Positions 1 to 64,000 of a stretch of 64,000 bases of DNA are shown here, piece after piece. A model generated the notes under the pieces. It was not told the origin of the DNA. It did not search any database and worked only from the letters and a program-made list of their open reading frames with translations. The stretch's first letter is position 1; each line of letters begins with the position of its first letter. The DNA comes from Gemmatimonadota bacterium (GTDB lineage: Bacteria; Gemmatimonadota; Gemmatimonadetes; Gemmatimonadales; Gemmatimonadaceae), in contig JAQBQB010000002.1 in assembly GCA_028287235.1 (NCBI GenBank), forward strand, positions 124,001 to 188,000, given 5' to 3'. The position numbers were made by a program, and so were the translations under genes.

Positions 1-230
1 TGGACATGCCGACGGACGTGACGCTGAGGGCGTCGCTGGCCCCTCCGGGGGGTGCAACGTCAGCGGGTTTCGTGACGCTGTCGCACACCACGCCGCAAAA
101 CGCGGTCACCGGAATCTCTCAGCGGGCTGAAACGGGTTTGTTCATCCATTACACGCTGGATGCGCTCGTCACCGCTGGCATCGTCTCCGGATCGCGAACG
201 GTGCTGTTGACGGTCCTCGCCGGCCCCTGA
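1..230 (+). CDS. C-terminal end of a small beta-rich exported protein (partial, start lies before the window)
   Basis: The frame is open from the first base and ends with TGA at 228-230, so this is the 3' end of a gene that begins upstream. The visible 75 residues resemble the C-terminal half of the next protein (295-735): both have a proline-containing 'P..VTL..SLA.P.GA.S.G..TLS' stretch, a later 'Y..L...V.AG' stretch, and a closing hydrophobic beta-strand ending in a Pro. The two are therefore probably tandem paralogues. Alternating hydrophobic and Ser/Thr residues suggest a beta-sandwich. In context (chaperone-like and usher-like genes follow) it may be a fibre subunit comparable to spore-coat-U-type pilins, but that is inference. 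No Cys pair is visible in this part. Confidence 0.6.
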   Translation, partial: DMPTDVTLRASLAPPGGATSAGFVTLSHTTPQNAVTGISQRAETGLFIHYTLDALVTAGIVSGSRTVLLTVLAGP

Positions 231-238
231 CGCACCAC

Positions 239-279
239 GAGCACGGCGAGCCAAGCCCGTACGCGCCCTCGCCGTGCTC
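239..279. repeat. 12-bp perfect inverted repeat between two tandem subunit-like genes
   Basis: The arm GAGCACGGCGAG at 239-250 is exactly complementary to CTCGCCGTGCTC at 268-279, with a 17-nt loop. No T-run follows, so it is not a classical rho-independent terminator. It could be an attenuator or an mRNA-stabilising hairpin between the first and second genes. It would sequester the GTG at 274, which is one reason to place the downstream start at ATG 295. Confidence 0.5.
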
Positions 280-294
280 ACGCGGTCTCTCCCA

Positions 295-735
295 ATGCGC
301 CTCATGCTCCTCTGCGCCTTCGCGGCGCTCACCGCAACAGCCCAGCAGCTTTCGGCGCAGACCAGCTCCATCTCGGTTACCAGCCCGAGCGCTCTATCGA
401 TCTCCGCGGCAACGGCAGGCGGACAACCAGTGGGCCAGTCGACCACGGCATCGTATTCGGTGACCGTCGTCGGCGGCCGGAAGAAGATCACGGCGCAGCT
501 CGAGGCGCCCCTTCCGCCGGGCGTGACCCTCACGATCTCGCTGGCCGCTCCCTCCGGTGCCGTCAGCCTGGGAAGCGCGACGCTCAGCACATCGTCCCGA
601 GACATGGTTCGCTACATCGCGATCGGTCAATACACAAGCTTGACGGTTACTCTCAGTCTCAATGCCTCGGTTAGCGCTGGGGTCGTCCCATTCAACTACA
701 GTCACGTCGTCCTCACGCTGGTCGACGATCCCTGA
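295..735 (+). CDS. Small exported beta-rich protein, candidate fibre subunit
   Basis: This encodes 146 residues from ATG 295. An in-frame GTG at 274 would only add seven residues and lies inside a hairpin stem. The N-terminus (MRLMLLCAFAALTA...QLSA) is a clear signal peptide, with predicted cleavage LSA|QTSS. The mature part is about 120 residues, rich in Ser, Thr, Val and Ala, with an alternating pattern typical of an all-beta fold and no Cys. It is a tandem paralogue of the gene ending at 230. The stop overlaps the ATG at 735 (TGATG), so the downstream chaperone-like gene is probably in the same transcript. A role as a pilin-like or coat subunit is inferred from the neighbours; I recognise no named family with certainty. 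Confidence 0.6.
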   Translation: MRLMLLCAFAALTATAQQLSAQTSSISVTSPSALSISAATAGGQPVGQSTTASYSVTVVGGRKKITAQLEAPLPPGVTLTISLAAPSGAVSLGSATLSTSSRDMVRYIAIGQYTSLTVTLSLNASVSAGVVPFNYSHVVLTLVDDP

Positions 736-758
736 TGGCACCGCTTCGGAGAACGGTC

Positions 759-1571
759 ATGAAACGGATTCACGCACTCGCGGTCGCCGCAGTTGCCGCG
801 ATGTGTCCCCTGGCCTCGTCGGCGGCGCAAATCGCCGTCATCGGAGACGCAGTCTTCGCGCGCGACGCAGGCCTCGGCGAGAGCTACCAGGCCCGCCTGC
901 AGGTGCGAAATACGACCGACACGCCCCAAGAAGCCCGCATCTATCAGACGGACTATTCGTTCGCCGCCGACGGCCGCACGTTCTACTCCGCCGCCGGGTC
1001 GATGTCGCGGTCCAACGCCAAATGGGTCGCTTGTTCACCGACTTATGTGATGGTCCCGGCGGCGACCACCGTTCCCGTCGTCTGCACCATTGCCGTACCC
1101 AAGGACTCGTCGCTCATCGGGACCTACTGGAGCATGGTCATGGTCGAGCCGATCGTCCCAGGCTCGGTCAACTCGCGCAAGCCGGCGAACGCCCGCGTCG
1201 ATTTCGGCCTGTCGGTCAACACCCGGTATGGAACGCAGATCGCCACGAACATCGGCGCGTCGGGCGCCTCAAAGCTCGCGTTCGACAGCCTCACGGCCAC
1301 AACGGCACCGAGCGGCGACCGCGGCCTCCGGTTCGACTTCATCAACACCGGCGAGCGGGCACACCGCTTCGTCATGTCGCTCGAGCTCTATAACGAAGCC
1401 GGCGAGCTCGTAAAGAAGGCCTCGCAGTCGCGCGGCCTCCTGTACCCGGGCACCGCTGCACGTCAGGACTTCGATGTCGGTGCGCTCCCGCACGGCGCCT
1501 ATACCGCGGTTCTCGTAGCCGACGCCGGCGGCGACCAGGTGTTCGGCGGGCAGTTCAAGGTCGCGTACTAG
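759..1571 (+). CDS. Exported Ig-like protein resembling a periplasmic fimbrial chaperone
   Basis: I chose ATG 759 (270 residues) because GGAG at 748-751 sits 7 nt upstream and the protein then begins MKRIHALAV, a good signal peptide with cleavage at SAA|QIAV. ATG 735 overlaps the previous stop but has no Shine-Dalgarno. The mature protein looks like two Ig-type beta-sandwiches. The first contains 'QVRNTTDTPQEARIY' (strand of a NEW3/PapD-like domain), a 'W..CSP....VPA..TV' segment and 'VP.DSSL.GTYWSM', a pattern seen in PapD-like chaperones and DUF916-type domains. The second carries 'LRFDFINTGERAHRF'. The subunit-like, chaperone-like, usher-like gene order supports a chaperone role. Family assignment is tentative. 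Confidence 0.55.
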   Translation: MKRIHALAVAAVAAMCPLASSAAQIAVIGDAVFARDAGLGESYQARLQVRNTTDTPQEARIYQTDYSFAADGRTFYSAAGSMSRSNAKWVACSPTYVMVPAATTVPVVCTIAVPKDSSLIGTYWSMVMVEPIVPGSVNSRKPANARVDFGLSVNTRYGTQIATNIGASGASKLAFDSLTATTAPSGDRGLRFDFINTGERAHRFVMSLELYNEAGELVKKASQSRGLLYPGTAARQDFDVGALPHGAYTAVLVADAGGDQVFGGQFKVAY

Positions 1572-1590
1572 GTACGTGCCGCCGAGGCTC

Positions 1591-4500
1591 ATGCGCACCC
1601 TCCTCAGCCTCGGCGCCCTTTGTTTGGCGGTAGTTGCAGCCTCGCCGGTGCGCGCGCAGGCTCCGGCCAGCGCATCCACCGGCCTGGCTCTCATTGTAGA
1701 CACCACGCGCCGCGACGCGGACCCGGGATCGTCGGTAACCCTGCGCGTCATCGTCGCCAACACGAGTGGGTCCGCGCGTGACTTTCTCCTCAAAACCACT
1801 CTGCCGGATGGTTGGCGGTTACTTTCGACCCCAACTGGTTCTCGCGTCGAAGCGAAGCAACGCACCATCCGGCTCGTGCAGATCGTGGCGCCCGCGAATG
1901 CCGCAGCCGGCGAGTACCATGTGCTGCACTCGGTCCGCGCGGTTGGCCTGGACGCGGACCTCGAGGCCAAGTCGACCATCGTCGTCCGCGCCCGCCGGAG
2001 CATCACCGTGGCGTTGCTCGAGCAACCGTACTTCGCCGCGAGCGGCTCCCTGTATCGCGCCGCCTTCATTGTCGCGAACCACGGAAACGTTCCGACGCGC
2101 GTTCGCCTCCACGCGAAGACGGAGCGCGACGTTTCCGCGACGGTCGACACCCTGACGGAGCTCCAGCCGGGCGAAAGCCGGCGGGTGAACGTGGTGGTGA
2201 GCGCCGGTGCGGCGGACGGAGTCGCCGAGGCCAACCACCATGTGACGCTTCTGGCGGAGGCCGAGGGCGGCCTGTCGGGCGACGGAAAGGCGATTCCGGA
2301 GGCTGTGGCAAGCGTTCGAGTCATTCCCAGAAATGACGGGGCGGGCATGCCGCTGTTCAGTCTTCCGGCCGCGCTGAGCCTGAGCAGCACGCAGACCCAA
2401 CAATCCGGCGCGCTCCCGGGCTCGCGATCGCAGTCGTTCGAGCTCTCGGGCGCCGGTGCGGTCGCCGAGGGGAGCTCGTCGACCATAGACTTCTTCGCCC
2501 GAGGTCCTCGGTCGGACCGGTCGATCTTTGGGCAACGCGATGAGTACAGGGTCGGGCTCGCGGGACCGGGGTACGGACTCAGACTGGGCGATCAAATATT
2601 CGCCGTCACGCCACTGAGCGACGGCGGATCGATCGCCACCGGACTCAGCGGCCACTTCAAACGCGGGCTATGGAGTGGCGGTGGGTTCGCAAGCCGAGAT
2701 AGAACGGTGCCAGGCGGCCGCGCGGAGCGGGCCGCCTTTGTCGGTTTCGATCCCAATGCGCGGCTGCATCTTAGCGCCAATCTGGTGGAGCGGCGCGAGC
2801 GGGCAAACAGCGCGGTCGGCACGCTGTACGCCCGATTCAGCCCTACGAGCCGGAGCATCGTCGAAGCCGAGCACGGAAACGGGCTGCTCGGAACGTCCGG
2901 CGGCGCCTCGGCGACTCTCCTTCGCGCCGCTGGCGACCAGGGTTGGATGGCGTTCGACCTTCGCCATCAGCAAGCGGACTCTGCCTATTCCGGCGCTGCT
3001 GGCGGCACAACCCAAAATGTTGCCAGCATTACGTTTAGACCGGTCACACGGTTGCGCCTGACCGCCCGCATCGCCGACCAAACGAGCCCGCTCCAGGGAG
3101 GCATGTTTGCTCCCAGCCTCATTCGCGGCATGCAGCGCAACACCGCCACATCCGACCTCGGTATCGACGTCTCCGGCTTGTTTGCAGCTGGCTTGCGTAC
3201 CTTCGCCGAGGGTACTGCCGGTCTCGCTCCGGAAGCCGGCGGTATGAGCGCCAACGAACTGTCCGGTTGGGCCAGAATGAACGTTCGGCTACGCTGGCTG
3301 TCGTTCGCGGCGACGACGGAACGCGGTCGTTCAGGCGACGGCACCGACGGCGAAAAGCATCCGTTTGCGGTCAACACCGCGCAGGCCGCGCTGCGAATCG
3401 GGACACATCAGAGCTACTCGTTGTTCGTCGAACAGTCGACTGGGCAGCGCCGGTATTCGACCGCGCCACAAGACGTCGTGAACCTGGGTGCGAGCGCGGA
3501 GTGGCAACTTGGACCGCTCTCGCTGATGGCCACCGCGAGCGGCGCCCCCGCCGGTCGTCTGACCACACCGCTCGATTCGATGCTGATCGCCGCCGGTGTC
3601 ACGGGTTGGGTCGACGGATCCGCCACGTACTCGTTGTCGGCAGGCCGGTCGTTGTCGCTGCGCGTTCACTCGATCCGCACCGGAACAGCCAGGCCCGTGA
3701 CGACGGCGCGGATCGCGTACAGCATGCCGCTCAAGCTTCCGATCGGCCGCTCGCGAAGTGCGGGTCGCGTGATGGGCCGAGTGTACGATGCCGAAACCGG
3801 CGCGGGGATCGCGAACGCGCTCGTGCGGATCGGCGATCATTCGGCGCTCACCGACGACCAAGGCCGCGTTGCCTTCGGCGCCATGCGGCCGGATCAGTAT
3901 CCGGTGTACGTCGACTTGGGCGCCCGGCAGTCAGGCGCCTTGGGCTTCGAGGACGAGGCGCTTCAAGTCGCGGCCCGCGCCGGTGAGACGACGCAGATGG
4001 GTGTGCGCGTCACGCGAACGGCGCGGCTCACCGGTACGCTCGACCTCTACGAGTCGCCGAGCGGCGCCGCCATGCTCGGTGGCGACAGCGTGCGATTGCG
4101 CAAGTTGCGCGGACTGGGCGGCGTTGTCGTCTCGTTGATGAACGGGTCGGAGGAGCGCCGCGTCATGTCGGACGCGGACGGCCGGTTCGAGCTTCGCGAC
4201 GCGCGGCCGGGCATGTGGCGGATCGTGGTGCCGACGTCGCAGCTCCCTGCCCTGCACTACGTCGAGGGCGACAGCGTGCGCGTCGTCGATCTCGCACCGG
4301 GCGCGTCGCAGAACGTCGCGCTGAACGTGCTGCCGCGCCAGCGCAAGATTCTGCCGTTGGACGCGGTGCCGAGCACACCGGCTGCGTTGCCCGTGGCATT
4401 ACCGCCGAAGTTGGCGACGCCGGCACCAGCACCAGTCATCGCACCGGTAATCGAGAGTCATCCGGCCGTTGCGGCGCCTGCACCCGCGATCGTGCCGAGT

Positions 4501-4770
4501 GCGCCGAACGCACCGAGGGTTCCGAGCGCTTCGGCGCCCGTGACCGCCGGTGCGAAGAATGAGACAACGCTAAAGCCCGTGCGCAAGCCGGCGCCCCGCG
4601 TCGCTCACGTTGCGCGCGCCGTGAACACCCGGACGCCGCTCTCGCTCGACTGCCACCTTCGCGACGTCTTCCAGGGATTCTCGGCGGACGCCGGCCGGTG
4701 GTGCGCGCCCGCCACCGCGGCGCCGGGGTCGCTGGGCATCTCAGTCGTGCGGCCGTTCTCGCTTCGTTAG
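1591..4770 (+). CDS. Large usher-like outer-membrane protein with NEW3-like, beta-barrel and carboxypeptidase-regulatory-like domains
   Basis: This encodes 1059 residues from ATG 1591, with signal peptide cleavage at VRA|QAPAS; a GTG at 1576 would add five residues. Domain order as read: an Ig/NEW3-like region near residues 25-230 (conserved-looking 'NTSGSARDFLL' and 'ANHGNVPTRVRL'); a long region around 250-710 of amphipathic strands with many Gly and aromatic residues ('YGLRLGDQIFAV' and 'GHFKRGLWSGGGFASR'), which reads as a transmembrane beta-barrel; a carboxypeptidase-regulatory-like beta-sandwich near 725-800 ('GRVYDAETGAGIANALVRI'), followed by a second similar one; a Pro/Ala-rich linker near 930-1005; and a short tail with two Cys. 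Fimbrial ushers also combine barrel and small beta-sandwich domains, and the preceding chaperone-like gene fits. I cannot confirm usher homology by eye. Confidence 0.5.
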   Translation: MRTLLSLGALCLAVVAASPVRAQAPASASTGLALIVDTTRRDADPGSSVTLRVIVANTSGSARDFLLKTTLPDGWRLLSTPTGSRVEAKQRTIRLVQIVAPANAAAGEYHVLHSVRAVGLDADLEAKSTIVVRARRSITVALLEQPYFAASGSLYRAAFIVANHGNVPTRVRLHAKTERDVSATVDTLTELQPGESRRVNVVVSAGAADGVAEANHHVTLLAEAEGGLSGDGKAIPEAVASVRVIPRNDGAGMPLFSLPAALSLSSTQTQQSGALPGSRSQSFELSGAGAVAEGSSSTIDFFARGPRSDRSIFGQRDEYRVGLAGPGYGLRLGDQIFAVTPLSDGGSIATGLSGHFKRGLWSGGGFASRDRTVPGGRAERAAFVGFDPNARLHLSANLVERRERANSAVGTLYARFSPTSRSIVEAEHGNGLLGTSGGASATLLRAAGDQGWMAFDLRHQQADSAYSGAAGGTTQNVASITFRPVTRLRLTARIADQTSPLQGGMFAPSLIRGMQRNTATSDLGIDVSGLFAAGLRTFAEGTAGLAPEAGGMSANELSGWARMNVRLRWLSFAATTERGRSGDGTDGEKHPFAVNTAQAALRIGTHQSYSLFVEQSTGQRRYSTAPQDVVNLGASAEWQLGPLSLMATASGAPAGRLTTPLDSMLIAAGVTGWVDGSATYSLSAGRSLSLRVHSIRTGTARPVTTARIAYSMPLKLPIGRSRSAGRVMGRVYDAETGAGIANALVRIGDHSALTDDQGRVAFGAMRPDQYPVYVDLGARQSGALGFEDEALQVAARAGETTQMGVRVTRTARLTGTLDLYESPSGAAMLGGDSVRLRKLRGLGGVVVSLMNGSEERRVMSDADGRFELRDARPGMWRIVVPTSQLPALHYVEGDSVRVVDLAPGASQNVALNVLPRQRKILPLDAVPSTPAALPVALPPKLATPAPAPVIAPVIESHPAVAAPAPAIVPSAPNAPRVPSASAPVTAGAKNETTLKPVRKPAPRVAHVARAVNTRTPLSLDCHLRDVFQGFSADAGRWCAPATAAPGSLGISVVRPFSLR

Positions 4771-4818
4771 GTTCCACGGTCGGCAAGGCTTCCCCTTCCG
4801 CGGGCACAGGGAGACGAG

Positions 4819-5202
4819 ATGAAGATCACGCTGTCGAGTGTGATGGTCGACGATCAAGCGAAGGCCCATAAGTTCTACACCGAGATCCTCGGCTTCGTGA
4901 CGAAGCACGACGTCCCGATCGGCGAATTCCGCTGGCTCACGCTCGTTGCCCCTGAGGGCTCGCCCGACATCGAGCTGCTGCTCGAGCCGAACGCGCATCC
5001 CGCGGCGAAGATTTTTCAGAAGGCCCTCTTCGACGACGGAATTCCCGCGACGTCATTCGCATCGGCGGACGTTCAGAAGGAATACGAGCGACTCGCCGCC
5101 CTGGGCGTCGTCTTTCGAACGAAGCCCAGGCAGGCCGGACCCGTGATCATCGCGGAGTTCGACGATACGTGCGGCAATCTGATTCAAATGCACCAGGTGT
5201 AG
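4819..5202 (+). CDS. VOC-family (glyoxalase/bleomycin-resistance-like) protein
   Basis: This is a 127-residue single-module vicinal oxygen chelate protein. It begins MKITLSSVMVDDQAKAHKFY and has the usual 'YtEiLGF' helix-strand pattern, an 'EFRWLTLV.PEG' central strand, an 'ELLLEPN' strand carrying a Glu, and the C-terminal 'FDDTCGNLIQMHQV' strand expected to supply the last metal ligand. Shine-Dalgarno GGAG lies just upstream of ATG 4819. Length and layout fit the PhnB/glyoxalase-like subgroup that is common as single genes. The substrate cannot be read from sequence. It converges with the gene that ends at 5213, leaving only 10 nt between the stops. Confidence 0.85.
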   Translation: MKITLSSVMVDDQAKAHKFYTEILGFVTKHDVPIGEFRWLTLVAPEGSPDIELLLEPNAHPAAKIFQKALFDDGIPATSFASADVQKEYERLAALGVVFRTKPRQAGPVIIAEFDDTCGNLIQMHQV

Positions 5203-5212
5203 GTGTGCAGGT

Positions 5213-5875
5213 CTACTTGGCGCGGAACTCGGGTCCGCGCTCTTTGGTCGCCTTCGCGAGTCCACCCGGAAGGTCGGCGGCGCTGAGGTCCGCGCCGTAC
5301 GCCGGAGTGCCCGGCTGCTGCCGCCAGGAGTCGTCGAGACCGCCGGCGTCCACGGCGTCGAAGCCCAACTGATCGACGAGCCGTAAGACGACGGCCTTCG
5401 CCTTGGCGTCGTCGCCGGCGACGGGCAGCGCGATGCGATCCGCCGCGCCGGCGGGCCGGCCGCGCTCGAGAATGTGTTTGGCGTAGATGTTGTTGAACGC
5501 TTTGATCACGGGCCGGCGAAGCTGCTGTGAAACCCAGCGGCTCTCCGTCACGCCCGACTCGATGGCGTCGATCTTTCCGTCGCGTTGCTGCGGGTAGTAA
5601 TTCCCCGTGTCGACGATGACCAGATCGTCGGGCTCGCCGGCGAACAGATCGGGTGGAAGCGTGGCGATGTTCTTCTCGGGTATCGTCACGATGACGAGAT
5701 CCTTGCCGCGGGCCGCGTCCTGCATCGTCACGGCCTTGGCGCCCGTCTCGGACGCGAGATCGCGGAGCGTCTCGGGACCGCGCGAGTTGGCGACCGATAC
5801 GTCATGGCCGAGCGACGTGAGGCGTTTGGTGAGCGTTCCCCCGATGTTCCCGGCGCCGATGATTCCGATCTTCAT
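5213..5875 (-). CDS. NAD(P)-binding oxidoreductase of the F420:NADP reductase-like family (COG2085)
   Basis: This encodes 220 residues. I chose ATG 5875 because AGGAG lies 5 nt upstream; the GTG at 5881 overlaps that Shine-Dalgarno. The protein opens with a Rossmann fold (KIGIIGAGNIGGTLTKRL, GxGxxG near residues 7-12), then 'VSVANSRGPETL', where the Asn-Ser-Arg after strand 2 suggests NADP preference. Next come 'LVIVTIPEKNI' and 'VIVDTGNYYP', followed by 'KAFNNIYAKH', the signature of the NADPH-dependent F420 reductase-like group of predicted dinucleotide-binding enzymes. The true substrate is unknown; such proteins are often annotated from the fold alone. It diverges from the serine hydrolase at 6010, with 134 bp for both promoters. 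Confidence 0.85.
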   Translation of the reverse strand: MKIGIIGAGNIGGTLTKRLTSLGHDVSVANSRGPETLRDLASETGAKAVTMQDAARGKDLVIVTIPEKNIATLPPDLFAGEPDDLVIVDTGNYYPQQRDGKIDAIESGVTESRWVSQQLRRPVIKAFNNIYAKHILERGRPAGAADRIALPVAGDDAKAKAVVLRLVDQLGFDAVDAGGLDDSWRQQPGTPAYGADLSAADLPGGLAKATKERGPEFRAK

Positions 5876-6009
5876 GCGCACTCCTGGTGAAGGGCCTACC
5901 GAAGAGTATGCCCCGCGGGAAGTGTGCGGCGACGTACGGCACGTTCACGATGTACATCCGTCGCGCCGTGCATTAGCGTAGTCGCCTCTCCCCCTCGCTC
6001 GGAGTCGTC

Positions 6010-7665
6010 ATGCGCCGTCTCTCGCTCATTCTCGTCGTGATTCCGGCGATCGCCGCCGCTCAGCCCCGGATGTCGCCGGCGGACTCGCTGGCGCGCGCCA
6101 TCGACCGCGTGTTCGACGGCTGGCGCGACACCGAGGGACCGGGCTGCGCCGTTGGCGTCAGCCGCAACGGTCGATCGGTCTACGAGCGCGGCTACGGCAT
6201 GGCGAATCTCGAGACCGCCACGCCAATTCGTCCCTCCTCGATCTTTCACGTGGCGTCGGTGTCGAAGCAGTTCACCGCCGCGGCGATCATGCTCCTCGCG
6301 CGCGACGGCAAGCTTTCGGTGGACGACGACATTCGAAAGTATCTGCCGGAGATGCCGAGCTACGGCACGCCGATCACCATCCGGCACCTGCTCACGCACA
6401 CGAGCGGCCTGCGTGATCAATGGTCGCTCCTCGCCCTCGCGCGCGGCCGCTTCGAGGAGGACCGGATCACCGAGGCGGACGTGATGGACATCGTGCCGCG
6501 TCAGACGGCGCTCAACTTCAAGCCGGGCGCCGAGTACGTGTACAGCAACACCGGGTTCACGCTGCTCGCCGTGATCGTGAAGCGCGTGAGCGGCCAGTCG
6601 CTCCGAGAGTTCGCCGACCAGCGGATCTTCAAGCCGCTCGGCATGACGAGCACGCATTTCCACGACGACTACACGATGCTCGTGCCGGGGCGCACGTCGG
6701 CGTACGAGCCACGCGACGGCGCGCTGGGATGGCGCGTGGGCATTCCGAACTTCGACGTGTACGGCGCCACGTCGCTGTTCACCACGGTGGGCGACCTGTT
6801 GAAGTGGGAGGCAAACCTCGACAAGCCAGTCGTCGGCGACGCCGAGATGGTTTCGAGAATGCAAATGCCGACGCCGTTGACGACGGGCGATACGTCCAAT
6901 TACGGATTTGGGCTCACCATGAGCCGCTATCGCGGCGCGAGGGTCGTCGAGCACAATGGCGCGGACGCGGGCTATCGCTCGTACGTAGGGCGCTTTCCGG
7001 AGCTTGGCGTCGGGATCGCGATCGAGTGCAACGGCGCGACGGCGAACACCACGGCGTTGGCGCGTGGAGTCGCCGACGCGGTGCTGCGCGGTGAGCTCGG
7101 TCCGGCACAGGCAGAGGTGATGCCGCAGGCGACAGCGACGGTGAGCGCCGAGCTGCTGGCCCGGCGCGCCGGCGTGTACGTCCAGCCCACGACGTTGCAA
7201 ATCGTCGAGCTCTCGGTTCGCAACGGCGCGTTGATCATGGGACGGCAAGCGGGACCCGCGCTCGTTCCGGTGTCGGAGAATCGATTCCGGATGCCGGGGC
7301 AGCCGGTCGAGCTGGTGTTCGCCAACGGCGAGCACGCCGGGTTCGATCGCGCGGCGCCGGGCGTGAAGCCCGTGACGTACGAGTGGCGGCAGTCCGTTGC
7401 GCCCACCAAGGCGGTGCTGAGCGCGTTCGCCGGACGATACGTGAGCGATGAGCTCGGCGGCGCGATCTACCGCGTCACGGCGACGGATTCGACGATCGAG
7501 CTCGCGACCGGAACGTCGACGCCGTTCCCGGCGCGACCGGTATTTGCGAACACGTTCCTCGGCGCGGGATACACCATTCAGTTCAGCGAGGCGAAGTCGC
7601 GCGTCACCGGATTCGAGATCACCGATTCTCGAATGAGAAGAGTGAAATTCGTGCGAATGCCGTAG
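6010..7665 (+). CDS. Exported serine hydrolase of the beta-lactamase / D-Ala-D-Ala carboxypeptidase family (class C-like)
   Basis: This encodes 551 residues with a signal peptide (MRRLSLILVVIPAIAAA|QPR). The catalytic SxxK is at S83-K86 (VASVSKQF) and the second motif YSN at 178-180 (YVYSNTGF), in the spacing typical of Beta-lactamase (PF00144) proteins. 'LLTHTSGLRD' near 127-136 is also characteristic. The extra C-terminal region (about 380-551) is beta-rich, like the lipocalin-like domain of many such proteins. These act in the periplasm as esterases, peptidases or D-aminopeptidases, and the substrate is not predictable. A close relative of the same architecture lies at 27188-28867. The gene stands alone between a divergent and a convergent neighbour. 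Confidence 0.9.
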   Translation: MRRLSLILVVIPAIAAAQPRMSPADSLARAIDRVFDGWRDTEGPGCAVGVSRNGRSVYERGYGMANLETATPIRPSSIFHVASVSKQFTAAAIMLLARDGKLSVDDDIRKYLPEMPSYGTPITIRHLLTHTSGLRDQWSLLALARGRFEEDRITEADVMDIVPRQTALNFKPGAEYVYSNTGFTLLAVIVKRVSGQSLREFADQRIFKPLGMTSTHFHDDYTMLVPGRTSAYEPRDGALGWRVGIPNFDVYGATSLFTTVGDLLKWEANLDKPVVGDAEMVSRMQMPTPLTTGDTSNYGFGLTMSRYRGARVVEHNGADAGYRSYVGRFPELGVGIAIECNGATANTTALARGVADAVLRGELGPAQAEVMPQATATVSAELLARRAGVYVQPTTLQIVELSVRNGALIMGRQAGPALVPVSENRFRMPGQPVELVFANGEHAGFDRAAPGVKPVTYEWRQSVAPTKAVLSAFAGRYVSDELGGAIYRVTATDSTIELATGTSTPFPARPVFANTFLGAGYTIQFSEAKSRVTGFEITDSRMRRVKFVRMP

Positions 7666-7736
7666 CGTGGCTTGGTGCGCGCGGGACGGCCAACGCCGGG
7701 TGACGATCTAGACGAACCGGGCGAACGGGGGACCGC

Positions 7737-9044
7737 TCACAACTGCCCGACGAGCGGTCCCCATTCCTCCACGAGCGCACGGTACTGCGGGTCGTCGTAG
7801 CGCGACGGCAGAAACCAGCGGGCGTAATCGGGCAGCGCTGTGCCGGCGACGTGCGCCGACACGAGCTCCCCGCAGGCGTGCGCCGACATCACGCCCATGC
7901 CGGACAGCGCGCCGACGACGAACGCGCCCTCGACCGGCAGCGGTCCGATCAACGGGCGGTTCTCGCGCGTCTTGCAGTAGTAGCCGCCGTCGAGGAGTGC
8001 GGTCGATCCGGTGCCGGCGTACGCGGACATCGCCGGGATCATGCGCGCCGACCCCTCGAGTACGACGTCGGGGTAACGCGCGTCGAAGCTCGGCGGCCAC
8101 ACGTATGGACGCACGTCGGTCTCGTAGGTCCAGATCAGATACAGTTCGCTCCCGTGAGCGAGATCTACCGGGCGCATGTGCACGCCGCCGGGAAGTGCCT
8201 TGCCGCCCACGGTCACCGGATCGGTCCAGATTACGAATGGCGCATCGCGCGGAACGGCGCGGCCGGAGTCGCGAATCGTGATCTTGGAATGCAACTCGTG
8301 AACGACGGGCAGATCGAGGCCGAGCAGCCGGCCCACCTGGTGGAGCGCCGGACCCGCGGCGATCACGAACCGGTCGGTCGCAATCGTGCTTCCGTCGGCG
8401 AGGCGAACCTCGCGCACGCGACCTCCGTCGGTCGCGACCGCGCTCACCCGCCCGCGGACAAACTGCGCGCCAGCCGCCACGGCCCGCGTGATCATCCAGT
8501 TCCCGAGCGCCACGGCGTTCAGCGTTCCGGCGCGGCGGACGTGCACGGCTCCGAGCGTGTCGGGAGCCAGAAAGGGGAATGCTCCGCACGTCTGTTCTCC
8601 CGTGAGCAGATCGGCGCCGATCGGTTGCTCCTCGAAGCCGTCGCTCGGAGCAGGTGCGTACGTCGCTGCCGAGCGATGCATCCGTACCGGGCCCATGCCG
8701 AAACCGGAAACCTGATGCGCCGTTGCCGCGAGGCGCGCCATCTGGTCCTCGTCGGCTGTCGCAAAGAGATAGCCGCGCCGGTTCATGCGGAAGACGTTCC
8801 CGTTCTCACGCGCGCTCTCCTCCAGCAGATCGATGCTGCGCGAGACGAACTTGAACATGGTGTCGTCGGGTCCAGGCCACCAATTGCGGTAGCCCTGCGT
8901 GCCCTTGTCGCTCGTGAGCGTGAACGGCTCGCGCTCGTCGACCAGGACGACGCGCGAAAACTGTTGAGTGACGGCGAGGTGGTACGCTGCGGCCGCGCCG
9001 GCGATACCGGCGCCACAGATGACGACGTCAGCAGAGGATTGCAT
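7737..9044 (-). CDS. FAD-dependent oxidoreductase of the DAO (sarcosine oxidase-like) family
   Basis: ATG 9044 gives 435 residues beginning MQSSADVVICGAGIAGAAAA, placing the GxGxxG dinucleotide motif at residues 11-16. Longer in-frame starts (to 9158) would prepend an uncharacteristic tail. The FAD-ribityl strand is followed by 'SRVVLVDEREPFT', with the expected acidic residue. The C-terminus has 'GGYYCKTRENRPLIGPLP..GAFVVGALSGMGVMSA', the usual second FAD-contact block of DAO proteins. It is cytoplasmic and probably oxidises a secondary or tertiary amine or amino acid; the substrate is unknown. A 249-bp spacer separates it from the divergent glucan synthase gene, so each has its own promoter. 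Confidence 0.85.
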   Translation of the reverse strand: MQSSADVVICGAGIAGAAAAYHLAVTQQFSRVVLVDEREPFTLTSDKGTQGYRNWWPGPDDTMFKFVSRSIDLLEESARENGNVFRMNRRGYLFATADEDQMARLAATAHQVSGFGMGPVRMHRSAATYAPAPSDGFEEQPIGADLLTGEQTCGAFPFLAPDTLGAVHVRRAGTLNAVALGNWMITRAVAAGAQFVRGRVSAVATDGGRVREVRLADGSTIATDRFVIAAGPALHQVGRLLGLDLPVVHELHSKITIRDSGRAVPRDAPFVIWTDPVTVGGKALPGGVHMRPVDLAHGSELYLIWTYETDVRPYVWPPSFDARYPDVVLEGSARMIPAMSAYAGTGSTALLDGGYYCKTRENRPLIGPLPVEGAFVVGALSGMGVMSAHACGELVSAHVAGTALPDYARWFLPSRYDDPQYRALVEEWGPLVGQL

Positions 9045-9293
9045 ATGACCAGAAATCATAACAAGAAAGGGCCCGGATGCGATGCCGCGACGTCCGCAAG
9101 CCTGCCAATCCCCTACCCCTTCCGTTAGCCTTCCGTATGCGTCGAGCGGCGGCGGCAATCGCCTCCGCCGAGCTCGCGTGCGCGGTGTGCGGCGAGGCCG
9201 AATCGACCTTCGTGCGGCGAGTCCTCACTTCCAGGAGCACGCTATTTCTTCGCCCAGGGCAATACCGGCACGTCTCCTCGGAGTGTGCCGCGC

Positions 9294-12200
9294 GTGACGC
9301 TCGGCGCGCACATCGAGCGCGGTGACGAGGCTTCCGTCGTCGACCAGCGGCCGATCAGAGGAGAGCTGTTCGGCGCAACGCGCCTTGCCGAACACGCGCG
9401 ACGGCTCGCGCGACGGCACAAGATTGCTCCAATCCCTCGGCCCGGCTGGATCAAGCGCCGCGAGCGCGGGCCGCTGCTGTCCCGGCTGGAGGCGACCGAA
9501 AAAGCGCTGATCGTCTCGCGCGACACCCTCGCGCGGGCGGCCGCGGCCGGCGCGGAGGTGAGCCCCGCTGGTGTCTGGCTGCTCGACAACTTCTTCGTCG
9601 TGCTCGAGCAGGTTCCTGAGATTCGGGCCACGCTGCCCACCGGCTACTATCAGGAGCTGCCGAAGCTCGCCGGCGGCGGGGCGCTCGCCGAACATCCGCG
9701 GATCTACGCGATCGTCATCGAGTTGATCGCGCATACCGACGGGCGGCTGGACGAGCCGACCGTGGCGCTGATGATTCGCGAGTACCAGCGTGTGGCGCCC
9801 CTCACGATGGGCGAGCTCTGGGCGATCCCGGCGATGTTGCGCATGGGATATCTGGAGAACGTTCGCCGCATGGCGCTGCGTGCCGCGCGCGACGTCGCCG
9901 ATCGCGCGCTCGCCGACGAATGGGTGTCGCGCCTGCTCGACATCAAGCCGCTGGACGATGCGACCGGCGGCCTGTCGTCGTTCGTGCATGGCGGGCCGCC
10001 GCTGACGCCCGCGTTCCTCACGCGCTTCCTGCAGCAGATTCGCAGCCGGCGCTCGGATTTCACCCCGCTGCTCTGGTTGGAGCAATGGGTAGCCGAAGAC
10101 GTCATGACGGTGGAAGACGCCGCGCAGCGCTCGGTGCAGGAGCTGGCACTCACGCAGCTCGTGATGGCGAACTCGATCGCCAGCCTGCGCTCGGTGGCGA
10201 GCATCGACTGGACCGAGTTCGTGGAAACGGCAAGCGCGACCGAGGCCGTGTTGCGCGGAGATCCGTCGGGAACGTACGCAACGATGACGCGAGCGACGCG
10301 CGATCAGTATCGACATGCGGTCGAGCGCATCGCGAAGGGGACGAGCCAGGACGAGCCGGCCGTCGCCGCGATCGCGATCGACGCCGCGCGCGCCGCGTCC
10401 GCCAAGCGCGGCCCCGAAGCGCGCGAGGCGCACGTCGGCTACCATCTCGTCGGCGAGGGCGAGCGCGCGTTCGAGCGCACCGTGGGGTATCGCGCTCCGC
10501 CGGCGACGCGCGCGAGCGAATGGATGCTGGTGCATCCGAGTCCGGTGTATTTCGGCGCGCTGTTGGTGGCCGTTGGTCTCGCACTCGCCGCGTTCGTGGC
10601 CCCGCTACCATTAGAGCATCTAGGGGGCGCGCGCGCCGGATGGCTTGCGGTGGCGCTCTTGCTCGCGCTCTTCCCCGCGGCCGACGTCGCGGTCGCCGTC
10701 GTCAATCAGTTGGTCAACGTCTTCGTGCCGCCGGCTCGGCTGCCGCGGCTCGACTACGAGCGCTCCGTGCCGGAGCGAGACCGAACGGCCGTCGTCGTGC
10801 CGCTGCTGTTCGGCAGCGTGGAAAGCGTTGCACAAGCACTCGAGCACATCGAGGTGCAGCATCTCGCCAATCGCGACCGCCAGATCAGGTTTGCGCTGCT
10901 GAGCGATTTCCTGGATTCTCCGACGGAGACGGCGCCGGGCGACGACGCGATCGTCGCGGCGGCAATCGAGGGTGTTCGCGCGCTCAACGCCTCGTACGGC
11001 GGCGCCGACACGCCGAGCGATCCGCCATTCTACCTGCTGCACCGCAGCCGGCGGTGGAACGCCGCCGACCAAGTCTGGATGGGCTGGGAGCGAAAGCGCG
11101 GGAAGCTCGTCGACTTCAACTCGTTCATTACGGGCGAGAACGATCACGCTTTCGCGGTCGCCGAGGGCGACCTGCCGTGGCTGCGGACCGTGCGCTACGC
11201 CGTCACGCTCGACGCCGATACGGTGTTACCGCGCGGCGCGGCGGCCGCGCTCATCGGAACGATCGCCCATCCGCTCAATCGCGCCGAATACGACGCGGAG
11301 CGCGGACGGGTGGTTCGCGGCTATGGAATTCTGCAGCCTCGCGTGAGCGTATCACTCGCCAGCGCGAGCGAATCGCGATTCGCCTCCGTCTACGCCGGCC
11401 ATCCCGGAGTCGACCCATACACCACCGCGGTGTCGGACGTCTATCAGGATTTGTTCGGCGAGGGAACGTTCACCGGCAAGGGGATCTACGACGTCGCGGT
11501 GTTCAGTCGCGCCACCGAGGGTCGGTTCCCCGAGAACACCCTGCTGAGTCACGACCTCATCGAGGGAACGTTCGCGCGCGCCGGGCTCGTGACGGACGTG
11601 GAGGTTTTCGACGACTACCCCACGCGCTACCTGACGTCGACGCGACGGACGCACCGCTGGATTCGCGGCGACTGGCAACTCCTTCGCTGGCTGACTCCGC
11701 GCGTGCCGGGTCTCAGCGGTTCGAATCTCCATCCGCTGTCCGCGCTGTCACGCTGGAAGATCGCCGACAACATGCGGCGCAGCTTGAGCCCTGTTGCGCT
11801 GCTCCTCTGGCTCGTCGCCGGATGGACGGTGTTGCCAGGATCATGGCTGGCATGGACAGCCACCGCGCTCGCGGCGCTGGGTGCTCCGTGGATCGCGCCG
11901 TTGCTCTTCGCGGCGGCGCGGCCTCCGCGCGGTAAGGGCTGGCGGCCCTACTACGCTGCGCTCGCCGGCGACGCCTCGCGCGCCAGCGTGCAACTCGGGC
12001 TGGCGGTGATCCTCCTTCCGGATCAGGCGCTGCTCGCCACCGATGCCGTGGTGCGCAGTCTCGTTCGCGTGTTGCGATCGCACCGCCGCATGCTCGAGTG
12101 GCAGACGGCGTCTCAGGTCGAGGGAACAACGGGCTACAGCAGGCTCTCCGTCTGGAAGCGGATGTGGCCCGCGGTATTGCTGAGTGCCGCGATCGTCACG

Positions 12201-15200
12201 CTCGTTGCATGGCGCGCCGCGCCGAGCATCGCGAGTGGAGCGACGAGTGGCGCGATGACGTGGGCGGCGATCGCGGCGTTTGTCAGCCTCGCCCTGGCCT
12301 GGCTGCTGGTGCCGGAGGCGGCGATCGCGCTCAGCGCGCCGCTTACGCGGAGCAACCTCGTGCTCGATGCCGATCAGCGCGCGACGACGCTGCGATACGC
12401 ACTACGCCATTGGCGCTACTTCGAGCGGTTCGTCACGGCCGAAACACACTGGCTGGTCCCCGACAACTTTCAGGAGACTCCCGAGCCGGTCATCGCGTCG
12501 CGTACGTCGCCCACCAACATGGGGCTGCAGCTCCTCGCGACGATGTCGGCGTGCGACCTGGGCTTTCTCACCCGGGGCGAGATGCTCGACCGGCTGGAAC
12601 GCGCCTTCGACTCGATGGGCAAGATGTCGCGCGTGCGCGGCCATTTTTTCAACTGGTACGACCTCGGCGATCTTCGCGTGCTCGATCCACCGTACATCTC
12701 GACGGTGGACTCGGGCAATCTCGCCGGTCATCTCGTGGCGCTCGCGCAAGGTTGCCTGGCGCTGGCGGACGCGCCCGTCGACGACGCCCGACTGTGGGCG
12801 GTGCTCGATGCCGAAGGCGTTCAACATCACGGCCGCGACGCGGCCGGCGTGGTGACACCGTGGGTCGGCGAGCGCATGGTCGCATACCAGGCCGGGACGC
12901 TCGACCTTCGCCGGCAAGCGTCACTCACCGCGAGCTCGCCCGACGCCACGGCGACGATGCTCTGGGCGCGGCAGCGCCTGGAGGCCGCGGGTACCGAGCT
13001 CGCGCTGCTGGAGCTGGACGCGGAGGAGCACGCGGGAACACCGCTCCGAGTCGCAGCCCGCACGTCGCCTGCTGCCGCCAAGCTGGTCGACCGGCTCGAG
13101 GCGATGGCGAAGCGCGCGCGCGACACGGCGATGGCCATGGACTTTCGGTTCGTCTACGACGAACACCGTCGCTTGCTCGCGATCGGCTGCGATCCGCGGT
13201 CGGGCCGGCTCGACGAGTCGTCGTACGACCTGCTTGCCTCGGAGTCGCGGCTCGCGAGCTTCATCGCGGTGGCGAAGGGCGACGCGCCCGCGGAGCACTG
13301 GTTCCGTCTCGGCCGATCGCTCACGGTGGCCGACGGCGCCACGGCTCTGGTGTCGTGGAGCGGCAGCATGTTCGAGTACCTCATGCCGTTGCTCGTCATG
13401 CCGGCGCGACCGTTCTCCCTCCTCGACCAGACCTGCCACTCGGCCGTGCATCGGCAGATTGCGTACGCGAGCGCGCGCGGGGTGCCGTGGGGCATCTCGG
13501 AGTCGGCGTACAACGTGCGCGACCGGCACGACACCTATCAGTATCGAGCGTTCGGCGTCCCCGACCTCGCGCTGAAGCGCGGCCTGGCGAGCGACCTCGT
13601 CGTCGCGCCCTACGCCACGGCCCTCGCCGCGGCGGTGGACGTACACCACGCGCTGCGAAATTTCGCCGAGCTCGAACGACATGGGGCGCTCGGCGCATAT
13701 GGATTCTATGATGCGCTCGACTACACTCGCGTCGGCGAGGACGAGCGCGCGGCGGTCGTGCGGACGTTCATGGCGCATCACGTCGGCATGAGCCTCGTCG
13801 CGCTGGACAACGCGCTGAGCATCGGTGAGAGCGAAACCGCGGGCATCTGGCAGCGCCGCTTCATGGCCGACGCCGCCGTGCGCGCCGCCGCGCTGCTCCT
13901 CGACGAGCGCGTACCGCGCAGCTATGTGCCGCGGCCTCCGCAGGCGGACGTGTCCGTGTCGGTGGTGGAGTCGATGGCGCGCACGCAGATCTACGTGCAC
14001 GATGTCGATACGCCGCACACGCCGGAACCGCACGTCGCGCTGCTGGGCGGCAGCGGCTACAGCGTGCTGCTCACGAACGCCGGAAGCGGCCACAGTCGCG
14101 CCAACGGCATCGACGTGCTGCGCTGGCGCGCCGACGCGACGCAGGACGACACCGGCCAGTGGATCTACATCAAGGATCTCACGGCGGGCACGCTGTGGTC
14201 CGCGGCGCATCAGCCCGTGCGCGCGACGCCGTCGTCGTACCGCGCGAGCTTCGCGACCGATCGGGTCAGCTTCGATCGGCGGGACGGTGCGGTGGAGACT
14301 CGCACGGAGATCGTCGTCATTTCGAGCGAGCAGGCGGAGATCCGGCGTGTCACGCTCGTGAATCGCTCGCGCGTGGTTCGCGAGATAGAGCTGACGAGCT
14401 ACGGCGAGGTGGTGCTCTGCCCCGCCGATGCCGATCGCGCGCATCAGGCATTCCAGAAATTGTTCGTCGAAACCGAGTGGGTACCGGCCGCAACGCTGCT
14501 CGCGAGTCGGCGGCCGCGGTCGAGCGAAGAGCGGTGGCCGTGGTGCGCGCACGTCGTGGCCTCGGGTCCCGAGCGCGTCGGCGACGTGACCTACGAGACC
14601 GACCGCGCACGCTTCATCGGCCGCGGCCGGACGGTTCACTCGCCGCACGCGCTGGACGCGGACGCGTCGCTGTCCGGAAGCGTTGGCGCGGTGCTCGATC
14701 CGATCGTCGCCCTTCGCGTCCGCGTGCGCATCGAGCCGGGCCGGTCGGCGACAGTCGCGTTCACGACCGCGGTCGCGAACACCCGCGAAGCGGCGCTTCA
14801 GCTCGCGGACCGATACCGCGACGTCGCCGCGGCCGAGCGCGCGCTGAGTCTCGCGCGGACCGAGGCCGAGGTGGAGCTGCGCGACCTCGACATCGCGCCG
14901 ACCGATGTCGCGCTGTATCAGGAGCTCGCCGGCGCGCTCATCTATCCGCACGAGGCGCTTCGCGCACCCGAGCACGAACGCGCCGCCGTGACGCTCGGAC
15001 AGTCGGCGCTCTGGGCGCAAGGCATCTCCGGCGACTGGCCCATCGTGTTGGCTACCATTCGCGCCCCGGGTGGATTGGCGAGCATTCGGCAACTGCTCGT
15101 TGCGCACCGGTATTGGCGGTCGAAAGGCATTCGGTCCGACCTCGTCATTCTCAACGCGAAGCCGCATTCGTACGCGCAGGAGCTTCAAGACCAGATCGTC

Positions 15201-17891
15201 ACCATGGCGATGGCGTCCGGTGAAGGCGGTGTGCTCGAGCGTCCCGGCGGCGTGTTCATTCGGCGCGCGGACGTGCTATCGCCCGCAGACACCGCGCTGC
15301 TCCGGGCGACGGCGCGCGTTCACATCCTCTGCGACGGGATCGGATTGGGCGAGATCGTGGCCGCGAACATTCTCAAACATCACGCCTATCCGTCCGTTGA
15401 GCCGAACGTCGCCGCGCCGGCGCCGCTCGTGAATGTTCCGCCCCCCGAGACTCGGGACTCGGCTCGAGCGTCGGCGCACGCGAACGGGTATGGGGGACTG
15501 ACTGCCGCCGGCGACTATACGATCGACGTCGCCGGCGCGCGCGTGCCACCTGCGCCGTGGGCGAACGTCGTCGCGAATCCGGCAATGGGTTTTTGCATTA
15601 CCGAGCGTGGAGGCGGATTTACCTGGGCAGAGAACAGTCTGTTCTTCCGACTAACGCCCTGGTTCAACGATCCGGTATGCGATCCGTGCGGAGAAGTGCT
15701 GTATCTGCGCGACCTCGACAGTGGTGACGTGTGGACACCGACGCCGGGGCCAGCCGCCGCGGTCGGCAAGCCCGCGCTCTCCGCCGAATACACGGCAACG
15801 CATGCGCCGGGCGCGACGACGTTCGCGCACGAGCGCGGCGGCATCGCCACCGAGCTCACGCTCGCCGTGCCGCGCGCCGACGCGGTCAAGATCGCACGCT
15901 TGCGCATCACGAACCGCGGCGCCGCGAGCCGGCGCCTTTCACTCACGAGCTACGTGGAATGGGTGCTCGGGGCCGAGCGCGAGCACACCCGCCATCAGCT
16001 CCATACGCGGCACGACGCGGCGTCGGGAGCACTCTTCGCGCAAAACTACTACGCTCCGGATTTCACCACGCGCGTGGCGTTCTCGTGGATCAGCGAGAAG
16101 ACCACGAGCTACACGTCGCGCCGCGACCATTTCATCGGCCGCAACGGTGATCCGACCGCACCGGCCGGTCTGATCGACGACGTCCTGGGGGGCGCGGTTG
16201 GAGCCGGCTACGACCCGTGCGCGGCGCTGCGCTGCGCGATCGCGCTCGAACCGGACGAGACGCGCACGATCGTCATTCTGCTGGGCGCGGGCGCGAGCGA
16301 CGACGACGCACGCACGTTGATCGAGCGTCACGGTTCTCCGCAGGCGGCCGATGCATCGATCGCGGATGCGACGGCGGCTTGGGAGCACCGGCTCTCCGCG
16401 ATCGCCGTCCGCACTCCGGAGCCGGAGCTCGACGCACTGCTGAACCGCTGGTCGCTCTACCAGGCGCTCGCGTGCCGGATGTGGGCGCGGTCGGCGCTCT
16501 ACCAGTCGAGCGGCGCATACGGTTTTCGCGACCAGCTGCAGGATTGCATGGCGTTCGTGTACGCCGAGCCGGCCGTCGCGCGCGCGCATATCCTGCGCGC
16601 GGCGGCGCGCCAGTTCACCGAAGGGGACGTCCAGCACTGGTGGCACGAGCCCTCGGGACGCGGCATTCGCACGCGCTTCTCCGACGATCTCGTCTGGCTG
16701 CCGTTTGTCGCCGATCACTATGTGCGGGTGACCGGTGACGGCGCGATCTGGGATGCGCCGGCGCCGTATCTCAACATGCGCCTGCTCCATGCCGGCGAGC
16801 AGGAAGCATACGAACAGCCGACGCTCAGCGATGAGAGCAGTGTGCTGTACGAGCATTGCGTCCGCGCGCTCGATCGCGCGTGTACCACCGGGGTGCACGG
16901 GCTGCCGTTGATGGGCGCCGGCGACTGGAACGACGGCATGAATCGCGTCGGCGTGGAGGGCAAGGGCGAGAGCGTCTGGCTCGCTTGGTTCCTCACGACC
17001 ACCCTTCGGCGCTTCGCCGTGCACGCACTCGCGCGCGGCGACCGGAACACCGCCGCGCGCTGTCAGAGTCGCGCCGACGCCTACGCGGCCGCCGTCGAGC
17101 GCGAGGGGTGGGACGGTGCCTGGTATCGGCGCGCCTACTTCGACGACGGCACGCCGCTCGGCGCCGCGGCCAACGACGAATGCCAGATCGACTCCATCGC
17201 CCAGAGTTGGGCCGTACTCTCGGGCGCCGGCGATCCGGCGCGGGCGCGGGCGGCGATGCAGGCGGTCAACGAGCGACTCGTTCGCGACGACGCGCGAATG
17301 GTGCTGCTATTGACGCCCCCATTTGACAAGTCCGACCGGGACCCCGGCTACATCAAGGGCTACCTGCCCGGTGTGCGGGAGAACGGCGCGCAGTATACGC
17401 ACGCCGCGCTGTGGACCGTGTTGGCCATGGCCAAGCTGGGCGACGGCGGCCGAGCGGGCGAGCTTATGAGAATGCTCAATCCTCTGTCGCATGCGCGGAC
17501 CGCGGCGGATGCCGACACGTACAAGGTCGAGCCGTATGTCGTCGCCGCCGACGTGTACGCCGCGACGGGACACGAGGGGCGAGGCGGTTGGACGTGGTAC
17601 ACCGGGTCGGCGAGCTGGAGCTATCGCGTGGCGCTCGAAGGCATCCTGGGCTTCGAGAAGCGCGGCGACCGGTTGCACATGGATCCCTGCATACCCACCG
17701 CGTGGCCGGGCTTCATGCTCGACTACCGACATGGCGCGAGCACCTACGCGATCGAGGTACGAAATCCGAACGCCGTGTCGCGCGGCGTCGTCTCGGTCAG
17801 CGTCGACGGAGCCGCATCCGCCGACGGCGCGGTCACGCTGATCGACGACGGCACCCAACACACTGTCGTCGTGGTACTCGGGTCGGTCTAG
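9294..17891 (+). CDS. Cyclic beta-1,2-glucan synthase (GT84 plus GH94, ChvB/NdvB type)
   Basis: This encodes about 2865 residues, the usual size of ChvB/NdvB proteins. I chose GTG 9294 because CGGAG ends 10 nt upstream; GTG 9285 is too close. The N-terminal 'PIRGELFGATRLAEHARRLA' and 'LLDNFFVVLEQVPEIR' are typical. Membrane segments lie near residues 415-470, 830-880 and 960-1010. The GT84 part has a DxD motif (D640-A-D642, 'TLDADTVLPRG') and an R/W-rich acceptor block 'HRWIRGDWQLLRW' from 787. A glycoamylase-like region follows. Two sugar-phosphorylase supersandwich regions and a GH94 catalytic domain with GAGDWNDGMNR around 2541-2551 make up the rest. GH94 sets ring size by phosphorolysis. 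The product, a cyclic glucan, goes to the periplasm as an osmolyte or host-interaction factor. No exporter (ChvA/NdvA) gene is adjacent. Confidence 0.93.
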   Translation: MTLGAHIERGDEASVVDQRPIRGELFGATRLAEHARRLARRHKIAPIPRPGWIKRRERGPLLSRLEATEKALIVSRDTLARAAAAGAEVSPAGVWLLDNFFVVLEQVPEIRATLPTGYYQELPKLAGGGALAEHPRIYAIVIELIAHTDGRLDEPTVALMIREYQRVAPLTMGELWAIPAMLRMGYLENVRRMALRAARDVADRALADEWVSRLLDIKPLDDATGGLSSFVHGGPPLTPAFLTRFLQQIRSRRSDFTPLLWLEQWVAEDVMTVEDAAQRSVQELALTQLVMANSIASLRSVASIDWTEFVETASATEAVLRGDPSGTYATMTRATRDQYRHAVERIAKGTSQDEPAVAAIAIDAARAASAKRGPEAREAHVGYHLVGEGERAFERTVGYRAPPATRASEWMLVHPSPVYFGALLVAVGLALAAFVAPLPLEHLGGARAGWLAVALLLALFPAADVAVAVVNQLVNVFVPPARLPRLDYERSVPERDRTAVVVPLLFGSVESVAQALEHIEVQHLANRDRQIRFALLSDFLDSPTETAPGDDAIVAAAIEGVRALNASYGGADTPSDPPFYLLHRSRRWNAADQVWMGWERKRGKLVDFNSFITGENDHAFAVAEGDLPWLRTVRYAVTLDADTVLPRGAAAALIGTIAHPLNRAEYDAERGRVVRGYGILQPRVSVSLASASESRFASVYAGHPGVDPYTTAVSDVYQDLFGEGTFTGKGIYDVAVFSRATEGRFPENTLLSHDLIEGTFARAGLVTDVEVFDDYPTRYLTSTRRTHRWIRGDWQLLRWLTPRVPGLSGSNLHPLSALSRWKIADNMRRSLSPVALLLWLVAGWTVLPGSWLAWTATALAALGAPWIAPLLFAAARPPRGKGWRPYYAALAGDASRASVQLGLAVILLPDQALLATDAVVRSLVRVLRSHRRMLEWQTASQVEGTTGYSRLSVWKRMWPAVLLSAAIVTLVAWRAAPSIASGATSGAMTWAAIAAFVSLALAWLLVPEAAIALSAPLTRSNLVLDADQRATTLRYALRHWRYFERFVTAETHWLVPDNFQETPEPVIASRTSPTNMGLQLLATMSACDLGFLTRGEMLDRLERAFDSMGKMSRVRGHFFNWYDLGDLRVLDPPYISTVDSGNLAGHLVALAQGCLALADAPVDDARLWAVLDAEGVQHHGRDAAGVVTPWVGERMVAYQAGTLDLRRQASLTASSPDATATMLWARQRLEAAGTELALLELDAEEHAGTPLRVAARTSPAAAKLVDRLEAMAKRARDTAMAMDFRFVYDEHRRLLAIGCDPRSGRLDESSYDLLASESRLASFIAVAKGDAPAEHWFRLGRSLTVADGATALVSWSGSMFEYLMPLLVMPARPFSLLDQTCHSAVHRQIAYASARGVPWGISESAYNVRDRHDTYQYRAFGVPDLALKRGLASDLVVAPYATALAAAVDVHHALRNFAELERHGALGAYGFYDALDYTRVGEDERAAVVRTFMAHHVGMSLVALDNALSIGESETAGIWQRRFMADAAVRAAALLLDERVPRSYVPRPPQADVSVSVVESMARTQIYVHDVDTPHTPEPHVALLGGSGYSVLLTNAGSGHSRANGIDVLRWRADATQDDTGQWIYIKDLTAGTLWSAAHQPVRATPSSYRASFATDRVSFDRRDGAVETRTEIVVISSEQAEIRRVTLVNRSRVVREIELTSYGEVVLCPADADRAHQAFQKLFVETEWVPAATLLASRRPRSSEERWPWCAHVVASGPERVGDVTYETDRARFIGRGRTVHSPHALDADASLSGSVGAVLDPIVALRVRVRIEPGRSATVAFTTAVANTREAALQLADRYRDVAAAERALSLARTEAEVELRDLDIAPTDVALYQELAGALIYPHEALRAPEHERAAVTLGQSALWAQGISGDWPIVLATIRAPGGLASIRQLLVAHRYWRSKGIRSDLVILNAKPHSYAQELQDQIVTMAMASGEGGVLERPGGVFIRRADVLSPADTALLRATARVHILCDGIGLGEIVAANILKHHAYPSVEPNVAAPAPLVNVPPPETRDSARASAHANGYGGLTAAGDYTIDVAGARVPPAPWANVVANPAMGFCITERGGGFTWAENSLFFRLTPWFNDPVCDPCGEVLYLRDLDSGDVWTPTPGPAAAVGKPALSAEYTATHAPGATTFAHERGGIATELTLAVPRADAVKIARLRITNRGAASRRLSLTSYVEWVLGAEREHTRHQLHTRHDAASGALFAQNYYAPDFTTRVAFSWISEKTTSYTSRRDHFIGRNGDPTAPAGLIDDVLGGAVGAGYDPCAALRCAIALEPDETRTIVILLGAGASDDDARTLIERHGSPQAADASIADATAAWEHRLSAIAVRTPEPELDALLNRWSLYQALACRMWARSALYQSSGAYGFRDQLQDCMAFVYAEPAVARAHILRAAARQFTEGDVQHWWHEPSGRGIRTRFSDDLVWLPFVADHYVRVTGDGAIWDAPAPYLNMRLLHAGEQEAYEQPTLSDESSVLYEHCVRALDRACTTGVHGLPLMGAGDWNDGMNRVGVEGKGESVWLAWFLTTTLRRFAVHALARGDRNTAARCQSRADAYAAAVEREGWDGAWYRRAYFDDGTPLGAAANDECQIDSIAQSWAVLSGAGDPARARAAMQAVNERLVRDDARMVLLLTPPFDKSDRDPGYIKGYLPGVRENGAQYTHAALWTVLAMAKLGDGGRAGELMRMLNPLSHARTAADADTYKVEPYVVAADVYAATGHEGRGGWTWYTGSASWSYRVALEGILGFEKRGDRLHMDPCIPTAWPGFMLDYRHGASTYAIEVRNPNAVSRGVVSVSVDGAASADGAVTLIDDGTQHTVVVVLGSV

Positions 17892-20482
17892 AAGCGCGCG
17901 CCCAGCGAGAGGTCGAACCGCCACCGCTTCTCCGGATAGATACCTCGCGCGGCGTCGAGCTTCAGCAAGCCGTCGAGCAACGACAGGCCCACGCCCGCAC
18001 CGGAGAGCGGACGGCCGGGCTGGGCGAAATCGGCTCGCCGCCCCGCCCAACCCACGTCGTAGAACAGGGTGGGCCGAGCGGCAAGCGACTTCGGTCCCAC
18101 CTCGACGCGCGCGAGCCAGAACGCGTCACCGACGCGGCCGGCGCCGTCGGGCCGGGCGAATTGTCCGCGCACGGTTTGCAACCCACCCACATAGAAGGCG
18201 CGCTGCGCCGGGAGATCGCCGGCCGACGTGCCCGCAGCGCCGGTGAGCGCGGCGTCGAGCGGTCCAAGTCCGCGCGTAAACGTCGCGTCGCCGGCGAGGC
18301 GCCCGTAGCCTGACATCCCGATCGAGTCACGGCCGTCGGTGAACGCGCCCTCGACGCGCAGCCGCGTAAAGAGGTTCGCGCGCTCCGGGTCGATACCGAA
18401 TGTGCGCGTCAGCTCACCGCCCACGCCGAGGGCGGTGAGCTCGGCGGCATCGATGTTTCGCACGAATCCGGCATGCCCGAACGCGTTTCCGAGCGATGCG
18501 TGAGTGTTCGGTTCGATCCCGGCCGTGCGCTGTCGCTCGGCAAAGGCGCGCCATGAAAGCGACGCGCCCGTGAGCACGCCGGGTGCGTCGCGCGTACCCG
18601 CGAGCTCGGCACCCCAACTACGATAGTAAAAGCCCTCGTCGCGCGCGTACAACACGTTCGCGAGCGACGCGCCGAACGACAGCGGTGCGCCCCAATCGTC
18701 GTTCGCGACGGCAAGTCGGTGAAACACGCCGACGCGCAGATCGGCGCGTCCGTTCGAGCGCGAGACCGACAGCTCGCCGTTCGGCACGCCGTCGGCGGTA
18801 CCGATTCGGCCCACGGCCTGTGCGGTCAATCCCAGACCGAGCGTCGACGTGACGGACAGCCCGAGCGACAGGCCTTCGATCCGGTTGTAGCGCAGCAGAT
18901 CGAGTCCCGCGTGGAGCGTCGGTGCTTGCGGCGCCCACCCCGGCTGCAGCGAGAAATCGAGCGACTTGAGCAGCTCGTCGCGGGCGACGGTGCCGAAGAT
19001 TTCCTCACCGGAATCATAGATCGAACCGGGAAGATCTGGCGAGTTGGCCAGCCGCGACAGATCGCAGGGCAGCCGGATTGCCGTGCGCAGCCGGCCGCCG
19101 TACCGCGTGCTGGTGCCGGCGTAGTACGTGCTGTCGTTCACACACCCTTCGCGGCGACGAATGATCTGGTGCGCCGCGCCGGCGTACACGAGCGCCCGCC
19201 TGGCCAGCCGCCGCGCGCCGGCCGTATCCCCGGCTGCACGCAGCTTCTGAGCGGATGCGCGCAGCGTGTCCGCGGTGGCGTTGTAGCCGCGCATTAGAGA
19301 ATCCTCACGCGCCGTCCGCGCCGCGAGCGACGTATCCGTGGGCTCGCTCCCGCCGATCGTCACCCGGCCCATGGTGGCCCACGTGGTGTCGTCGCCCACG
19401 AGGCGCGTCACCGCCGTGGTGGGGATGGCCGGCATCGAATCGGCCCCGTTGACCGAGTTGTACTTGAAGCTCTCCTGCCAGGTCATAGGCATGTGCATGA
19501 AGCCGCCCTGCACCTCGCCCTCGGCCACGTTGAGCTTCGGGAGCCAGAAGCGGCCCTCATACAATCCGTACTCGACCGTGACGGCGGAGAGGTTCGCGCG
19601 CACGGGGCTGAACAGCCCTTCGACCATCTTCGTCTTCAGCTTGTCGAACGTGCCGACATGCAGGCGCTCCACCTCGCGTCGCGCGCGCTGCGCCGCCGCG
19701 CCGGTGTCGGTGCGCGCCTTCTCCTCCCAATCGCGAAGCTTTCGCTTCGTGTCCTCGTTCGCCATCTGCCAAACGTCCAGGTCGGCCGACATGCGGTACG
19801 CGGCGCGGACGAGACTTCCGCGATCCACGTCGAACCAGAACGAGCCGACGAACGAGCGCCACTCGGGACGTCGCGCCGTGATGCGCAGCTCGCGAAGCGC
19901 GATGGCGCGGCCGTCGGTAAGACGAATCGTGATGGAGTCGCCGCTGGCGTAGCGGTAGTACGCTTCGGCGCCGGCGGCGAGCGGATGAATCATCTGGTCT
20001 TCGTTCACCTCCGCCTGCACCACGCGCATCTTGCCCGACGGAATCCACAGCGACTCGCGGCCGGGGAAGTATGGAATGGGAGTCGCCTCGGTGAGGTCGA
20101 GGTCGGCTTCGCCCATGGGAAACGCCGTGCGCCGGGCGGTGGGCTCGACCCATAGTCCCGCTGCGCTCGTCCACCGCACGCGCGCCGCCTGCTCGGTGCG
20201 CAGCATCAACCGCTGGGGCCCGATGCTGCTCACGCGCATTCCAATTGAGAAACGCAGGAACGTCTTCGCGTCGTAACCGTGCAGGGCGGAATCCTGCGCG
20301 AGGCGGGCTGCCCGTGCGCGCTCGAGGATCATCTGCGCCGCAGGGTCGGCGAAGGCGGAGCGCTCGAGCTCCGGCGTCACCTCGCGGTGGCGCGCCGCCG
20401 GCGGTGTCTGCGCATCCGCGGCGACGAGCGTGGCTCCGGCGTGCACGAAGAGTACGACGAAAGCGATGTGGCGCATGCGCAT
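17888..20482 (-). CDS. Large outer-membrane protein: DUF5686-like N-terminal region and BamA/surface-antigen-like C-terminal barrel
   Basis: This encodes 864 residues from ATG 20482 (MRMRHIAFVVLFVHAG...), with cleavage ADA|QTPP. The N-terminal half has long charged helices and beta-hairpins ('RPEWRSFVGSFWFDVDRGSLVRAAY'), resembling the DUF5686 family of Bacteroidota-type outer-membrane proteins. The C-terminal 350 residues alternate polar and hydrophobic residues with many Gly and Tyr and end 'WRFDLSLGARF': a terminal Phe after alternating residues, the signal BamA recognises in barrel proteins. 'GLQTVRGQFARPDGAGRVGDAFWLARVEVG' resembles the conserved barrel strand of the surface-antigen family. 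Its stop codon overlaps that of the glucan synthase through a CTAG palindrome. Function is unknown; neither transport nor assembly is proven. Confidence 0.7.
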   Translation of the reverse strand: MRMRHIAFVVLFVHAGATLVAADAQTPPAARHREVTPELERSAFADPAAQMILERARAARLAQDSALHGYDAKTFLRFSIGMRVSSIGPQRLMLRTEQAARVRWTSAAGLWVEPTARRTAFPMGEADLDLTEATPIPYFPGRESLWIPSGKMRVVQAEVNEDQMIHPLAAGAEAYYRYASGDSITIRLTDGRAIALRELRITARRPEWRSFVGSFWFDVDRGSLVRAAYRMSADLDVWQMANEDTKRKLRDWEEKARTDTGAAAQRARREVERLHVGTFDKLKTKMVEGLFSPVRANLSAVTVEYGLYEGRFWLPKLNVAEGEVQGGFMHMPMTWQESFKYNSVNGADSMPAIPTTAVTRLVGDDTTWATMGRVTIGGSEPTDTSLAARTAREDSLMRGYNATADTLRASAQKLRAAGDTAGARRLARRALVYAGAAHQIIRRREGCVNDSTYYAGTSTRYGGRLRTAIRLPCDLSRLANSPDLPGSIYDSGEEIFGTVARDELLKSLDFSLQPGWAPQAPTLHAGLDLLRYNRIEGLSLGLSVTSTLGLGLTAQAVGRIGTADGVPNGELSVSRSNGRADLRVGVFHRLAVANDDWGAPLSFGASLANVLYARDEGFYYRSWGAELAGTRDAPGVLTGASLSWRAFAERQRTAGIEPNTHASLGNAFGHAGFVRNIDAAELTALGVGGELTRTFGIDPERANLFTRLRVEGAFTDGRDSIGMSGYGRLAGDATFTRGLGPLDAALTGAAGTSAGDLPAQRAFYVGGLQTVRGQFARPDGAGRVGDAFWLARVEVGPKSLAARPTLFYDVGWAGRRADFAQPGRPLSGAGVGLSLLDGLLKLDAARGIYPEKRWRFDLSLGARF

Positions 20483-20656
20483 ATCCAACCCAGAGCGCGG
20501 GATTTTGTTTCTCAATGAATGACAGGTGAAGCATAACCACTGTGGCGGTTAGCAATGGCGCGCTTCGTCCCCACCGAGTTGCGGCCTCCTGCGGCCCGTG
20601 TATGTTCGCCCCGTAAGTCCGTTCCTCAGCGTGCGTCCCATTATCGGGGGGAGAGG

Positions 20657-23600
20657 ATGAGGATTTTTGTACACTCCGGCCGCGCAATCAGCGTGGCACT
20701 CGCCGTCGCGGCAGCGATCGTTTTACCGGCCGCGGCATGGGCGCAGGCAACGGGCAGCATTCGCGGCACCGTCGTCGATTCCGCCAATGGTGCCCCCATC
20801 GTCGCTGCACACATCGCGGTGACAGGCACGCGCCTCAGCGCCGAAACGGGCGCCGACGGCAAGTACGTGGTGCGCGGCGTGCCGGGAGGCGCGCAGACGA
20901 TCGGCCTCACGCGTCTGGGCTACGCGCCTCGCACCAGAGCGGTGACCGTCGCGGCGGGAGGCGAAACCGTCGCCGACTTCCGGCTCGAGAAGAGCGCCGT
21001 GCAGCTCGAGCAGATCGTCACCACGGCGACCGGCGCACAACGCGCCGTAGAGCTCGGTCACGCGGTGGCGTCGGTGCAGACCGATTCGGTCGTGGAGACG
21101 TCGCCGGTGATGAACATCTCCGACGTGTTGAACAACCGCGTGGCCGGCGCGATCATCAACGGCCAGAACGGCTACACGGGAACGGTCGCACCAATCCGTC
21201 TACGTGGCATCAACAGTCTCACCGTGTCGAACAACCCCATCATCATCGTCGACGGGGCGCGCATCGAAGCCACACCCTCCGCGTCTGTCGGCGGCGCGAT
21301 CACCTCGAGCCGGCTCGGCGATCTCGCGATGTCGGAAGTCGAATCGATGGAGGTCGTGAAGGGTCCAGCGGCGGCGACGCTTTATGGCACCGACGCGGCG
21401 AACGGCGTGATCGTCATTCGCACGAAGCGCGGCCAGCCCGGGAACACGCGGTGGGCGCTGACCGGCGAAACCGGGACCATTCGCGCGCAGTTGGGCACCT
21501 ACGACAATTACCACGGCTGGGGACACAACACCACGACCGGTGCGATTGGGCAGTGTCTCCTCACCAACATCGCCGCCGGCATCTGCGTGCAGGACAGCAT
21601 CTCCAAATATTCGCCGGTGACCGATCCACAGAATACGATTCTCGCCCCGGGCCATCGCGGCCAAGGAAGTTTGCAGGCTTCCGGCGGCATCGGGCGGTTC
21701 AAATTCATGACCTCCGGAGCCTTGGAGAACGAAGTCGGCTGGCTGCGCATGCCGACCAGCGAACAGGCGCGCATCTCCTTGGAGCGCGGCGGAGCGGCGA
21801 TTCCGGACGAGCAGATCCGGCCCAACGCGCTCCGGAAGGAGAATTTCCGCGTCAACCTCACGACCGACCTCGGAACCAACGCGGATCTCTCGTTCTCCAA
21901 CGGCTTGATCGATCAGTCGTTCCGGAACCTCAACGGCAACGTCGTGTCGAGCGCGTACTGGGGGCCGGGGTGGAACGACCCGATCAACCATGGATATCAG
22001 GGCGCGCCCATCGGCAACGCCTTCTCGGTGCGAGCCGCTGAAGGCGTCACACGCTACATCAGCAGCCTGGCCGGCAACTACCGCCCCGCGGCGTGGCTCG
22101 CCACCCGTGGTACGATCGGTTTCGACTACTCTAACAATGTCGGCGACAACCTGCAGAAGAACGGCGAAGGTCCGATCGGGGCGAACCGGATCGGGCGGCG
22201 CAACCAGCTCGACAACGTGATCGGGCAGTACTCGGCAGATGTCGGCGTTACGGCGACGCCGACGCGCGCCCTTCCCTGGTCGCTGACGTCGCGCACGTCG
22301 ATCGGAGCGCAATACAATCGCCGAACGAACGTGCAAACGTCGGTCGTCGGGTTAGGCCTGCCGCCCGGCTCGACGACGATCGCCGGCGCCGCCACGGTGA
22401 CCGCGACGGAGACGCATGCCGACCAGATCGTCGTCGGCACGTACGTCGATCAGCAGTTCGGCCTGCACGACCGCCTGTTCCTCACCGTCGGCGCGCGTGC
22501 CGACGGGGCGAGCACGTTCGGCACGAACCTGCATACGACGGTTTATCCGAAAGTCAGCGCGTCGTGGCTCCTGTCGCAGGAGCCGCACTTCCCGAAGATC
22601 CCGGGTATTACGTCGCTTCGGCTGCGGACTGCGTTGGGTGCGTCGGGCGTGCAGCCGCCGTCCACCGCGGCGATTACCACGGTGACGCTCGGCAACGCGG
22701 CGCTCAACGGCGCGTCCGTCAGCGCCGTTACTCCGGGCGCGTGGGGAAATCCGAGCGTCCGTCCGGAGCGGCAGCGCGAGCTCGAAGGCGGCGTGGATCT
22801 CGAAGCCCTGACCGGCCGGATTCGGTTGGAGCTGACCGGCTACTCGCGGAAGAGCACCGACGCCCTGCTGCTCGCGCCGTTCGCCGCCTCGGTGGGTGCC
22901 GGCACCACGGCCACCGTCGGCTCGGCGTACGCGAACATTGGCAGCGTGACGAATCGCGGCGTGGAGGGCCTCATGAGCGTGCGCGCCATCGATCGCGACA
23001 AGGTCGCCCTCGACTTCACCTTCAACGGCTCGTCGAACGCGAACAAGCTCGTGGCCGTGGGTCCGAATACCGCGCCCGGCCTGCTGACCAGCGCGCAAGG
23101 CAACGCGATCAACTCGTTCTCCGGATTGCGCAACCGCGTCGGCTATCCGCTCTTCGGTAGCTGGCAGAAGCCGATCTTGAGCTACGCCGACAAGAACGGC
23201 GACGGAATTCTCGTGCCGAGCGAGCTCGTCGTGGGCGATACCGAAGTGTACCTCGGAGCGAGCCAGCCGACGAAGCAGCTCGCGTCCACCACGTCGCTGT
23301 CGCTCTGGCGCGACGCGGTGCGACTCTCCGTGCTGTTCGATTGGCGTGGCGGCTACAAGCGGTACGATTACACCGGGTCGGGCTGCTTCCTGTTCTTCCA
23401 GTGCCTCGACGCGGTCGACAAGAATGCGCCGTTGGCGAATCAGGCGCGGCACATCGCCTTTCTCGCGTATTCCACATCGGCCGGCTGGTTCTCGCCCGGC
23501 GATTTCACGCGACTTCGAGAAGCGTCGGTGAGTGCGCGCCTTCCGGCCCGTGCGCTGCATTCCGTGGGCGCGGGAGGTGGAATGCTCACCTTTGCCGGAC

Positions 23601-23740
23601 AGAACCTGTTCGTCTGGTCCAAGTACATCGGCGGCGATCCCGAGGTGAACGGGGGCGGCGTCGGCACCGACGTGAACTACGCGTTCCCGCAAGCTCCGGC
23701 CGCGCGGTATTTCATCGTGCGCATGAACCTCACCTACTGA
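20657..23740 (+). CDS. SusC/RagA-family TonB-linked outer-membrane protein
   Basis: This encodes 1027 residues. ATG 20657 is preceded by a purine-rich GGGGGGAGAGG Shine-Dalgarno and starts a signal peptide (cleavage AWA|QATG). An N-terminal carboxypeptidase-D-regulatory-like domain (about 32-115, 'GSIRGTVVDSANGAPIVAA') leads into a plug with 'NISDVLNNRVAGAIING' and 'IRLRGINSLTVSNNPIIIVDGARI', the RagA/SusC signature. The plug continues with 'MEVVKGPAAATLYGTDAANGVIVIRTK'. The rest is a 22-strand-type barrel closing 'YFIVRMNLTY'. It forms the pore of a pedal-bin transporter with the SusD-like lipoprotein encoded 14 nt downstream and takes its energy from TonB. The neighbouring S9 peptidase suggests a peptide substrate, as for RagAB, but this is inference. 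Confidence 0.92.
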   Translation: MRIFVHSGRAISVALAVAAAIVLPAAAWAQATGSIRGTVVDSANGAPIVAAHIAVTGTRLSAETGADGKYVVRGVPGGAQTIGLTRLGYAPRTRAVTVAAGGETVADFRLEKSAVQLEQIVTTATGAQRAVELGHAVASVQTDSVVETSPVMNISDVLNNRVAGAIINGQNGYTGTVAPIRLRGINSLTVSNNPIIIVDGARIEATPSASVGGAITSSRLGDLAMSEVESMEVVKGPAAATLYGTDAANGVIVIRTKRGQPGNTRWALTGETGTIRAQLGTYDNYHGWGHNTTTGAIGQCLLTNIAAGICVQDSISKYSPVTDPQNTILAPGHRGQGSLQASGGIGRFKFMTSGALENEVGWLRMPTSEQARISLERGGAAIPDEQIRPNALRKENFRVNLTTDLGTNADLSFSNGLIDQSFRNLNGNVVSSAYWGPGWNDPINHGYQGAPIGNAFSVRAAEGVTRYISSLAGNYRPAAWLATRGTIGFDYSNNVGDNLQKNGEGPIGANRIGRRNQLDNVIGQYSADVGVTATPTRALPWSLTSRTSIGAQYNRRTNVQTSVVGLGLPPGSTTIAGAATVTATETHADQIVVGTYVDQQFGLHDRLFLTVGARADGASTFGTNLHTTVYPKVSASWLLSQEPHFPKIPGITSLRLRTALGASGVQPPSTAAITTVTLGNAALNGASVSAVTPGAWGNPSVRPERQRELEGGVDLEALTGRIRLELTGYSRKSTDALLLAPFAASVGAGTTATVGSAYANIGSVTNRGVEGLMSVRAIDRDKVALDFTFNGSSNANKLVAVGPNTAPGLLTSAQGNAINSFSGLRNRVGYPLFGSWQKPILSYADKNGDGILVPSELVVGDTEVYLGASQPTKQLASTTSLSLWRDAVRLSVLFDWRGGYKRYDYTGSGCFLFFQCLDAVDKNAPLANQARHIAFLAYSTSAGWFSPGDFTRLREASVSARLPARALHSVGAGGGMLTFAGQNLFVWSKYIGGDPEVNGGGVGTDVNYAFPQAPAARYFIVRMNLTY

Positions 23741-23754
23741 CGAGGCGCCGACCA

Positions 23755-25059
23755 ATGAGACTCTCGGGCCTTTTTGTACTTGCCGCCGCCTGTCTTCTCG
23801 CGGCGTGCTCCGATTTGACGAAGGTGGAGAATCAGGGAATCGTCCAGCCGACGTCGGTGGCCAATCCCGTCGGCGCGCTGGCGCAGCATGCCGGTGCAAC
23901 GCGCGTGTTCGTCGCCGACGCGATCACGGCCATTTCCGTCAGCGCGATGTTCTCCGACGAGTGGGTGCTCGGCGATTTCCCCGGCAACGGTTCCAACACC
24001 AATCTCGACGCGCGCCGGCCGGCGACGACGGCGCAGCAGACCGGGTTGAGCTTCGTGAACCACGCGAACGCACTCACCACGCTCATCTTCGCCAAGGAGG
24101 CGCTGAAGCAGTACGCGCCCACGCCTTCGTCGCTGCAAGGACAGATGCTCGCGTACATGGGATACGTCGAGCTGTTCCTCGCCGAGCAGTTCTGTAACGG
24201 CGTTCCGTTCAGCACGATCGACATCAACGGAATTGCGACGTTGGGTGGCGCGACGTCGCGCGACAACGTCTACCTGCGCGCCGTGGCGCACTTCGATTCG
24301 GCGCTCGCGGTCTCCGCGGACAGCGCACGCGTCCTCAACCTGGCACGCGTGGGCAAGGCGCGCGCGTTGATCGGACTTGGACGTTTCGCCGACGCCGCGG
24401 CGGCAGTCGCCGGCGTTCCCACGTCGTTCGTCTACAACCTGGAGATCCTCGGGTCTCTCGCCGGTGCGCAAAACTCGCTGTTCACCACGATGTCGGGCGG
24501 TGGCGCCGGCTTATCGACGGGCAAGGACGGCGGCAACGGCATCGACTGGATCGGCGCAACCGATGCGCGCGTCAAGACGACGTTCCAACGCCTCGGTACC
24601 GGCGGTACGACGCCGATGTACCTCTTCACGCGGGACAACAGCCTCGGAGCGCCGATCGCGTTCACGACCGGCGTGGAAGCGCGGCTCTACGAAGCCGAGG
24701 CGGCGCTGCAGGCGAATCACAACGACGCCGCGACGACGGGAACCGGGTGGCTCGGCATTCTCAACACGCTGCGCGCGTCGGCGATTACGCCGGCGCTCGC
24801 ACCGCTCGCCGACCCGGGTACGTTCGACGCGCGCGTCGACCTGCTCTTCCGCGAGAAGGCGTTCTGGACCTTTCTCACGGCGAAGCGCATGGGCGACTTG
24901 CGCCGTCTCGTGCGTCAATACGGGCGCGCGCAGGACAAGGTGTTTCCGTCTGGGCTGTACAAGGATGGAAGCCCCATGGGCACCGAGGTCAATCTCGTGA
25001 CCCCGTTGAGTGAAGGAGCCAACACCAGCTATACGGGCTGCATCGACCGCAGCGCATGA
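23755..25059 (+). CDS. SusD/RagB-family substrate-binding lipoprotein
   Basis: This encodes 434 residues from ATG 23755, with lipobox LAAC (Cys20) after a short signal. The body is helical with TPR-like segments ('LRAVAHFDSALAVSADSARVLNLARVGKARALIGLGRFADAAAA'). It has the usual SusD-type late block where 'ARLYEAEAAL' precedes 'GWLGILNTLRA', and 'LFREKAFWTFLTAKRMGDLRRLVRQYGR' near the C-terminus, the family signature 'R..e.w..G.R..DL.R'. It sits on the cell surface as the lid of the SusC-like channel encoded just upstream. It is shorter than the SusD at 34603-36120 (505 residues), and the two share little visible identity, implying different substrates. Confidence 0.88.
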   Translation: MRLSGLFVLAAACLLAACSDLTKVENQGIVQPTSVANPVGALAQHAGATRVFVADAITAISVSAMFSDEWVLGDFPGNGSNTNLDARRPATTAQQTGLSFVNHANALTTLIFAKEALKQYAPTPSSLQGQMLAYMGYVELFLAEQFCNGVPFSTIDINGIATLGGATSRDNVYLRAVAHFDSALAVSADSARVLNLARVGKARALIGLGRFADAAAAVAGVPTSFVYNLEILGSLAGAQNSLFTTMSGGGAGLSTGKDGGNGIDWIGATDARVKTTFQRLGTGGTTPMYLFTRDNSLGAPIAFTTGVEARLYEAEAALQANHNDAATTGTGWLGILNTLRASAITPALAPLADPGTFDARVDLLFREKAFWTFLTAKRMGDLRRLVRQYGRAQDKVFPSGLYKDGSPMGTEVNLVTPLSEGANTSYTGCIDRSA

Positions 25060-25101
25060 CGACAACCTGATCGCACTACTCTCCCTCTTCTCGAGGTTTC
25101 G

Positions 25102-27177
25102 ATGTTCATGCTCCGCAGTGTCCGCCGTGCCGCCGGGCTGCTCGCTGTCGCGGGAGCGCTCGGTGGTCCCCGTTTGGGGGCGCAGGCCAGCACGCGTGTG
25201 GCGTCGGCAAACGACCGCGTCACGCTCGATCAGTATTTCGACATGGAAGAGGTGCAGGCGCCGCGCCTCGCTCCCAATGGTCGGCAGGTGATCTACACCA
25301 AGCGGTGGATCGACAAGATGAACGACCGCTGGGAGTCGGCGCTGTGGATGGTGAACAACGACGGCTCGCGCAACCGATTCCTCGTGAAGGGATCGGGCGC
25401 GATCTGGTCGCCCGACGGCGGGCGCGTCGCGTACGTCGCCTCGCCGGGCGAAGGCGCGACGGCGCAGATCTTCGTTCGGTGGATGGACGCCGAGGGAGCG
25501 AGCACGCAGATCACGCGCATCGAGCAAGCGCCCGGCGACCTGGAATGGTCGCCCGACGGCCAATGGCTCCTCTTCAGCATGAGCGAGCCGGTGCCGAGTC
25601 CGAGCCGCGTGCGCATCAAGATGCCGGAGGCCCCCAAGGGCGCGAAGTGGACGGCGCCACCCACCGTCGTGACGCGGCTCAAGTGGCGCGCCGACCGGCA
25701 GGGCATCTTCCCTGACTCCTATCGTCAGCTCTGGGTCGTCCCGGCGAACGGCGGCACGCCGCGCCGGCTGACGAGCGGCCCGTGGAACCACGCCGATCCG
25801 CACTGGACGCCCGACGGAAAGTCGGTGCTCTTCTCGTCGCACCGGGTCGAGGACGCCGAGTTCTGGGCGCGCGAGTCGGAGATCTATGCGGCCGACGTCG
25901 CATCGGGCGACATCCGGCAGCTCACGCATCACCCGGGCCCCGACGCGGCACCGCGTCCGTCACCCAATGGCAAGTTGATCGCGTTCACGTCGCACGACTC
26001 GACCGACGACACGCACCGCGAGACGAGCCTGTTCCTGATGAGCGCCGACGGGAGCGGCCGCCGCGAGTTGACGAAGGGCCTCGATCGCTCGCCGCAGAAT
26101 CTCCAATGGGCCGACGACGGCACGGGGATCTACTTCAACGTGCAGGATCGCGGCAATCAGGATCTGTATTTCGCGCCCGTGGCTGGTGGATATCGCGCCG
26201 TGACGTCGGCGGCGACCGCCGGAAAGATGCACGTGCTCAACGTGACGGACATCGATCGAACCGGTCGCGCGGTCGCGATCCTCAGCACGCCGATGCAGTC
26301 GCCGAACGTCGTGACGTTCACGGTGGCCGAACCGGCGAAACTCACGACACTGACGCAGGTGAACCAGGAGATCTTCGCGGGCAAGAAGTTGGGCACGACC
26401 GAGGAGATCTGGTATCCGGCGAAGGGGGGCTTCAAGGTGCAGGGGTGGATCGTCAAACCCCCCGACTTTGATCCGTCGAAAAAATATCCGCTCATCCTGT
26501 CGATTCACGGCGGCCCGCACGCGATGGACAACACGGCGTTCAAGTATCCGTATCAGCTGCACGCCGCCGACGGGTACGTCGTGCTCTACACCAATCCGCG
26601 CGGCTCCACGGGCTATGGCAGCGTCTTCGCGAACGCGATCAAGAACGCCTGGCCTGGACCGGACTTCGACGATCTGATGGTGGGCGTCGACAGCATGGTG
26701 GGCCGCGGCTACGTCGACGCGCGCAACCTCTTCGTGTACGGCTGCTCGGGCGGCGGCACGATGACGGCGTGGATCGTCGGTCACACCGATCGCTTCGCCG
26801 CCGCGGTGTCGCAGTGTCCGATCACGGACATGGTGAGCATGGTCGGCACGACGGACGTGTTTTGGTACGGCAACTTCCAGAGCTTCCCGTGGGACGACCC
26901 AGCGGAGCATCTACGCCGGTCGCCGATCATGTACGTTGGCCACGCGAAGACGCCGACGATGCTCATGACCGGCGTCAACGATCTTCGGACGCCCGTGGGA
27001 CAGGCCGAGGAATTCTACGAGGCGTTGCGGGTTCGCAAGATTCCGACGGAGCTCATTCGCTTCAACAACGAGTGGCACGGCACGTCGTCGACGCCGTCGA
27101 ACTTCCTGCGCACGCAGCTCTATCTCTCGGCCTGGTTCGAGAAGTGGGCGAACAAGAAGGCGGGCGTGACAAACTAG
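25102..27177 (+). CDS. Exported S9-family prolyl oligopeptidase / acylaminoacyl peptidase-like enzyme
   Basis: This encodes 691 residues with a signal peptide (cleavage LGA|QAST). An N-terminal beta-propeller of WD40-like/TolB-like repeats ('WSPDGGRVAYVASPGEGA', 'WTPDGKSVLFSSHR', 'PSPNGKLIAFTSHDS') is followed by an alpha/beta-hydrolase domain. The nucleophile is S549 in GCSGGG, the acid D627 in 'TGVNDLRTPVGQAEEFY', and the base H659 in 'NNEWHGTSSTPSN', the order of S9C peptidases. It lies 42 nt after the SusD-like gene and is probably co-transcribed. A reasonable reading is periplasmic trimming of peptides imported by that SusCD pair. Propeller-gated S9 enzymes cut short peptides only. Confidence 0.9.
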   Translation: MFMLRSVRRAAGLLAVAGALGGPRLGAQASTRVASANDRVTLDQYFDMEEVQAPRLAPNGRQVIYTKRWIDKMNDRWESALWMVNNDGSRNRFLVKGSGAIWSPDGGRVAYVASPGEGATAQIFVRWMDAEGASTQITRIEQAPGDLEWSPDGQWLLFSMSEPVPSPSRVRIKMPEAPKGAKWTAPPTVVTRLKWRADRQGIFPDSYRQLWVVPANGGTPRRLTSGPWNHADPHWTPDGKSVLFSSHRVEDAEFWARESEIYAADVASGDIRQLTHHPGPDAAPRPSPNGKLIAFTSHDSTDDTHRETSLFLMSADGSGRRELTKGLDRSPQNLQWADDGTGIYFNVQDRGNQDLYFAPVAGGYRAVTSAATAGKMHVLNVTDIDRTGRAVAILSTPMQSPNVVTFTVAEPAKLTTLTQVNQEIFAGKKLGTTEEIWYPAKGGFKVQGWIVKPPDFDPSKKYPLILSIHGGPHAMDNTAFKYPYQLHAADGYVVLYTNPRGSTGYGSVFANAIKNAWPGPDFDDLMVGVDSMVGRGYVDARNLFVYGCSGGGTMTAWIVGHTDRFAAAVSQCPITDMVSMVGTTDVFWYGNFQSFPWDDPAEHLRRSPIMYVGHAKTPTMLMTGVNDLRTPVGQAEEFYEALRVRKIPTELIRFNNEWHGTSSTPSNFLRTQLYLSAWFEKWANKKAGVTN

Positions 27178-27187
27178 GCGCGGTCGA

Positions 27188-28867
27188 CTATTCCCGTTTT
27201 GCGAATTGAATGTTCCGGCTTCGCTCGTCGACGTTGACGGCGAAGCCGGTCACCTTCCCCGCCCCGTCACGCTGGAACTCTACCGATCGCATGAACGACG
27301 ATGCGCCGCCGAAGTCGTTCCCCCAAAGCCATGTGAGCGCGATGGTGCCGTGCCGCGGGTGTCGCATCACCAGTGCTCCGTCCTTCACTTCGACACGATA
27401 GCGCGTCTGGAGCTCGTCGCTCTCATAGAGACCCGCAAACTGCACGAGCTGACTCGCGGAGAACGCGGTCGACTCGTCGAGGCGCGGAGAGCGGACGCCG
27501 CGATAGACGAGCTGCACGCGCCCGTCCGCGCCATTCCGTTGGAAGATCATTGGCGCATTGTACCCATCCACCCAGAACGTCGTATCGGAGCGTGGCGTCA
27601 TCGGCGCCGCGCCCTCGTGCGTCGCCTGTGACTCGAGGGTGCCGCCATTCCGCCGGACGCGCGTGTACGCCCCCGGGCCGAGACGATAGACGCCCGCATA
27701 CCGGTCGAGCGTGGCCGGGGCGACGCTCACCGCCGGTCCCTTCGTGACTCCACTTTGCGCCACCGTGGCACGAGGCGCGAGCTCGCTGTCGAGGTACATG
27801 TCGGCAAGATCGTACGCCGCGCGACCGGCGTTGATGTTGGCGGCGTTCGCCAGTACCACGACACCGAAGCGCTGCTTCGGAAAGTGCAGCACGAACGTCG
27901 AGAACCCCGCCCACCCGCCGCTGTGGTTCACGTTCGGCTGGCCGCGATAGTCGCCGTTCACGATGCCGAACGCGTACGGAATCGCCGACCCGTCGTTCAG
28001 CACCCCGCGCGTTCGCGTCATGGCCATTGCCGCGGCACCGCCGACCTTGGCGTCGTCGAAGTTCATGACCCACTTGGCCAGATCGTCCACGGTGCTGAAC
28101 AGCGAGCTCGAGCCGAGCGCCGTGAGATTGTTGGCGACAGCTTGGTAGGTGCCGCCAGGCCCGCGCGTGTAGCCCGAGGCGCGATTGGGAATCACGCGCG
28201 TGTGATCGTCGCGAAAATGCGAGTCGGTCATGCCGAGCGGGCCGAAGAGATGGTCGTCGGTCCATACGCGGAACGGCTGTCCGGTCACGCGCTGCACGGT
28301 TTCGGCGAGCAGGTTGAACCCCGTGTTGGAATACGTATACTCCGCGCCGGGCACGAAGTTGGTCGACCGCTGTCCGTATGCGAAGTGGAGGATCTGGTCG
28401 AACGAGATCACGTCGTCGTATCGCCATCCCGCCACCGACAGCGTGCCCGGCCAATCGCGAATTCCGCTGGTGTGATGCAGCAGGTTGTCGATCGTGACGG
28501 TGTGCCCAAGGTCGCCCAGCTCGGGGATGTACTTGTGGATGTCGTCGGTCAACTTGATGCGGCCGTCTTGAATCAGCATCGCCACCGCGAGTCCCGTGAA
28601 CTGCTTCGAGACCGAGGCGACGTCGAACACCGTCGTCGGCGTGATCGGCACGCGGTTCTCGAGACTCGCGTAGCCGTACCCCTTGTGCAGCAGCACCTTC
28701 CCGTCGCGCACGACGACGACGGCGACGCCCGGATTGAGCCCCTGGGCTTGCGCGGCGAAAAGGGAGTCGACGCGGTGCTCGAGGCGCGCCTGGTCCTGGG
28801 CGCCGGCGATACCGGCAAGTGTGAGAAGCGCGGCGACACAGCGTCGCACGGTGGCGAGACGGTTCAT
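27188..28867 (-). CDS. Exported serine hydrolase, beta-lactamase / D-aminopeptidase family
   Basis: This encodes 559 residues with signal peptide cleavage AGA|QDQ. The catalytic SxxK is S85-K88 (VASVSKQFTG), YSN is at 179-181 (YTYSNTGFNLL), and 'LLHHTSGIRDWPG' is present near 129-141. The architecture matches the gene at 6010 (same motifs, similar length, a beta-rich C-terminal domain), so the two are paralogues about 20 kb apart. 'FNRDG'-type strands near the end, such as 'VEFQRDGAGKVTGFAVNV', are typical of the C-terminal DUF3471-like/lipocalin-like region. It converges with the S9 peptidase (10 nt between stops). The physiological substrate is unknown, with peptide, ester and D-amino-acid amide all possible. 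Confidence 0.9.
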   Translation of the reverse strand: MNRLATVRRCVAALLTLAGIAGAQDQARLEHRVDSLFAAQAQGLNPGVAVVVVRDGKVLLHKGYGYASLENRVPITPTTVFDVASVSKQFTGLAVAMLIQDGRIKLTDDIHKYIPELGDLGHTVTIDNLLHHTSGIRDWPGTLSVAGWRYDDVISFDQILHFAYGQRSTNFVPGAEYTYSNTGFNLLAETVQRVTGQPFRVWTDDHLFGPLGMTDSHFRDDHTRVIPNRASGYTRGPGGTYQAVANNLTALGSSSLFSTVDDLAKWVMNFDDAKVGGAAAMAMTRTRGVLNDGSAIPYAFGIVNGDYRGQPNVNHSGGWAGFSTFVLHFPKQRFGVVVLANAANINAGRAAYDLADMYLDSELAPRATVAQSGVTKGPAVSVAPATLDRYAGVYRLGPGAYTRVRRNGGTLESQATHEGAAPMTPRSDTTFWVDGYNAPMIFQRNGADGRVQLVYRGVRSPRLDESTAFSASQLVQFAGLYESDELQTRYRVEVKDGALVMRHPRHGTIALTWLWGNDFGGASSFMRSVEFQRDGAGKVTGFAVNVDERSRNIQFAKRE

Positions 28868-28954
28868 GGCGGGAGCGGTGAAGGTGGTCGAGCCTACCCT
28901 GTGGACACTGGCGGCCGTTGCAAAGTTTGGCGCGGCGCGCGTTCATTCACCAGG

Positions 28955-28976
28955 CTCTGACCGAACTCTGACCGAA
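28955..28976. repeat. Perfect tandem 11-bp duplication just upstream of the epimerase-like gene
   Basis: CTCTGACCGAA occurs twice back to back, ending 5 nt before ATG 28982. It occupies the leader, where a ribosome-binding site would be expected. A replication-slippage product or a regulatory direct repeat are both possible. Confidence 0.5.
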
Positions 28977-28981
28977 TCGAG

Positions 28982-29956
28982 ATGCGCATCCTGTATATCG
29001 GCGGCACGGGCGAAATCAGCTTCGAGTGCGTTCACGAATCGATACGCCTCGGGCACGATGTCACGGTGTTCAATCGCGGAAACCGCAACGTCGGTCTTCC
29101 CGAGCAGGTCCACGTCATCGTCGGCGACGTCGAGGACGCTGCCGCCTACGGTCGGTTGGCCACCGAGCGATTCGACGTCGTCTGCCAATTTCGCCTCTTC
29201 ACGCCCGACGCGATGCGGCGCGACGTCGAGCTCTTCACCGGCCACTGCGGCCAGTACCTGTTCATCAGCTCCGCGTCGGCGTACGCCAAACCGGTGCGCA
29301 ACCTCCCGATCACGGAGGCGACGCCGCTGCACAATCCGTACTGGGCATATTCGCGCGCGAAGGCGGCAATGGAGCAGATCCTCAAGGCGCAGTCGGCGCT
29401 GCAGTACACGATCGTGCGACCGAGCCACACCTATCGCGCCAAGATGCCGACGGCGTTGGGGGGCGAAGTCTCGCGATTGCTTCGCGACAAACCCGTCGTG
29501 GTCCACGGCGACGGCGAATCGCTCTGGACGGTAACCCACGCGCGCGATTTCGCGCGGCCCTTTGCGCGGCTGCTCGGTGCGCCGGCGGCGCTGGGCGAAG
29601 CGTTTCACATCACGAGCGACCGCCAGTGGTCATGGAACGAGATCTTTGAAGCGATCGCGGCGGCGCTGGGCGTGACGAGCCCGCGATTGGTCCACGTCGC
29701 ATCCGACACCCTCATCCACTACAAGCCCGAATGGGAGGGACCGCTCCTCGGCGACAAGAGCCCGTCGGTTCGGTTCGACAACAACAAAGTGAAATCTGTC
29801 GTCGGCGCTTTCGAGTGCCCCATCGATCTGTGGCGCGGTATGCGGATGGTCGCCGAGGAGTTTCCGCCGCGAGCGGACGCCTTCGATCCCGCGGCGGACG
29901 CGCTGTACGATCGCATCATCGACGAGCAAACGGGCTTCGCTCCAACTCTCGCCTGA
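28982..29956 (+). CDS. NAD-dependent epimerase/dehydratase-like (atypical SDR) protein
   Basis: This encodes 324 residues. It opens MRILYIGGTGEISFECVHES, a Rossmann fold with the GGTG motif at residues 7-10. The active-site YxxxK is Y123-K127 ('YWAYSRAKAAME'), preceded by the Ser-rich 'QYLFISSASAYAKP' strand that supplies the catalytic Ser. 'YTIVRPSHTYRAK' follows, as in the extended/atypical SDRs. The C-terminal domain is shorter than in sugar epimerases and resembles the NmrA/CSP41-like group. It is cytoplasmic; the substrate is unknown and may be a nucleotide sugar. It diverges from the serine hydrolase, with 114 bp between the starts. Confidence 0.85.
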   Translation: MRILYIGGTGEISFECVHESIRLGHDVTVFNRGNRNVGLPEQVHVIVGDVEDAAAYGRLATERFDVVCQFRLFTPDAMRRDVELFTGHCGQYLFISSASAYAKPVRNLPITEATPLHNPYWAYSRAKAAMEQILKAQSALQYTIVRPSHTYRAKMPTALGGEVSRLLRDKPVVVHGDGESLWTVTHARDFARPFARLLGAPAALGEAFHITSDRQWSWNEIFEAIAAALGVTSPRLVHVASDTLIHYKPEWEGPLLGDKSPSVRFDNNKVKSVVGAFECPIDLWRGMRMVAEEFPPRADAFDPAADALYDRIIDEQTGFAPTLA

Positions 29957-30195
29957 ACACATCGTCGCGATGGCGGAGCGCATCGCGCGCAGTCATGACG
30001 AGCAGTGGAGCGTGACCTGACCGGCCGGGGGAACGTGTCGGGGAAACGGGAAGCCGCGCGTCTACGATGTCTGATGACGGCGCGCACCGGCCGGGGAGAT
30101 CCTTCGTGGCGCATACCCGCCGGCCATCGCCGAAGTCGAGAACACGCTCACCGGTGATCCAGCGTCTACGTCGTGGTCTCAGGAGGACTACGCAC

Positions 30196-30843
30196 ATGGC
30201 CCAGCAACGGAGCGAAGAATTGCGATCGCAGTCGCAACAGGCGCAGCAGCCGCAACAGACACCGCAATCGCAACAACGCCAGTCGACGCAGTCCCAGCAA
30301 CAGATGAGCAATACCGCCCGCGACCTCGAGCAGCGGATTCCACAGAGCAGCGAGACGATGCCGGCGCGCACCGGCGATCGCTCCGGCCTGCTGCGCAACG
30401 GCCGGCTCGCGTCCCCGCTGGATCTGATGCGCCGGATGAGCGCCGAGCTCGATCGCCTGGTCGGCGATCCGTCGGGCGGCGTGGACTGGGTCCCGCAGAT
30501 CGAAGTGCTCCGCCGCAACAACGCGGTCGTCGTCCGCGCCGAGCTGGCGGGCATCAACCCGGACGAGATCGACGTCGTCGTGGACAACGGCATGCTCACG
30601 ATCTCAGGCGTCCGCCAAGTCCAGCGGCGTGAAGAACACGATGGTGTTCTCCAGACGGAGCGCAGCTACGGGCGGTTCGCGCGCACCGTTACGCTTCCCG
30701 ACGGCGTAGATGAAGACAACATCACGGCCGATTTTCGCGACGGGGTTCTCGAGCTGTCCATTCCGGTTTCCACTCGCGGTCGCGGGCGGCGGATCGCCGT
30801 GCAAGGGTCGTCCAACTCGCAGTCCAACTCGCAGGGAGGCTGA
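30196..30843 (+). CDS. Hsp20 / alpha-crystallin small heat-shock protein with a Gln-rich N-terminal arm
   Basis: This encodes 215 residues from ATG 30196, with a perfect AGGAGG Shine-Dalgarno 9 nt upstream. The alpha-crystallin domain runs from about 98 to 190: 'WVPQIEVLRRNNAVVVRAELAGI', 'DVVVDNGMLTISG', 'RSYGRFARTVTLP' and the closing 'FRDGVLELSIPV'. Unusually, residues 2-39 are almost only Gln, Ser, Arg and Pro (over 15 Gln), a disordered low-complexity arm, and the C-terminus 'SNSQSNSQGG' is similar. Most bacterial Hsp20s are about 145 residues. The arm could modify oligomer assembly or condensate behaviour. A GTG-initiated lipoprotein gene begins 1 nt after the stop. Confidence 0.92.
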   Translation: MAQQRSEELRSQSQQAQQPQQTPQSQQRQSTQSQQQMSNTARDLEQRIPQSSETMPARTGDRSGLLRNGRLASPLDLMRRMSAELDRLVGDPSGGVDWVPQIEVLRRNNAVVVRAELAGINPDEIDVVVDNGMLTISGVRQVQRREEHDGVLQTERSYGRFARTVTLPDGVDEDNITADFRDGVLELSIPVSTRGRGRRIAVQGSSNSQSNSQGG

Positions 30844-30844
30844 A

Positions 30845-31369
30845 GTGCTGCGCGCTCACTTGAAGCGAATCGGCGCGCGCCGCTCGTTGACGGCTGTGCT
30901 CCTCGCTGTCGCCGCGTGCTCCAGAAACAAATCGGCAACCGACACCGCCACTGCCACCGCCGCCGGGCAAGTCGCTCCCGACAGCGCCGCACCAGCCGTC
31001 GCCGTGACGACCGAGGTCGCCCCCGGTGTCGTAGTCACCACGGTCGCGAAGCCCGGCGAAGCGATCTATCTCGCCGACGGCAGCGGACGCGCGATGTACG
31101 TGCTCGACGCGGCGCCCACCGACACCAGCAGCTGGAAGCCGGTGCCCGGCACCTCGGCGCCGACGACGACCGACACCAGCGTGAAGAGCACGATGCTCGG
31201 CACGACGACCAACGCCAACGGCACCAAGCAGGCGACGTACAACGGCAAGCCGCTCTACTACTATCAGGGCGACGCAGGGCCAAACGATAAGAACGGCAAC
31301 AACAAGCGCGCTGGCGGAACGACGGGCCATCTCGTCAACCCCGCCACCGGCTCCGCCGCGAAACGTTGA
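30845..31369 (+). CDS. Lipoprotein with COG4315-type (secreted repeat) motifs
   Basis: Translation probably starts at GTG 30845, with GGAGG at 30835-30839 as ribosome-binding site; the frame is open further upstream inside the hsp20 gene, but no better start exists. This gives 174 residues, with lipobox AVAAC (Cys25) and then a Thr/Ala-rich spacer. Two short motif repeats of the Lipoprotein_15/COG4315 kind follow: 'GEAIYLADGSGRAMYVLDA' near residue 70 and 'NGKPLYYYQGDAGPNDKNG' near 140. It is attached to the outer or cytoplasmic membrane. The family has no settled function. Its position directly behind hsp20 suggests stress co-expression. Confidence 0.8.
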   Translation: MLRAHLKRIGARRSLTAVLLAVAACSRNKSATDTATATAAGQVAPDSAAPAVAVTTEVAPGVVVTTVAKPGEAIYLADGSGRAMYVLDAAPTDTSSWKPVPGTSAPTTTDTSVKSTMLGTTTNANGTKQATYNGKPLYYYQGDAGPNDKNGNNKRAGGTTGHLVNPATGSAAKR

Positions 31370-31388
31370 TCGCGTACCGGTGATCGCG

Positions 31389-31435
31389 ACGACGTCAGCC
31401 CTATTCATACACATATATGAATGGGCTGACGTCGT
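31389..31435 (+). terminator. Strong hairpin after the lipoprotein gene, probable rho-independent terminator
   Basis: ACGACGTCAGCCC at 31389-31401 pairs perfectly with 31423-31435. Inside that stem ATTCATA (31403-31409) pairs with TATGAAT (31416-31422), leaving one bulged T and a 6-nt loop (CACATA). The outer arm runs straight into TTT. It ends the hsp20-lipoprotein transcript before the padR gene. The AT-rich inner stem is unusual for this GC-rich region. Confidence 0.7.
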
Positions 31436-31497
31436 TTCCGGCCCGGATTAAGAATCGGTTACGTCCGGCCGACGTCTCTTGCCGGCGTCGGCCAGTC

Positions 31498-31534
31498 GGA
31501 CCTACATATACGTCGTCACTACATATGTCGGTCC
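31498..31534 (+). promoter_or_regulatory. AT-rich direct and inverted repeats immediately upstream of padR, candidate operator
   Basis: CTACATAT occurs at 31502-31509 and again at 31519-31526 (17 bp apart), and the flanks GGACC (31498-31502) and GGTCC (31530-31534) are inverted. ACATATGT at 31521-31528 is itself palindromic. The block ends 1 bp before the padR ATG. PadR proteins commonly bind ATGT/ACAT-containing sites and autoregulate, so an operator is a natural reading but is unproven. Confidence 0.45.
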
Positions 31535-31535
31535 C

Positions 31536-31868
31536 ATGCTCGGAAACGATCTCAAAAAAGGCAGCGCCGAGTTCCTCGTCCTCTCCTTGCTCGAGCACGA
31601 GCGACGCCACGGCTATGAGCTCAACAAGCTCATTGAATCGCGCTCCAACGGCGTGCTGACCTTCCACATCGCCTCGCTCTACCCCCTGCTCTACCGCATG
31701 GAGGATCGCGGCTGGATCGTGGGCCGCTGGGTGGAGAAAGCTGGCGAGCGACGCCGCCGCTTTTACTCGATCACCGCGGCCGGCCGGCGCGCGCTCGACG
31801 CGCTGCGAGAAGGGTGGCTGGAGTTCGCGGCCGCCGTTGCCCTCGTCACCGGAGTTCAACATGGATGA
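31536..31868 (+). CDS. PadR-family transcriptional regulator (first of three)
   Basis: This encodes 110 residues from ATG 31536 (MLGNDLKKGSAEFLVLSLL). Earlier in-frame starts (31479) add a tail with no family match. It is a winged helix with the usual 'HGYELNKLIE' helix, 'LYPLLYRMEDRGWI' recognition region, and 'RRRRFYSITAAGRRALD' wing. PadR proteins repress neighbouring transport genes and themselves. The last 8 nt overlap the start of the permease gene (ATGGATGA), so the pair is translationally coupled. The regulator probably controls the permease in response to an unknown small molecule. Confidence 0.9.
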   Translation: MLGNDLKKGSAEFLVLSLLEHERRHGYELNKLIESRSNGVLTFHIASLYPLLYRMEDRGWIVGRWVEKAGERRRRFYSITAAGRRALDALREGWLEFAAAVALVTGVQHG

Positions 31869-34539
31869 ATGGCGCGAACGACTGCGGAGCGTCGTCGGCG
31901 GGTGGGGTCTGTCACCCGAAGAGCAAGCCGGCATCGTCGACGAGCTCGAGCAGCATCTCGAGCAAGAGCTCGCCGAGCTGCGGCCGCACGTCGGCGACGC
32001 GGTGGCGCGCGAACGGATCATGGCGCAAGTGAACGATCCGGCGCTCCGCGACGCGTCGGTTCGCTCGCGCCATCGCCCGGCGGTGAGTGTCGAGTCGTCG
32101 AGAGGAGCCGCGCGCGGCTGGGCGTCGCTCGCGCGCGACATTCGATTCGGCTGGCGGTCGCTCCGTACGAGCCCGGGCACGACGGCCATGGCGACGATCG
32201 CGCTCGCCCTCGGCATCGGGCTCACGACGGTGATGTTCACCATCATTTACGGCTTGCTGCTGCGCGGGCTGCCGTTCGAAAACGCGGATCGCATCGCGAT
32301 GGTCATGGAGGCGAATCCATCGCAGAGAGAGGAGGAGCTCTCCCTGTCGATGCACGACTTCTTCGCCTTCCGCGACGCACAGAAATCGTTCGAGACCTTT
32401 GGCGCGTGGGGAGCGACAACCGTCAACATCGCGGGCGACGAGCGCCCGGAGCGCGTCAACGCTGCACGCGTGACCGCGGCAACGTTGAGCGCGGCGCGCG
32501 TACGCCCGTTGCTTGGCCGAGCGGTTCGCGCCGACGACGAGGTGCCCGGCGGTGAGCTGGTCGTGGTCCTCTCGTACTCGCTCTGGCGCGACCGCTACGC
32601 GAGCGACTCGAGCGTGGTCGGCCGCGCGGTGCGCATCAACGGACAGCCGGCCACGGTGGTCGGCGTGATGCCCAACGGATTCGAGTTCCCCCGCGACGCG
32701 AAGCTCTGGCTTCCACTTCGTCTCGATCCCGCGACTTCGCCATGGGGCTCGGGGACCCACGTCAACGGCGTTGCGCGATTGCGCGCCGGCGTGACGTTCG
32801 AGCAGGCCAACACCGAGTTGGCGAGCATCGCCAAACGCATTGCAGCCGAACATCCGGAGTCGAACAAGGGAGTGCGCACGATCGTGCAGCCGTTCATCCG
32901 CGCCGCCATCCCCGCGCGCGTGTACGCGCTGCTCTATGCGATGTTCGGCGCCGTCGGGCTGGTATTTCTCGTTGCATGCACGAATGTCGCCAATCTCCTG
33001 CTGGCGCGCGCCACACATCGCACGAAGGAGGTGGCAATTCGCGTTGCGCTGGGCGCATCGCGCACCGCGATCGCGCGACAGTTCCTCGTCGAAGCGCTGG
33101 TGTTGTCGATCGTGTCGGCCGCCCTCGGCGCATTGGTGGCGCAGGCCGGGCTTGCGGCCTTTCGTCGCGCGGTCGCCGGCCAGGCGCCGTTCTGGGCGGA
33201 TTTCCGATTGCATCCGCAGGTGTTGCTGTTCATCGCACTCGCGGCGCTGTTGGCCAGCCTGGTCTCCGGACTGTTGCCGGCGCTCACCGCGGCGCGGAGC
33301 GACATCACCGACGTGTTGAAGGACCAGGCGCTCGGGTCGTCGTCGCTGCGAAGCGGAAAGCTCAGCCGCGGCCTCGTCGTGTTCGAACTCGCGCTGTCGT
33401 CGATGCTGCTCATCGTCGCCGCGCTGACGACGAAGAGCGTGTTGAACCTGCGATCCGTCGAGCCGGGCTTCCGGACGAGCGGCGTGATCACGGGGCGCGT
33501 CACGCTGTCGACGCGCGACACGGCGCGCCAGACCGCGTTCTTCGATCGCCTGGAGGAGGAGATCGCGCGCCTCCCGGGTGCGGCGGCTACGTCGCTCGGC
33601 AGCGATCTACCGGGCACGGGATGGAACGGGGGGCGCGTCGCCGTCGAGGGACGGACGTATGCGCGGAAGAGCGACCAGCCAGAGGTCCGCCGGCTCGCCG
33701 TCACGCCGGGATTCTTCAAGACGTTCGACGTCACCGTGTCGCGCGGCCGCGCCATCGGCACGGAGGATCGCACGGGCACGCTTCCGGTCGCGGTCGTGAA
33801 CCAGCGGTTCGCTGACGAGAGCTTCCGCGGCGGCGATCCGATCGGGCATCGCATCGACCTCACGCCGCGCGACACGGTCGCGCACTGGGTGACCATCATC
33901 GGCGTCATGCCGAATCTCTACGCAACCGATCAAGGGTCGATCAACCGAGGCATCCCCTGGCCCGCCGAAGTGCTCACGGCGTTCCGGCAAGATTCGCGCA
34001 GCTCGGCGAGCATCGCGATTCGCACAACGGGCGATCCGGAATCTGTCGCGCAGCCGCTCCGTACGCTGGTCGCCTCGCTCGATCCCGACCTCCCGGTCTA
34101 TTCGCTCACGTCGATGAGCGACGTGCTCGCGCAGTCACGGTGGGACGTACGCATTTTCGGCGGTCTGTTCGTGTTGTTCGGCATCGTTGCGCTCGCGCTC
34201 GCGTCGATCGGTCTCTACGCGGTGCTGGCGTTCTCCGTGAGCCGACGCGAGCGCGAGATGGGCATCCGCATGGCGCTGGGAGCCGCCGCCGCCGACGTCA
34301 TGCGGCTGGTGCTGAGAGAAGCGACCGTTCAGGTGGCGATCGGCGTTCCGATCGGCATGCTGCTCGGCGTGGGGCTCGCACGGCTGGCGGGCGCGGTGCT
34401 CTTCCAGGTTCGGCCGAACGATCCGGCGATCATCGCGGTGGTGGTCGCGACGCTGGCCGCGACGGGGCTGGCGGCCTGTGTCGCGCCAGCGTTGCGGGCG
34501 ACGAGGGCCGATCCCGTCCGAAGTTTGCGGTCCGAGTGA
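31861..34539 (+). CDS. ADOP-family ABC transporter permease (duplicated MacB/FtsX-type), copy 1
   Basis: This encodes 892 residues from ATG 31861 inside the end of padR. Residues 1-65 form a soluble helical prefix ('LSPEEQAGIVDELEQHLEQEL'), followed by TM1 ('ATIALALGIGLTTVMFTIIYGLLL'). A MacB-type periplasmic domain, an FtsX block with 'RTKEVAIRVALGASRTAIARQFLVEAL', and two TMs complete the first half. The second half repeats TM, periplasmic domain and FtsX block ('REREMGIRMALGAAAADVMRLVL'), closing 'PALRATRADPVRSLRSE'. This is the 'acidobacterial duplicated orphan permease' architecture. It has no ATPase gene next to it, so it must borrow one or act without. The substrate is unknown; export of a small molecule or antimicrobial is a guess from MacB. 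Confidence 0.9.
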   Translation: MDEWRERLRSVVGGWGLSPEEQAGIVDELEQHLEQELAELRPHVGDAVARERIMAQVNDPALRDASVRSRHRPAVSVESSRGAARGWASLARDIRFGWRSLRTSPGTTAMATIALALGIGLTTVMFTIIYGLLLRGLPFENADRIAMVMEANPSQREEELSLSMHDFFAFRDAQKSFETFGAWGATTVNIAGDERPERVNAARVTAATLSAARVRPLLGRAVRADDEVPGGELVVVLSYSLWRDRYASDSSVVGRAVRINGQPATVVGVMPNGFEFPRDAKLWLPLRLDPATSPWGSGTHVNGVARLRAGVTFEQANTELASIAKRIAAEHPESNKGVRTIVQPFIRAAIPARVYALLYAMFGAVGLVFLVACTNVANLLLARATHRTKEVAIRVALGASRTAIARQFLVEALVLSIVSAALGALVAQAGLAAFRRAVAGQAPFWADFRLHPQVLLFIALAALLASLVSGLLPALTAARSDITDVLKDQALGSSSLRSGKLSRGLVVFELALSSMLLIVAALTTKSVLNLRSVEPGFRTSGVITGRVTLSTRDTARQTAFFDRLEEEIARLPGAAATSLGSDLPGTGWNGGRVAVEGRTYARKSDQPEVRRLAVTPGFFKTFDVTVSRGRAIGTEDRTGTLPVAVVNQRFADESFRGGDPIGHRIDLTPRDTVAHWVTIIGVMPNLYATDQGSINRGIPWPAEVLTAFRQDSRSSASIAIRTTGDPESVAQPLRTLVASLDPDLPVYSLTSMSDVLAQSRWDVRIFGGLFVLFGIVALALASIGLYAVLAFSVSRREREMGIRMALGAAAADVMRLVLREATVQVAIGVPIGMLLGVGLARLAGAVLFQVRPNDPAIIAVVVATLAATGLAACVAPALRATRADPVRSLRSE

Positions 34540-34602
34540 GGTGCGTCTCGAAACTGTTCGGCATTCCGACCCGGCCGTAGTTCCTCCTGCGCCCGCGCAC
34601 GC

Positions 34603-36120
34603 TCAATAGCCGGGGTTTTGTTTCATTCCGGGGTTGATGTCGATCTCGTGCTGCGGAATCGCGGCCCAGATGTTCGTCGGCTTCCAGCCGATCTTGGACT
34701 CGGCGTCCGCGCCGATGACCGTCGCATAAAGCCCCCACCGTTTGAGATCGAACAAGCGCTTCGATTCGAACGCGAGCTCCCAGCTCCGCTCCTGGCGCAC
34801 GGCGTCGCGGAACGTCGCCTGCGTCAGTCCCGCCAACGCAGGCAGACCGGCGCGCGCCCGCACCGCGTTGATGGCCGCGTACGCATTCGCGGGCCCGCGC
34901 GCCTCGTTCTCCGCCTCCGCTTGCAGCAGCAACGTCTCAGCGTAGCGGTAGACCGGCCAGTTGAGGTTCGATCGGCCGGCGTTGAGCGTGATCGACTGCC
35001 CGCCGTTGTCGTAGAACTTGCCGTAGTACGGCAGCGCTTTCGGGAAGCGCGGACTCTTGTCGCCGAAGCCTCGCACGGTGCCGACCGTCGCATAGTTGAA
35101 GGTCGTCGACCCGACGGTGACGGACGTGAGGAACGTGGGCTTTTTCCGAAGATCCGTGGCGACAAACGTGTCCATGAACTCCGGCGTCGAGCACCAGTAG
35201 TTCGATCCGCTCTCCGCGCCGATACCGCTCGGCCGCGATTGCGTGGTGAACAGGTTGCGGATGAGTCCCTCGAACTGGATCGAGTAGATGTGCTCCGGTC
35301 CGTTCTTGTTTTTCACGAGCCACAGCTGTGAGAAGTCGGGCACGAGGCTGTACGCCTTGCTGTCGATCACCGCCTGCGCCGCCGCCGCGGCGTCTGCCCA
35401 ATGATTTTGCTTGAGCGGCTCACCCGACATGTTCGCGTACACGTCGGCCAGCATCGTGCCGGCGGCGCCGCGCGTTGGACGACCGTCGTCGGGCGTCGCG
35501 GAGTCCGGCCATTTGACGGGAAGCAGCTTCACCGCATCCACGAGGTCGGCAACGATCGCCGCGTAGACGTCGGCCATCGGCGCGCGTACGACGGTGTTGA
35601 CCGTCGCGAAGTCGGTGACGGGCGCCGTCATGAGCGGAACGTCGCCCCAGACGCGAACCGCGTTGAAGTGGTTCAGCGCACGGTGGAATTTGGCCGCGCC
35701 CAAGTAACGATCCTTCACGTCCTGCGGCACGCCGGTCATCCCGGGAATTCGGTCGATCAGCAGATTCGATTGACCGATGGCGCCGTAGATCTGCGCCCAC
35801 ACGCGAAAGAGCCACTCGTTGCCCGAGTTGTACGTGTAGGTGTCCTGCTCGTACTTCGAGTCGGTGGTGTTGTTGATGAGAATCGTCTGCTCCGACGGCA
35901 CTTCCGTGAGCATGGGCCAGCCGCGGATGTAGTACGCCTGGTTCGCGCCGCCGGTGTACCAGTTGTCGATGCCTCCGAGCGCAATTCGCAGATCCGATTC
36001 CGTCGACGGGAAGGTTGCCGGCGTGAAGAAATCCGCCGGGGCTTCAGTCAGATAATCCTTGCACGACGCGAGCGGCAACGCGACGGCGACGAGCGCCACG
36101 CCGAGATGTCTCAGTCTCAT
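34603..36120 (-). CDS. SusD/RagB-family lipoprotein of the uronate locus
   Basis: This encodes 505 residues from ATG 36120, with AGGAG 8 nt upstream; ATG 36126 is only 2 nt from that Shine-Dalgarno. The signal MRLRHLGVALVAVALPLASC gives a lipobox with Cys20. Family features: 'KDRYLGAAKFHRALNHFNAVRVWGDVPLM' in the TPR region, 'YRYAETLLLQAEAENEARGPANAYAAINAVRARAGLP', 'AVRQERSWELAFESKRLFDLKRWG', and a C-terminal 'IPQHEIDINPGMKQNPGY'. This is the classic RagB/SusD ending. It is encoded right after the SusC-like gene (11-nt spacer) and divergent from the uronate catabolic genes, so it is the likely glycan-binding lid for a uronate oligosaccharide. Confidence 0.93.
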   Translation of the reverse strand: MRLRHLGVALVAVALPLASCKDYLTEAPADFFTPATFPSTESDLRIALGGIDNWYTGGANQAYYIRGWPMLTEVPSEQTILINNTTDSKYEQDTYTYNSGNEWLFRVWAQIYGAIGQSNLLIDRIPGMTGVPQDVKDRYLGAAKFHRALNHFNAVRVWGDVPLMTAPVTDFATVNTVVRAPMADVYAAIVADLVDAVKLLPVKWPDSATPDDGRPTRGAAGTMLADVYANMSGEPLKQNHWADAAAAAQAVIDSKAYSLVPDFSQLWLVKNKNGPEHIYSIQFEGLIRNLFTTQSRPSGIGAESGSNYWCSTPEFMDTFVATDLRKKPTFLTSVTVGSTTFNYATVGTVRGFGDKSPRFPKALPYYGKFYDNGGQSITLNAGRSNLNWPVYRYAETLLLQAEAENEARGPANAYAAINAVRARAGLPALAGLTQATFRDAVRQERSWELAFESKRLFDLKRWGLYATVIGADAESKIGWKPTNIWAAIPQHEIDINPGMKQNPGY

Positions 36121-36131
36121 GGTCATGTCTC

Positions 36132-39100
36132 CTAGAAGCCCACGTTCAGGCCGAGCGTGAACGTTCTCACCCCCGGATAGCTCGAGTCGTCCCAGCCGAG
36201 TTGGAGATCGCTCGTACCGCGCGAGCTGGCTTCGGGATCGAACCACGAATACTTGGTCCAGGTCTTCAGATTCTGTCCGCTCACGTAGACCCGAAGATTC
36301 GCCATGTTCACGCGCGCCGCGAACCGCTGCGGCACCTCCCAGCTGAACGTCGCGTTCTGGAGGCGCACGAACGATCCGTCTTCCACCCACCGCGAGGTCA
36401 TCGCGTTGAACGGTGCGATGCCGATGCCGGTCATGTCGTTGATGCCGCTGCCGGGCGTCCAGTAGTTCAGCGTGTTGCGCAGCGAGTTCGTCGCGTCGCC
36501 CGGCGTCTCCATTCCCTGCCGGTTCAGGTTCGCGACCTTCTGCCCCTGCACGCCGCGCAACAGGTAAGTGAACGAGAATGCGCGGTAGCCCACGCTGCCG
36601 TTCTGTCCGAACGTGTACTTTGGTTGTGCGTTCCCGAGGATGACGCGGTCGTCGGTCGTGATCTTTCCGTCGCCGTTCACGTCGTGGAGCTTCATCCCCC
36701 CGGCGACGGCGCCGGACTGCCCACTCGCCGCGGCTTCGGCCGCCGTCTGGAAGATGCCGTCCCAGATGTAGCCGAAGAAGTTGCCGAGCGGCTCGCCCAC
36801 GCGCACGATGCCGCCGGGAATGAACGTCGGCAACGACGTGTTGACGCCGTTCACGAAAAACTCCTTGTCGCCGCCGAGGTCGAGCACCTTGCTGCGGTTG
36901 AACGCGACGTTGCCGCCCAAGTGGATGTCGAACGCCTTGATGTTGTGCCGCGTGTCGAGGCCGAACTCCATGCCCTTGTTCTCGACCGAGCCCACGTTCG
37001 TGATGTAGCTGGAATAGCCGGTGTAGTACGGAACCAGCTTCGCGTAGAGCAGGTCGCGCGTCGTCTTCTTGTACGCGTCCGCCGTGATGCTCACCTGGTT
37101 GTTGAACAGGCCGAGGTCGAACCCGCCGTCGGACTGCGTCGTCGTTTCCCACTTCAGGTTGGGGTTCGCGTTCCGGCTGGGATTCGCGCCGTTGTTGAAC
37201 GTCACCGTGCCGAGATCGTACGGCGAGCCGACACTCCATGCGCCCAGCGACTGATAGGGACTCACCGCGTCGCTGCCCGTGCGGCCCACGCTCGCGCGCA
37301 ACTTCAACTCGCTGATCGCCGGCACCTTTCTGCGGAAGAACTCCTCGTCGCTCACGCGCCACGCCGCCGCGAACGACGGGAAGTAGGCCCACTTGTTGTT
37401 GACGGCGAACTTCGACGCGCCGTCCGCCCGGTAGGTCGCGGTGAGGAGATACTTCCCGGCGTATCCGTAATTCACGCGGGCGAGCCCCGACAGCAGCCGA
37501 TCGCTAGCCGAGCTCGAGCCCGCGACGATCGTCTGCGCGAGGTTCAGGCGGTTGTACCCGAGGAGATCGCTCGTGAAGCCGACGCCCTGCGCGGTCGTGC
37601 TGTCTCGCTTGCTGCTCTGCGCCGTCACGCCGCCCAACAGCGTGAGCTCGTTTTGCCCCATGCTGTGGTGAAACGCGAGCGTGTTCTCCGTGAGGAATGT
37701 CGTAATGCCTGCGCTGTTGACGTTCGCCTGTCCGGAGCCCAGCGCGGCGCGGAGCAGCCGCGACGTGTAGATCTGCTGCTTGCCGTCGTTCGACGTATAC
37801 GAGAGACTCGAGCGGAAGGTGAGCTGCGGCAGCAGCTCGACGTTCGCGTAGACGTTGCCCAACAGATAGTCGGTGGTCGTCTTGTTGTTGAGCAGGTTCA
37901 CGATCGCCACCGGGTTGTCCATCGTTTGCGAGGACAACAACGGTGCGCTGTAGCTTCCGTCGGCCGCGCGAACCGGAATGGTCGGCGACCAGCGGAGCGC
38001 CTCCATCGTGACCGGGCCGCCCGCGGTGCCATAGCCGTCGTTGACGCGCACGGCGTTGCCCGTGGAACGACTGTACGTCACGCGCGTGCCTGCCGTGAGC
38101 CGGGTGCTGAGCTGCTGATCGAGGTTGAACCGCACGGCGCCGCGATTGAACGTCGAGTTCGTGACGATGCCGTCCTGCTGAAAGAGCGATGCGCCCGCCA
38201 TGAGGCTGGTGCCGCCGTTCGACCCGGTCACGCGAATGTCGTGACTCTGGATCGGCGCCGATTGAAAGACGGTGTTCTGCCAATCCGTCGTCGCATGCGT
38301 GACGGTGGTATCGAGCGTGACCGTCTTGTCGTGATTCGGATTGCGCATGAACATCTTCGCGAACTCGTCGGCCGTGAGCAGGCCGATGTGCTTCGAGACG
38401 TTCTGCGAGCCGGTGTATCCGGAATACATGAAGCGCATCGATCCCGGCGTGCCCCGCTTGGTGGTCACGATGATCACGCCGTTGGCGCCGCGCGCGCCGT
38501 AGATCGCCGTGGCCGACGCATCCTTCAACACGTCCACCGTTTCTACGTCGTTTGGATTGATCTGATTCAGGTCGGCGCCGATGACGCCGTCGACCACGAC
38601 GAGCGGCTCGTTGCTGCCGTTGAGCGAGTTGCCGCCGCGGATCCGGATGCGCATCTCCGATCCGGGCTGCGCGTTGGTGGTCTGCACCTGCACCCCGGCC
38701 ACGAGGCCCGAGATTGCCTGGTCGACGCGCGGAACCGGCAGCGTCGAAATGTCGGCGCTCGAGACCGAGGCGATGGAGCCGGTGATGTCGCGTCGCGCCG
38801 ACGAGCCGTAGCCGGTGACGACGACCTGCTCGAGCGAGACCGCCGCGGTCGGCAGGTCGAAGTTCAGCGCAACCACCTGGCCGGCCAGCACGTTCACCCG
38901 CTGCTCGCGCAGCGCAGACCCGATGCGGGTGGCGCGCACGGTTTCGGCACCGGCGGGCACGTTCGCAATGGAATACCGCCCGTCAGCGCGGCTGAGCGCG
39001 CCGAGGGTGGTGCCGATGACGGCGACGGTCACCCCCTCCAGCACGCCCGACTCCGAGCGAACCACCCCCTGAATGGTCCCGGTGCCTCCCTGCGCTCCCT

Positions 39101-39164
39101 GCGCTCCCGCGTCGCGAGCGCACGCGATGAGAACCGCTAGGGCAACGGCACATCGTCTCGACAT
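36132..39164 (-). CDS. SusC/RagA-family TonB-linked outer-membrane transporter of the uronate locus
   Basis: This encodes 1010 residues. AGGA lies 6 nt before ATG 39164 and directly abuts ATG 39170, so I chose 39164. The signal peptide is cleaved at AGA|QGAQ. The CarboxypepD_reg domain 'GTIQGVVRSESGVLEGVTVAVI' is followed by a plug with 'VPRVDQAISGLVAGVQVQTT', 'IRIRGGNSLNGSNEPLVVVDGVIG' and 'VETVDVLKDASATAIYGARGANGVIIVTTKRG', the SusC signature. The barrel ends 'YPGVRTFTLGLNVGF' with the terminal Phe. With the SusD-like partner it should import oligo-uronides. It faces the catabolic operon across a 201-bp intergenic region. Confidence 0.93.
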   Translation of the reverse strand: MSRRCAVALAVLIACARDAGAQGAQGGTGTIQGVVRSESGVLEGVTVAVIGTTLGALSRADGRYSIANVPAGAETVRATRIGSALREQRVNVLAGQVVALNFDLPTAAVSLEQVVVTGYGSSARRDITGSIASVSSADISTLPVPRVDQAISGLVAGVQVQTTNAQPGSEMRIRIRGGNSLNGSNEPLVVVDGVIGADLNQINPNDVETVDVLKDASATAIYGARGANGVIIVTTKRGTPGSMRFMYSGYTGSQNVSKHIGLLTADEFAKMFMRNPNHDKTVTLDTTVTHATTDWQNTVFQSAPIQSHDIRVTGSNGGTSLMAGASLFQQDGIVTNSTFNRGAVRFNLDQQLSTRLTAGTRVTYSRSTGNAVRVNDGYGTAGGPVTMEALRWSPTIPVRAADGSYSAPLLSSQTMDNPVAIVNLLNNKTTTDYLLGNVYANVELLPQLTFRSSLSYTSNDGKQQIYTSRLLRAALGSGQANVNSAGITTFLTENTLAFHHSMGQNELTLLGGVTAQSSKRDSTTAQGVGFTSDLLGYNRLNLAQTIVAGSSSASDRLLSGLARVNYGYAGKYLLTATYRADGASKFAVNNKWAYFPSFAAAWRVSDEEFFRRKVPAISELKLRASVGRTGSDAVSPYQSLGAWSVGSPYDLGTVTFNNGANPSRNANPNLKWETTTQSDGGFDLGLFNNQVSITADAYKKTTRDLLYAKLVPYYTGYSSYITNVGSVENKGMEFGLDTRHNIKAFDIHLGGNVAFNRSKVLDLGGDKEFFVNGVNTSLPTFIPGGIVRVGEPLGNFFGYIWDGIFQTAAEAAASGQSGAVAGGMKLHDVNGDGKITTDDRVILGNAQPKYTFGQNGSVGYRAFSFTYLLRGVQGQKVANLNRQGMETPGDATNSLRNTLNYWTPGSGINDMTGIGIAPFNAMTSRWVEDGSFVRLQNATFSWEVPQRFAARVNMANLRVYVSGQNLKTWTKYSWFDPEASSRGTSDLQLGWDDSSYPGVRTFTLGLNVGF

Positions 39165-39306
39165 TGTCATTCCTGGACACTCCGGAGAAGGTCAAGCAGG
39201 CTGAGGCTGACTGAGGCAGGTGAAATGCGGCGCGGGAGCGCGGAAAGAGGCGGTCAAGCGGTCGAAACTCATTGTTCGCTGCGGGGACAATAGGGGTGAT
39301 GATATT

Positions 39307-39321
39307 GATATTGTCAATATC
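39307..39321. promoter_or_regulatory. Perfect 7+1+7 palindrome in the susC-kduI divergent spacer, candidate operator
   Basis: GATATTG, a central T, then CAATATC form a perfect dyad inside an AT-rich block about 45 bp before the kduI start. A second weaker dyad CGTTC-G-GAACG follows at 39331-39341. The spacer separates susCD from the catabolic genes, which include an AraR-like regulator; AraR-type and LacI-type proteins bind short AT-rich palindromes. I infer that this is its operator. Confidence 0.5.
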
Positions 39322-39365
39322 GGATGTTATCGTTCGGAACGAATTCAGCCATTTGATGGAGGCGC

Positions 39366-40190
39366 ATGCACTATCTGCCGGACGCAGTGCGGACGCGGAC
39401 CATGACCACCGACGAGCTCCGCGCCAGCTTCCTCGTCGAAGGGCTTTTTCAGCCCGGGGCGGTCACCCTGCGCGTCATCGATCTCGACCGTGTGGTGCTT
39501 GGCGGCGCGGTGCCGACCACGACGCCGCTCCGCCTCGAGGCGCCCCCGGAGTTGTTGACCGATACCTTCTGCGCGCGCCGCGAGCTCGGCGTGCTCAACA
39601 TCGGAGGGCCGGGCGTCGTGACCGTCGATGGCGTTCCCTACCCTCTCGGCACCCGCGATCTCGTGTACGTGGGCCGCGGTAGTCGCGACGTGCTGTTCGC
39701 CAGCGACGACGCCGCGCAGCCGGCGCGCTTCTATTTGGTCAGCTATCCCGCACACGCCGACCACCCCACGGCGAGCGTATCCGCCGCGGCCGTGCAGTCG
39801 GGCGAGATCGGGACCGCGGCGAACGCGAACCGCCGCCGCATCGCGCGCTACGTGCACGCCGACGGCATCCGCAGCGCGCAGCTCGTCATGGGCATGACCG
39901 CGCTGGAGCCCGGCAGCGTGTGGAACACCATGCCGCCACACACGCACGCGCGGCGCACGGAAGTCTATCTGTACTTCGATCTGCCTTCCGATGCGGTCGT
40001 GTTCCATCAGCTCGGCGAGCCCACGGAGACGCGCCACCTGATCGTGCGCGACGGCGATGTCGCGCTCTCCCCCGGCTGGTCGATCCACGCCGGCTGCGGC
40101 ACGACGAACTATGCGTTCTGCTGGGCCATGGGCGGCGAGAATCAGGATTACGCCGACATGCAGGCCGTGGTGCCCGCCACTCTTCGATGA
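39366..40190 (+). CDS. kduI: 5-dehydro-4-deoxy-D-glucuronate isomerase (KduI)
   Basis: This encodes 274 residues, GGAGG just upstream, full length for the family. KduI converts 5-keto-4-deoxyuronate to 2,5-diketo-3-deoxygluconate in pectin, alginate and glycosaminoglycan breakdown. The zinc ligands are visible: H192 and H194 in 'MPPHTHARRTEVYLYF', E199 in the same block and H241 in 'GWSIHAGCGTTNYAF', with the same spacing as the E. coli enzyme. The N-terminal 'DELRASFLVEGLF' and 'ELGVLNIGG' are also typical. It acts in the cytoplasm on the product of KdgF or of spontaneous ring opening. It is the first gene of a tightly packed operon; its stop overlaps the next start (ATGA). Confidence 0.95.
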   Translation: MHYLPDAVRTRTMTTDELRASFLVEGLFQPGAVTLRVIDLDRVVLGGAVPTTTPLRLEAPPELLTDTFCARRELGVLNIGGPGVVTVDGVPYPLGTRDLVYVGRGSRDVLFASDDAAQPARFYLVSYPAHADHPTASVSAAAVQSGEIGTAANANRRRIARYVHADGIRSAQLVMGMTALEPGSVWNTMPPHTHARRTEVYLYFDLPSDAVVFHQLGEPTETRHLIVRDGDVALSPGWSIHAGCGTTNYAFCWAMGGENQDYADMQAVVPATLR

Positions 40191-41383
40191 GCCAATCCAT
40201 GCTTCGTCTCCGAGCGCCCTCGCTCGTGCTGCTGGCCGGCCTCGGCGCGTCCGCACTCCGGGCGCAGAGTACTCCGCCTGCGCACGTGACCATTCGCGTC
40301 GACAACCCGCTCGCGCTCGCGCGGCACGACGAAACAGTTTCGTTGCCGTGGGCGGAGCTCCAGCGCCGGCTCGCGGGCGTTTCGGCGAACACCGTGCGCG
40401 TGCGCGACGCCGAGCATCGCGAGATTCCATCGCAGGTCGTCGACGACGATGGAGACGGCACGCTCGACGCGATCATTTTCCAGGGCGACTTCGGCGCGAA
40501 GGAGACGCGACACTTCACGATCGAAGCCGCGCCGCCGACGCAGAAGTACGAGCCAAAGGTCGCGGTACGTCATGACGACCCGCGCGACGACATGGCGTGG
40601 GAGAGCGACCGCGCGGCCTTCCGCATCTACGGCGAAGGCTTGAAGAAAACGCCGCAGGCGATGTCGAGCAGCGGCATCGACGTCTGGAACAAGAAGACGC
40701 GCGCGCTGATCGTGGAGAAGTGGTACACGAAGAAGGAGTCCTACCACGTCGACACGGGCGAAGGGGCCGACTTCTATGAAGTCGGCGAGACGCTCGGCAA
40801 CGGCGGCACGGCGGGCTGGGCGAAGGACACCATCTGGCGCGCTGACAACTTCAAAGCGTGGCGCGTCATCGCCACCGGTCCAATTCGCGCGATCTTCGAG
40901 TTGAAGTATGATCCGTGGAACGTTGCCGGTACGCCCGTTTCCGAGATCAAGCGGATCTCCATCGATGCCGGCTCCAACCTCTACAAGGCCACGAGCATTT
41001 TCACGACGCCAAAGGGCGGGGAAATTCCGTACGTCATCGGCACCCTCGAGCGCGCCGGCATGGTCGGCACCATGAGCAGAAACAATGCGTGGGCCTGGCT
41101 CACGGGTTGGGGACCGGTCGCGCCACAGAATGGCGGCCACGGCGAGATGGGCACGGCCGTGCTCCTCAAGGCGAGCACGGTAGCAAATTGGAAAGAGGGG
41201 TTCGGCCACTACATGGCCGTGAGCAGCGCAACGTCCGGCAAGCCGGTGGTGCACTACGTCGGCTCGGGCTGGACCGACAGCGGCGACTTTCCGACACCGC
41301 AGTCGTGGTGGCGCTATCTCGACGAGATGGCCCAACGGATCGATGCGCCCGTTCGCGTGACCATCGAAGACGCGCGGCCGTGA
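40187..41383 (+). CDS. Exported DUF4861-family protein of the uronate locus
   Basis: This encodes 398 residues from ATG 40187, overlapping the kduI stop; an internal ATG at 40199 is also possible. The signal peptide is MLRLRAPSLVLLAGLGASALRA, with Q following. The mature protein has 'FRIYGEGLKKTPQAMSSSGIDVWNKKTRALIVEKWY' and 'GADFYEVGETLGNGGTAGW', the DUF4861 pattern, plus beta-strands such as 'RAIFELKYDPWNVAGTPVSEIKRISIDAGSNLYKATSIF', which suggest a beta-sandwich. The family is repeatedly found in loci degrading uronic-acid polysaccharides and is often suspected to be an enzyme, but no activity is established. Its place between kduI and the regulator supports a role on periplasmic oligo-uronides. 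Confidence 0.8.
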   Translation: MSQSMLRLRAPSLVLLAGLGASALRAQSTPPAHVTIRVDNPLALARHDETVSLPWAELQRRLAGVSANTVRVRDAEHREIPSQVVDDDGDGTLDAIIFQGDFGAKETRHFTIEAAPPTQKYEPKVAVRHDDPRDDMAWESDRAAFRIYGEGLKKTPQAMSSSGIDVWNKKTRALIVEKWYTKKESYHVDTGEGADFYEVGETLGNGGTAGWAKDTIWRADNFKAWRVIATGPIRAIFELKYDPWNVAGTPVSEIKRISIDAGSNLYKATSIFTTPKGGEIPYVIGTLERAGMVGTMSRNNAWAWLTGWGPVAPQNGGHGEMGTAVLLKASTVANWKEGFGHYMAVSSATSGKPVVHYVGSGWTDSGDFPTPQSWWRYLDEMAQRIDAPVRVTIEDARP

Positions 41384-42510
41384 TGCGACTCGACGCTAGC
41401 GCGCCGGTACCTCTCTATCAGCAAGTTGCCGCGGACATTCGACGCCGAATCGTGTCCGGCAACATGCCCGTGGGCGTGCAGATCCCGCCGCACAAAGATC
41501 TCGCAATCGAGTACGGCGTCTCCGTCATCACGATCAACAAGGCCCTGTCGGGCCTCGTGAGTGAGGGCCTGCTCTATAGCCACGTGGGACGCGGCACGTT
41601 CGTGATGGTCCGCCCGGCATCGACCTCGGGCATCGCCGCGCCGACCACGATCGGCTTCGTGCTGCGGGATCTGAGCAGCCCGTTCTTCTCCCTCGTCGCG
41701 CACGGCGCGCAGCAGCGTGCCGACGCACTCGGCGTGGGGCTCCTGTTCGCGTCGAGCTCGAACCGCCTCGACCGGGAGGAGGAGCAGATCCGCCGGCTGC
41801 GCTTGCTCGGCGTGCACGGGTTCATCATCGTCTCGATGAGCCGTACGTTCCGGTTGAACGAAGCGATCCAGGCGCTGCACGACGCAGACTTCCCGTACAC
41901 GATGGTCTCATGGACCGCGGGCGACGACGTGCCGTTCGTCGGGCTCGACCTCGCGGACGCCGGCCGGCTGGCCGCCGAGCATCTGCTGTCGCTTGGCTAC
42001 CGGAAGTTCGGCTATCTCATCGACAGCATCGGAAGCCTCAACGGCGAGCTTCGCATGAGCCGGTATCGGAGCACCATCGAGGAAGCCGGCTTCGAGATCG
42101 ATCCGGAGTTCATCTTCGAGCATTCGTTCGCCGGCGAGTGGAACGACTACAAATCCGGTTACGCCGCGGGTGAAGCGATCGCCCAGCTCAGCTCGCGGCC
42201 GGAAGCCATGTACTGCTTCAATGATCTCGGTGCTCTCGGGCTCGAGGATGCATTGCTCGACGCCGGACTTCGCGTTCCGGGCGACGTCGCCATCGTGGGA
42301 CTCGACGACATCGAGCTCGCCGCCCGCGCGCGCGTGCCGCTCACGACGATACGCCAGCCCGTCGACGTCATTGGCGCACGGTCGGTAGACAACATCCTCG
42401 CGCGCCTGCGTGGTGAACGGCCCCAGGTGCGCCAACTACTCGAGCCGGAGCTCATCATTCGCTCCTCGACCGGTTCACCTGTCGCCGTGGGGGCGGAAAT
42501 TGATGAGTGA
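41383..42510 (+). CDS. AraR-like regulator: GntR-type winged helix fused to a LacI/periplasmic-binding-protein-like sensor
   Basis: This encodes 375 residues from ATG 41383, overlapping the previous stop (TGATG). Residues 1-70 are a GntR winged helix ('PLYQQVAADIRRRIVSGNMPVG', 'INKALSGLVSEGLLYSHVGRGTFV'). Residues about 85-365 are a LacI/GalR-type sugar-binding domain ('TIGFVLRDLSSPFFSLVAHGAQQRADALG' and 'AIVGLDDIELAARARVPLTTIRQP'). GntR N-terminus with LacI C-terminus is the architecture of Bacillus AraR. It sits inside the operon and is the obvious local regulator. A repressor released by a uronate or an oligo-uronide is my inference; the AT-rich dyad at 39307-39321 is the likely target. 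Confidence 0.88.
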   Translation: MRLDASAPVPLYQQVAADIRRRIVSGNMPVGVQIPPHKDLAIEYGVSVITINKALSGLVSEGLLYSHVGRGTFVMVRPASTSGIAAPTTIGFVLRDLSSPFFSLVAHGAQQRADALGVGLLFASSSNRLDREEEQIRRLRLLGVHGFIIVSMSRTFRLNEAIQALHDADFPYTMVSWTAGDDVPFVGLDLADAGRLAAEHLLSLGYRKFGYLIDSIGSLNGELRMSRYRSTIEEAGFEIDPEFIFEHSFAGEWNDYKSGYAAGEAIAQLSSRPEAMYCFNDLGALGLEDALLDAGLRVPGDVAIVGLDDIELAARARVPLTTIRQPVDVIGARSVDNILARLRGERPQVRQLLEPELIIRSSTGSPVAVGAEIDE

Positions 42511-42853
42511 GAGCCGATCGTTTGTGTCCGGCACCGACGTCGCCTGGGACGAAACCGGCGACGGCGTGCGCCGACAGGTCCTGGGACATGGCACGGAGCT
42601 CATGGTGGTCCGCGTGGAGTTCAAAGCGGGGGCGGTCGGTGCGCTGCATCAGCATCCACACCGGCAGGCGACGTACGTGATGGCGGGACGATTCGAGGTG
42701 ACGGTGGGAGCAGAGACGTCCGAGCTCGTGGCCGGCGACTGCTTCTATGCGGCCGCGGACGTCGTGCACGGAGTTCGGGCGTTGGAAGACGGCGCGTTGA
42801 TCGACGTGTTCACTCCGGTTCGTGAGGATTTTCTCATGCCAGGCTTGTGGTGA
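42503..42853 (+). CDS. kdgF: KdgF-type cupin, unsaturated uronate ring-opening enzyme
   Basis: This encodes 116 residues from ATG 42503, overlapping the regulator gene by 8 nt. It is a single cupin with '[18 protein letters not shown]', '[20 protein letters not shown]' and '[32 protein letters not shown]', which matches KdgF closely. The metal-binding set is H49, H51, Q55 and H89. KdgF converts the cyclic 4,5-unsaturated monouronate released by GH88 and similar enzymes to the linear ketone. The next enzyme, KduI, is encoded in the same operon, so the two steps are physically linked. The protein is cytoplasmic by lack of a signal peptide, which implies that the unsaturated monomer is imported. 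Confidence 0.92.
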
Positions 42854-42875
42854 CCGCTCTCCGGCCGGGCGTCGC

Positions 42876-43925
42876 GTGAAGATGACGTTCCGGTGGTACG
42901 GGCCGCAGGATGAGATCCCGCTGCGCTACATCCGCCAGATTCCCGGCGTGCGCGGCGTCGTGAGCGCGCTCTACGACGTTGCCGTCGGCGACGTGTGGCC
43001 CAAGCCACGGCTTGCCGCGCTGGCCGACACGATCGACGCCGCGGGTCTCGTGCTGTCCGTCGTCGAAAGCATCCCGGTGCACGAAGACATCAAGCTGGGC
43101 CGTCCCACTCGCGACCGGCTGATCGACCGGTACGCCGAAAGCGTGCGGCACATGGGGGAGCTCGGGATTCCCGTGCTCTGCTACAACTTCATGCCGATCT
43201 TCGACTGGACGCGCACCGACCTGGCAATGCCGCAGCCCGACGGGTCGACGGCGCTCTCGTACGACGACGCGGCGCTGTCGCGCATCGATCTCTCGCATGG
43301 CACGGGCAATCTGCCCGGCTGGGCCACGGCCTACGACGCCGCGTCGCTGCAAGCGCTTCGCGCGGCATATCAGGACGTCACTGAAGAACGGCTTTGGGAA
43401 CATCTCGCCTACTTCCTGGAACGCGTTGTTCCCGTGGCCGAGAGCGCGGGCGTGAAGATGGCCATTCATCCCGACGATCCGCCGTGGCCGATCTTTGGAT
43501 TGCCGAGAATCATCACGAACGGCGCGGCATTCGATCGGCTCACGCGCTTCGTGGATTCGCCGGCCAACGGCGTCACCTTCTGTTCCGGATCCCTCGGCGC
43601 GAATCCGTCGAACGACCTTCCGGCAATCGTGCGCCAGCTCGGAGGCCGTGGCCGCATTCACTTCGCGCACTGCCGCAACGTGAAGGTCACCGGACCGCGG
43701 AGCTTCACCGAGGCCCCGCATCCGTCGGCGCTCGGCGACGTGGACATGCACGCTGTATTGTCGGCGCTGCACGAGACCGGATTTCGCGGACCGATGCGTC
43801 CCGATCACGGACGCATGATCTGGGGCGAGACAGGCAGGCCTGGTTACGGGCTCTACGATCGTGCGCTCGGCGCGACCTATCTCCAGGGCCTGTGGGAAGG
43901 AATTTCGCGGGAGAGAGGATCATGA
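42876..43925 (+). CDS. uxuA: Mannonate dehydratase (UxuA)
   Basis: This encodes 349 residues from GTG 42876 ([13 protein letters not shown]), which matches the usual UxuA start; an upstream in-frame frame extends to 42822 but adds no homologous sequence. UxuA dehydrates D-mannonate to 2-keto-3-deoxygluconate, using Fe2+ or Mn2+. Family hallmarks: '[21 protein letters not shown]', '[11 protein letters not shown]', '[16 protein letters not shown]', '[16 protein letters not shown]', 'FCSGSLGA' and '[14 protein letters not shown]', containing the His, Cys and Asp metal ligands, then '[11 protein letters not shown]'. It shows that saturated hexuronates (through fructuronate) are also used. UxuB and UxaC are not encoded in the window. 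The stop overlaps the next start (ATGA). Confidence 0.95.
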
Positions 43926-46291
43926 TGCTTACAGGCAATTGGCGTGGCTTTCGCCGCGCGCTTGGTGTGTCTTGGCTGGTTGGCCTCGGCATGCTCGCCG
44001 GCACTGACCGAGCCAACGCGCAGACGACGAGAGCGGACGTACCGCGCACGATTCTCCTGCGCGGCGACCGTCTCGCTGAATCGAAGCGCCTCTTCGCGAG
44101 CGGCGAACCGTCGCTCGCGCCGACGTTCGACGCGTTGCTCGCGACCGCGCGTGCCGCACTCTCGGCGCCTCCGCTGTCGGTGATGCAGAAGGGCCGCGTG
44201 CCGTCGAGCGGCGACAAGCACGACTACATGAGCATGGCTCCGTACTTCTGGCCCAATCCCGCCACGCCGAACGGGCTGCCGTTCGTGAATCGCGACGGCG
44301 AGATGAACCCTGAGAGCCGCAAGGACCATGACGGGCTGCGGCTGCAGCAGACGGTCAGTCGTGTACATGCGCTCGCGGTGGCCTGGTATCTCACCGGCGA
44401 CGCGAAGTATGCCGACGTCGCCGCAAAGGACCTGCGCATCTTCTTTCTCGATACCGCCACGCGGATGAATCCCAACCTGCGCTTTGCGCAGGCGGTGCTC
44501 GGTGTGACCGACGGCCGCAGCTACGGCATCATCGATACGCGCGACATGCCGGAGCTCGTCGACGCCGTGCGGTTGCTCGAGGGTGCGCCGGGTTGGACGC
44601 GGCGCGACGCCGACGGCATGACCGCATGGTGCCGCGGGTATCTCACCTGGCTGCTCGAGAGCAAGAATGGAATCGCCGAACGAGATGCCACGAACAACCA
44701 CGGCACGTTCTACGACGAGCAGGTGGCCGCCCTCGCGCTGTTCGTCGGCGACTCCGCGCTCGCCAAGAAGACGATCGGCGAGAGTGGCGCGAATCGCATC
44801 GCGAGCCAGATCGACGCCGACGGAAAGCAGAAGCGCGAGCTCGAGCGCACGCGTCCCCTGCACTACACTCTCTTCAATCTCGACGCGTTCACCATGCTCG
44901 CCGAGATGGGGCGCCACGTGGGCGTGGATCTGTGGCACTACACGTCACCGGGCGGCGGCAGCATCGAGAAAGCAATTCTGTTCGTCGCGCCGTACGCGGA
45001 TTCCACGGTCAAATTCCCGACTCCAGACATCGCCGAGCAGGGTCAGGGCGAGTTTCTGCCGCCGCTGCGAAGAGCGGCGTCGCAACTCGCCAATCCCGTG
45101 TTCGCCCGCGCGCTCGAGCACGTGCCCGCGCAGCTGCGGGCCAAGGATCCGGACGCGGTCAACTTTCCTCTCGAAGCCGTTTCCAAACGGGCCCTCGGCA
45201 GAGCGGCGGAACAGCTCCGCCGAACGGCGACGGCGCTCGACCCGGCCAACGGGTATCCGCGCTCCACGAACGCGAGCGGAGAGATGGAGCAACGGACGCA
45301 GACGGAATGGACGAGTGGATTCTTCGCCGGCATGCTGTGGTCCATGTACCAGAACACCGGCGCGCCCGAGTGGCGCACGCTCGCGGAGCGGTGGACCGTG
45401 GGCCTCGAGTCCAACAAGACCTTGACCACGTCGCACGACTTGGGATTCATGATCTTCGACAGCTTCGGCCGCGGCTTTCTGCTCACGGGCGATCCGCACT
45501 ATCGCGACGTCGTGATGCAGGCGAGCCGCTCGCTGGCCACGCGCTTCAACCCGCGTGTGGGCGCGATCAAGTCGTGGGATACGCAGGGTGCCACGGACGC
45601 GCGCAGGGAGTGGAAGTACCCCGTGATCGTCGACAACCTGATGAATCTCGAGATGTTGTTCTGGGCGGGATCGCACGGCGGCGACAGCGCGTGGATTCGG
45701 CTGGCCGAGCGGCATGCGCTCACGTCGGCGCGCGCGCACGTGCGGAGCGATGGAAGCACGGCGCACGTCGCGCTGTTCGATCCGGCCACGGGCGCGCTCG
45801 AACGCACGGTGACATGGCAGGGCTACGGCGACAGCTCGGCGTGGTCGCGCGGACAGGCGTGGGCGATTCACGGATTCTCCGCGTCGTACGGTCAGACGCG
45901 CCGGCCGGAGCTGCTCGCCGCCGCGCAGCGTACGGCGGACTGGTTCATCGCGCATCTGCCGCCAGACGGCGTACCGTACTGGGACTTTCGCGATCCGGCC
46001 ATTCCTCACACCGAGCGCGACGCATCGGCGGCAGCGATTGCTGCGTCGGGACTGTACGACCTCGCGCGCTACGTAGACCCTGCCACGAGCGACCGCTATC
46101 GCGCGGCGGCCGATGACATACTCCTGTCGCTCGCGTCCAACTACATGGCGCCGCTTTCGGCACGCGGCGCGATCCTCGCGCATTCCACGGGAGCCCGCCC
46201 GGCGCACTCGGAGGTCGACGTCGGCATGGTCTACGCCGACTACTTCTTCATAGAAGCGCTTCTCCGGCAGAAGGGCCTGTTCCTCGGCTGA
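43922..46291 (+). CDS. Exported fusion: alginate-lyase-like (PL5-type) domain plus GH88 unsaturated uronyl hydrolase
   Basis: This encodes 789 residues from ATG 43922, with a signal peptide cleaved at ANA|QTTR. Residues about 40-390 match the alginate lyase family PF05426: '[15 protein letters not shown]', '[31 protein letters not shown]', and '[20 protein letters not shown]' near 257-276, which includes the active-site Asn-His pair. Residues about 430-789 are a GH88 barrel: '[19 protein letters not shown]' near 461, '[16 protein letters not shown]' (Asp near 504), '[13 protein letters not shown]' (Asp near 569), and '[14 protein letters not shown]' near 638. The first domain would cut by beta-elimination; the second would remove the unsaturated uronate so generated. 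Having both on one chain is uncommon and biochemically sensible. The polymer may be alginate, glucuronan or another uronan. Confidence 0.88.
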
Positions 46292-46334
46292 CGGCCGCCC
46301 CAAAAATCGTCTGAAACCCTGAGCGTCCTCCCTT

Positions 46335-46356
46335 CGTATGGGGATCACATAGGACG
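46335..46356. promoter_or_regulatory. Distal copy of a 22-bp operator-like site upstream of the second padR
   Basis: This begins CGTATGGG and ends CACATAGGACG. It is 19/22 identical to the site at 46420-46441, with mismatches at positions 9, 10 and 13. The two copies are 85 bp apart start to start, about eight helical turns, which fits co-operative binding by a dimeric PadR. Confidence 0.6.
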
Positions 46357-46419
46357 CCAAGGGCGGGCGCTGCACGATCCGACTCCGCTATTGCGCGTCT
46401 CCGCTCCGAACGGTAGCAT

Positions 46420-46441
46420 CGTATGGGTTTCCCATAGGACG
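46420..46441. promoter_or_regulatory. Proximal copy of the 22-bp operator-like site, touching the padR start region
   Basis: TATGGG-TTT-CCCATA forms a perfect dyad within it, followed by GGACG. The site ends 4 nt before the padR ATG at 46446, so a bound protein would block transcription or translation initiation. It matches the distal copy at 46335-46356. Confidence 0.6.
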
Positions 46442-46445
46442 GACC

Positions 46446-46790
46446 ATGGCGGACAAGATGGACGTCAAGCAGGGTACGCTCGCCCTGATGATTCTCAAGA
46501 CCCTCGACGTGCTCGGGCCGCTGCACGGCTACGGCATCGCGCGCCGCATCGAGGAGACGAGCAAGAACCGGATCACGCTCAATTACGGCACCCTCTACCC
46601 TGCCCTGCTCAAGCTCGAGCAGGAAGGGTTCATCAAAGCCGAGTGGGGCCAGTCCGAGAACAATCGCCGCGCGAAATTCTACGCCCTCAGCGCCGCGGGT
46701 CGAAAACAGTTGGCACGCGAGGCGCGCGAATGGCATCAGACTGCTGATCTGATCGCCGCCTTTCTCGCGCCGCAAAAGGAGGCACTATGA
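46446..46790 (+). CDS. PadR-family transcriptional regulator (second of three)
   Basis: This encodes 114 residues. It has the standard PadR winged helix: 'KQGTLALMILKTLDVLGPLHGYGIARRIEE', 'LNYGTLYPALLKLEQEGFIKAEW' and 'RRAKFYALSAAGRKQLAREA'. It reads as an autoregulated repressor whose duplicated 22-bp operator lies directly upstream. An AGGAGG inside its 3' end serves the permease gene, and ATGA at 46787-46790 overlaps stop and start. Compared with the regulators at 31536 and 55906 it shares the fold but not the operator sequence, so the three modules should respond separately. Confidence 0.92.
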   Translation: MADKMDVKQGTLALMILKTLDVLGPLHGYGIARRIEETSKNRITLNYGTLYPALLKLEQEGFIKAEWGQSENNRRAKFYALSAAGRKQLAREAREWHQTADLIAAFLAPQKEAL

Positions 46791-49486
46791 GATACTTTCG
46801 TGCCGTGCTCGCGCGCATCGCGGGCGTGTTCGACGGCCACCGCGCCGACGACGATCTCCGCGACGAGCTGCGAGCGCACCTCGACATGGCCACCGCCGAG
46901 AACGTTCGGCGCGGAATGCGGCCCGACGAGGCGCGCCGGCAGGCCGTGCTGGCGTCCGGCGGTATCACCCAGGCCGTCGAGGCCGTCCACGATCGGCGCG
47001 GACTGCCCTGGGTCGAGGGCGTGATCGCCGACGTCAGCTACGCGTTGCGCACGCTGCGACGCGCGCCCGCGTTCACCGCCGTGGTCGTGATCACGCTGGC
47101 CCTCGGCATCGGCGCCAACACGGCCATGTTCACGCTCTTGCGCGGCACGCTCCTTCGTCCGCTGCCCAATCGCGACGGCGAGCGGCTCGTGTACCTGCGC
47201 CAGTCCGCGCCGGGCGCTCAAGAGCGCAACGTGCTGTTCTCGGTTCCGGAGATCGCCGACTACCGCGGAGCGTCGAAGACGCTCGCCGCCATCGCCGAGT
47301 ATTCGTCCGCCGTTCCGTTCACGATAGTCGACAGCGACGGGCGGTCCGCGCGACTCCGGGTGGGAGTCGTGAGCGGCAACTACTTCGACGTCATGGGCCT
47401 GGAGCCGGTGCTCGGGCGGCTCATCACCCGGGGTGACGACGGTCCCTCCGCCGCGCCGCAGGCTGTACTCGCATACCAGTTCTGGAATGAGCACTTCGGT
47501 GGGGATCCCAACATCGTTGGGCGCACGGTCCGCCTGAACGACAAGGTCGCGACGGTCGTCGGCGTCGTGCAGCCGGCTCCGCACTACCCCAGCCGCACCG
47601 ATGTGTTCGTGAACATCGTGACGAGCCCGCACCACCTCAGCGCAACCATGGTCACGGGGCGCGCGCATCGCATGTCGGAGCTCTTCGCCCGTCTCGCGCC
47701 GAATAGCACAGTCGAGCAGGCCCGCGTCGAACTAGGCGGCATTGCGTCGGCCATGTTCCAGGATCACCCGGAGTCGTACGAAAAGGCGGCGCACTACGCT
47801 CTCACGATCGCGCCGCTGCGGCAAGCGCTGAACGAGCGTGCGGCGCTCATGTTCTGGCTGTTGATGGGCGCCGCGGCGTTCGTGCTGCTGATCGCGTGCG
47901 CCAACGTCTCCAACCTCACGTTGATGCGCGGGGTCGGGCGCGAGCGTGAGATGCTCGTGCGTGCCGCGCTCGGCGCCGGAACCGCACGCCTGCGCCGCCT
48001 GCTGCTCGTCGAGAACCTCGCCCTCGCCCTGATCGGCGGCGCGATCGGCGTGCTGGTCGCCTTCGCGGGTCTCAAGCTGATGGCCGCATTCGCCGCGCAG
48101 CTCTCGCCGCGGGCTTCGGAGATTCGCGTCGACGGTGTCGTGCTCGCCGTCGGACTGGCCACGAGCGTCGCCGTGGCGGTCGCGCTCTCGTTCATTCCGC
48201 GCATCGGCGGCCAGCGCGGGCTCGCGCTGCCGCTCGCTCCCACCGGAGGCGGCCGCCGCACGACGCTCGGCCGCGGACGGCAGCGGTTCCAGCAGTCGCT
48301 CGTCATCGCGCAGGTCGCCGCGTGCGCCGTGCTGCTCACTGGCGCGGGACTGCTCGTGCGCACGCTCGGCAAGCTGCAATCGGTGGAGACCGGCGTGCGC
48401 GCCGATCACGTGCTCACGGTCGACCTGCCGCTGCAAGGCGATCTGATGCGCGAGGTGATGAAGCAGCCCGAGAACCTCGCGAAGTACGAGCTCATTCGAG
48501 ACCGCGTTGCCGCGCTTCCGGGTGTGGACATCGCCGCTCTCGGCGTGGCGGCGCCACTTCGCAGCTCGATGTTCGAAGCGGACATCAAGGCCGAGGGAAG
48601 AGCCGTTCCTCCCAACCGGGCGACGCCGCACGCCGCCGTGAGAATGGTCGATCCCAAGTACTTCGCGGCGGCGGGCATTCCGGTGCTCGGTGGCCGCGGC
48701 TTCGAGACGACCGATCGCCGCGGCACTGCGCTGGTCGTCGTGCTGAGCCAGGCGTTCGCGAAACAGCTCTTCGGCGACGCGGATCCGATCGGCCGGCGCG
48801 TCGCGATGACCGGAGACGTGCTGCGGTTCAGTCCCTTCTCGGGCGATTGGCGCACCGTGGTCGGCGTCGCCGGCGACACGCGCGACCACGGCCTCGACAA
48901 CGATGCCACGCTCACGATGTACGAGCCGTTCGCGCAGGACCTGATCGTCAATGGCGCACTGGTCGTGCGGACGTCGTCGGATCCCACGGTGCTTCAGCCG
49001 GCGATTCTTCGGGCGATCGCTGATGCGTTCCCGCGGCAACTGATCGAGCACGTCGCGACGGTCGAGCAGATCCGCGACGAAACCGTTGCGCCGCGGCGTC
49101 TGAACGCGCTGTTCATTGCCCTCTTCGGCACGCTGGCCTTCCTGATCGCGATGGTCGGCATTGCCGGCGTGCTCGCCTTCTCCGTCAGCTCGCGCCGCGC
49201 GGAGATCGGTATCCGCATGAGCCTCGGCGCGGACGCAGCGCGAGTCCGTCGCATGGTGCTCGGCGAAGGTGGCGTGCTGCTCGCCGCGGGGCTGGTGGTG
49301 GGGCTCACCGGCGCGCTGTTCGCAACGCGCTTGCTGCGCGGAATGCTGTTCGGTATCACGCCGCACGATCCGGCCACGCTCGGCGCCGTGGCCCTCGTCC
49401 TCGCGGCGGTGGGCGTGGCAGCGTGCTGGCTGCCGGCCGCGCGAGCGGCGCGCGTGGATCCCGCCGTCGCACTTCGGGCCGACTGA
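46787..49486 (+). CDS. ADOP-family ABC transporter permease, copy 2
   Basis: This encodes 899 residues, coupled to padR by a 4-nt overlap. The N-terminal helical prefix (1-75; 'DDDLRDELRAHLDMATAENVRRGMRPDEARRQAVLASGG') resembles that of copy 3. TM1 is 'FTAVVVITLALGIGANTAMFTLLRGTLLRPLP'. The first FtsX block has 'REREMLVRAALGAGTARLRRLLLVENLALALIGGAIG', and the second 'RRAEIGIRMSLGADAARVRRMVLGEGGVLLAAGL'. It ends 'PAARAARVDPAVALRAD'. The two-fold MacB-type repeat defines the ADOP family. No ATPase is adjacent. Two small membrane proteins follow within 9 nt and may be co-expressed. Confidence 0.92.
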   Translation: MRYFRAVLARIAGVFDGHRADDDLRDELRAHLDMATAENVRRGMRPDEARRQAVLASGGITQAVEAVHDRRGLPWVEGVIADVSYALRTLRRAPAFTAVVVITLALGIGANTAMFTLLRGTLLRPLPNRDGERLVYLRQSAPGAQERNVLFSVPEIADYRGASKTLAAIAEYSSAVPFTIVDSDGRSARLRVGVVSGNYFDVMGLEPVLGRLITRGDDGPSAAPQAVLAYQFWNEHFGGDPNIVGRTVRLNDKVATVVGVVQPAPHYPSRTDVFVNIVTSPHHLSATMVTGRAHRMSELFARLAPNSTVEQARVELGGIASAMFQDHPESYEKAAHYALTIAPLRQALNERAALMFWLLMGAAAFVLLIACANVSNLTLMRGVGREREMLVRAALGAGTARLRRLLLVENLALALIGGAIGVLVAFAGLKLMAAFAAQLSPRASEIRVDGVVLAVGLATSVAVAVALSFIPRIGGQRGLALPLAPTGGGRRTTLGRGRQRFQQSLVIAQVAACAVLLTGAGLLVRTLGKLQSVETGVRADHVLTVDLPLQGDLMREVMKQPENLAKYELIRDRVAALPGVDIAALGVAAPLRSSMFEADIKAEGRAVPPNRATPHAAVRMVDPKYFAAAGIPVLGGRGFETTDRRGTALVVVLSQAFAKQLFGDADPIGRRVAMTGDVLRFSPFSGDWRTVVGVAGDTRDHGLDNDATLTMYEPFAQDLIVNGALVVRTSSDPTVLQPAILRAIADAFPRQLIEHVATVEQIRDETVAPRRLNALFIALFGTLAFLIAMVGIAGVLAFSVSSRRAEIGIRMSLGADAARVRRMVLGEGGVLLAAGLVVGLTGALFATRLLRGMLFGITPHDPATLGAVALVLAAVGVAACWLPAARAARVDPAVALRAD

Positions 49487-49495
49487 GATCTGACC

Positions 49496-50239
49496 ATGAC
49501 ACATCTGCCCGCAACTGCGGCGCTGGTGGTCCACATTGTCGCGGGAAGCTTGGGCATCATCTTCGGCTTCGTCGCGCTGTCCGTGGCGAAGGGCGCCGCG
49601 CTGCATCGCAAGAGCGGCATGGTATTCGTCTACGCAATGCTGACGATGGCGCTCTTGGGGTCGACGATGGCGGGCCTGCGCGGCGTCGCGCCGGCGGCGA
49701 ATGTGCCGATTGGATTCTTGACGGCCTACCTGGTGATCACAGGACTACTCACGGTGCGCCCACCGTTCGCCGGATCGCACCGGCTGGATTCCGGTTTGAT
49801 GCTGGTCGCGCTTGGCCTCGCGCTGACCATGTTCACTGTCGGGTTCGAGGTGCTCACGAGCCCCACGGGCAAGTACTTCGGAATGCCCGCGTTTCCCTTT
49901 CTCATCTTCGGGGCAATCGCGCTCATGGCGACCATCGGCGATCTGCGCCTGATCCGGTCGGGTGGCGTGCAGGTCATTCGCGGCGCACCGCGGCTGGGCC
50001 GGCACCTGTGGCGCATGAGCACCGCGCTCCTCATCGCGGCGTTCTCATTCTTCCTCGGCCAGGCCAAGGTCATCCCGAAGCCCTACCGCATCTTTCCGCT
50101 CCTCGTCATTCCGCCGTTGGTCGTGCTCACACTCCTGTTGTATTGGATGTGGCGCGTGCGCTGGAGAGGAAGTGTTCGCGGCGTGGTGATCGTGCCCGTG
50201 AAGACAGTCGGCCCCGGCCTGGAGGCGCTGAAAACATGA
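49496..50239 (+). CDS. Polytopic membrane protein, DUF2306-like
   Basis: This encodes 247 residues with about seven hydrophobic segments ('ALVVHIVAGSLGIIFGFVALSVAKGA', 'MVFVYAMLTMALLGSTMAGL', 'VPIGFLTAYLVITGLLTV', 'LMLVALGLALTMFTVGFEVL', 'FPFLIFGAIALMATIGDLRL', 'MSTALLIAAFSFFLGQAKV' and 'FPLLVIPPLVVLTLLLYWMWRV'). The His in the first segment followed by a 'LHRKSGMVFVYAML' loop recalls DUF2306 and cytochrome-b561-like four-helix proteins, but no function is known. The start is 9 nt after the ADOP stop, with no good Shine-Dalgarno. It overlaps the next gene by ATGA. Confidence 0.7.
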   Translation: MTHLPATAALVVHIVAGSLGIIFGFVALSVAKGAALHRKSGMVFVYAMLTMALLGSTMAGLRGVAPAANVPIGFLTAYLVITGLLTVRPPFAGSHRLDSGLMLVALGLALTMFTVGFEVLTSPTGKYFGMPAFPFLIFGAIALMATIGDLRLIRSGGVQVIRGAPRLGRHLWRMSTALLIAAFSFFLGQAKVIPKPYRIFPLLVIPPLVVLTLLLYWMWRVRWRGSVRGVVIVPVKTVGPGLEALKT

Positions 50240-50937
50240 GCTCCATCAACGCGAAGACCCGGCAAGCAGGAGTGCTGTATCTGGTGATGGGACTCCTGGG
50301 ATGGTTCAGCATCATCTACATCCCGTCCGCTTTCGTCGTGCGCGGAGATCCCGCGGCGACGGCCCGCAACATCACGAACGCCGAATTCATCTTCCGCCTC
50401 GGCATTCTGAGTCAGCTCGTCTCCCAGATCATCTTCATCGTCCTCGTCTTGCTGCTCTACGATCTGTTCGAGGACGTCGACCGATATTACGCCAGAATCA
50501 TGGTGGCGTTGGTTGCGGTCTCCGTCGCCGTGGAGATCGCCAACTGCCTCAACCTGATCGCGCCGCTCAACCTGTTGAATGGCGCCGACGCGCTATCGGC
50601 TTTCTCCAAAGCTCAACTCGACGCGCTTGCCTCGAGCTTTCTCAGGTTGCGGACCAGCGGGCTCAATGTCGTCTCGATCTTCTGGGGACTCTGGCTGTTC
50701 CCTCTGGGGATGCTCGTCATCAAGTCCGGCTACTTTCCCAAAGTGTTGGGCGTCGTGCTGATCGCGGCGTGCGCCGGGTATGTCGCCGGCAGCGTCACCT
50801 ACATTCTCTTTCCCGCTCAGGTGCACGCGGTGTCCGCGGTCACCCTGTTCCTTGCTGGAATCGGCGAGCTGTCGACGGTCGGCTGGTGCATCATCAAGGG
50901 TGCGAACGCGCCGCCGCTCGCGGCGCAGCCCGCGTGA
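50236..50937 (+). CDS. DUF4386-family membrane protein
   Basis: This encodes 233 residues from ATG 50236, with GGAGG 10 nt upstream inside the previous gene. About six TM segments are visible ('AGVLYLVMGLLGWFSIIYIPSAFVV', 'LVSQIIFIVLVLLLYDLF', 'IMVALVAVSVAVEIANCLNLI', 'LNVVSIFWGLWLFPLGMLVI', 'VLGVVLIAACAGYVAGSVTYILF' and 'AVTLFLAGIGELSTVGWCIIKGA'). 'YFPKVLGVVLIAACAGYV' and 'FWGLWLFPLG.LV.KSG' are characteristic of DUF4386, a family of unknown role. It is probably the last gene of the padR-ADOP transcript, converging with the small gene ending at 50953. Confidence 0.85.
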   Translation: MSSINAKTRQAGVLYLVMGLLGWFSIIYIPSAFVVRGDPAATARNITNAEFIFRLGILSQLVSQIIFIVLVLLLYDLFEDVDRYYARIMVALVAVSVAVEIANCLNLIAPLNLLNGADALSAFSKAQLDALASSFLRLRTSGLNVVSIFWGLWLFPLGMLVIKSGYFPKVLGVVLIAACAGYVAGSVTYILFPAQVHAVSAVTLFLAGIGELSTVGWCIIKGANAPPLAAQPA

Positions 50938-50952
50938 TCGCACGACGAACGA

Positions 50953-51216
50953 CTAGGGTTTCTTGCCGCCGTCGGTATCGCCCGACAGATTCGACAATTT
51001 GTCGAATACGCTCGGCGAGATCTGGCTGACCACCGCGTAGCTGACCAAGTGCCCGAGGGACGCAGCGCTGAGCACCGGAATGGCGGCGATGCTCGCGAGG
51101 CTGTAGCCCCAGCCGTACTGCGTTGGATGGAGCGCGGTATCCCACACCCGGGCGTTGACGTCGTTGATCGTCTGGCCGGCCCGCTCGAGCCCTTCCACGG
51201 CATCTTCTTTTTTCAC
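50953..51216 (-). CDS. Small hypothetical protein (87 residues), possibly membrane-associated
   Basis: Translation starts at GTG 51216 with GGAG 7 nt upstream, giving VKKEDAVEGLERAGQTINDV as the N-terminus. One hydrophobic stretch (about 38-65, 'GYSLASIAAIPVLSAASLGHLVSYAVVSQI') may be a membrane helix or an amphipathic segment. The charged N-terminal helix and the Asp/Lys-rich tail lie on either side. I recognise no family. It is isolated, in opposite orientation to its neighbours. Confidence 0.5.
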   Translation of the reverse strand: MKKEDAVEGLERAGQTINDVNARVWDTALHPTQYGWGYSLASIAAIPVLSAASLGHLVSYAVVSQISPSVFDKLSNLSGDTDGGKKP

Positions 51217-51435
51217 GTGGTCTCTCCGTCGGTATACCTAATAATACGACGTGGGCATGACCCGGTAATGGCGGACACCGCCCGGGAATCCACGGAAGAC
51301 CCTGCCAACGGAGTGTAAATAGTCGTCGTCACGGCACGACGTCTAGTGCGCGAAGCCGACACGGCGTATCGTATCTCCAGCTCATTGGAGCCGATCCGCG
51401 CGCTCTCGCCGAGCAGACTGACTGAAGGAGTCATC

Positions 51436-52056
51436 GTGACGACCAAACGCGTTGCCAGTACGCTCGTGCTCTCCATCGTGCTGATCGGTGCCCCTTCGCT
51501 TGCGCGCTCCCAGGGCGGCGGCATGAAGGGAATGCCCGGCATGGACATGGGCCACGAGATCGTGATCCCGAAAGGCGCCCTGTACACCAAGGCCGACGTC
51601 GAGTTCATGCAGGGAATGATCGCGCACCACTCGCAGGCGATCGTCATGTCCCGGATGGCCGAGTCTCACGGCGCCAATCCGCAAGTGCTGAAGCTCTCGA
51701 ACAAGATCGATCAGTCGCAGGTGCCGGAGATTCGCATCATGCAGGGCTGGCTCGAGCGCAACAATCAGTTCGCGCCCGATACGTCGTCGTGGCACCACAC
51801 GACGATGTCCGGCATGTTGACGACCGCACAACTGGAGGAGCTCGACGCGGCCAAGGGGGTCGACTTCGACCGCGCGTTCCTCCGCCTGATGATCCAGCAC
51901 CACGCCGGCGCGCTGAAGATGGTGGACGACCTCTTCAACGCGCCGCTCGCCGGACAGGAAGTGGACGTGAACGTGTTCGCGAACGATGTCGTCACGGCGC
52001 AAACTACCGAGATCGGCATCATGCAGCGGTTGCTCAAACAGCTGCCTCCCAAGTAA
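51436..52056 (+). CDS. Exported DUF305 (ferritin-like) protein with a Met/His-rich N-terminus
   Basis: This encodes 206 residues from GTG 51436 (AAGGAG 5 nt upstream). It has a signal peptide followed by SQGGGMKGMPGMDMGHE, a Met- and His-rich stretch. The DUF305 core has two halves with the hallmark His pairs: 'VEFMQGMIAHHSQAIVMSRMAESHG' and 'FLRLMIQHHAGALKMVDDLF'. DUF305 proteins are four-helix ferritin-like bundles often linked to copper or other metal handling; a metal role fits here but is inferred. The LVIVD gene begins 63 nt later, probably in the same transcript. Confidence 0.9.
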   Translation: MTTKRVASTLVLSIVLIGAPSLARSQGGGMKGMPGMDMGHEIVIPKGALYTKADVEFMQGMIAHHSQAIVMSRMAESHGANPQVLKLSNKIDQSQVPEIRIMQGWLERNNQFAPDTSSWHHTTMSGMLTTAQLEELDAAKGVDFDRAFLRLMIQHHAGALKMVDDLFNAPLAGQEVDVNVFANDVVTAQTTEIGIMQRLLKQLPPK

Positions 52057-52119
52057 CCCAATCAGTCAACCGCCACCGAAGTCGCCCGTCCCTCACGCCA
52101 GACACCGGAGTCCGTCCCG

Positions 52120-54006
52120 ATGCACCGTTCATGTAAGCTGATAGGCCTGATCGCCACCGTCGTCGTGCCGGCGCTCTTGTCGGCGCAGAGTTATCCGAGC
52201 GCCGCCGATCCGCGGAGCAACCTCAAGCCGGGCCGGCTCGACGCCGGAATCGCGGCGAGCAACATGCGCCTCGTGTCGTTCTCGCCCAAGCCGGCCGTGT
52301 TCGACACCGTGCGCGGCCTGACGTTCATCAATTCCGACGTGGCGTTCGGCAACGGCCACTATGCGTACCAAGGCAACTTCGCCGGTTTCACGATATGGGA
52401 CGTGAGCAACCCGGCAAAACCGGTGATGGCGTCCGTCGTGCAATGCATCACATCGCAGGGCGACCCGACGATCATCGGCAACCTGCTGTTCGTCTCCGCC
52501 GAGGGCGCGGGCAACCGCAACGACTGCGGCAAGGGCGGCGTGCAGGATCCAAAGGACCACATGGCGGGCATCCGCATTTTCGACGTCTCCAACCCGCGCG
52601 CGCCCAAGCTGATCAAGAACGTGCAGACCTGCAAAGGCTCACACACCCACACCGTCATCCCGAGCCCGACGAATCCCAAGATCGTCTACCTCTACGTGTC
52701 GGGGCAGCAGGCGGCTCGACCCGAAACGGAGCTCGCCGGGTGCAAGAACGGCGATGACCCGGCGGACTCGACCAACTCGCTCTATCAGCTCGACATCGTC
52801 AAGGTGCCGCTCGATCACCCCGAGCAGGCGGCGGTGATGCCGGGCGCGCGAATCTTCACCGGGCTCGATGGATCGCCGGAGTGCAAAACGTTCTGCGCGC
52901 CGGTGGACACCCGCCGTCCGCCACGCGGTGGACGTGGCGGCGCCCCGGGCGACTCGGCGAACCCCGCCGCCGTCAGGTTGAACACGGGCCCGCGCAACTG
53001 TCACGACGTGACGGCGTACCCGGCGATGCACCTGCTCGCCGCCGCGTGCTCGAGCCATTCCATCATGGTCGATATCTCGAACCCCGAGAAACCGGTGCGG
53101 CTGTCCGCCCTCACCGACACCAACAATTTCCAGGGCCGCCACACCGCCGGGTTCAGCAACGACGGCAAAAAGATCATCATGACCGATGAGTGGGGCGGCG
53201 GCACGGGCCCGATGTGCCAGGCCAACAGCATCATGGAGCTCGGCGGCAACACGATCATTTCGCTGAGCCAGAACGGCAAGAAGCAAACGCAGCGCTCGTA
53301 CTTCAAGCTCCCCGCGGCGCAATCCGCGGAAGAGAACTGCGTCTCGCACAACGGGGGCCTGATCCCCGTGCCGGGGCGCGACCTCTACGTGCAGGGCTGG
53401 TACCAGGGTGGCGTGGACATCATGGACTTCACGGACGCGAACCATCCATCCGAGATCGGATACTTCGACCGCGGTTCGATCGATCCCCCGCCCCCGGCCG
53501 ATACGGCTCGAGGCGTCGAGCTTCCCGGCGCGGTCGCGCCCGGACGTGGTGCGGCGGCGGCGAGAAGCCGCGGAACGATCGGCGGTTCGTGGGGCGCGTA
53601 TTACTGGAACGGCATGATCTACTCGTCGGAGCTCGACCGCGGGTTCGACATCTACGAGTTGACGCCGAGCACGCGCCTCTCGGCGAACGAGATCGCCGCG
53701 GCAAAGCTGGTGAGAATGAAGGAGTACAACCCGCAGAGCCAGCCGAAGCTCGTGTGGCCGGCCGCGTTCCCCGTGGTGCGCTCGTATCTCGATCAGCTCG
53801 TGCGCAACGACGGCCTTTCGAGCGACAAGACCTCGGCGATCGCCAAATCGCTCGATGCGGCGGAGAAGCAGAGCGGCGCGGCGCGTGCCGCCTCGCTGAC
53901 CAAGCTCGCGGGCGAAGTGGACGCCGATGCGAAGGGCGCGAAGGATTCGGCGCGCGTGAAGACGATGGCGTCGGAAATCCGTCGTCTTGCGGCGGCGTCG
54001 AAGTAA
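52120..54006 (+). CDS. Exported LVIVD-repeat (beta-propeller-like) protein
   Basis: This encodes 628 residues with cleavage LSA|QSYP. It has repeats of the LVIVD type: 'YQGNFAGFTIWDVSNPAKPVMAS', 'MAGIRIFDVSNPRAPKLIKNV', 'SHSIMVDISNPEKPVRLSAL' and 'YQGGVDIMDFTDANHPSEIGYFDR', predicted to form propeller blades. His and Cys pairs (HTHTVIPSP, DVTAYPAMHLLAAACSSHSIM) are scattered between blades. The last 70 residues are an Ala/Lys/Asp-rich helical tail that may be a coiled coil. A Gly/Arg-rich insertion near 265-280 looks low-complexity. It is followed by a strong terminator at 54032-54061. Partner to the DUF305 protein; no catalytic motif is visible. Confidence 0.85.
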   Translation: MHRSCKLIGLIATVVVPALLSAQSYPSAADPRSNLKPGRLDAGIAASNMRLVSFSPKPAVFDTVRGLTFINSDVAFGNGHYAYQGNFAGFTIWDVSNPAKPVMASVVQCITSQGDPTIIGNLLFVSAEGAGNRNDCGKGGVQDPKDHMAGIRIFDVSNPRAPKLIKNVQTCKGSHTHTVIPSPTNPKIVYLYVSGQQAARPETELAGCKNGDDPADSTNSLYQLDIVKVPLDHPEQAAVMPGARIFTGLDGSPECKTFCAPVDTRRPPRGGRGGAPGDSANPAAVRLNTGPRNCHDVTAYPAMHLLAAACSSHSIMVDISNPEKPVRLSALTDTNNFQGRHTAGFSNDGKKIIMTDEWGGGTGPMCQANSIMELGGNTIISLSQNGKKQTQRSYFKLPAAQSAEENCVSHNGGLIPVPGRDLYVQGWYQGGVDIMDFTDANHPSEIGYFDRGSIDPPPPADTARGVELPGAVAPGRGAAAARSRGTIGGSWGAYYWNGMIYSSELDRGFDIYELTPSTRLSANEIAAAKLVRMKEYNPQSQPKLVWPAAFPVVRSYLDQLVRNDGLSSDKTSAIAKSLDAAEKQSGAARAASLTKLAGEVDADAKGAKDSARVKTMASEIRRLAAASK

Positions 54007-54031
54007 GTACGCGCCGCAGGTAGCTGGAAGA

Positions 54032-54061
54032 CGAAAGGCGCCCGGAATCGGGCGCCTTTCG
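54032..54061 (+). terminator. Rho-independent terminator of the DUF305-LVIVD transcript
   Basis: A perfect 13-bp GC-rich stem (CGAAAGGCGCCCG with its complement) has a 4-nt loop GAAT and is followed by TTCGTTT. It lies 25 nt after the LVIVD stop. As a near palindrome it may also work for the opposite strand, where the gene ending at 54087 comes in. Confidence 0.85.
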
Positions 54062-54086
54062 TTCGTTTACCCCTCGGGCTGTTCGG

Positions 54087-54839
54087 CTAGCGCGTCCAGA
54101 GCACCAGCGCCCCGCAGGTTGCGGCGTCGCGAAGCTCGGTGGGCACCGTTGCAGGCCGCGCATAGAGCTCGATCCCTGCGAGCTGTTCCGCGAAGATCTT
54201 GTCGAGGTCGGGCGGGTTGGCGCCTGCGAACGGGTAGATCCGAACTCCGTCGCGGACCACCGCGGCGTAGCAGGGCGACGACGCCCTCGCCGGTGACCGC
54301 ATGGCGAGTTGGGACTCTCCGTGCGATCCCGACGCGAAGAACGCGCCCGCATCCGTTTCGAGGAGATTGGCAAGCGGACGTCCGGAGGCAGCGTCGAGCT
54401 GCGCGCGGGTGAAGAACCTGCCCTGCCCCTTGGTTCGCCGAGCATCGAACCCGGCGAACGTCAGATCTGTCCGTTGTCCCTTCGCCTTCGCCGTGTCCGC
54501 GGCCACGACGGGGAGGAGCTCGAGCTGGATCGGCTGCGGGATGTTCGGCCCGCTCTTGAAGTTGTCGAAATACGCCTGGTAGCCTCGCGCGACCACCTCG
54601 ATGATGTGCCCACCATCCTCGAGGTCGGGGATCCGCACGATGCCGGCGGCATCGGTGTTCCCGGCCTCGATGGTGTGATCGATCGTGACGGCCGCGCCGC
54701 GGATGGACGCGGTGTCACCCGCCCGGTGCAGGCGGAGCACCACGTCACGGGTGTCCTGTGCTCCGGCCACACGGGCGGACAGGGCCGACAGCGCCAGGGC
54801 GCCGACAGCCGCCAGGCAACGAGCTCGCACGATTCGCAT
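54087..54839 (-). CDS. Exported carboxypeptidase-regulatory-like protein with a TonB-plug-like C-terminus but no barrel
   Basis: This encodes 250 residues from ATG 54839, with cleavage AGA|QDTR; the longer in-frame start at 54896 adds no signal. Residues about 25-100 form a CarboxypepD_reg-like beta-sandwich ('VVLRLHRAGDTASIRGAAVTIDH', 'TDAAGIVRIPDLEDGGHIIEVVARGYQAY'). Residues about 145-250 resemble the TonB receptor plug: 'FTRAQLDAASGRPLANLLETDAG', 'CYAAVVRDGVRIYP', 'LAGIELYARPATVPTEL' and 'CGALVLWTR'. No barrel follows, so this is a soluble relative seen as stand-alone genes in Gemmatimonadota-like genomes, or a truncated receptor. Two Cys might form a disulfide. Confidence 0.75.
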   Translation of the reverse strand: MRIVRARCLAAVGALALSALSARVAGAQDTRDVVLRLHRAGDTASIRGAAVTIDHTIEAGNTDAAGIVRIPDLEDGGHIIEVVARGYQAYFDNFKSGPNIPQPIQLELLPVVAADTAKAKGQRTDLTFAGFDARRTKGQGRFFTRAQLDAASGRPLANLLETDAGAFFASGSHGESQLAMRSPARASSPCYAAVVRDGVRIYPFAGANPPDLDKIFAEQLAGIELYARPATVPTELRDAATCGALVLWTR

Positions 54840-55110
54840 GAAGATCAGGTTCCAGTTGCGTGTCGGGATTGGAGCCCCAACGGTAACGCGGGGCACGGGT
54901 CTTGGCGGGAATCAAATATGATCGCCTTTGGCCTCTCGTGTCGGTAGAGGCCTGCCGGTTCTCGCCGGAAGGAAATCAGCAGAACCGAGGTCTCTCGAAG
55001 CACAACAGACCGAGTCGCGTGCGGGCGGCGTATGCATCGCCCGCTGGACTGATTCGCTCGAACCGGCGCCAAGACGGCAAGAGCGAAGCAAATCGTCCGC
55101 AACGGCAGGA

Positions 55111-55746
55111 CTATCTAACCGCGATGAACTGCGCGGGAAGGTTGGGCATGTGGTCGCTCGTCGCCGTTCCACGACCATCGTTGAGGCTCGCGTAGGCGAT
55201 CACCAGAAAATTGAGTCGACCGTCGAACCGGGCGAGCGCCGATCGCGGGAACACGGCCGTCATCTCGTCATTCGACAGCACGACCTCGGTATGCTCGAAC
55301 GGCTCGTAGCGACACGGAATTCCCGGTGGTGTGCACTCTGCATCCGTCATCGCGCGGGCGATCGTCGCTTCGCGACGCGCCCCGGCGTGGAAGCTCACGA
55401 GATAGTCAGCGCCGAGGCCGGGATTTCGCCCGCCGGTTTCCGGATCGAGATCGGTGTCGAGGAGGATCGCAGCGCCGGTCGTTGCCGGGTCGAGCGAATG
55501 CGGTGCAAATCGGACGGTCAGACGAAGTGCGTCGTCGGTGACTTGCACAGACGCATAGACGAGGTCCGCGGGACGCGCAACGCGCGCATCAGCGACGGAC
55601 GCCGTGTCGCCGATCGGGTCGGTCGCCTCCCCGTGAAATCGGACAGCGGGGCCTCCGTTCAGCGGCGGGAACGAACAGCCGGCGATTGCGAGGACGACGG
55701 TGAGAGCGAGCACGCTCCTCCGTCGAATCGAACAGAAATGTCGCAA
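55111..55746 (-). CDS. Putative lipoprotein, function unknown
   Basis: This encodes 211 residues, with lipobox IAGC at Cys24 after a short signal (MRHFCSIRRRSVLALTVVLA). The mature part is a beta-rich domain: 'ADLVYASVQVTDDALRLTVRFAPHSLDPATTGAAILLDTDLDPETGG', a strand-loop pattern seen in DOMON- and calcium-binding-like exported domains, then 'YEPFEHTEVVLSNDEMTAVFPRSAL'. I see no catalytic motif. The acidic 'DTDLDPETGG' loop could bind Ca2+, but that is a guess. It diverges from the third padR gene, with 159 bp between. Confidence 0.7.
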   Translation of the reverse strand: MRHFCSIRRRSVLALTVVLAIAGCSFPPLNGGPAVRFHGEATDPIGDTASVADARVARPADLVYASVQVTDDALRLTVRFAPHSLDPATTGAAILLDTDLDPETGGRNPGLGADYLVSFHAGARREATIARAMTDAECTPPGIPCRYEPFEHTEVVLSNDEMTAVFPRSALARFDGRLNFLVIAYASLNDGRGTATSDHMPNLPAQFIAVR

Positions 55747-55866
55747 AGTCCTCCACGGGTTTGCATCACTTGCATCACTATTAGCTAACGAATCGGAGTC
55801 TCTATATCAACGCCTTATGACAGGCAGGGTGCGAGACCATTCCATTCGTGACCTCTTGCGTTTTCT

Positions 55867-55900
55867 TCCTCCTCGTATCTACCCTTAGATACGAGGAGGA
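55867..55900. promoter_or_regulatory. 14-bp perfect inverted repeat covering the ribosome-binding site of the third padR
   Basis: TCCTCCTCGTATCT at 55867-55880 is exactly inverted at 55887-55900 with a 6-nt spacer. The right arm contains the GAGGAGG Shine-Dalgarno of the gene starting at 55906. Protein binding or RNA hairpin formation would both shut off translation, so it could be an autoregulatory operator, a translational switch or both. Confidence 0.65.
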
Positions 55901-55905
55901 CGTCA

Positions 55906-56241
55906 ATGCCGATGCTTCGTGGGACGCTGGACCCGCTCGTGCTCAAAGCCGTGTCGTGGTCGCCGATGCACGCCTTCGAGATCACGAACTGGATCGAAGA
56001 GCGGTCCGACGGACACGTACAGATCGACGATGGGGCGTTGCTCCAGGCGCTTCACCGTTTGGACGACCGGCGGTACATCGCCGGCGAGTGGGGTGTGACC
56101 GAGAACGGGCGGCGCGCCAAATACTATCGCATCACCGCCGCCGGGCGCGACTACCTCCGCACCGAGGCCGCGCGGCTCGTCGATCACCTCGGCGCGGTCG
56201 TCTCGATCCTCTCCGCCAAGACCTCCAAATCCCGAGGGTGA
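55906..56241 (+). CDS. PadR-family transcriptional regulator (third of three)
   Basis: This encodes 111 residues with GAGGAGG 5 nt upstream. It is a PadR winged helix: 'LRGTLDPLVLKAVSWSPMHAFEITNWIEER', 'DDGALLQALHRLDDRRYIAGEWG' and 'GRRAKYYRITAAGRDYLRTEA'. It is divergent from the other two copies, with 'MHAFEI' where others have 'HGYxI'. The permease start lies 5 nt after its stop. A palindrome spanning its ribosome-binding site suggests strong autoregulation. Confidence 0.92.
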   Translation: MPMLRGTLDPLVLKAVSWSPMHAFEITNWIEERSDGHVQIDDGALLQALHRLDDRRYIAGEWGVTENGRRAKYYRITAAGRDYLRTEAARLVDHLGAVVSILSAKTSKSRG

Positions 56242-56246
56242 GGAGC

Positions 56247-58958
56247 ATGCGCTTCGAGATTCGCCCTGGCGTGCGCCGGCTGCTGCGCTTTCCGATTCGG
56301 ACCCGAACCGCGATGAAGCGCGACGCCGACGAGGAGCTCGAGGCGCTCATCGCCTGCCGCGTCGAGCATCTCGTCGCGCGCGGGATGTCGCCCGACGATG
56401 CGCGCGCCGAGGCGATTCGCCGCCTGGGCGGGTCGCTGGATCAGGTTCGCCAACAACTCCATACCAACGCCGATCGGCGGGAGCGTCGTATGCGCGTCGT
56501 TGAATCTTTCGAGAGCGTGATGCAGGACGTTCGGTATGCCGCGCGCGGTCTCGCGCGTCGTCCAACCTTCACGGCCGTTTCGGTGCTCACGCTGGCGATC
56601 GGCGTCGGCGCCACCACGGCGATCTTCAGCGCCGTGAACGTGCTCCTCTTGCGGCCGCTGCCCTACGCGCGCCCGGACGAGCTGATGAAAGTGTCGTTGA
56701 TCCTTCCCGCCGAGGGCGGGCATCCGACTCTGACGCCCGGCTTCGCCTTTCCGACGTACACCGCGTTGCGGAATGCGCAACGCAGTTTCAATAGTTTCGC
56801 GGCCTATACGCCGACGCAGGCGACGTTGACCAGCGGCGACGCCGAGCACGTTGACGGTGAATACGTGAGCGCCTCGTATCTGCGCACGCTGAGGCTTGCG
56901 CCGGAGCGCGGACGAGACTTCGACCCCTCGCTCGACGCGCACGTCGGCGCGCCGCACGAGGTGATCGTTTCGTACGCCCTGTGGCAAAACCGGTTCAATG
57001 CCGATCGGTCGATCATCGGACACACCATCGACATCGATCGAGAGCCGTGGACGATCGTCGGCGTCGGTCCGCGCGGATTTCGTGGGCTGTCCGGTCAGGC
57101 GGATGTGTTCCTTCCGGTCACTACCGTGGCAGCTGAGCTGCTTCGACCGGGATCGTCCATGCTCTCGGTCGTTGCCCGCCGCGCATCAGGGGTCACCGCG
57201 TTGCGTGCCACGGAGGAAATGTCGACGCTTGGCGGTCGCCTGGCGAACGAATTTCCGAACCAGATGGGGAAACTCAAATGGGAAGTGCATGCCTCGGCAC
57301 TCGACGCGTTGCGGATCGACCCTCTGGTCAGGCGGTCGCTGCTGGTGTTGTTCGGTGCGGCCTGGTTGGTGCTCGCCATCGCCTGCGTCAACGTGGCGAG
57401 TCTCCTGCTCGGGCGCGCCAGTGCTCGGCGGCGCGAGATCGCCGTGCGCGTCGCCATCGGTGCGGGCCGTGGCCGGCTCCTACGGCTCTTTCTCGTGGAG
57501 AGTCTCATGCTCGCGCTGCTCGGCGGCATCGCGAGCGCCGGCGTGGCGTGGATCGGCGCTCATGTCCTTGCCTCCGTCGATCCGGCTGCGGTGTTCCGTG
57601 GCCCGCGAAGCGATGCCGCGACAATCGGCGCGGTCGCGTTCTCGTCCATCGCGCTCGACTGGCAGGCGCTCGCGTTTGCGCTGTGCACGTCGCTCGTTGT
57701 CGGTCTGCTCTTCGGCCTCGCGCCGGCGCTCGGGTCCACGCGCGCATCGCTGTCCGATGCCCTCACGAGCGATCGAACGGCGGCTGGCGCGGGCGTCGGG
57801 CGCCGCGCACTCGTCGTCACTCAGGTCGCGTTGGCCCTGGTGCTGCTCGTCGGATCTGGACTCATGGTGCGCAGCCTGGCAAAGCTGCTCTCGGTCGACG
57901 TCGGATTCGACGCGTCCAACCTGATCACCTTCCGCTTGAGCCCGCAGGATGGCTCGATCGCCCCCGAATCGGTGCCGGGCTTCTATGCAAAGATGCTGGA
58001 TCGCGTTCGTGCCGTCCCGGGCGTTGCCGACGCCGCGCTCGACAGTTGCGTGCCGTTGGGTCGGAGCTGCAGACGGACGTCGCTCCTGCGATCCGATCTT
58101 CCGGTGCCCGACGACATCTACGCGAAGGTGACCGGACTGGACGTCGTGACGCCGAATTGGTTCTCTCTCATGCAGGTGCGGCTGGTGCGTGGGCGTTCGT
58201 TCTTGCCGACCGATCGTGCCGGTGGCCCGCGAGTCGTTCTCCTCAACGAGAGCGCGGCGAAGACGTTCTTCGGCGCCGAGGATCCGATCGGCAAGCGCAT
58301 TTCGCTGGGTCGGCAGGTCAAGGATGCGGAGGTGATCGGGATCGTGGGTGACGTGCGCCAACTGCCGGATTCCGCACCGGGCCCCACGACCTACGTGCCG
58401 AGCGCGCAGTCACCGCCGGAGGAAATGATCGTGTTCGTGCGCACGATGAGGGACGCGGCAACACTCGGCGGCGAGATCCGCAAGGCCGTGCGTGACGTAG
58501 CGCCGCAGTTGCCGGTGGGCGACATGCAGACAATGGCGCAGCGCAAAGGCACCGCGACCGCTCGGAACCGCTTCCACGCCCTGTTGCTCACGGCGTTCGC
58601 GCTCGCCGCGCTGTTGCTCGCCGCCATCGGCATCTACGGCGTTCTTTCATTCGCGGTCACGGCGCGCGCTCGCGAGATCGGCATCCGCATTGCTCTTGGC
58701 GCGGAGCGCGCGAGCGTGCAGCGGCTCGTGATCGGCGAGGGACTCGCGCTCGTCGGCGTGGGCGTCGTCATCGGCCTCGCCGGCGCGTTCGCTGGAGCAC
58801 GCGTGCTGCGCACGTTCTTGTTCGATCTGACGCCGAGCGATCCGGTCACATATGCCACCATCATCGTCGTGCTTGGCGTGACGGCGGTGTTGGCCAGCTG
58901 GGCTCCGGGACGCAGAGCGTCGCGCGTGGATCCGGTGATCGCGCTGCGGGCGGAGTAG
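56247..58958 (+). CDS. ADOP-family ABC transporter permease, copy 3
   Basis: This encodes 903 residues from ATG 56247, with GAGGAG just upstream. The helical prefix ('DADEELEALIACRVEHLVARGMSPDDARAEAIRRLGG') is followed by TM1 'RRPTFTAVSVLTLAIGVGATTAIFSAVNVLLLRPLPY'. Two MacB-type periplasmic domains alternate with FtsX blocks 'RRREIAVRVAIGAGRGRLLRLFLVESLMLALLGG' and 'RAREIGIRIALGAERASVQRLVIGEGLALVGVG'. It ends 'RRASRVDPVIALRAE'. It is closer to copy 2 than to copy 1 in prefix and motif detail. No ATPase gene lies nearby. A REP-like inverted repeat follows 18 bp after the stop. Confidence 0.92.
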   Translation: MRFEIRPGVRRLLRFPIRTRTAMKRDADEELEALIACRVEHLVARGMSPDDARAEAIRRLGGSLDQVRQQLHTNADRRERRMRVVESFESVMQDVRYAARGLARRPTFTAVSVLTLAIGVGATTAIFSAVNVLLLRPLPYARPDELMKVSLILPAEGGHPTLTPGFAFPTYTALRNAQRSFNSFAAYTPTQATLTSGDAEHVDGEYVSASYLRTLRLAPERGRDFDPSLDAHVGAPHEVIVSYALWQNRFNADRSIIGHTIDIDREPWTIVGVGPRGFRGLSGQADVFLPVTTVAAELLRPGSSMLSVVARRASGVTALRATEEMSTLGGRLANEFPNQMGKLKWEVHASALDALRIDPLVRRSLLVLFGAAWLVLAIACVNVASLLLGRASARRREIAVRVAIGAGRGRLLRLFLVESLMLALLGGIASAGVAWIGAHVLASVDPAAVFRGPRSDAATIGAVAFSSIALDWQALAFALCTSLVVGLLFGLAPALGSTRASLSDALTSDRTAAGAGVGRRALVVTQVALALVLLVGSGLMVRSLAKLLSVDVGFDASNLITFRLSPQDGSIAPESVPGFYAKMLDRVRAVPGVADAALDSCVPLGRSCRRTSLLRSDLPVPDDIYAKVTGLDVVTPNWFSLMQVRLVRGRSFLPTDRAGGPRVVLLNESAAKTFFGAEDPIGKRISLGRQVKDAEVIGIVGDVRQLPDSAPGPTTYVPSAQSPPEEMIVFVRTMRDAATLGGEIRKAVRDVAPQLPVGDMQTMAQRKGTATARNRFHALLLTAFALAALLLAAIGIYGVLSFAVTARAREIGIRIALGAERASVQRLVIGEGLALVGVGVVIGLAGAFAGARVLRTFLFDLTPSDPVTYATIIVVLGVTAVLASWAPGRRASRVDPVIALRAE

Positions 58959-58976
58959 AAGCAGTTTCAAAACCGT

Positions 58977-59072
58977 GTCATCCTGAGGAGCGGAGCGACG
59001 AAGGACCCCTCGAACTGGCGGAGAAGCTTTTCTCCTCGGCGGACAGGGGTCCTTCGCTTCGCTCAGGATGAC
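58977..59072. repeat. REP/MITE-like imperfect inverted repeat with nested hairpin
   Basis: The left arm (58977-59010) and right arm (59045-59072) both read GTCATCCTGAG toward the centre and share the end GAAGGACCCCT; the left arm carries a 6-nt insertion. Between them GGAGAA-GCTT-TTCTCC forms a second short hairpin. Sequences of this kind (CATCCTGAG...GAAGGA) are repeated many times in some soil bacteria. It lies between the ADOP stop and the deacetylase gene and may act as a bidirectional terminator or mRNA stabiliser. Confidence 0.75.
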
Positions 59073-59138
59073 GATTTGCCGTGGAGGCCCTAACGGCGTA
59101 TGGTCTTCGGCGGATTCCCACCCCCAGCCGGAGCCTCG

Positions 59139-60101
59139 ATGCGCCACCAGTTACTCGCCGCCGCAATTGCCGCCTCTCTGCTTCCGTCTCAGCCGGTGCT
59201 CGCTCAGGTCCGGCCCGGGGTCAAACCCGGCTGGGAATGGAGCGACGACTCCGTGTTCACCGTCGTGAACGCCGTCCGCGCCGGCAAGAGCCTCAAGCCC
59301 AAGTCCTGGCCGGGCGGTGCGCGTGTGGCGGTGCTGTTCTCGTTCGACGTCGACAACGAAACCGTGGGCGTGCGGTTCGGTGACCCCACCATCGGCGCGC
59401 TCTCGGAACAGGAATACGGCGCACGCACCGGGCTGCCACGGCTCGTCGCGCTCTTCGACAAGTACAAAATCCCCGTGAGCTACTTCATCCCGGCCATGAG
59501 CGCGCGCATTCATCCCGAGGAAGTCGATCTCATTCGCAAGTCGGGGCGCAACGAGATCGCCGTGCACGGCTGGATCCACGAGATGAACTCGCAGCTTCCT
59601 TACGATACGGAGAAACAACTCCTCCAGCGCGCGGTGGACTTCTGGACGAAAACGCTCGGCCACAAACCCGCCGGCTACCGCGCGCCGAGCTGGAATTTCT
59701 CTCCAAACACCGTGCGCATTCTCCGCGAGATGGGATTTACGTATGAGAGCTCCATGATGTCCGACGACGATCCGTACGAGCTCATGGAGAATGGCAAGGG
59801 CACGGGAATCGTCGAGCTCCCCGTCGAGTGGATCATGGACGACGCGCCATTGTACGATCCCCGCGGCAGCAATTACGCGTCTCCACGCGACGTGGCGCAG
59901 GTGTGGATGGACGAATTCGACAAGGCGTGGGAAGAACACTCGATGTTCGTGCTCACCAATCATCCGCACATCTCGGGACATCGGTCGCGGGTGGTTGCGC
60001 TGGAGATGTTGATCCAACACATCAAGAGCAAAGGCGGCGCATGGTTCGCAACCCATCAGGCAGCGGCGGAGTACGTGAAGAGTCAGGCGGGGATGAAGTA
60101 G
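59139..60101 (+). CDS. Exported polysaccharide deacetylase (CE4 / NodB-like)
   Basis: This encodes 320 residues from ATG 59139 (CGGAG 6 nt upstream; the longer frame to 59100 lacks a signal). Cleavage is at VLA|QVRP. NodB motifs: 'VLFSFDVDNE' (Asp near 70-72, metal and base) and 'AVHGWIHEMN' (H143, H147), then 'YRAPSWNFSPNTVRILREMGFTYESSMMSDDDPYEL'. The last part, 'SMFVLTNHPHISGHRSRVVALEMLIQHIKSKGGAWFATHQ', resembles the PuuE-type allantoinase/peptidoglycan deacetylase group, in which H-rich segments complete the site. It could deacetylate a wall or surface polymer or act on a small amide. The next gene starts 1 nt after its stop. Confidence 0.88.
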   Translation: MRHQLLAAAIAASLLPSQPVLAQVRPGVKPGWEWSDDSVFTVVNAVRAGKSLKPKSWPGGARVAVLFSFDVDNETVGVRFGDPTIGALSEQEYGARTGLPRLVALFDKYKIPVSYFIPAMSARIHPEEVDLIRKSGRNEIAVHGWIHEMNSQLPYDTEKQLLQRAVDFWTKTLGHKPAGYRAPSWNFSPNTVRILREMGFTYESSMMSDDDPYELMENGKGTGIVELPVEWIMDDAPLYDPRGSNYASPRDVAQVWMDEFDKAWEEHSMFVLTNHPHISGHRSRVVALEMLIQHIKSKGGAWFATHQAAAEYVKSQAGMK

Positions 60102-60102
60102 G

Positions 60103-60873
60103 GTGTTCGCGCGCTATGTGGCGATTGGTGACAGCTCCACGGAAGGCCTCGATGATCCGGATGGCCGCGGCGGCTATCGAGGCTGGGCGAATCGCCTCGC
60201 CGAGCGCGTCGCGGCCGCGCAATCGACGCCGCTGCTGTACGCGAACCTGGCCATCCGCGGTCGCTCGACCAGGGAAATTCTCGACGAGCAGCTCGCACCG
60301 GCCCTCGCGATGCAGCCCGACCTCGTGACGCTGTTTACGGGGACCAACGACGTGGTCAAGCGCCGTTTCGACGCCGATACGGTCGGACGCGACGTGGAGA
60401 TCATGCAGCGCACGCTGGTCCAAAACGGCGCAACGGTGCTCGGCTTTACGCTTCCGGATCTCTCGCTCGTGCTCCCACTCGGCCGCCCCATCGCCGGTCG
60501 GGTTCGTGCGTTGAACGACGCGCTCCGTCATGCGTCCGCGTCGAGCGGGGCCGTGCTGGTCGACCTGGCGAAACACGCGGTGGGCTCGGACCCGCGGATG
60601 TGGAGTCTCGATCGTCTTCACGCCAACTCGGCCGGCCACGAGCGGATCGCCGCGGCGCTGGCGTGGGCGCTGCGCTTGCCTGGCACGGATGATTCGTGGT
60701 CGCATCCGCTGCCGACGGAATGGCGAAGGCCTCTGGGCGCCACGATCATGGCCGAGTTTCGGTGGCAGCGCGACTACTTCCTGCCGTGGCTGTGGCGGCA
60801 TCTCAGAGGGCGGTCGTCGGGCGACAACCGCGGGCCGAAGCGGCCGGCGCTGTCGGAGGTCGTCAAGGATTGA
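60103..60873 (+). CDS. SGNH/GDSL-family hydrolase
   Basis: This encodes 256 residues from GTG 60103 (VFARYVAIGDSSTEG), 1 nt after the deacetylase stop, so the two are co-transcribed. SGNH blocks are complete: GDS with nucleophile S11, Gly in 'YANLAIRGRSTREIL', N82 in 'LFTGTNDVVKRRF', and D170-x-x-H173 in 'LDRLHANSAGHERIA'. No signal peptide is visible. Such enzymes are esterases or acetyl-hydrolases. With the deacetylase upstream, removal of acetyl groups from the same glycan or peptidoglycan is a reasonable guess, though the deacetylase is exported and this protein appears cytosolic. Confidence 0.88.
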   Translation: MFARYVAIGDSSTEGLDDPDGRGGYRGWANRLAERVAAAQSTPLLYANLAIRGRSTREILDEQLAPALAMQPDLVTLFTGTNDVVKRRFDADTVGRDVEIMQRTLVQNGATVLGFTLPDLSLVLPLGRPIAGRVRALNDALRHASASSGAVLVDLAKHAVGSDPRMWSLDRLHANSAGHERIAAALAWALRLPGTDDSWSHPLPTEWRRPLGATIMAEFRWQRDYFLPWLWRHLRGRSSGDNRGPKRPALSEVVKD

Positions 60874-60935
60874 CGAGTATCGACAGACCGGTATTGGAAG
60901 TCTCATACAGATGACGGACGAGAACCCTATCGCCC

Positions 60936-62990
60936 TCACCAGATCCGCACCCGATCCCCCGGCGCCAGGTACAGTGTCTCCCCCGGCTTCACCCCGAACG
61001 CCGCATACCACGCATCCAGATTGCGCACCGTCACCGCGCGCCACGGCGCCGGCGAGTGCGCGTTCGTCAGCAGCGACCGCCTGAGCGCCGGCTCGCGGAA
61101 CTTCGTACGCCAGATCTGCGCCCAGCTCAAGAAAAACTGCTGATCGCCCGAGAGCCCGCCCACCACCGGTGCCGGCTTGCCCGCGAGCAACGCATGGAAC
61201 GCATCATACGAAGCGGCCAGCCCGGCGAGATCGGCGATGTTCTCGCTCAACGTCTGTTGCCCCTTGATCGCCAGATCCGGCAGCGCCTGATACGCATCGT
61301 ACTGCCGCGCCAGCGCCTGTGTCGCCTTCTGAAAGTGCGCGGAGTCCGCGGCCGTCCACCAGTTCCGCATGCGGCCACGCGAGTCGAAGTTGGCGCCGAG
61401 GTTGTCGAAGCTGTGGCTGATCTCGTGGCCGATGACGCCGCCGATGCCGCCGTAGTTCATCGCGTCGGCGCGCGTGGCGTCGAAGAAGGGCGGCTGGAGA
61501 ATCGCCGCCGGAAAGTTCAACACGTTCAGCGCCGGCAGGTTCACCGCGTTGACCATCTGCGGCGTCATGACCCACTCGCCATGATCGGGTGGCCGGTGGA
61601 GCCGGGCGATGCTGCGCTGATACTCGAAGCGCTCCACACGATCGGCGTTCCCATACGCGTCGCCCGGCTCCACGCGCAGCGCCGCGTAGCTCGGCCACCG
61701 GTCGGGATAGCCGACGCTCACCTGCAGCGTGCGAAGCTTGGCTTTCGCTTCGGCTTTGGTCGACGCCGCCATCCAGTCCAGCGCGTCTATACGTTTCTCG
61801 TAAACTCTGATGAGACCCGCGACCATCTTCTGCGCGTTCGCCTTCGCGCTCGCCGGAAAGTAGCGCTCCACGTACTGCTTGCCGACGATGAACCCGAGCC
61901 CGTCGCTCGTCGCATCCACCGCCCGCTTGTCGCGCGCGGCCTGCGCTTCGGCGCCGCTCAGCGTCTTGCCAAAGAACGCAAACGACTCGCGGTCGAACGC
62001 CGAGGGCAACACCGCCGCGCGGTCCTCGATGGCGTGGTACGCCAGCAGCGCCTTCCACGTGCCGAGCGGTTGATTCCCGAGCAGCGCCGCCTCGCCCACG
62101 ATCGCACTCGGCTGCCACGCCAGCAGCGAGTCCTGATCGGCGAGACCGGCTGCCGTGAAGAAGGCCGCCCACTCCACACCCGGCGCCTTGCGCGCAAAGT
62201 CGGTGCGCGCCCAGTGGTTGTTGCCCTTCGCGGGATCCTCGCTGTCCTCCACCTTCCAGTGCGACGCGGCGATCTGCGTCTCGAGTGCGACGACCGAGTC
62301 TGCGCGCGCCGCGGCGTTGGAAAGCCCGGCGAGCGACAGCATCCGCGCGACGTGCGCGCGGTACGTGGCCCGCAGCGCGGCCATCTTGGGCGACGCGTCC
62401 ACGTAGTAGCTGCGATCCGGCATCTCCACGCCGCCCTGAAAGAGCACTGCCGAGTTTCGGGTTGGCATATTGAAATCCTGCGTCACCCAGAAGCCGAACG
62501 GATTGTCCGTATGGAGAACGCCGCGGTTCATGGGATCGACGTCTGCGCGGAGATGCGCGCCGAGGAAGCGCGCGAGCGCCGCGCGATCGGCGATGGCGGC
62601 GATGGTATCGAGCAGCGGCCGGATCGGCGCCATGCCGCGCGTGGCAATCGACGCGGTATCGAGGAATGCCGTGTAGAAGTCGCCTACCTTGCGCAGGTCG
62701 CTCCCCACCGCCGCGTGCGCGGCCGCCGCCTGGCGCACGATCTCCATGACGTGCGCCGTCGCCACCTTGTCGGCGATCTGGAAGCCGCCGTAGCTGCTCA
62801 ACTCGGGCGGAATCTGGGTGTGTCTTTCCCAGGTGCCGTTGGCGTACTTGTAGAAGTCGTTGCCGGGGAGGACGGTGGTGTCCATGCCGGCGCGGTCGAG
62901 GCCTAGCGTGGGGCGCTGGGCGGCGAGCGGAGCGGCGGCGGGCGCGAGCAGGGCCGCGATGGCCGCGGCGGCGGCGAGTTTTGAGATCAT
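60936..62990 (-). CDS. Exported M13-family (neprilysin-like) zinc metallopeptidase
   Basis: This encodes 684 residues from ATG 62990, with cleavage LAA|QRPT; the frame stays open upstream to 63185 but without a signal. Zinc ligands: HExxH at 522-526 ('GGVIGHEISHSFDNLGANFDSRG') and the third ligand E583 in 'TLSENIADLAGL', followed by the usual Asp three residues on (D587). Other M13 marks: 'VNAVNLPALNVLNFPAAILQPPFFD' and 'FFLSWAQIWRTK' with the C-terminal 'NLDAWYAAFGVKPGETLYLAPGDRVRIW'. The protein would cut peptides of fewer than about 40 residues in the periplasm. It converges with the SGNH hydrolase (62 nt between stops). Confidence 0.95.
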   Translation of the reverse strand: MISKLAAAAAIAALLAPAAAPLAAQRPTLGLDRAGMDTTVLPGNDFYKYANGTWERHTQIPPELSSYGGFQIADKVATAHVMEIVRQAAAAHAAVGSDLRKVGDFYTAFLDTASIATRGMAPIRPLLDTIAAIADRAALARFLGAHLRADVDPMNRGVLHTDNPFGFWVTQDFNMPTRNSAVLFQGGVEMPDRSYYVDASPKMAALRATYRAHVARMLSLAGLSNAAARADSVVALETQIAASHWKVEDSEDPAKGNNHWARTDFARKAPGVEWAAFFTAAGLADQDSLLAWQPSAIVGEAALLGNQPLGTWKALLAYHAIEDRAAVLPSAFDRESFAFFGKTLSGAEAQAARDKRAVDATSDGLGFIVGKQYVERYFPASAKANAQKMVAGLIRVYEKRIDALDWMAASTKAEAKAKLRTLQVSVGYPDRWPSYAALRVEPGDAYGNADRVERFEYQRSIARLHRPPDHGEWVMTPQMVNAVNLPALNVLNFPAAILQPPFFDATRADAMNYGGIGGVIGHEISHSFDNLGANFDSRGRMRNWWTAADSAHFQKATQALARQYDAYQALPDLAIKGQQTLSENIADLAGLAASYDAFHALLAGKPAPVVGGLSGDQQFFLSWAQIWRTKFREPALRRSLLTNAHSPAPWRAVTVRNLDAWYAAFGVKPGETLYLAPGDRVRIW

Positions 62991-63321
62991 GTAGCGAGTT
63001 ACAGCAGGCGTCTGCGGTGCGCAAGCCGGGGAGACGGGAGTGAGTGATGTGGCGCACGGGGGTCCGGTGATACATCCACGACGCCTTGACGCTACCCGCG
63101 CTGCGTGCCTCATCCGGCCACACACATTCGCGCCGCTTGGCGGCGGGAAGGACGAGATGAGATCACTCATGTTGGGCCTGGGCATGGCGAGCTGGACGCC
63201 GCGATCAAACAGCTCGAGCTCGCGCAGCAGTACGACGACAAGTAATTCGGCGGCGCGAACGAGACGCGCCCGGTGTGATGAGCGTCCCCGCGGTCTCGCA
63301 TTGAGGACCTCGCGCTGTCAC
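62991..63321. other. Intergenic stretch of about 330 bp with no gene I can support
   Basis: This spans the M13 leader and the space before the TIGR03067 gene end. One plus-strand frame ends GELDAAIKQLELAQQYDDK at a TAA near 63243; the short helical tail looks protein-like, but no start, Shine-Dalgarno or homology supports a gene. It may be a gene remnant. I see no terminator with a T-run and no clear promoter. Confidence 0.4.
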
Positions 63322-64000
63322 TCACTCCCGGCGCTTCCATTGGCTGAACGTCTGCTCGGTCCCGGGCGCCGAGAAGTCGGACGGACGCGCCCGTCCCGGA
63401 GGTGCAATGAGAAAGCGCACCTCGTCGCCAACCCACTCGAGAATTCCCCGGCTCAGCTTCCCGGTGTCGCGGCCGCTCAGGTGGACGTAGTCGACGGCGA
63501 CCGGCCGCGCGCTGTCGTCGATGCGCATTCTCACATGCAGCATGACCTGTCCGCCGAACGTCACCTTCGACTCGTCGCCCGTGCCGACGCGCGATCCGAA
63601 CGGAAGCCAGTCCTGGCGCATCTCTTCGCCGTTCATCACGAGCCGGACCGGAACCCACGCGCCCTCGAGCCGGCGCAGCATGTCGCTCGATGATCTCGTG
63701 AGCTCGAACTCACCCGGCTCGCCGGCGGACGCCGGTGCACCGCCCGGCGGTTCGGCGGGCGCTTGCCGAACGCCGCCTGTGACGTTCGGCGGACGCGCCG
63801 CCGACACGCGCCGGAGCCGCTCGAGCGCGTGGCCCGTGCCGGGCTTCGACTCGAACGCCGCCGGCCGCGACGCCCCGACCACGCCGAGGCAAATCGTGAG
63901 CTCGTCGCCGTTTAGGACGAGGAGGCCGTAGGCCGAATGCCCGGCCTCGGGGCCCTCGACGAACTCGATGTCGAGCTGCATCGGCGACAGCGCGGTATCG
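63322..64000 (-). CDS. TIGR03067-domain protein (partial; start lies beyond the window)
   Basis: The frame is open from the right edge to TGA at 63322 on the minus strand. Reading inward from the edge it begins DTALSPMQLDIEFVEGPEAG, in which the internal Met at 63981 is probably not the start. The first visible module ends 'LLVLNGDELTICLGVVGASRPAAFESKPGTGHALERLRRV', the typical end of a TIGR03067 domain. A second module begins 'RRLEGAWVPVRLVMNGEEM' and ends 'FSAPGTEQTFSQWKRRE', separated by a Gly/Pro/Ala-rich linker. TIGR03067 is a family of unknown function, best known from Planctomycetes and also found in other soil phyla. At least two tandem copies are therefore present here. Confidence 0.8.
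   Translation of the reverse strand, partial: DTALSPMQLDIEFVEGPEAGHSAYGLLVLNGDELTICLGVVGASRPAAFESKPGTGHALERLRRVSAARPPNVTGGVRQAPAEPPGGAPASAGEPGEFELTRSSSDMLRRLEGAWVPVRLVMNGEEMRQDWLPFGSRVGTGDESKVTFGGQVMLHVRMRIDDSARPVAVDYVHLSGRDTGKLSRGILEWVGDEVRFLIAPPGRARPSDFSAPGTEQTFSQWKRRE

Follow-up and report, generated by a model that had tools for sequence, protein, structure and literature searches.

Few PadR operators have been characterized closely. Among the closest described systems, LmrR is a small PadR-like dimer of Lactococcus lactis that represses its own gene and the transporter lmrCD through imperfect inverted repeats in the promoter; the sites follow the form ATGT-N8-ACAT (10 bp apart in lmrCD), with two dimers to a site (PMC5428041). 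The Bacillus cereus proteins bcPadR1 and bcPadR2 (PadR-s2) are wHTH PadRs with α-3 as the recognition helix and with putative sites bearing a degenerate ATGT/ACAT motif; from the poorly conserved helices the authors of that report inferred that related DNA-binding proteins differ in their cognate operators (PMC3506622). Passages of a report on Listeria PadR repressors contained no site of this kind (PMC6624303). A literature search, mostly outside subscription literature, returned no paper on padR-ADOP operators among the matches listed, and the candidate paired, private operators of this family are described here from sequence.

The window analyzed was a stretch of 64,000 nucleotides from a Gemmatimonadota genome, and the operon of interest comprises the second of its three padR genes and the permease gene that follows. 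The relevant features are as follows.

46334..46356, + strand: O3, candidate distal operator copy; core 46337-46351, TATGGGGATCACATA, with one arm mismatch
46389..46403, + strand: apparent O2 remnant, TATTGCGCGTCTCCG, at a distance of exactly 33 bp upstream of O1; the left half is retained and the right half gone
46391..46396, + strand: putative -35 box TTGCGC; conserved position, weak consensus match
46414..46419, + strand: putative -10 box TAGCAT, separated from the -35 box upstream by 17 bp
46419..46441, + strand: O1, candidate proximal operator; core TATGGGTTTCCCATA at 46422-46436, found in 24 of 27 protein-found orthologs at up to two mismatches
46436..46439, + strand: Shine-Dalgarno-like AGGA at a distance of 6 bp from the ATG, in contact with the right arm of O1 and conserved after the core
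46446..46790, + strand: padR gene, 114 amino acids, TIGR03433 / PF03551
46787..49486, + strand: ADOP-family duplicated permease gene (TIGR03434; MacB_PCD plus FtsX), its start overlapping the padR stop

Both operon proteins scored above the curated cutoffs of their families, padR_acidobact (TIGR03433; 131.2 bits, cutoff 101.8) and the ADOP permease (TIGR03434; 792.6 bits, cutoff 622.3). A TIGR03433 PadR with an adjacent ADOP gene is a known association. The adjacent gene expected of such a PadR is present in the window, as is a palindromic site in the gene's own promoter, the arrangement of a PadR autorepressor. The large expansion of the padR_acidobact family extends to this genome, which encodes 41 PadR domains. 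Like LmrR, the system combines a small PadR-like repressor candidate, its own gene, a transporter, and an inverted-repeat promoter site, and like bcPadR1 and bcPadR2, the protein is a wHTH PadR with recognition helix α-3. The site itself differs in letters and spacing from the ATGT-N8-ACAT and ATGT/ACAT forms given in those reports: it reads TATGGG-N3-CCCATA, that is, ATG-N7-CAT. On direct reading of the letters, the canonical PadR consensus ATGT-N8-ACAT is absent; the + strand of 46292-46445 contains no ATGT. Upstream of the operon, the gene at 43934-46288 joins an alginate lyase domain (PF05426) to a GH88-like domain (PF07470) and lies near a mannonate dehydratase gene, UxuA (42822-43925); together they are probably a uronate-use cluster.

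A first-pass annotation of the window had described two sites, 19/22 identical and 85 bp apart, and direct comparison of the letters bore this out: 46335-46356 and 46420-46441 share 19 of 22 bases at a start-to-start spacing of 85 bp. This equals 8.1 helical turns, in agreement with the claimed spacing near eight. With one further base on the left, TCGTATGGGGATCACATAGGACG (46334-46356) and TCGTATGGGTTTCCCATAGGACG (46419-46441) are identical at 20 of 23 positions, and in the window the repeat is confined to this 23-bp site; the surrounding sequence is not part of it. The perfect TATGGG-TTT-CCCATA dyad claimed for the proximal site was located at 46422-46436, and over the 21-bp span 46419-46439 pairing was found at 8 of 9 arm positions. 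The site was also said to abut the start codon; it ends 4 bp before the ATG, and its core 9 bp before it. At up to three mismatches, the 23-mer was absent from all 100 dinucleotide-shuffled versions of the window, and in the 5.73-Mb genome it occurred at these two places only. Likewise, the core TATGGGNNNCCCATA at up to one mismatch gave these same two sites in the whole genome and its reversed control none. A dispersed repeat, which the first-pass annotation had named as an outcome that would refute it, is ruled out within the limits searched. At two to three mismatches the short core was no rarer than chance, and TATKGGNNNCCMATA at up to two mismatches matched 58 places in its own genome versus 66 for the reversed control, with no further targets standing out.

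Conservation of O1 was evaluated among orthologs of the window PadR. A protein search of 59 genomes identified an ortholog (70 to 88% identity) in 13 besides its own genome, the next best matches among those listed being about 43 to 56% identical, and a phylum-wide search at E ≤ 1e-45 identified one in 23 of 298 genomes, own included. Combined, the searches yielded 27 distinct orthologs, again with the window's own. O1, scored as TATGGG-N3-CCCATA 15 to 45 bp before the start codon and by default with up to two mismatches, was present in 11, 18, 24, and 26 of the 27 at 0, 1, 2, and 3 mismatches, respectively, leaving three orthologs without it at two mismatches. In the 24 promoters anchored on O1, in which conservation of the arms is inflated by the anchoring, a TC before O1, an AGGA after it, and a TTGCG about 30 bp upstream were conserved, none of which had been used for anchoring; the stretches between conserved bases carried about 0.2 bits per position. 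In one ortholog, TATTGGAATCCAATA, both dyad arms were altered in step. A larger set of 48 ortholog loci, found partly through the O1 motif itself but not through O2 or O3, held O1 in 43 and a second upstream site in 23, compared with averages of 0.035 and 0.3 in single-base shuffles. Script-chosen starts were wrong or narrow for some rows: L091 and L124 were scored without O1 though the motif precedes the gene, and the start assigned in L106 is a non-start codon. ADOP-like sequence followed on the same strand at 47 of 48 loci. Related PadRs were also encountered in contigs labeled Pedosphaera (L169) and Betaproteobacteria (L124), which suggests transfer or misbinning.

The exact motif TATGGGNNNCCCATAGGA was then scanned over named GTDB contigs, giving 93 stretches, of which 80 were taken as loci. 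Of the exact matches, 84 were examined (L071 and L075 being duplicates of L108 and L133). The start of a related PadR (64 to 88% identity) was at most 40 bp away in 22 and 70 to 71 bp away in three; the remainder, many in unrelated phyla, had no related PadR close by on that strand. The matches in L118 and L141 look like chance. In L108, the site precedes an apparent broken padR start, and the best match by E value in that genome is 50% identical. Two sites stand directly before padR-less ADOP-like genes, one in Gemmatimonas b76 and one in Solibacteraceae SbA4.

L133 1154-1171, + strand: candidate operator before a padR-less ADOP-like permease gene
L120 3639-3656, - strand: candidate operator before a padR-less ADOP-like permease gene

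The SbA4 gene is preceded by both O2 and O1 and scored 896.5 bits, above the cutoff, and the PadRs of that genome are 68, 63, and 61% identical to the window PadR, 68% being the best. The gene in Gemmatimonas b76, truncated where its contig ends, scored 276 bits, below the cutoff; an 88% identical PadR is encoded elsewhere in that genome. Judged from the sequence, both sites are likely trans targets.

The PadR at 46446 very probably has O1 as its operator, because this site is conserved with the orthologous PadR and also occurs before padR-less ADOP genes, and because other padRs bear other dyads at the same place. The assignment to the adjacent PadR made in the first-pass annotation thus appears strongly supported, and we consider it highly likely that both sites are operators of this PadR and that it acts as a repressor of its own padR-ADOP operon. 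That some other regulator reads the sites is very improbable: the site accompanies the PadR ortholog in both Gemmatimonadota and Acidobacteriota, and the remaining padRs of the same genome bear different dyads.

Regarding the promoter, a sigma-70 consensus scan detected neither a -35 nor a -10 box, and the putative pair is a weak sigma-70 match. The claim that the sites flank the presumed promoter holds for the -35 box but not for the likely -10 box, which touches the proximal site, so that transcription would start inside O1. This position also bears on whether the dyad could be an RNA hairpin masking the ribosome-binding site, a reading that AGGA adjoining the right arm and the long arms of some paralogs (W3, at least 13 bp) would suit. 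With the -10 box at 46414, the inferred start leaves no complete left arm in the RNA, and copies upstream of the transcription start are useless to an RNA element; we regard the hairpin as the least probable of the alternatives. In the favored model of repression at the DNA, a PadR dimer on O1 would cover the transcription start beside the ribosome-binding site and block RNA polymerase, and a second dimer on the upstream copy would reinforce repression. Release of PadR, and with it expression of the permease, would follow a signal for which envelope stress or a small molecule is plausible. Binding, repression, cooperativity, the inducer, and the direction from O2 to O3 considered below are what we infer from these comparisons.

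The first-pass annotation had treated the operator as simply duplicated. Two copies do exist, but the commonest spacing in the family is 31 to 35 bp, and the nearer copy, which it had not seen, is a -35 half-site: the left half of the O2 remnant is TATTGC at 46389. An intact O2, typically TATTGCATTCCCATA, was found 28 to 34 bp before O1 at up to two mismatches in 14 of the 48 ortholog loci, mostly in Acidobacteriota. In eight other orthologs the second site lay at 39, 46, 46, 54, 64, 65, 67, and 77 bp, compared with 85 bp in the window. No ortholog had three sites at up to two mismatches within the 250 bp searched upstream, and O3 therefore looks like a replacement for O2. In the ortholog tree, in which 32 of 49 inner branches are open, the nine O3 rows all fall within one 29-row group, mainly Gemmatimonadota, and O2 rows occur both inside and outside it. 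We infer that O2 is ancestral and O3 derived, and O3 gives the appearance of an auxiliary operator that has moved. In many family members, O2 covers the -35 box some three helical turns upstream of O1, so that dimers on O2 and O1 would be neighbors on the same DNA face; in this lineage, O2 would have decayed to its -35 half, with O3, 85 bp upstream, as the remaining or regained auxiliary site.

The spacing of O3 would also be compatible with the looping raised in the first-pass annotation. In such a model, an 85-bp, eight-turn loop held by dimers at O1 and O3 traps or excludes RNA polymerase. The 8.1 turns of the window, the spacings of 64, 65, and 54 bp near whole turns, and the apparent substitution of O3 for O2 speak for it. 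However, spacings of 39, 46, 46, 67, and 77 bp are out of phase, the nine distal spacings, which come from related rows, have a weak helical phase (Rayleigh p of 0.06 to 0.10), the commonest spacing of 31 to 35 bp requires no loop, and looping by a dimer requires an additional dimer-dimer contact, here hypothetical. We therefore consider a loop unlikely, though not to the degree of the other alternatives. A second site was present in 2, 7, 10, and 13 of the 27 protein-found orthologs at 0, 1, 2, and 3 mismatches, respectively, and the mere 10 of 27 at two mismatches would fit O3 as a chance or leftover copy without function. Against this stand the excess of upstream second sites over shuffles in the 48-locus set and, in the window, a repeat limited to the 23-bp site with unrepeated flanks; a functionless O3 appears quite improbable, and an auxiliary operator remains the preferred interpretation.

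Comparison was extended to 153 padR promoters, 41 from the same genome and 112 from relatives (116 further loci, 112 with a usable start). A dyad before the start codon was detected in 16 of the 41 own padRs at p ≤ 0.05 and in 12 at 0.01; six control stretches gave 1 to 3 of 41 (Fisher p = 4e-12, dinucleotide-keeping null). The other 25 had none at p ≤ 0.05, and O1 of the window reached 0.066 on symmetry alone. Among relatives, 47 of 112 padRs had a dyad versus 7, 3, and 11 of 112 in controls (single-base shuffle null). The dyad sequences differ from paralog to paralog. By the criterion of at least 12 of 16 bases alike at a spacing of 30 to 35 bp, 41 of 153 promoters carried paired copies, eight of them among the 41 own padRs. 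The spacing was 31 bp in 4 promoters, 32 bp in 9, 33 bp in 16, 34 bp in 10, and 35 bp in 2; many of the paired loci are related, and these counts are not independent. Two gene stretches used as controls gave 6/153 and 2/153, and a stretch further upstream gave 9/152. The upstream copy (O2) contained a -35-like TTGA or TTGC in 35 of the 41 pairs versus 4 of 41 for the downstream copy. In 24 of 41, purines resembling a ribosome-binding site occupied the right half of the downstream copy. The downstream copy begins 60 bp or more upstream of the start codon in five pairs, and some of the pairs have therefore probably arisen by chance. Before the padR at 46446, the copy over the -35 box is not intact; it is reduced to its left half, exactly 33 bp before O1. 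Many sister padRs nevertheless seem to share the layout with different, private site sequences.

Similarity between PadRs tracked similarity between their operators (r = 0.32). A pairwise residue scan covered 144 of the 153 PadRs (eight divergent own ones were omitted by name and one by a length filter) and ranked N72, K8, P109, and R75 highest, with partial r of at most 0.13. In a block regression, helix 4 had the least weight, helices 1 and 2 weighed about the same, and for pairs below 60% identity helix 3 fell short of significance (p = 0.056). A per-residue code was rejected. Pairs with an identical helix-3 core were compared with other pairs binned by identity over the rest of the protein, an operator match being at least 12 of 15 bases. 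Matches were found in 52% of 29 versus 15% of 195 pairs at identities of 0.6 to 0.7 and in 8.7% of 115 versus 3.5% of 2,349 at 0.5 to 0.6; there was no excess at 0.4 to 0.5 (2.7% of 111 versus 2.5% of 6,183) or at 0.3 to 0.4 (0 of 14 versus 1.7% of 1,024). The grouping of operators by helix 3 was done by eye, without a null, for 86 of 144 rows. After relatedness is removed, the link between recognition helix and operator is weak.

These findings suggest that one PadR operator can be pinned down by comparison alone, with a like layout but other sequences in many paralogs. The padR paralogs thus form a natural library on how paralogous repressors avoid cross-talk, and an operator search could predict the permease under each PadR, including permeases elsewhere in the genome. 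A broader proposition, for and against which we see equal grounds, is that the dozens of padR-ADOP modules per genome are mutually insulated autorepressor circuits, with private, often paired operators that incorporate the -35 box, adjoin the ribosome-binding site, and keep a constant spacing of three turns. Natural PadR-operator pairs probably number many hundreds in Gemmatimonadota and Acidobacteriota together; on this view they could be used to decipher the PadR recognition code, and that code could supply an orthogonal repressor kit.

Three relatives (G003, G004, and G024) showed an extreme expansion, with 78, 66, and 64 matches to the window PadR per genome. At about 31386-31535, ahead of the window's first padR, lie a long inverted repeat, GACGTCAGCCC...GGGCTGACGTC, and ACATAT/ACATATGT elements that by eye seem closer to the canonical PadR consensus. 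Before the third padR of the window (55906) lies a dyad at 55869-55898, CTCCTCGTATCTA-ccct-TAGATACGAGGAG, with arms of at least 13 bp, which scored highest among the 41 own padRs.
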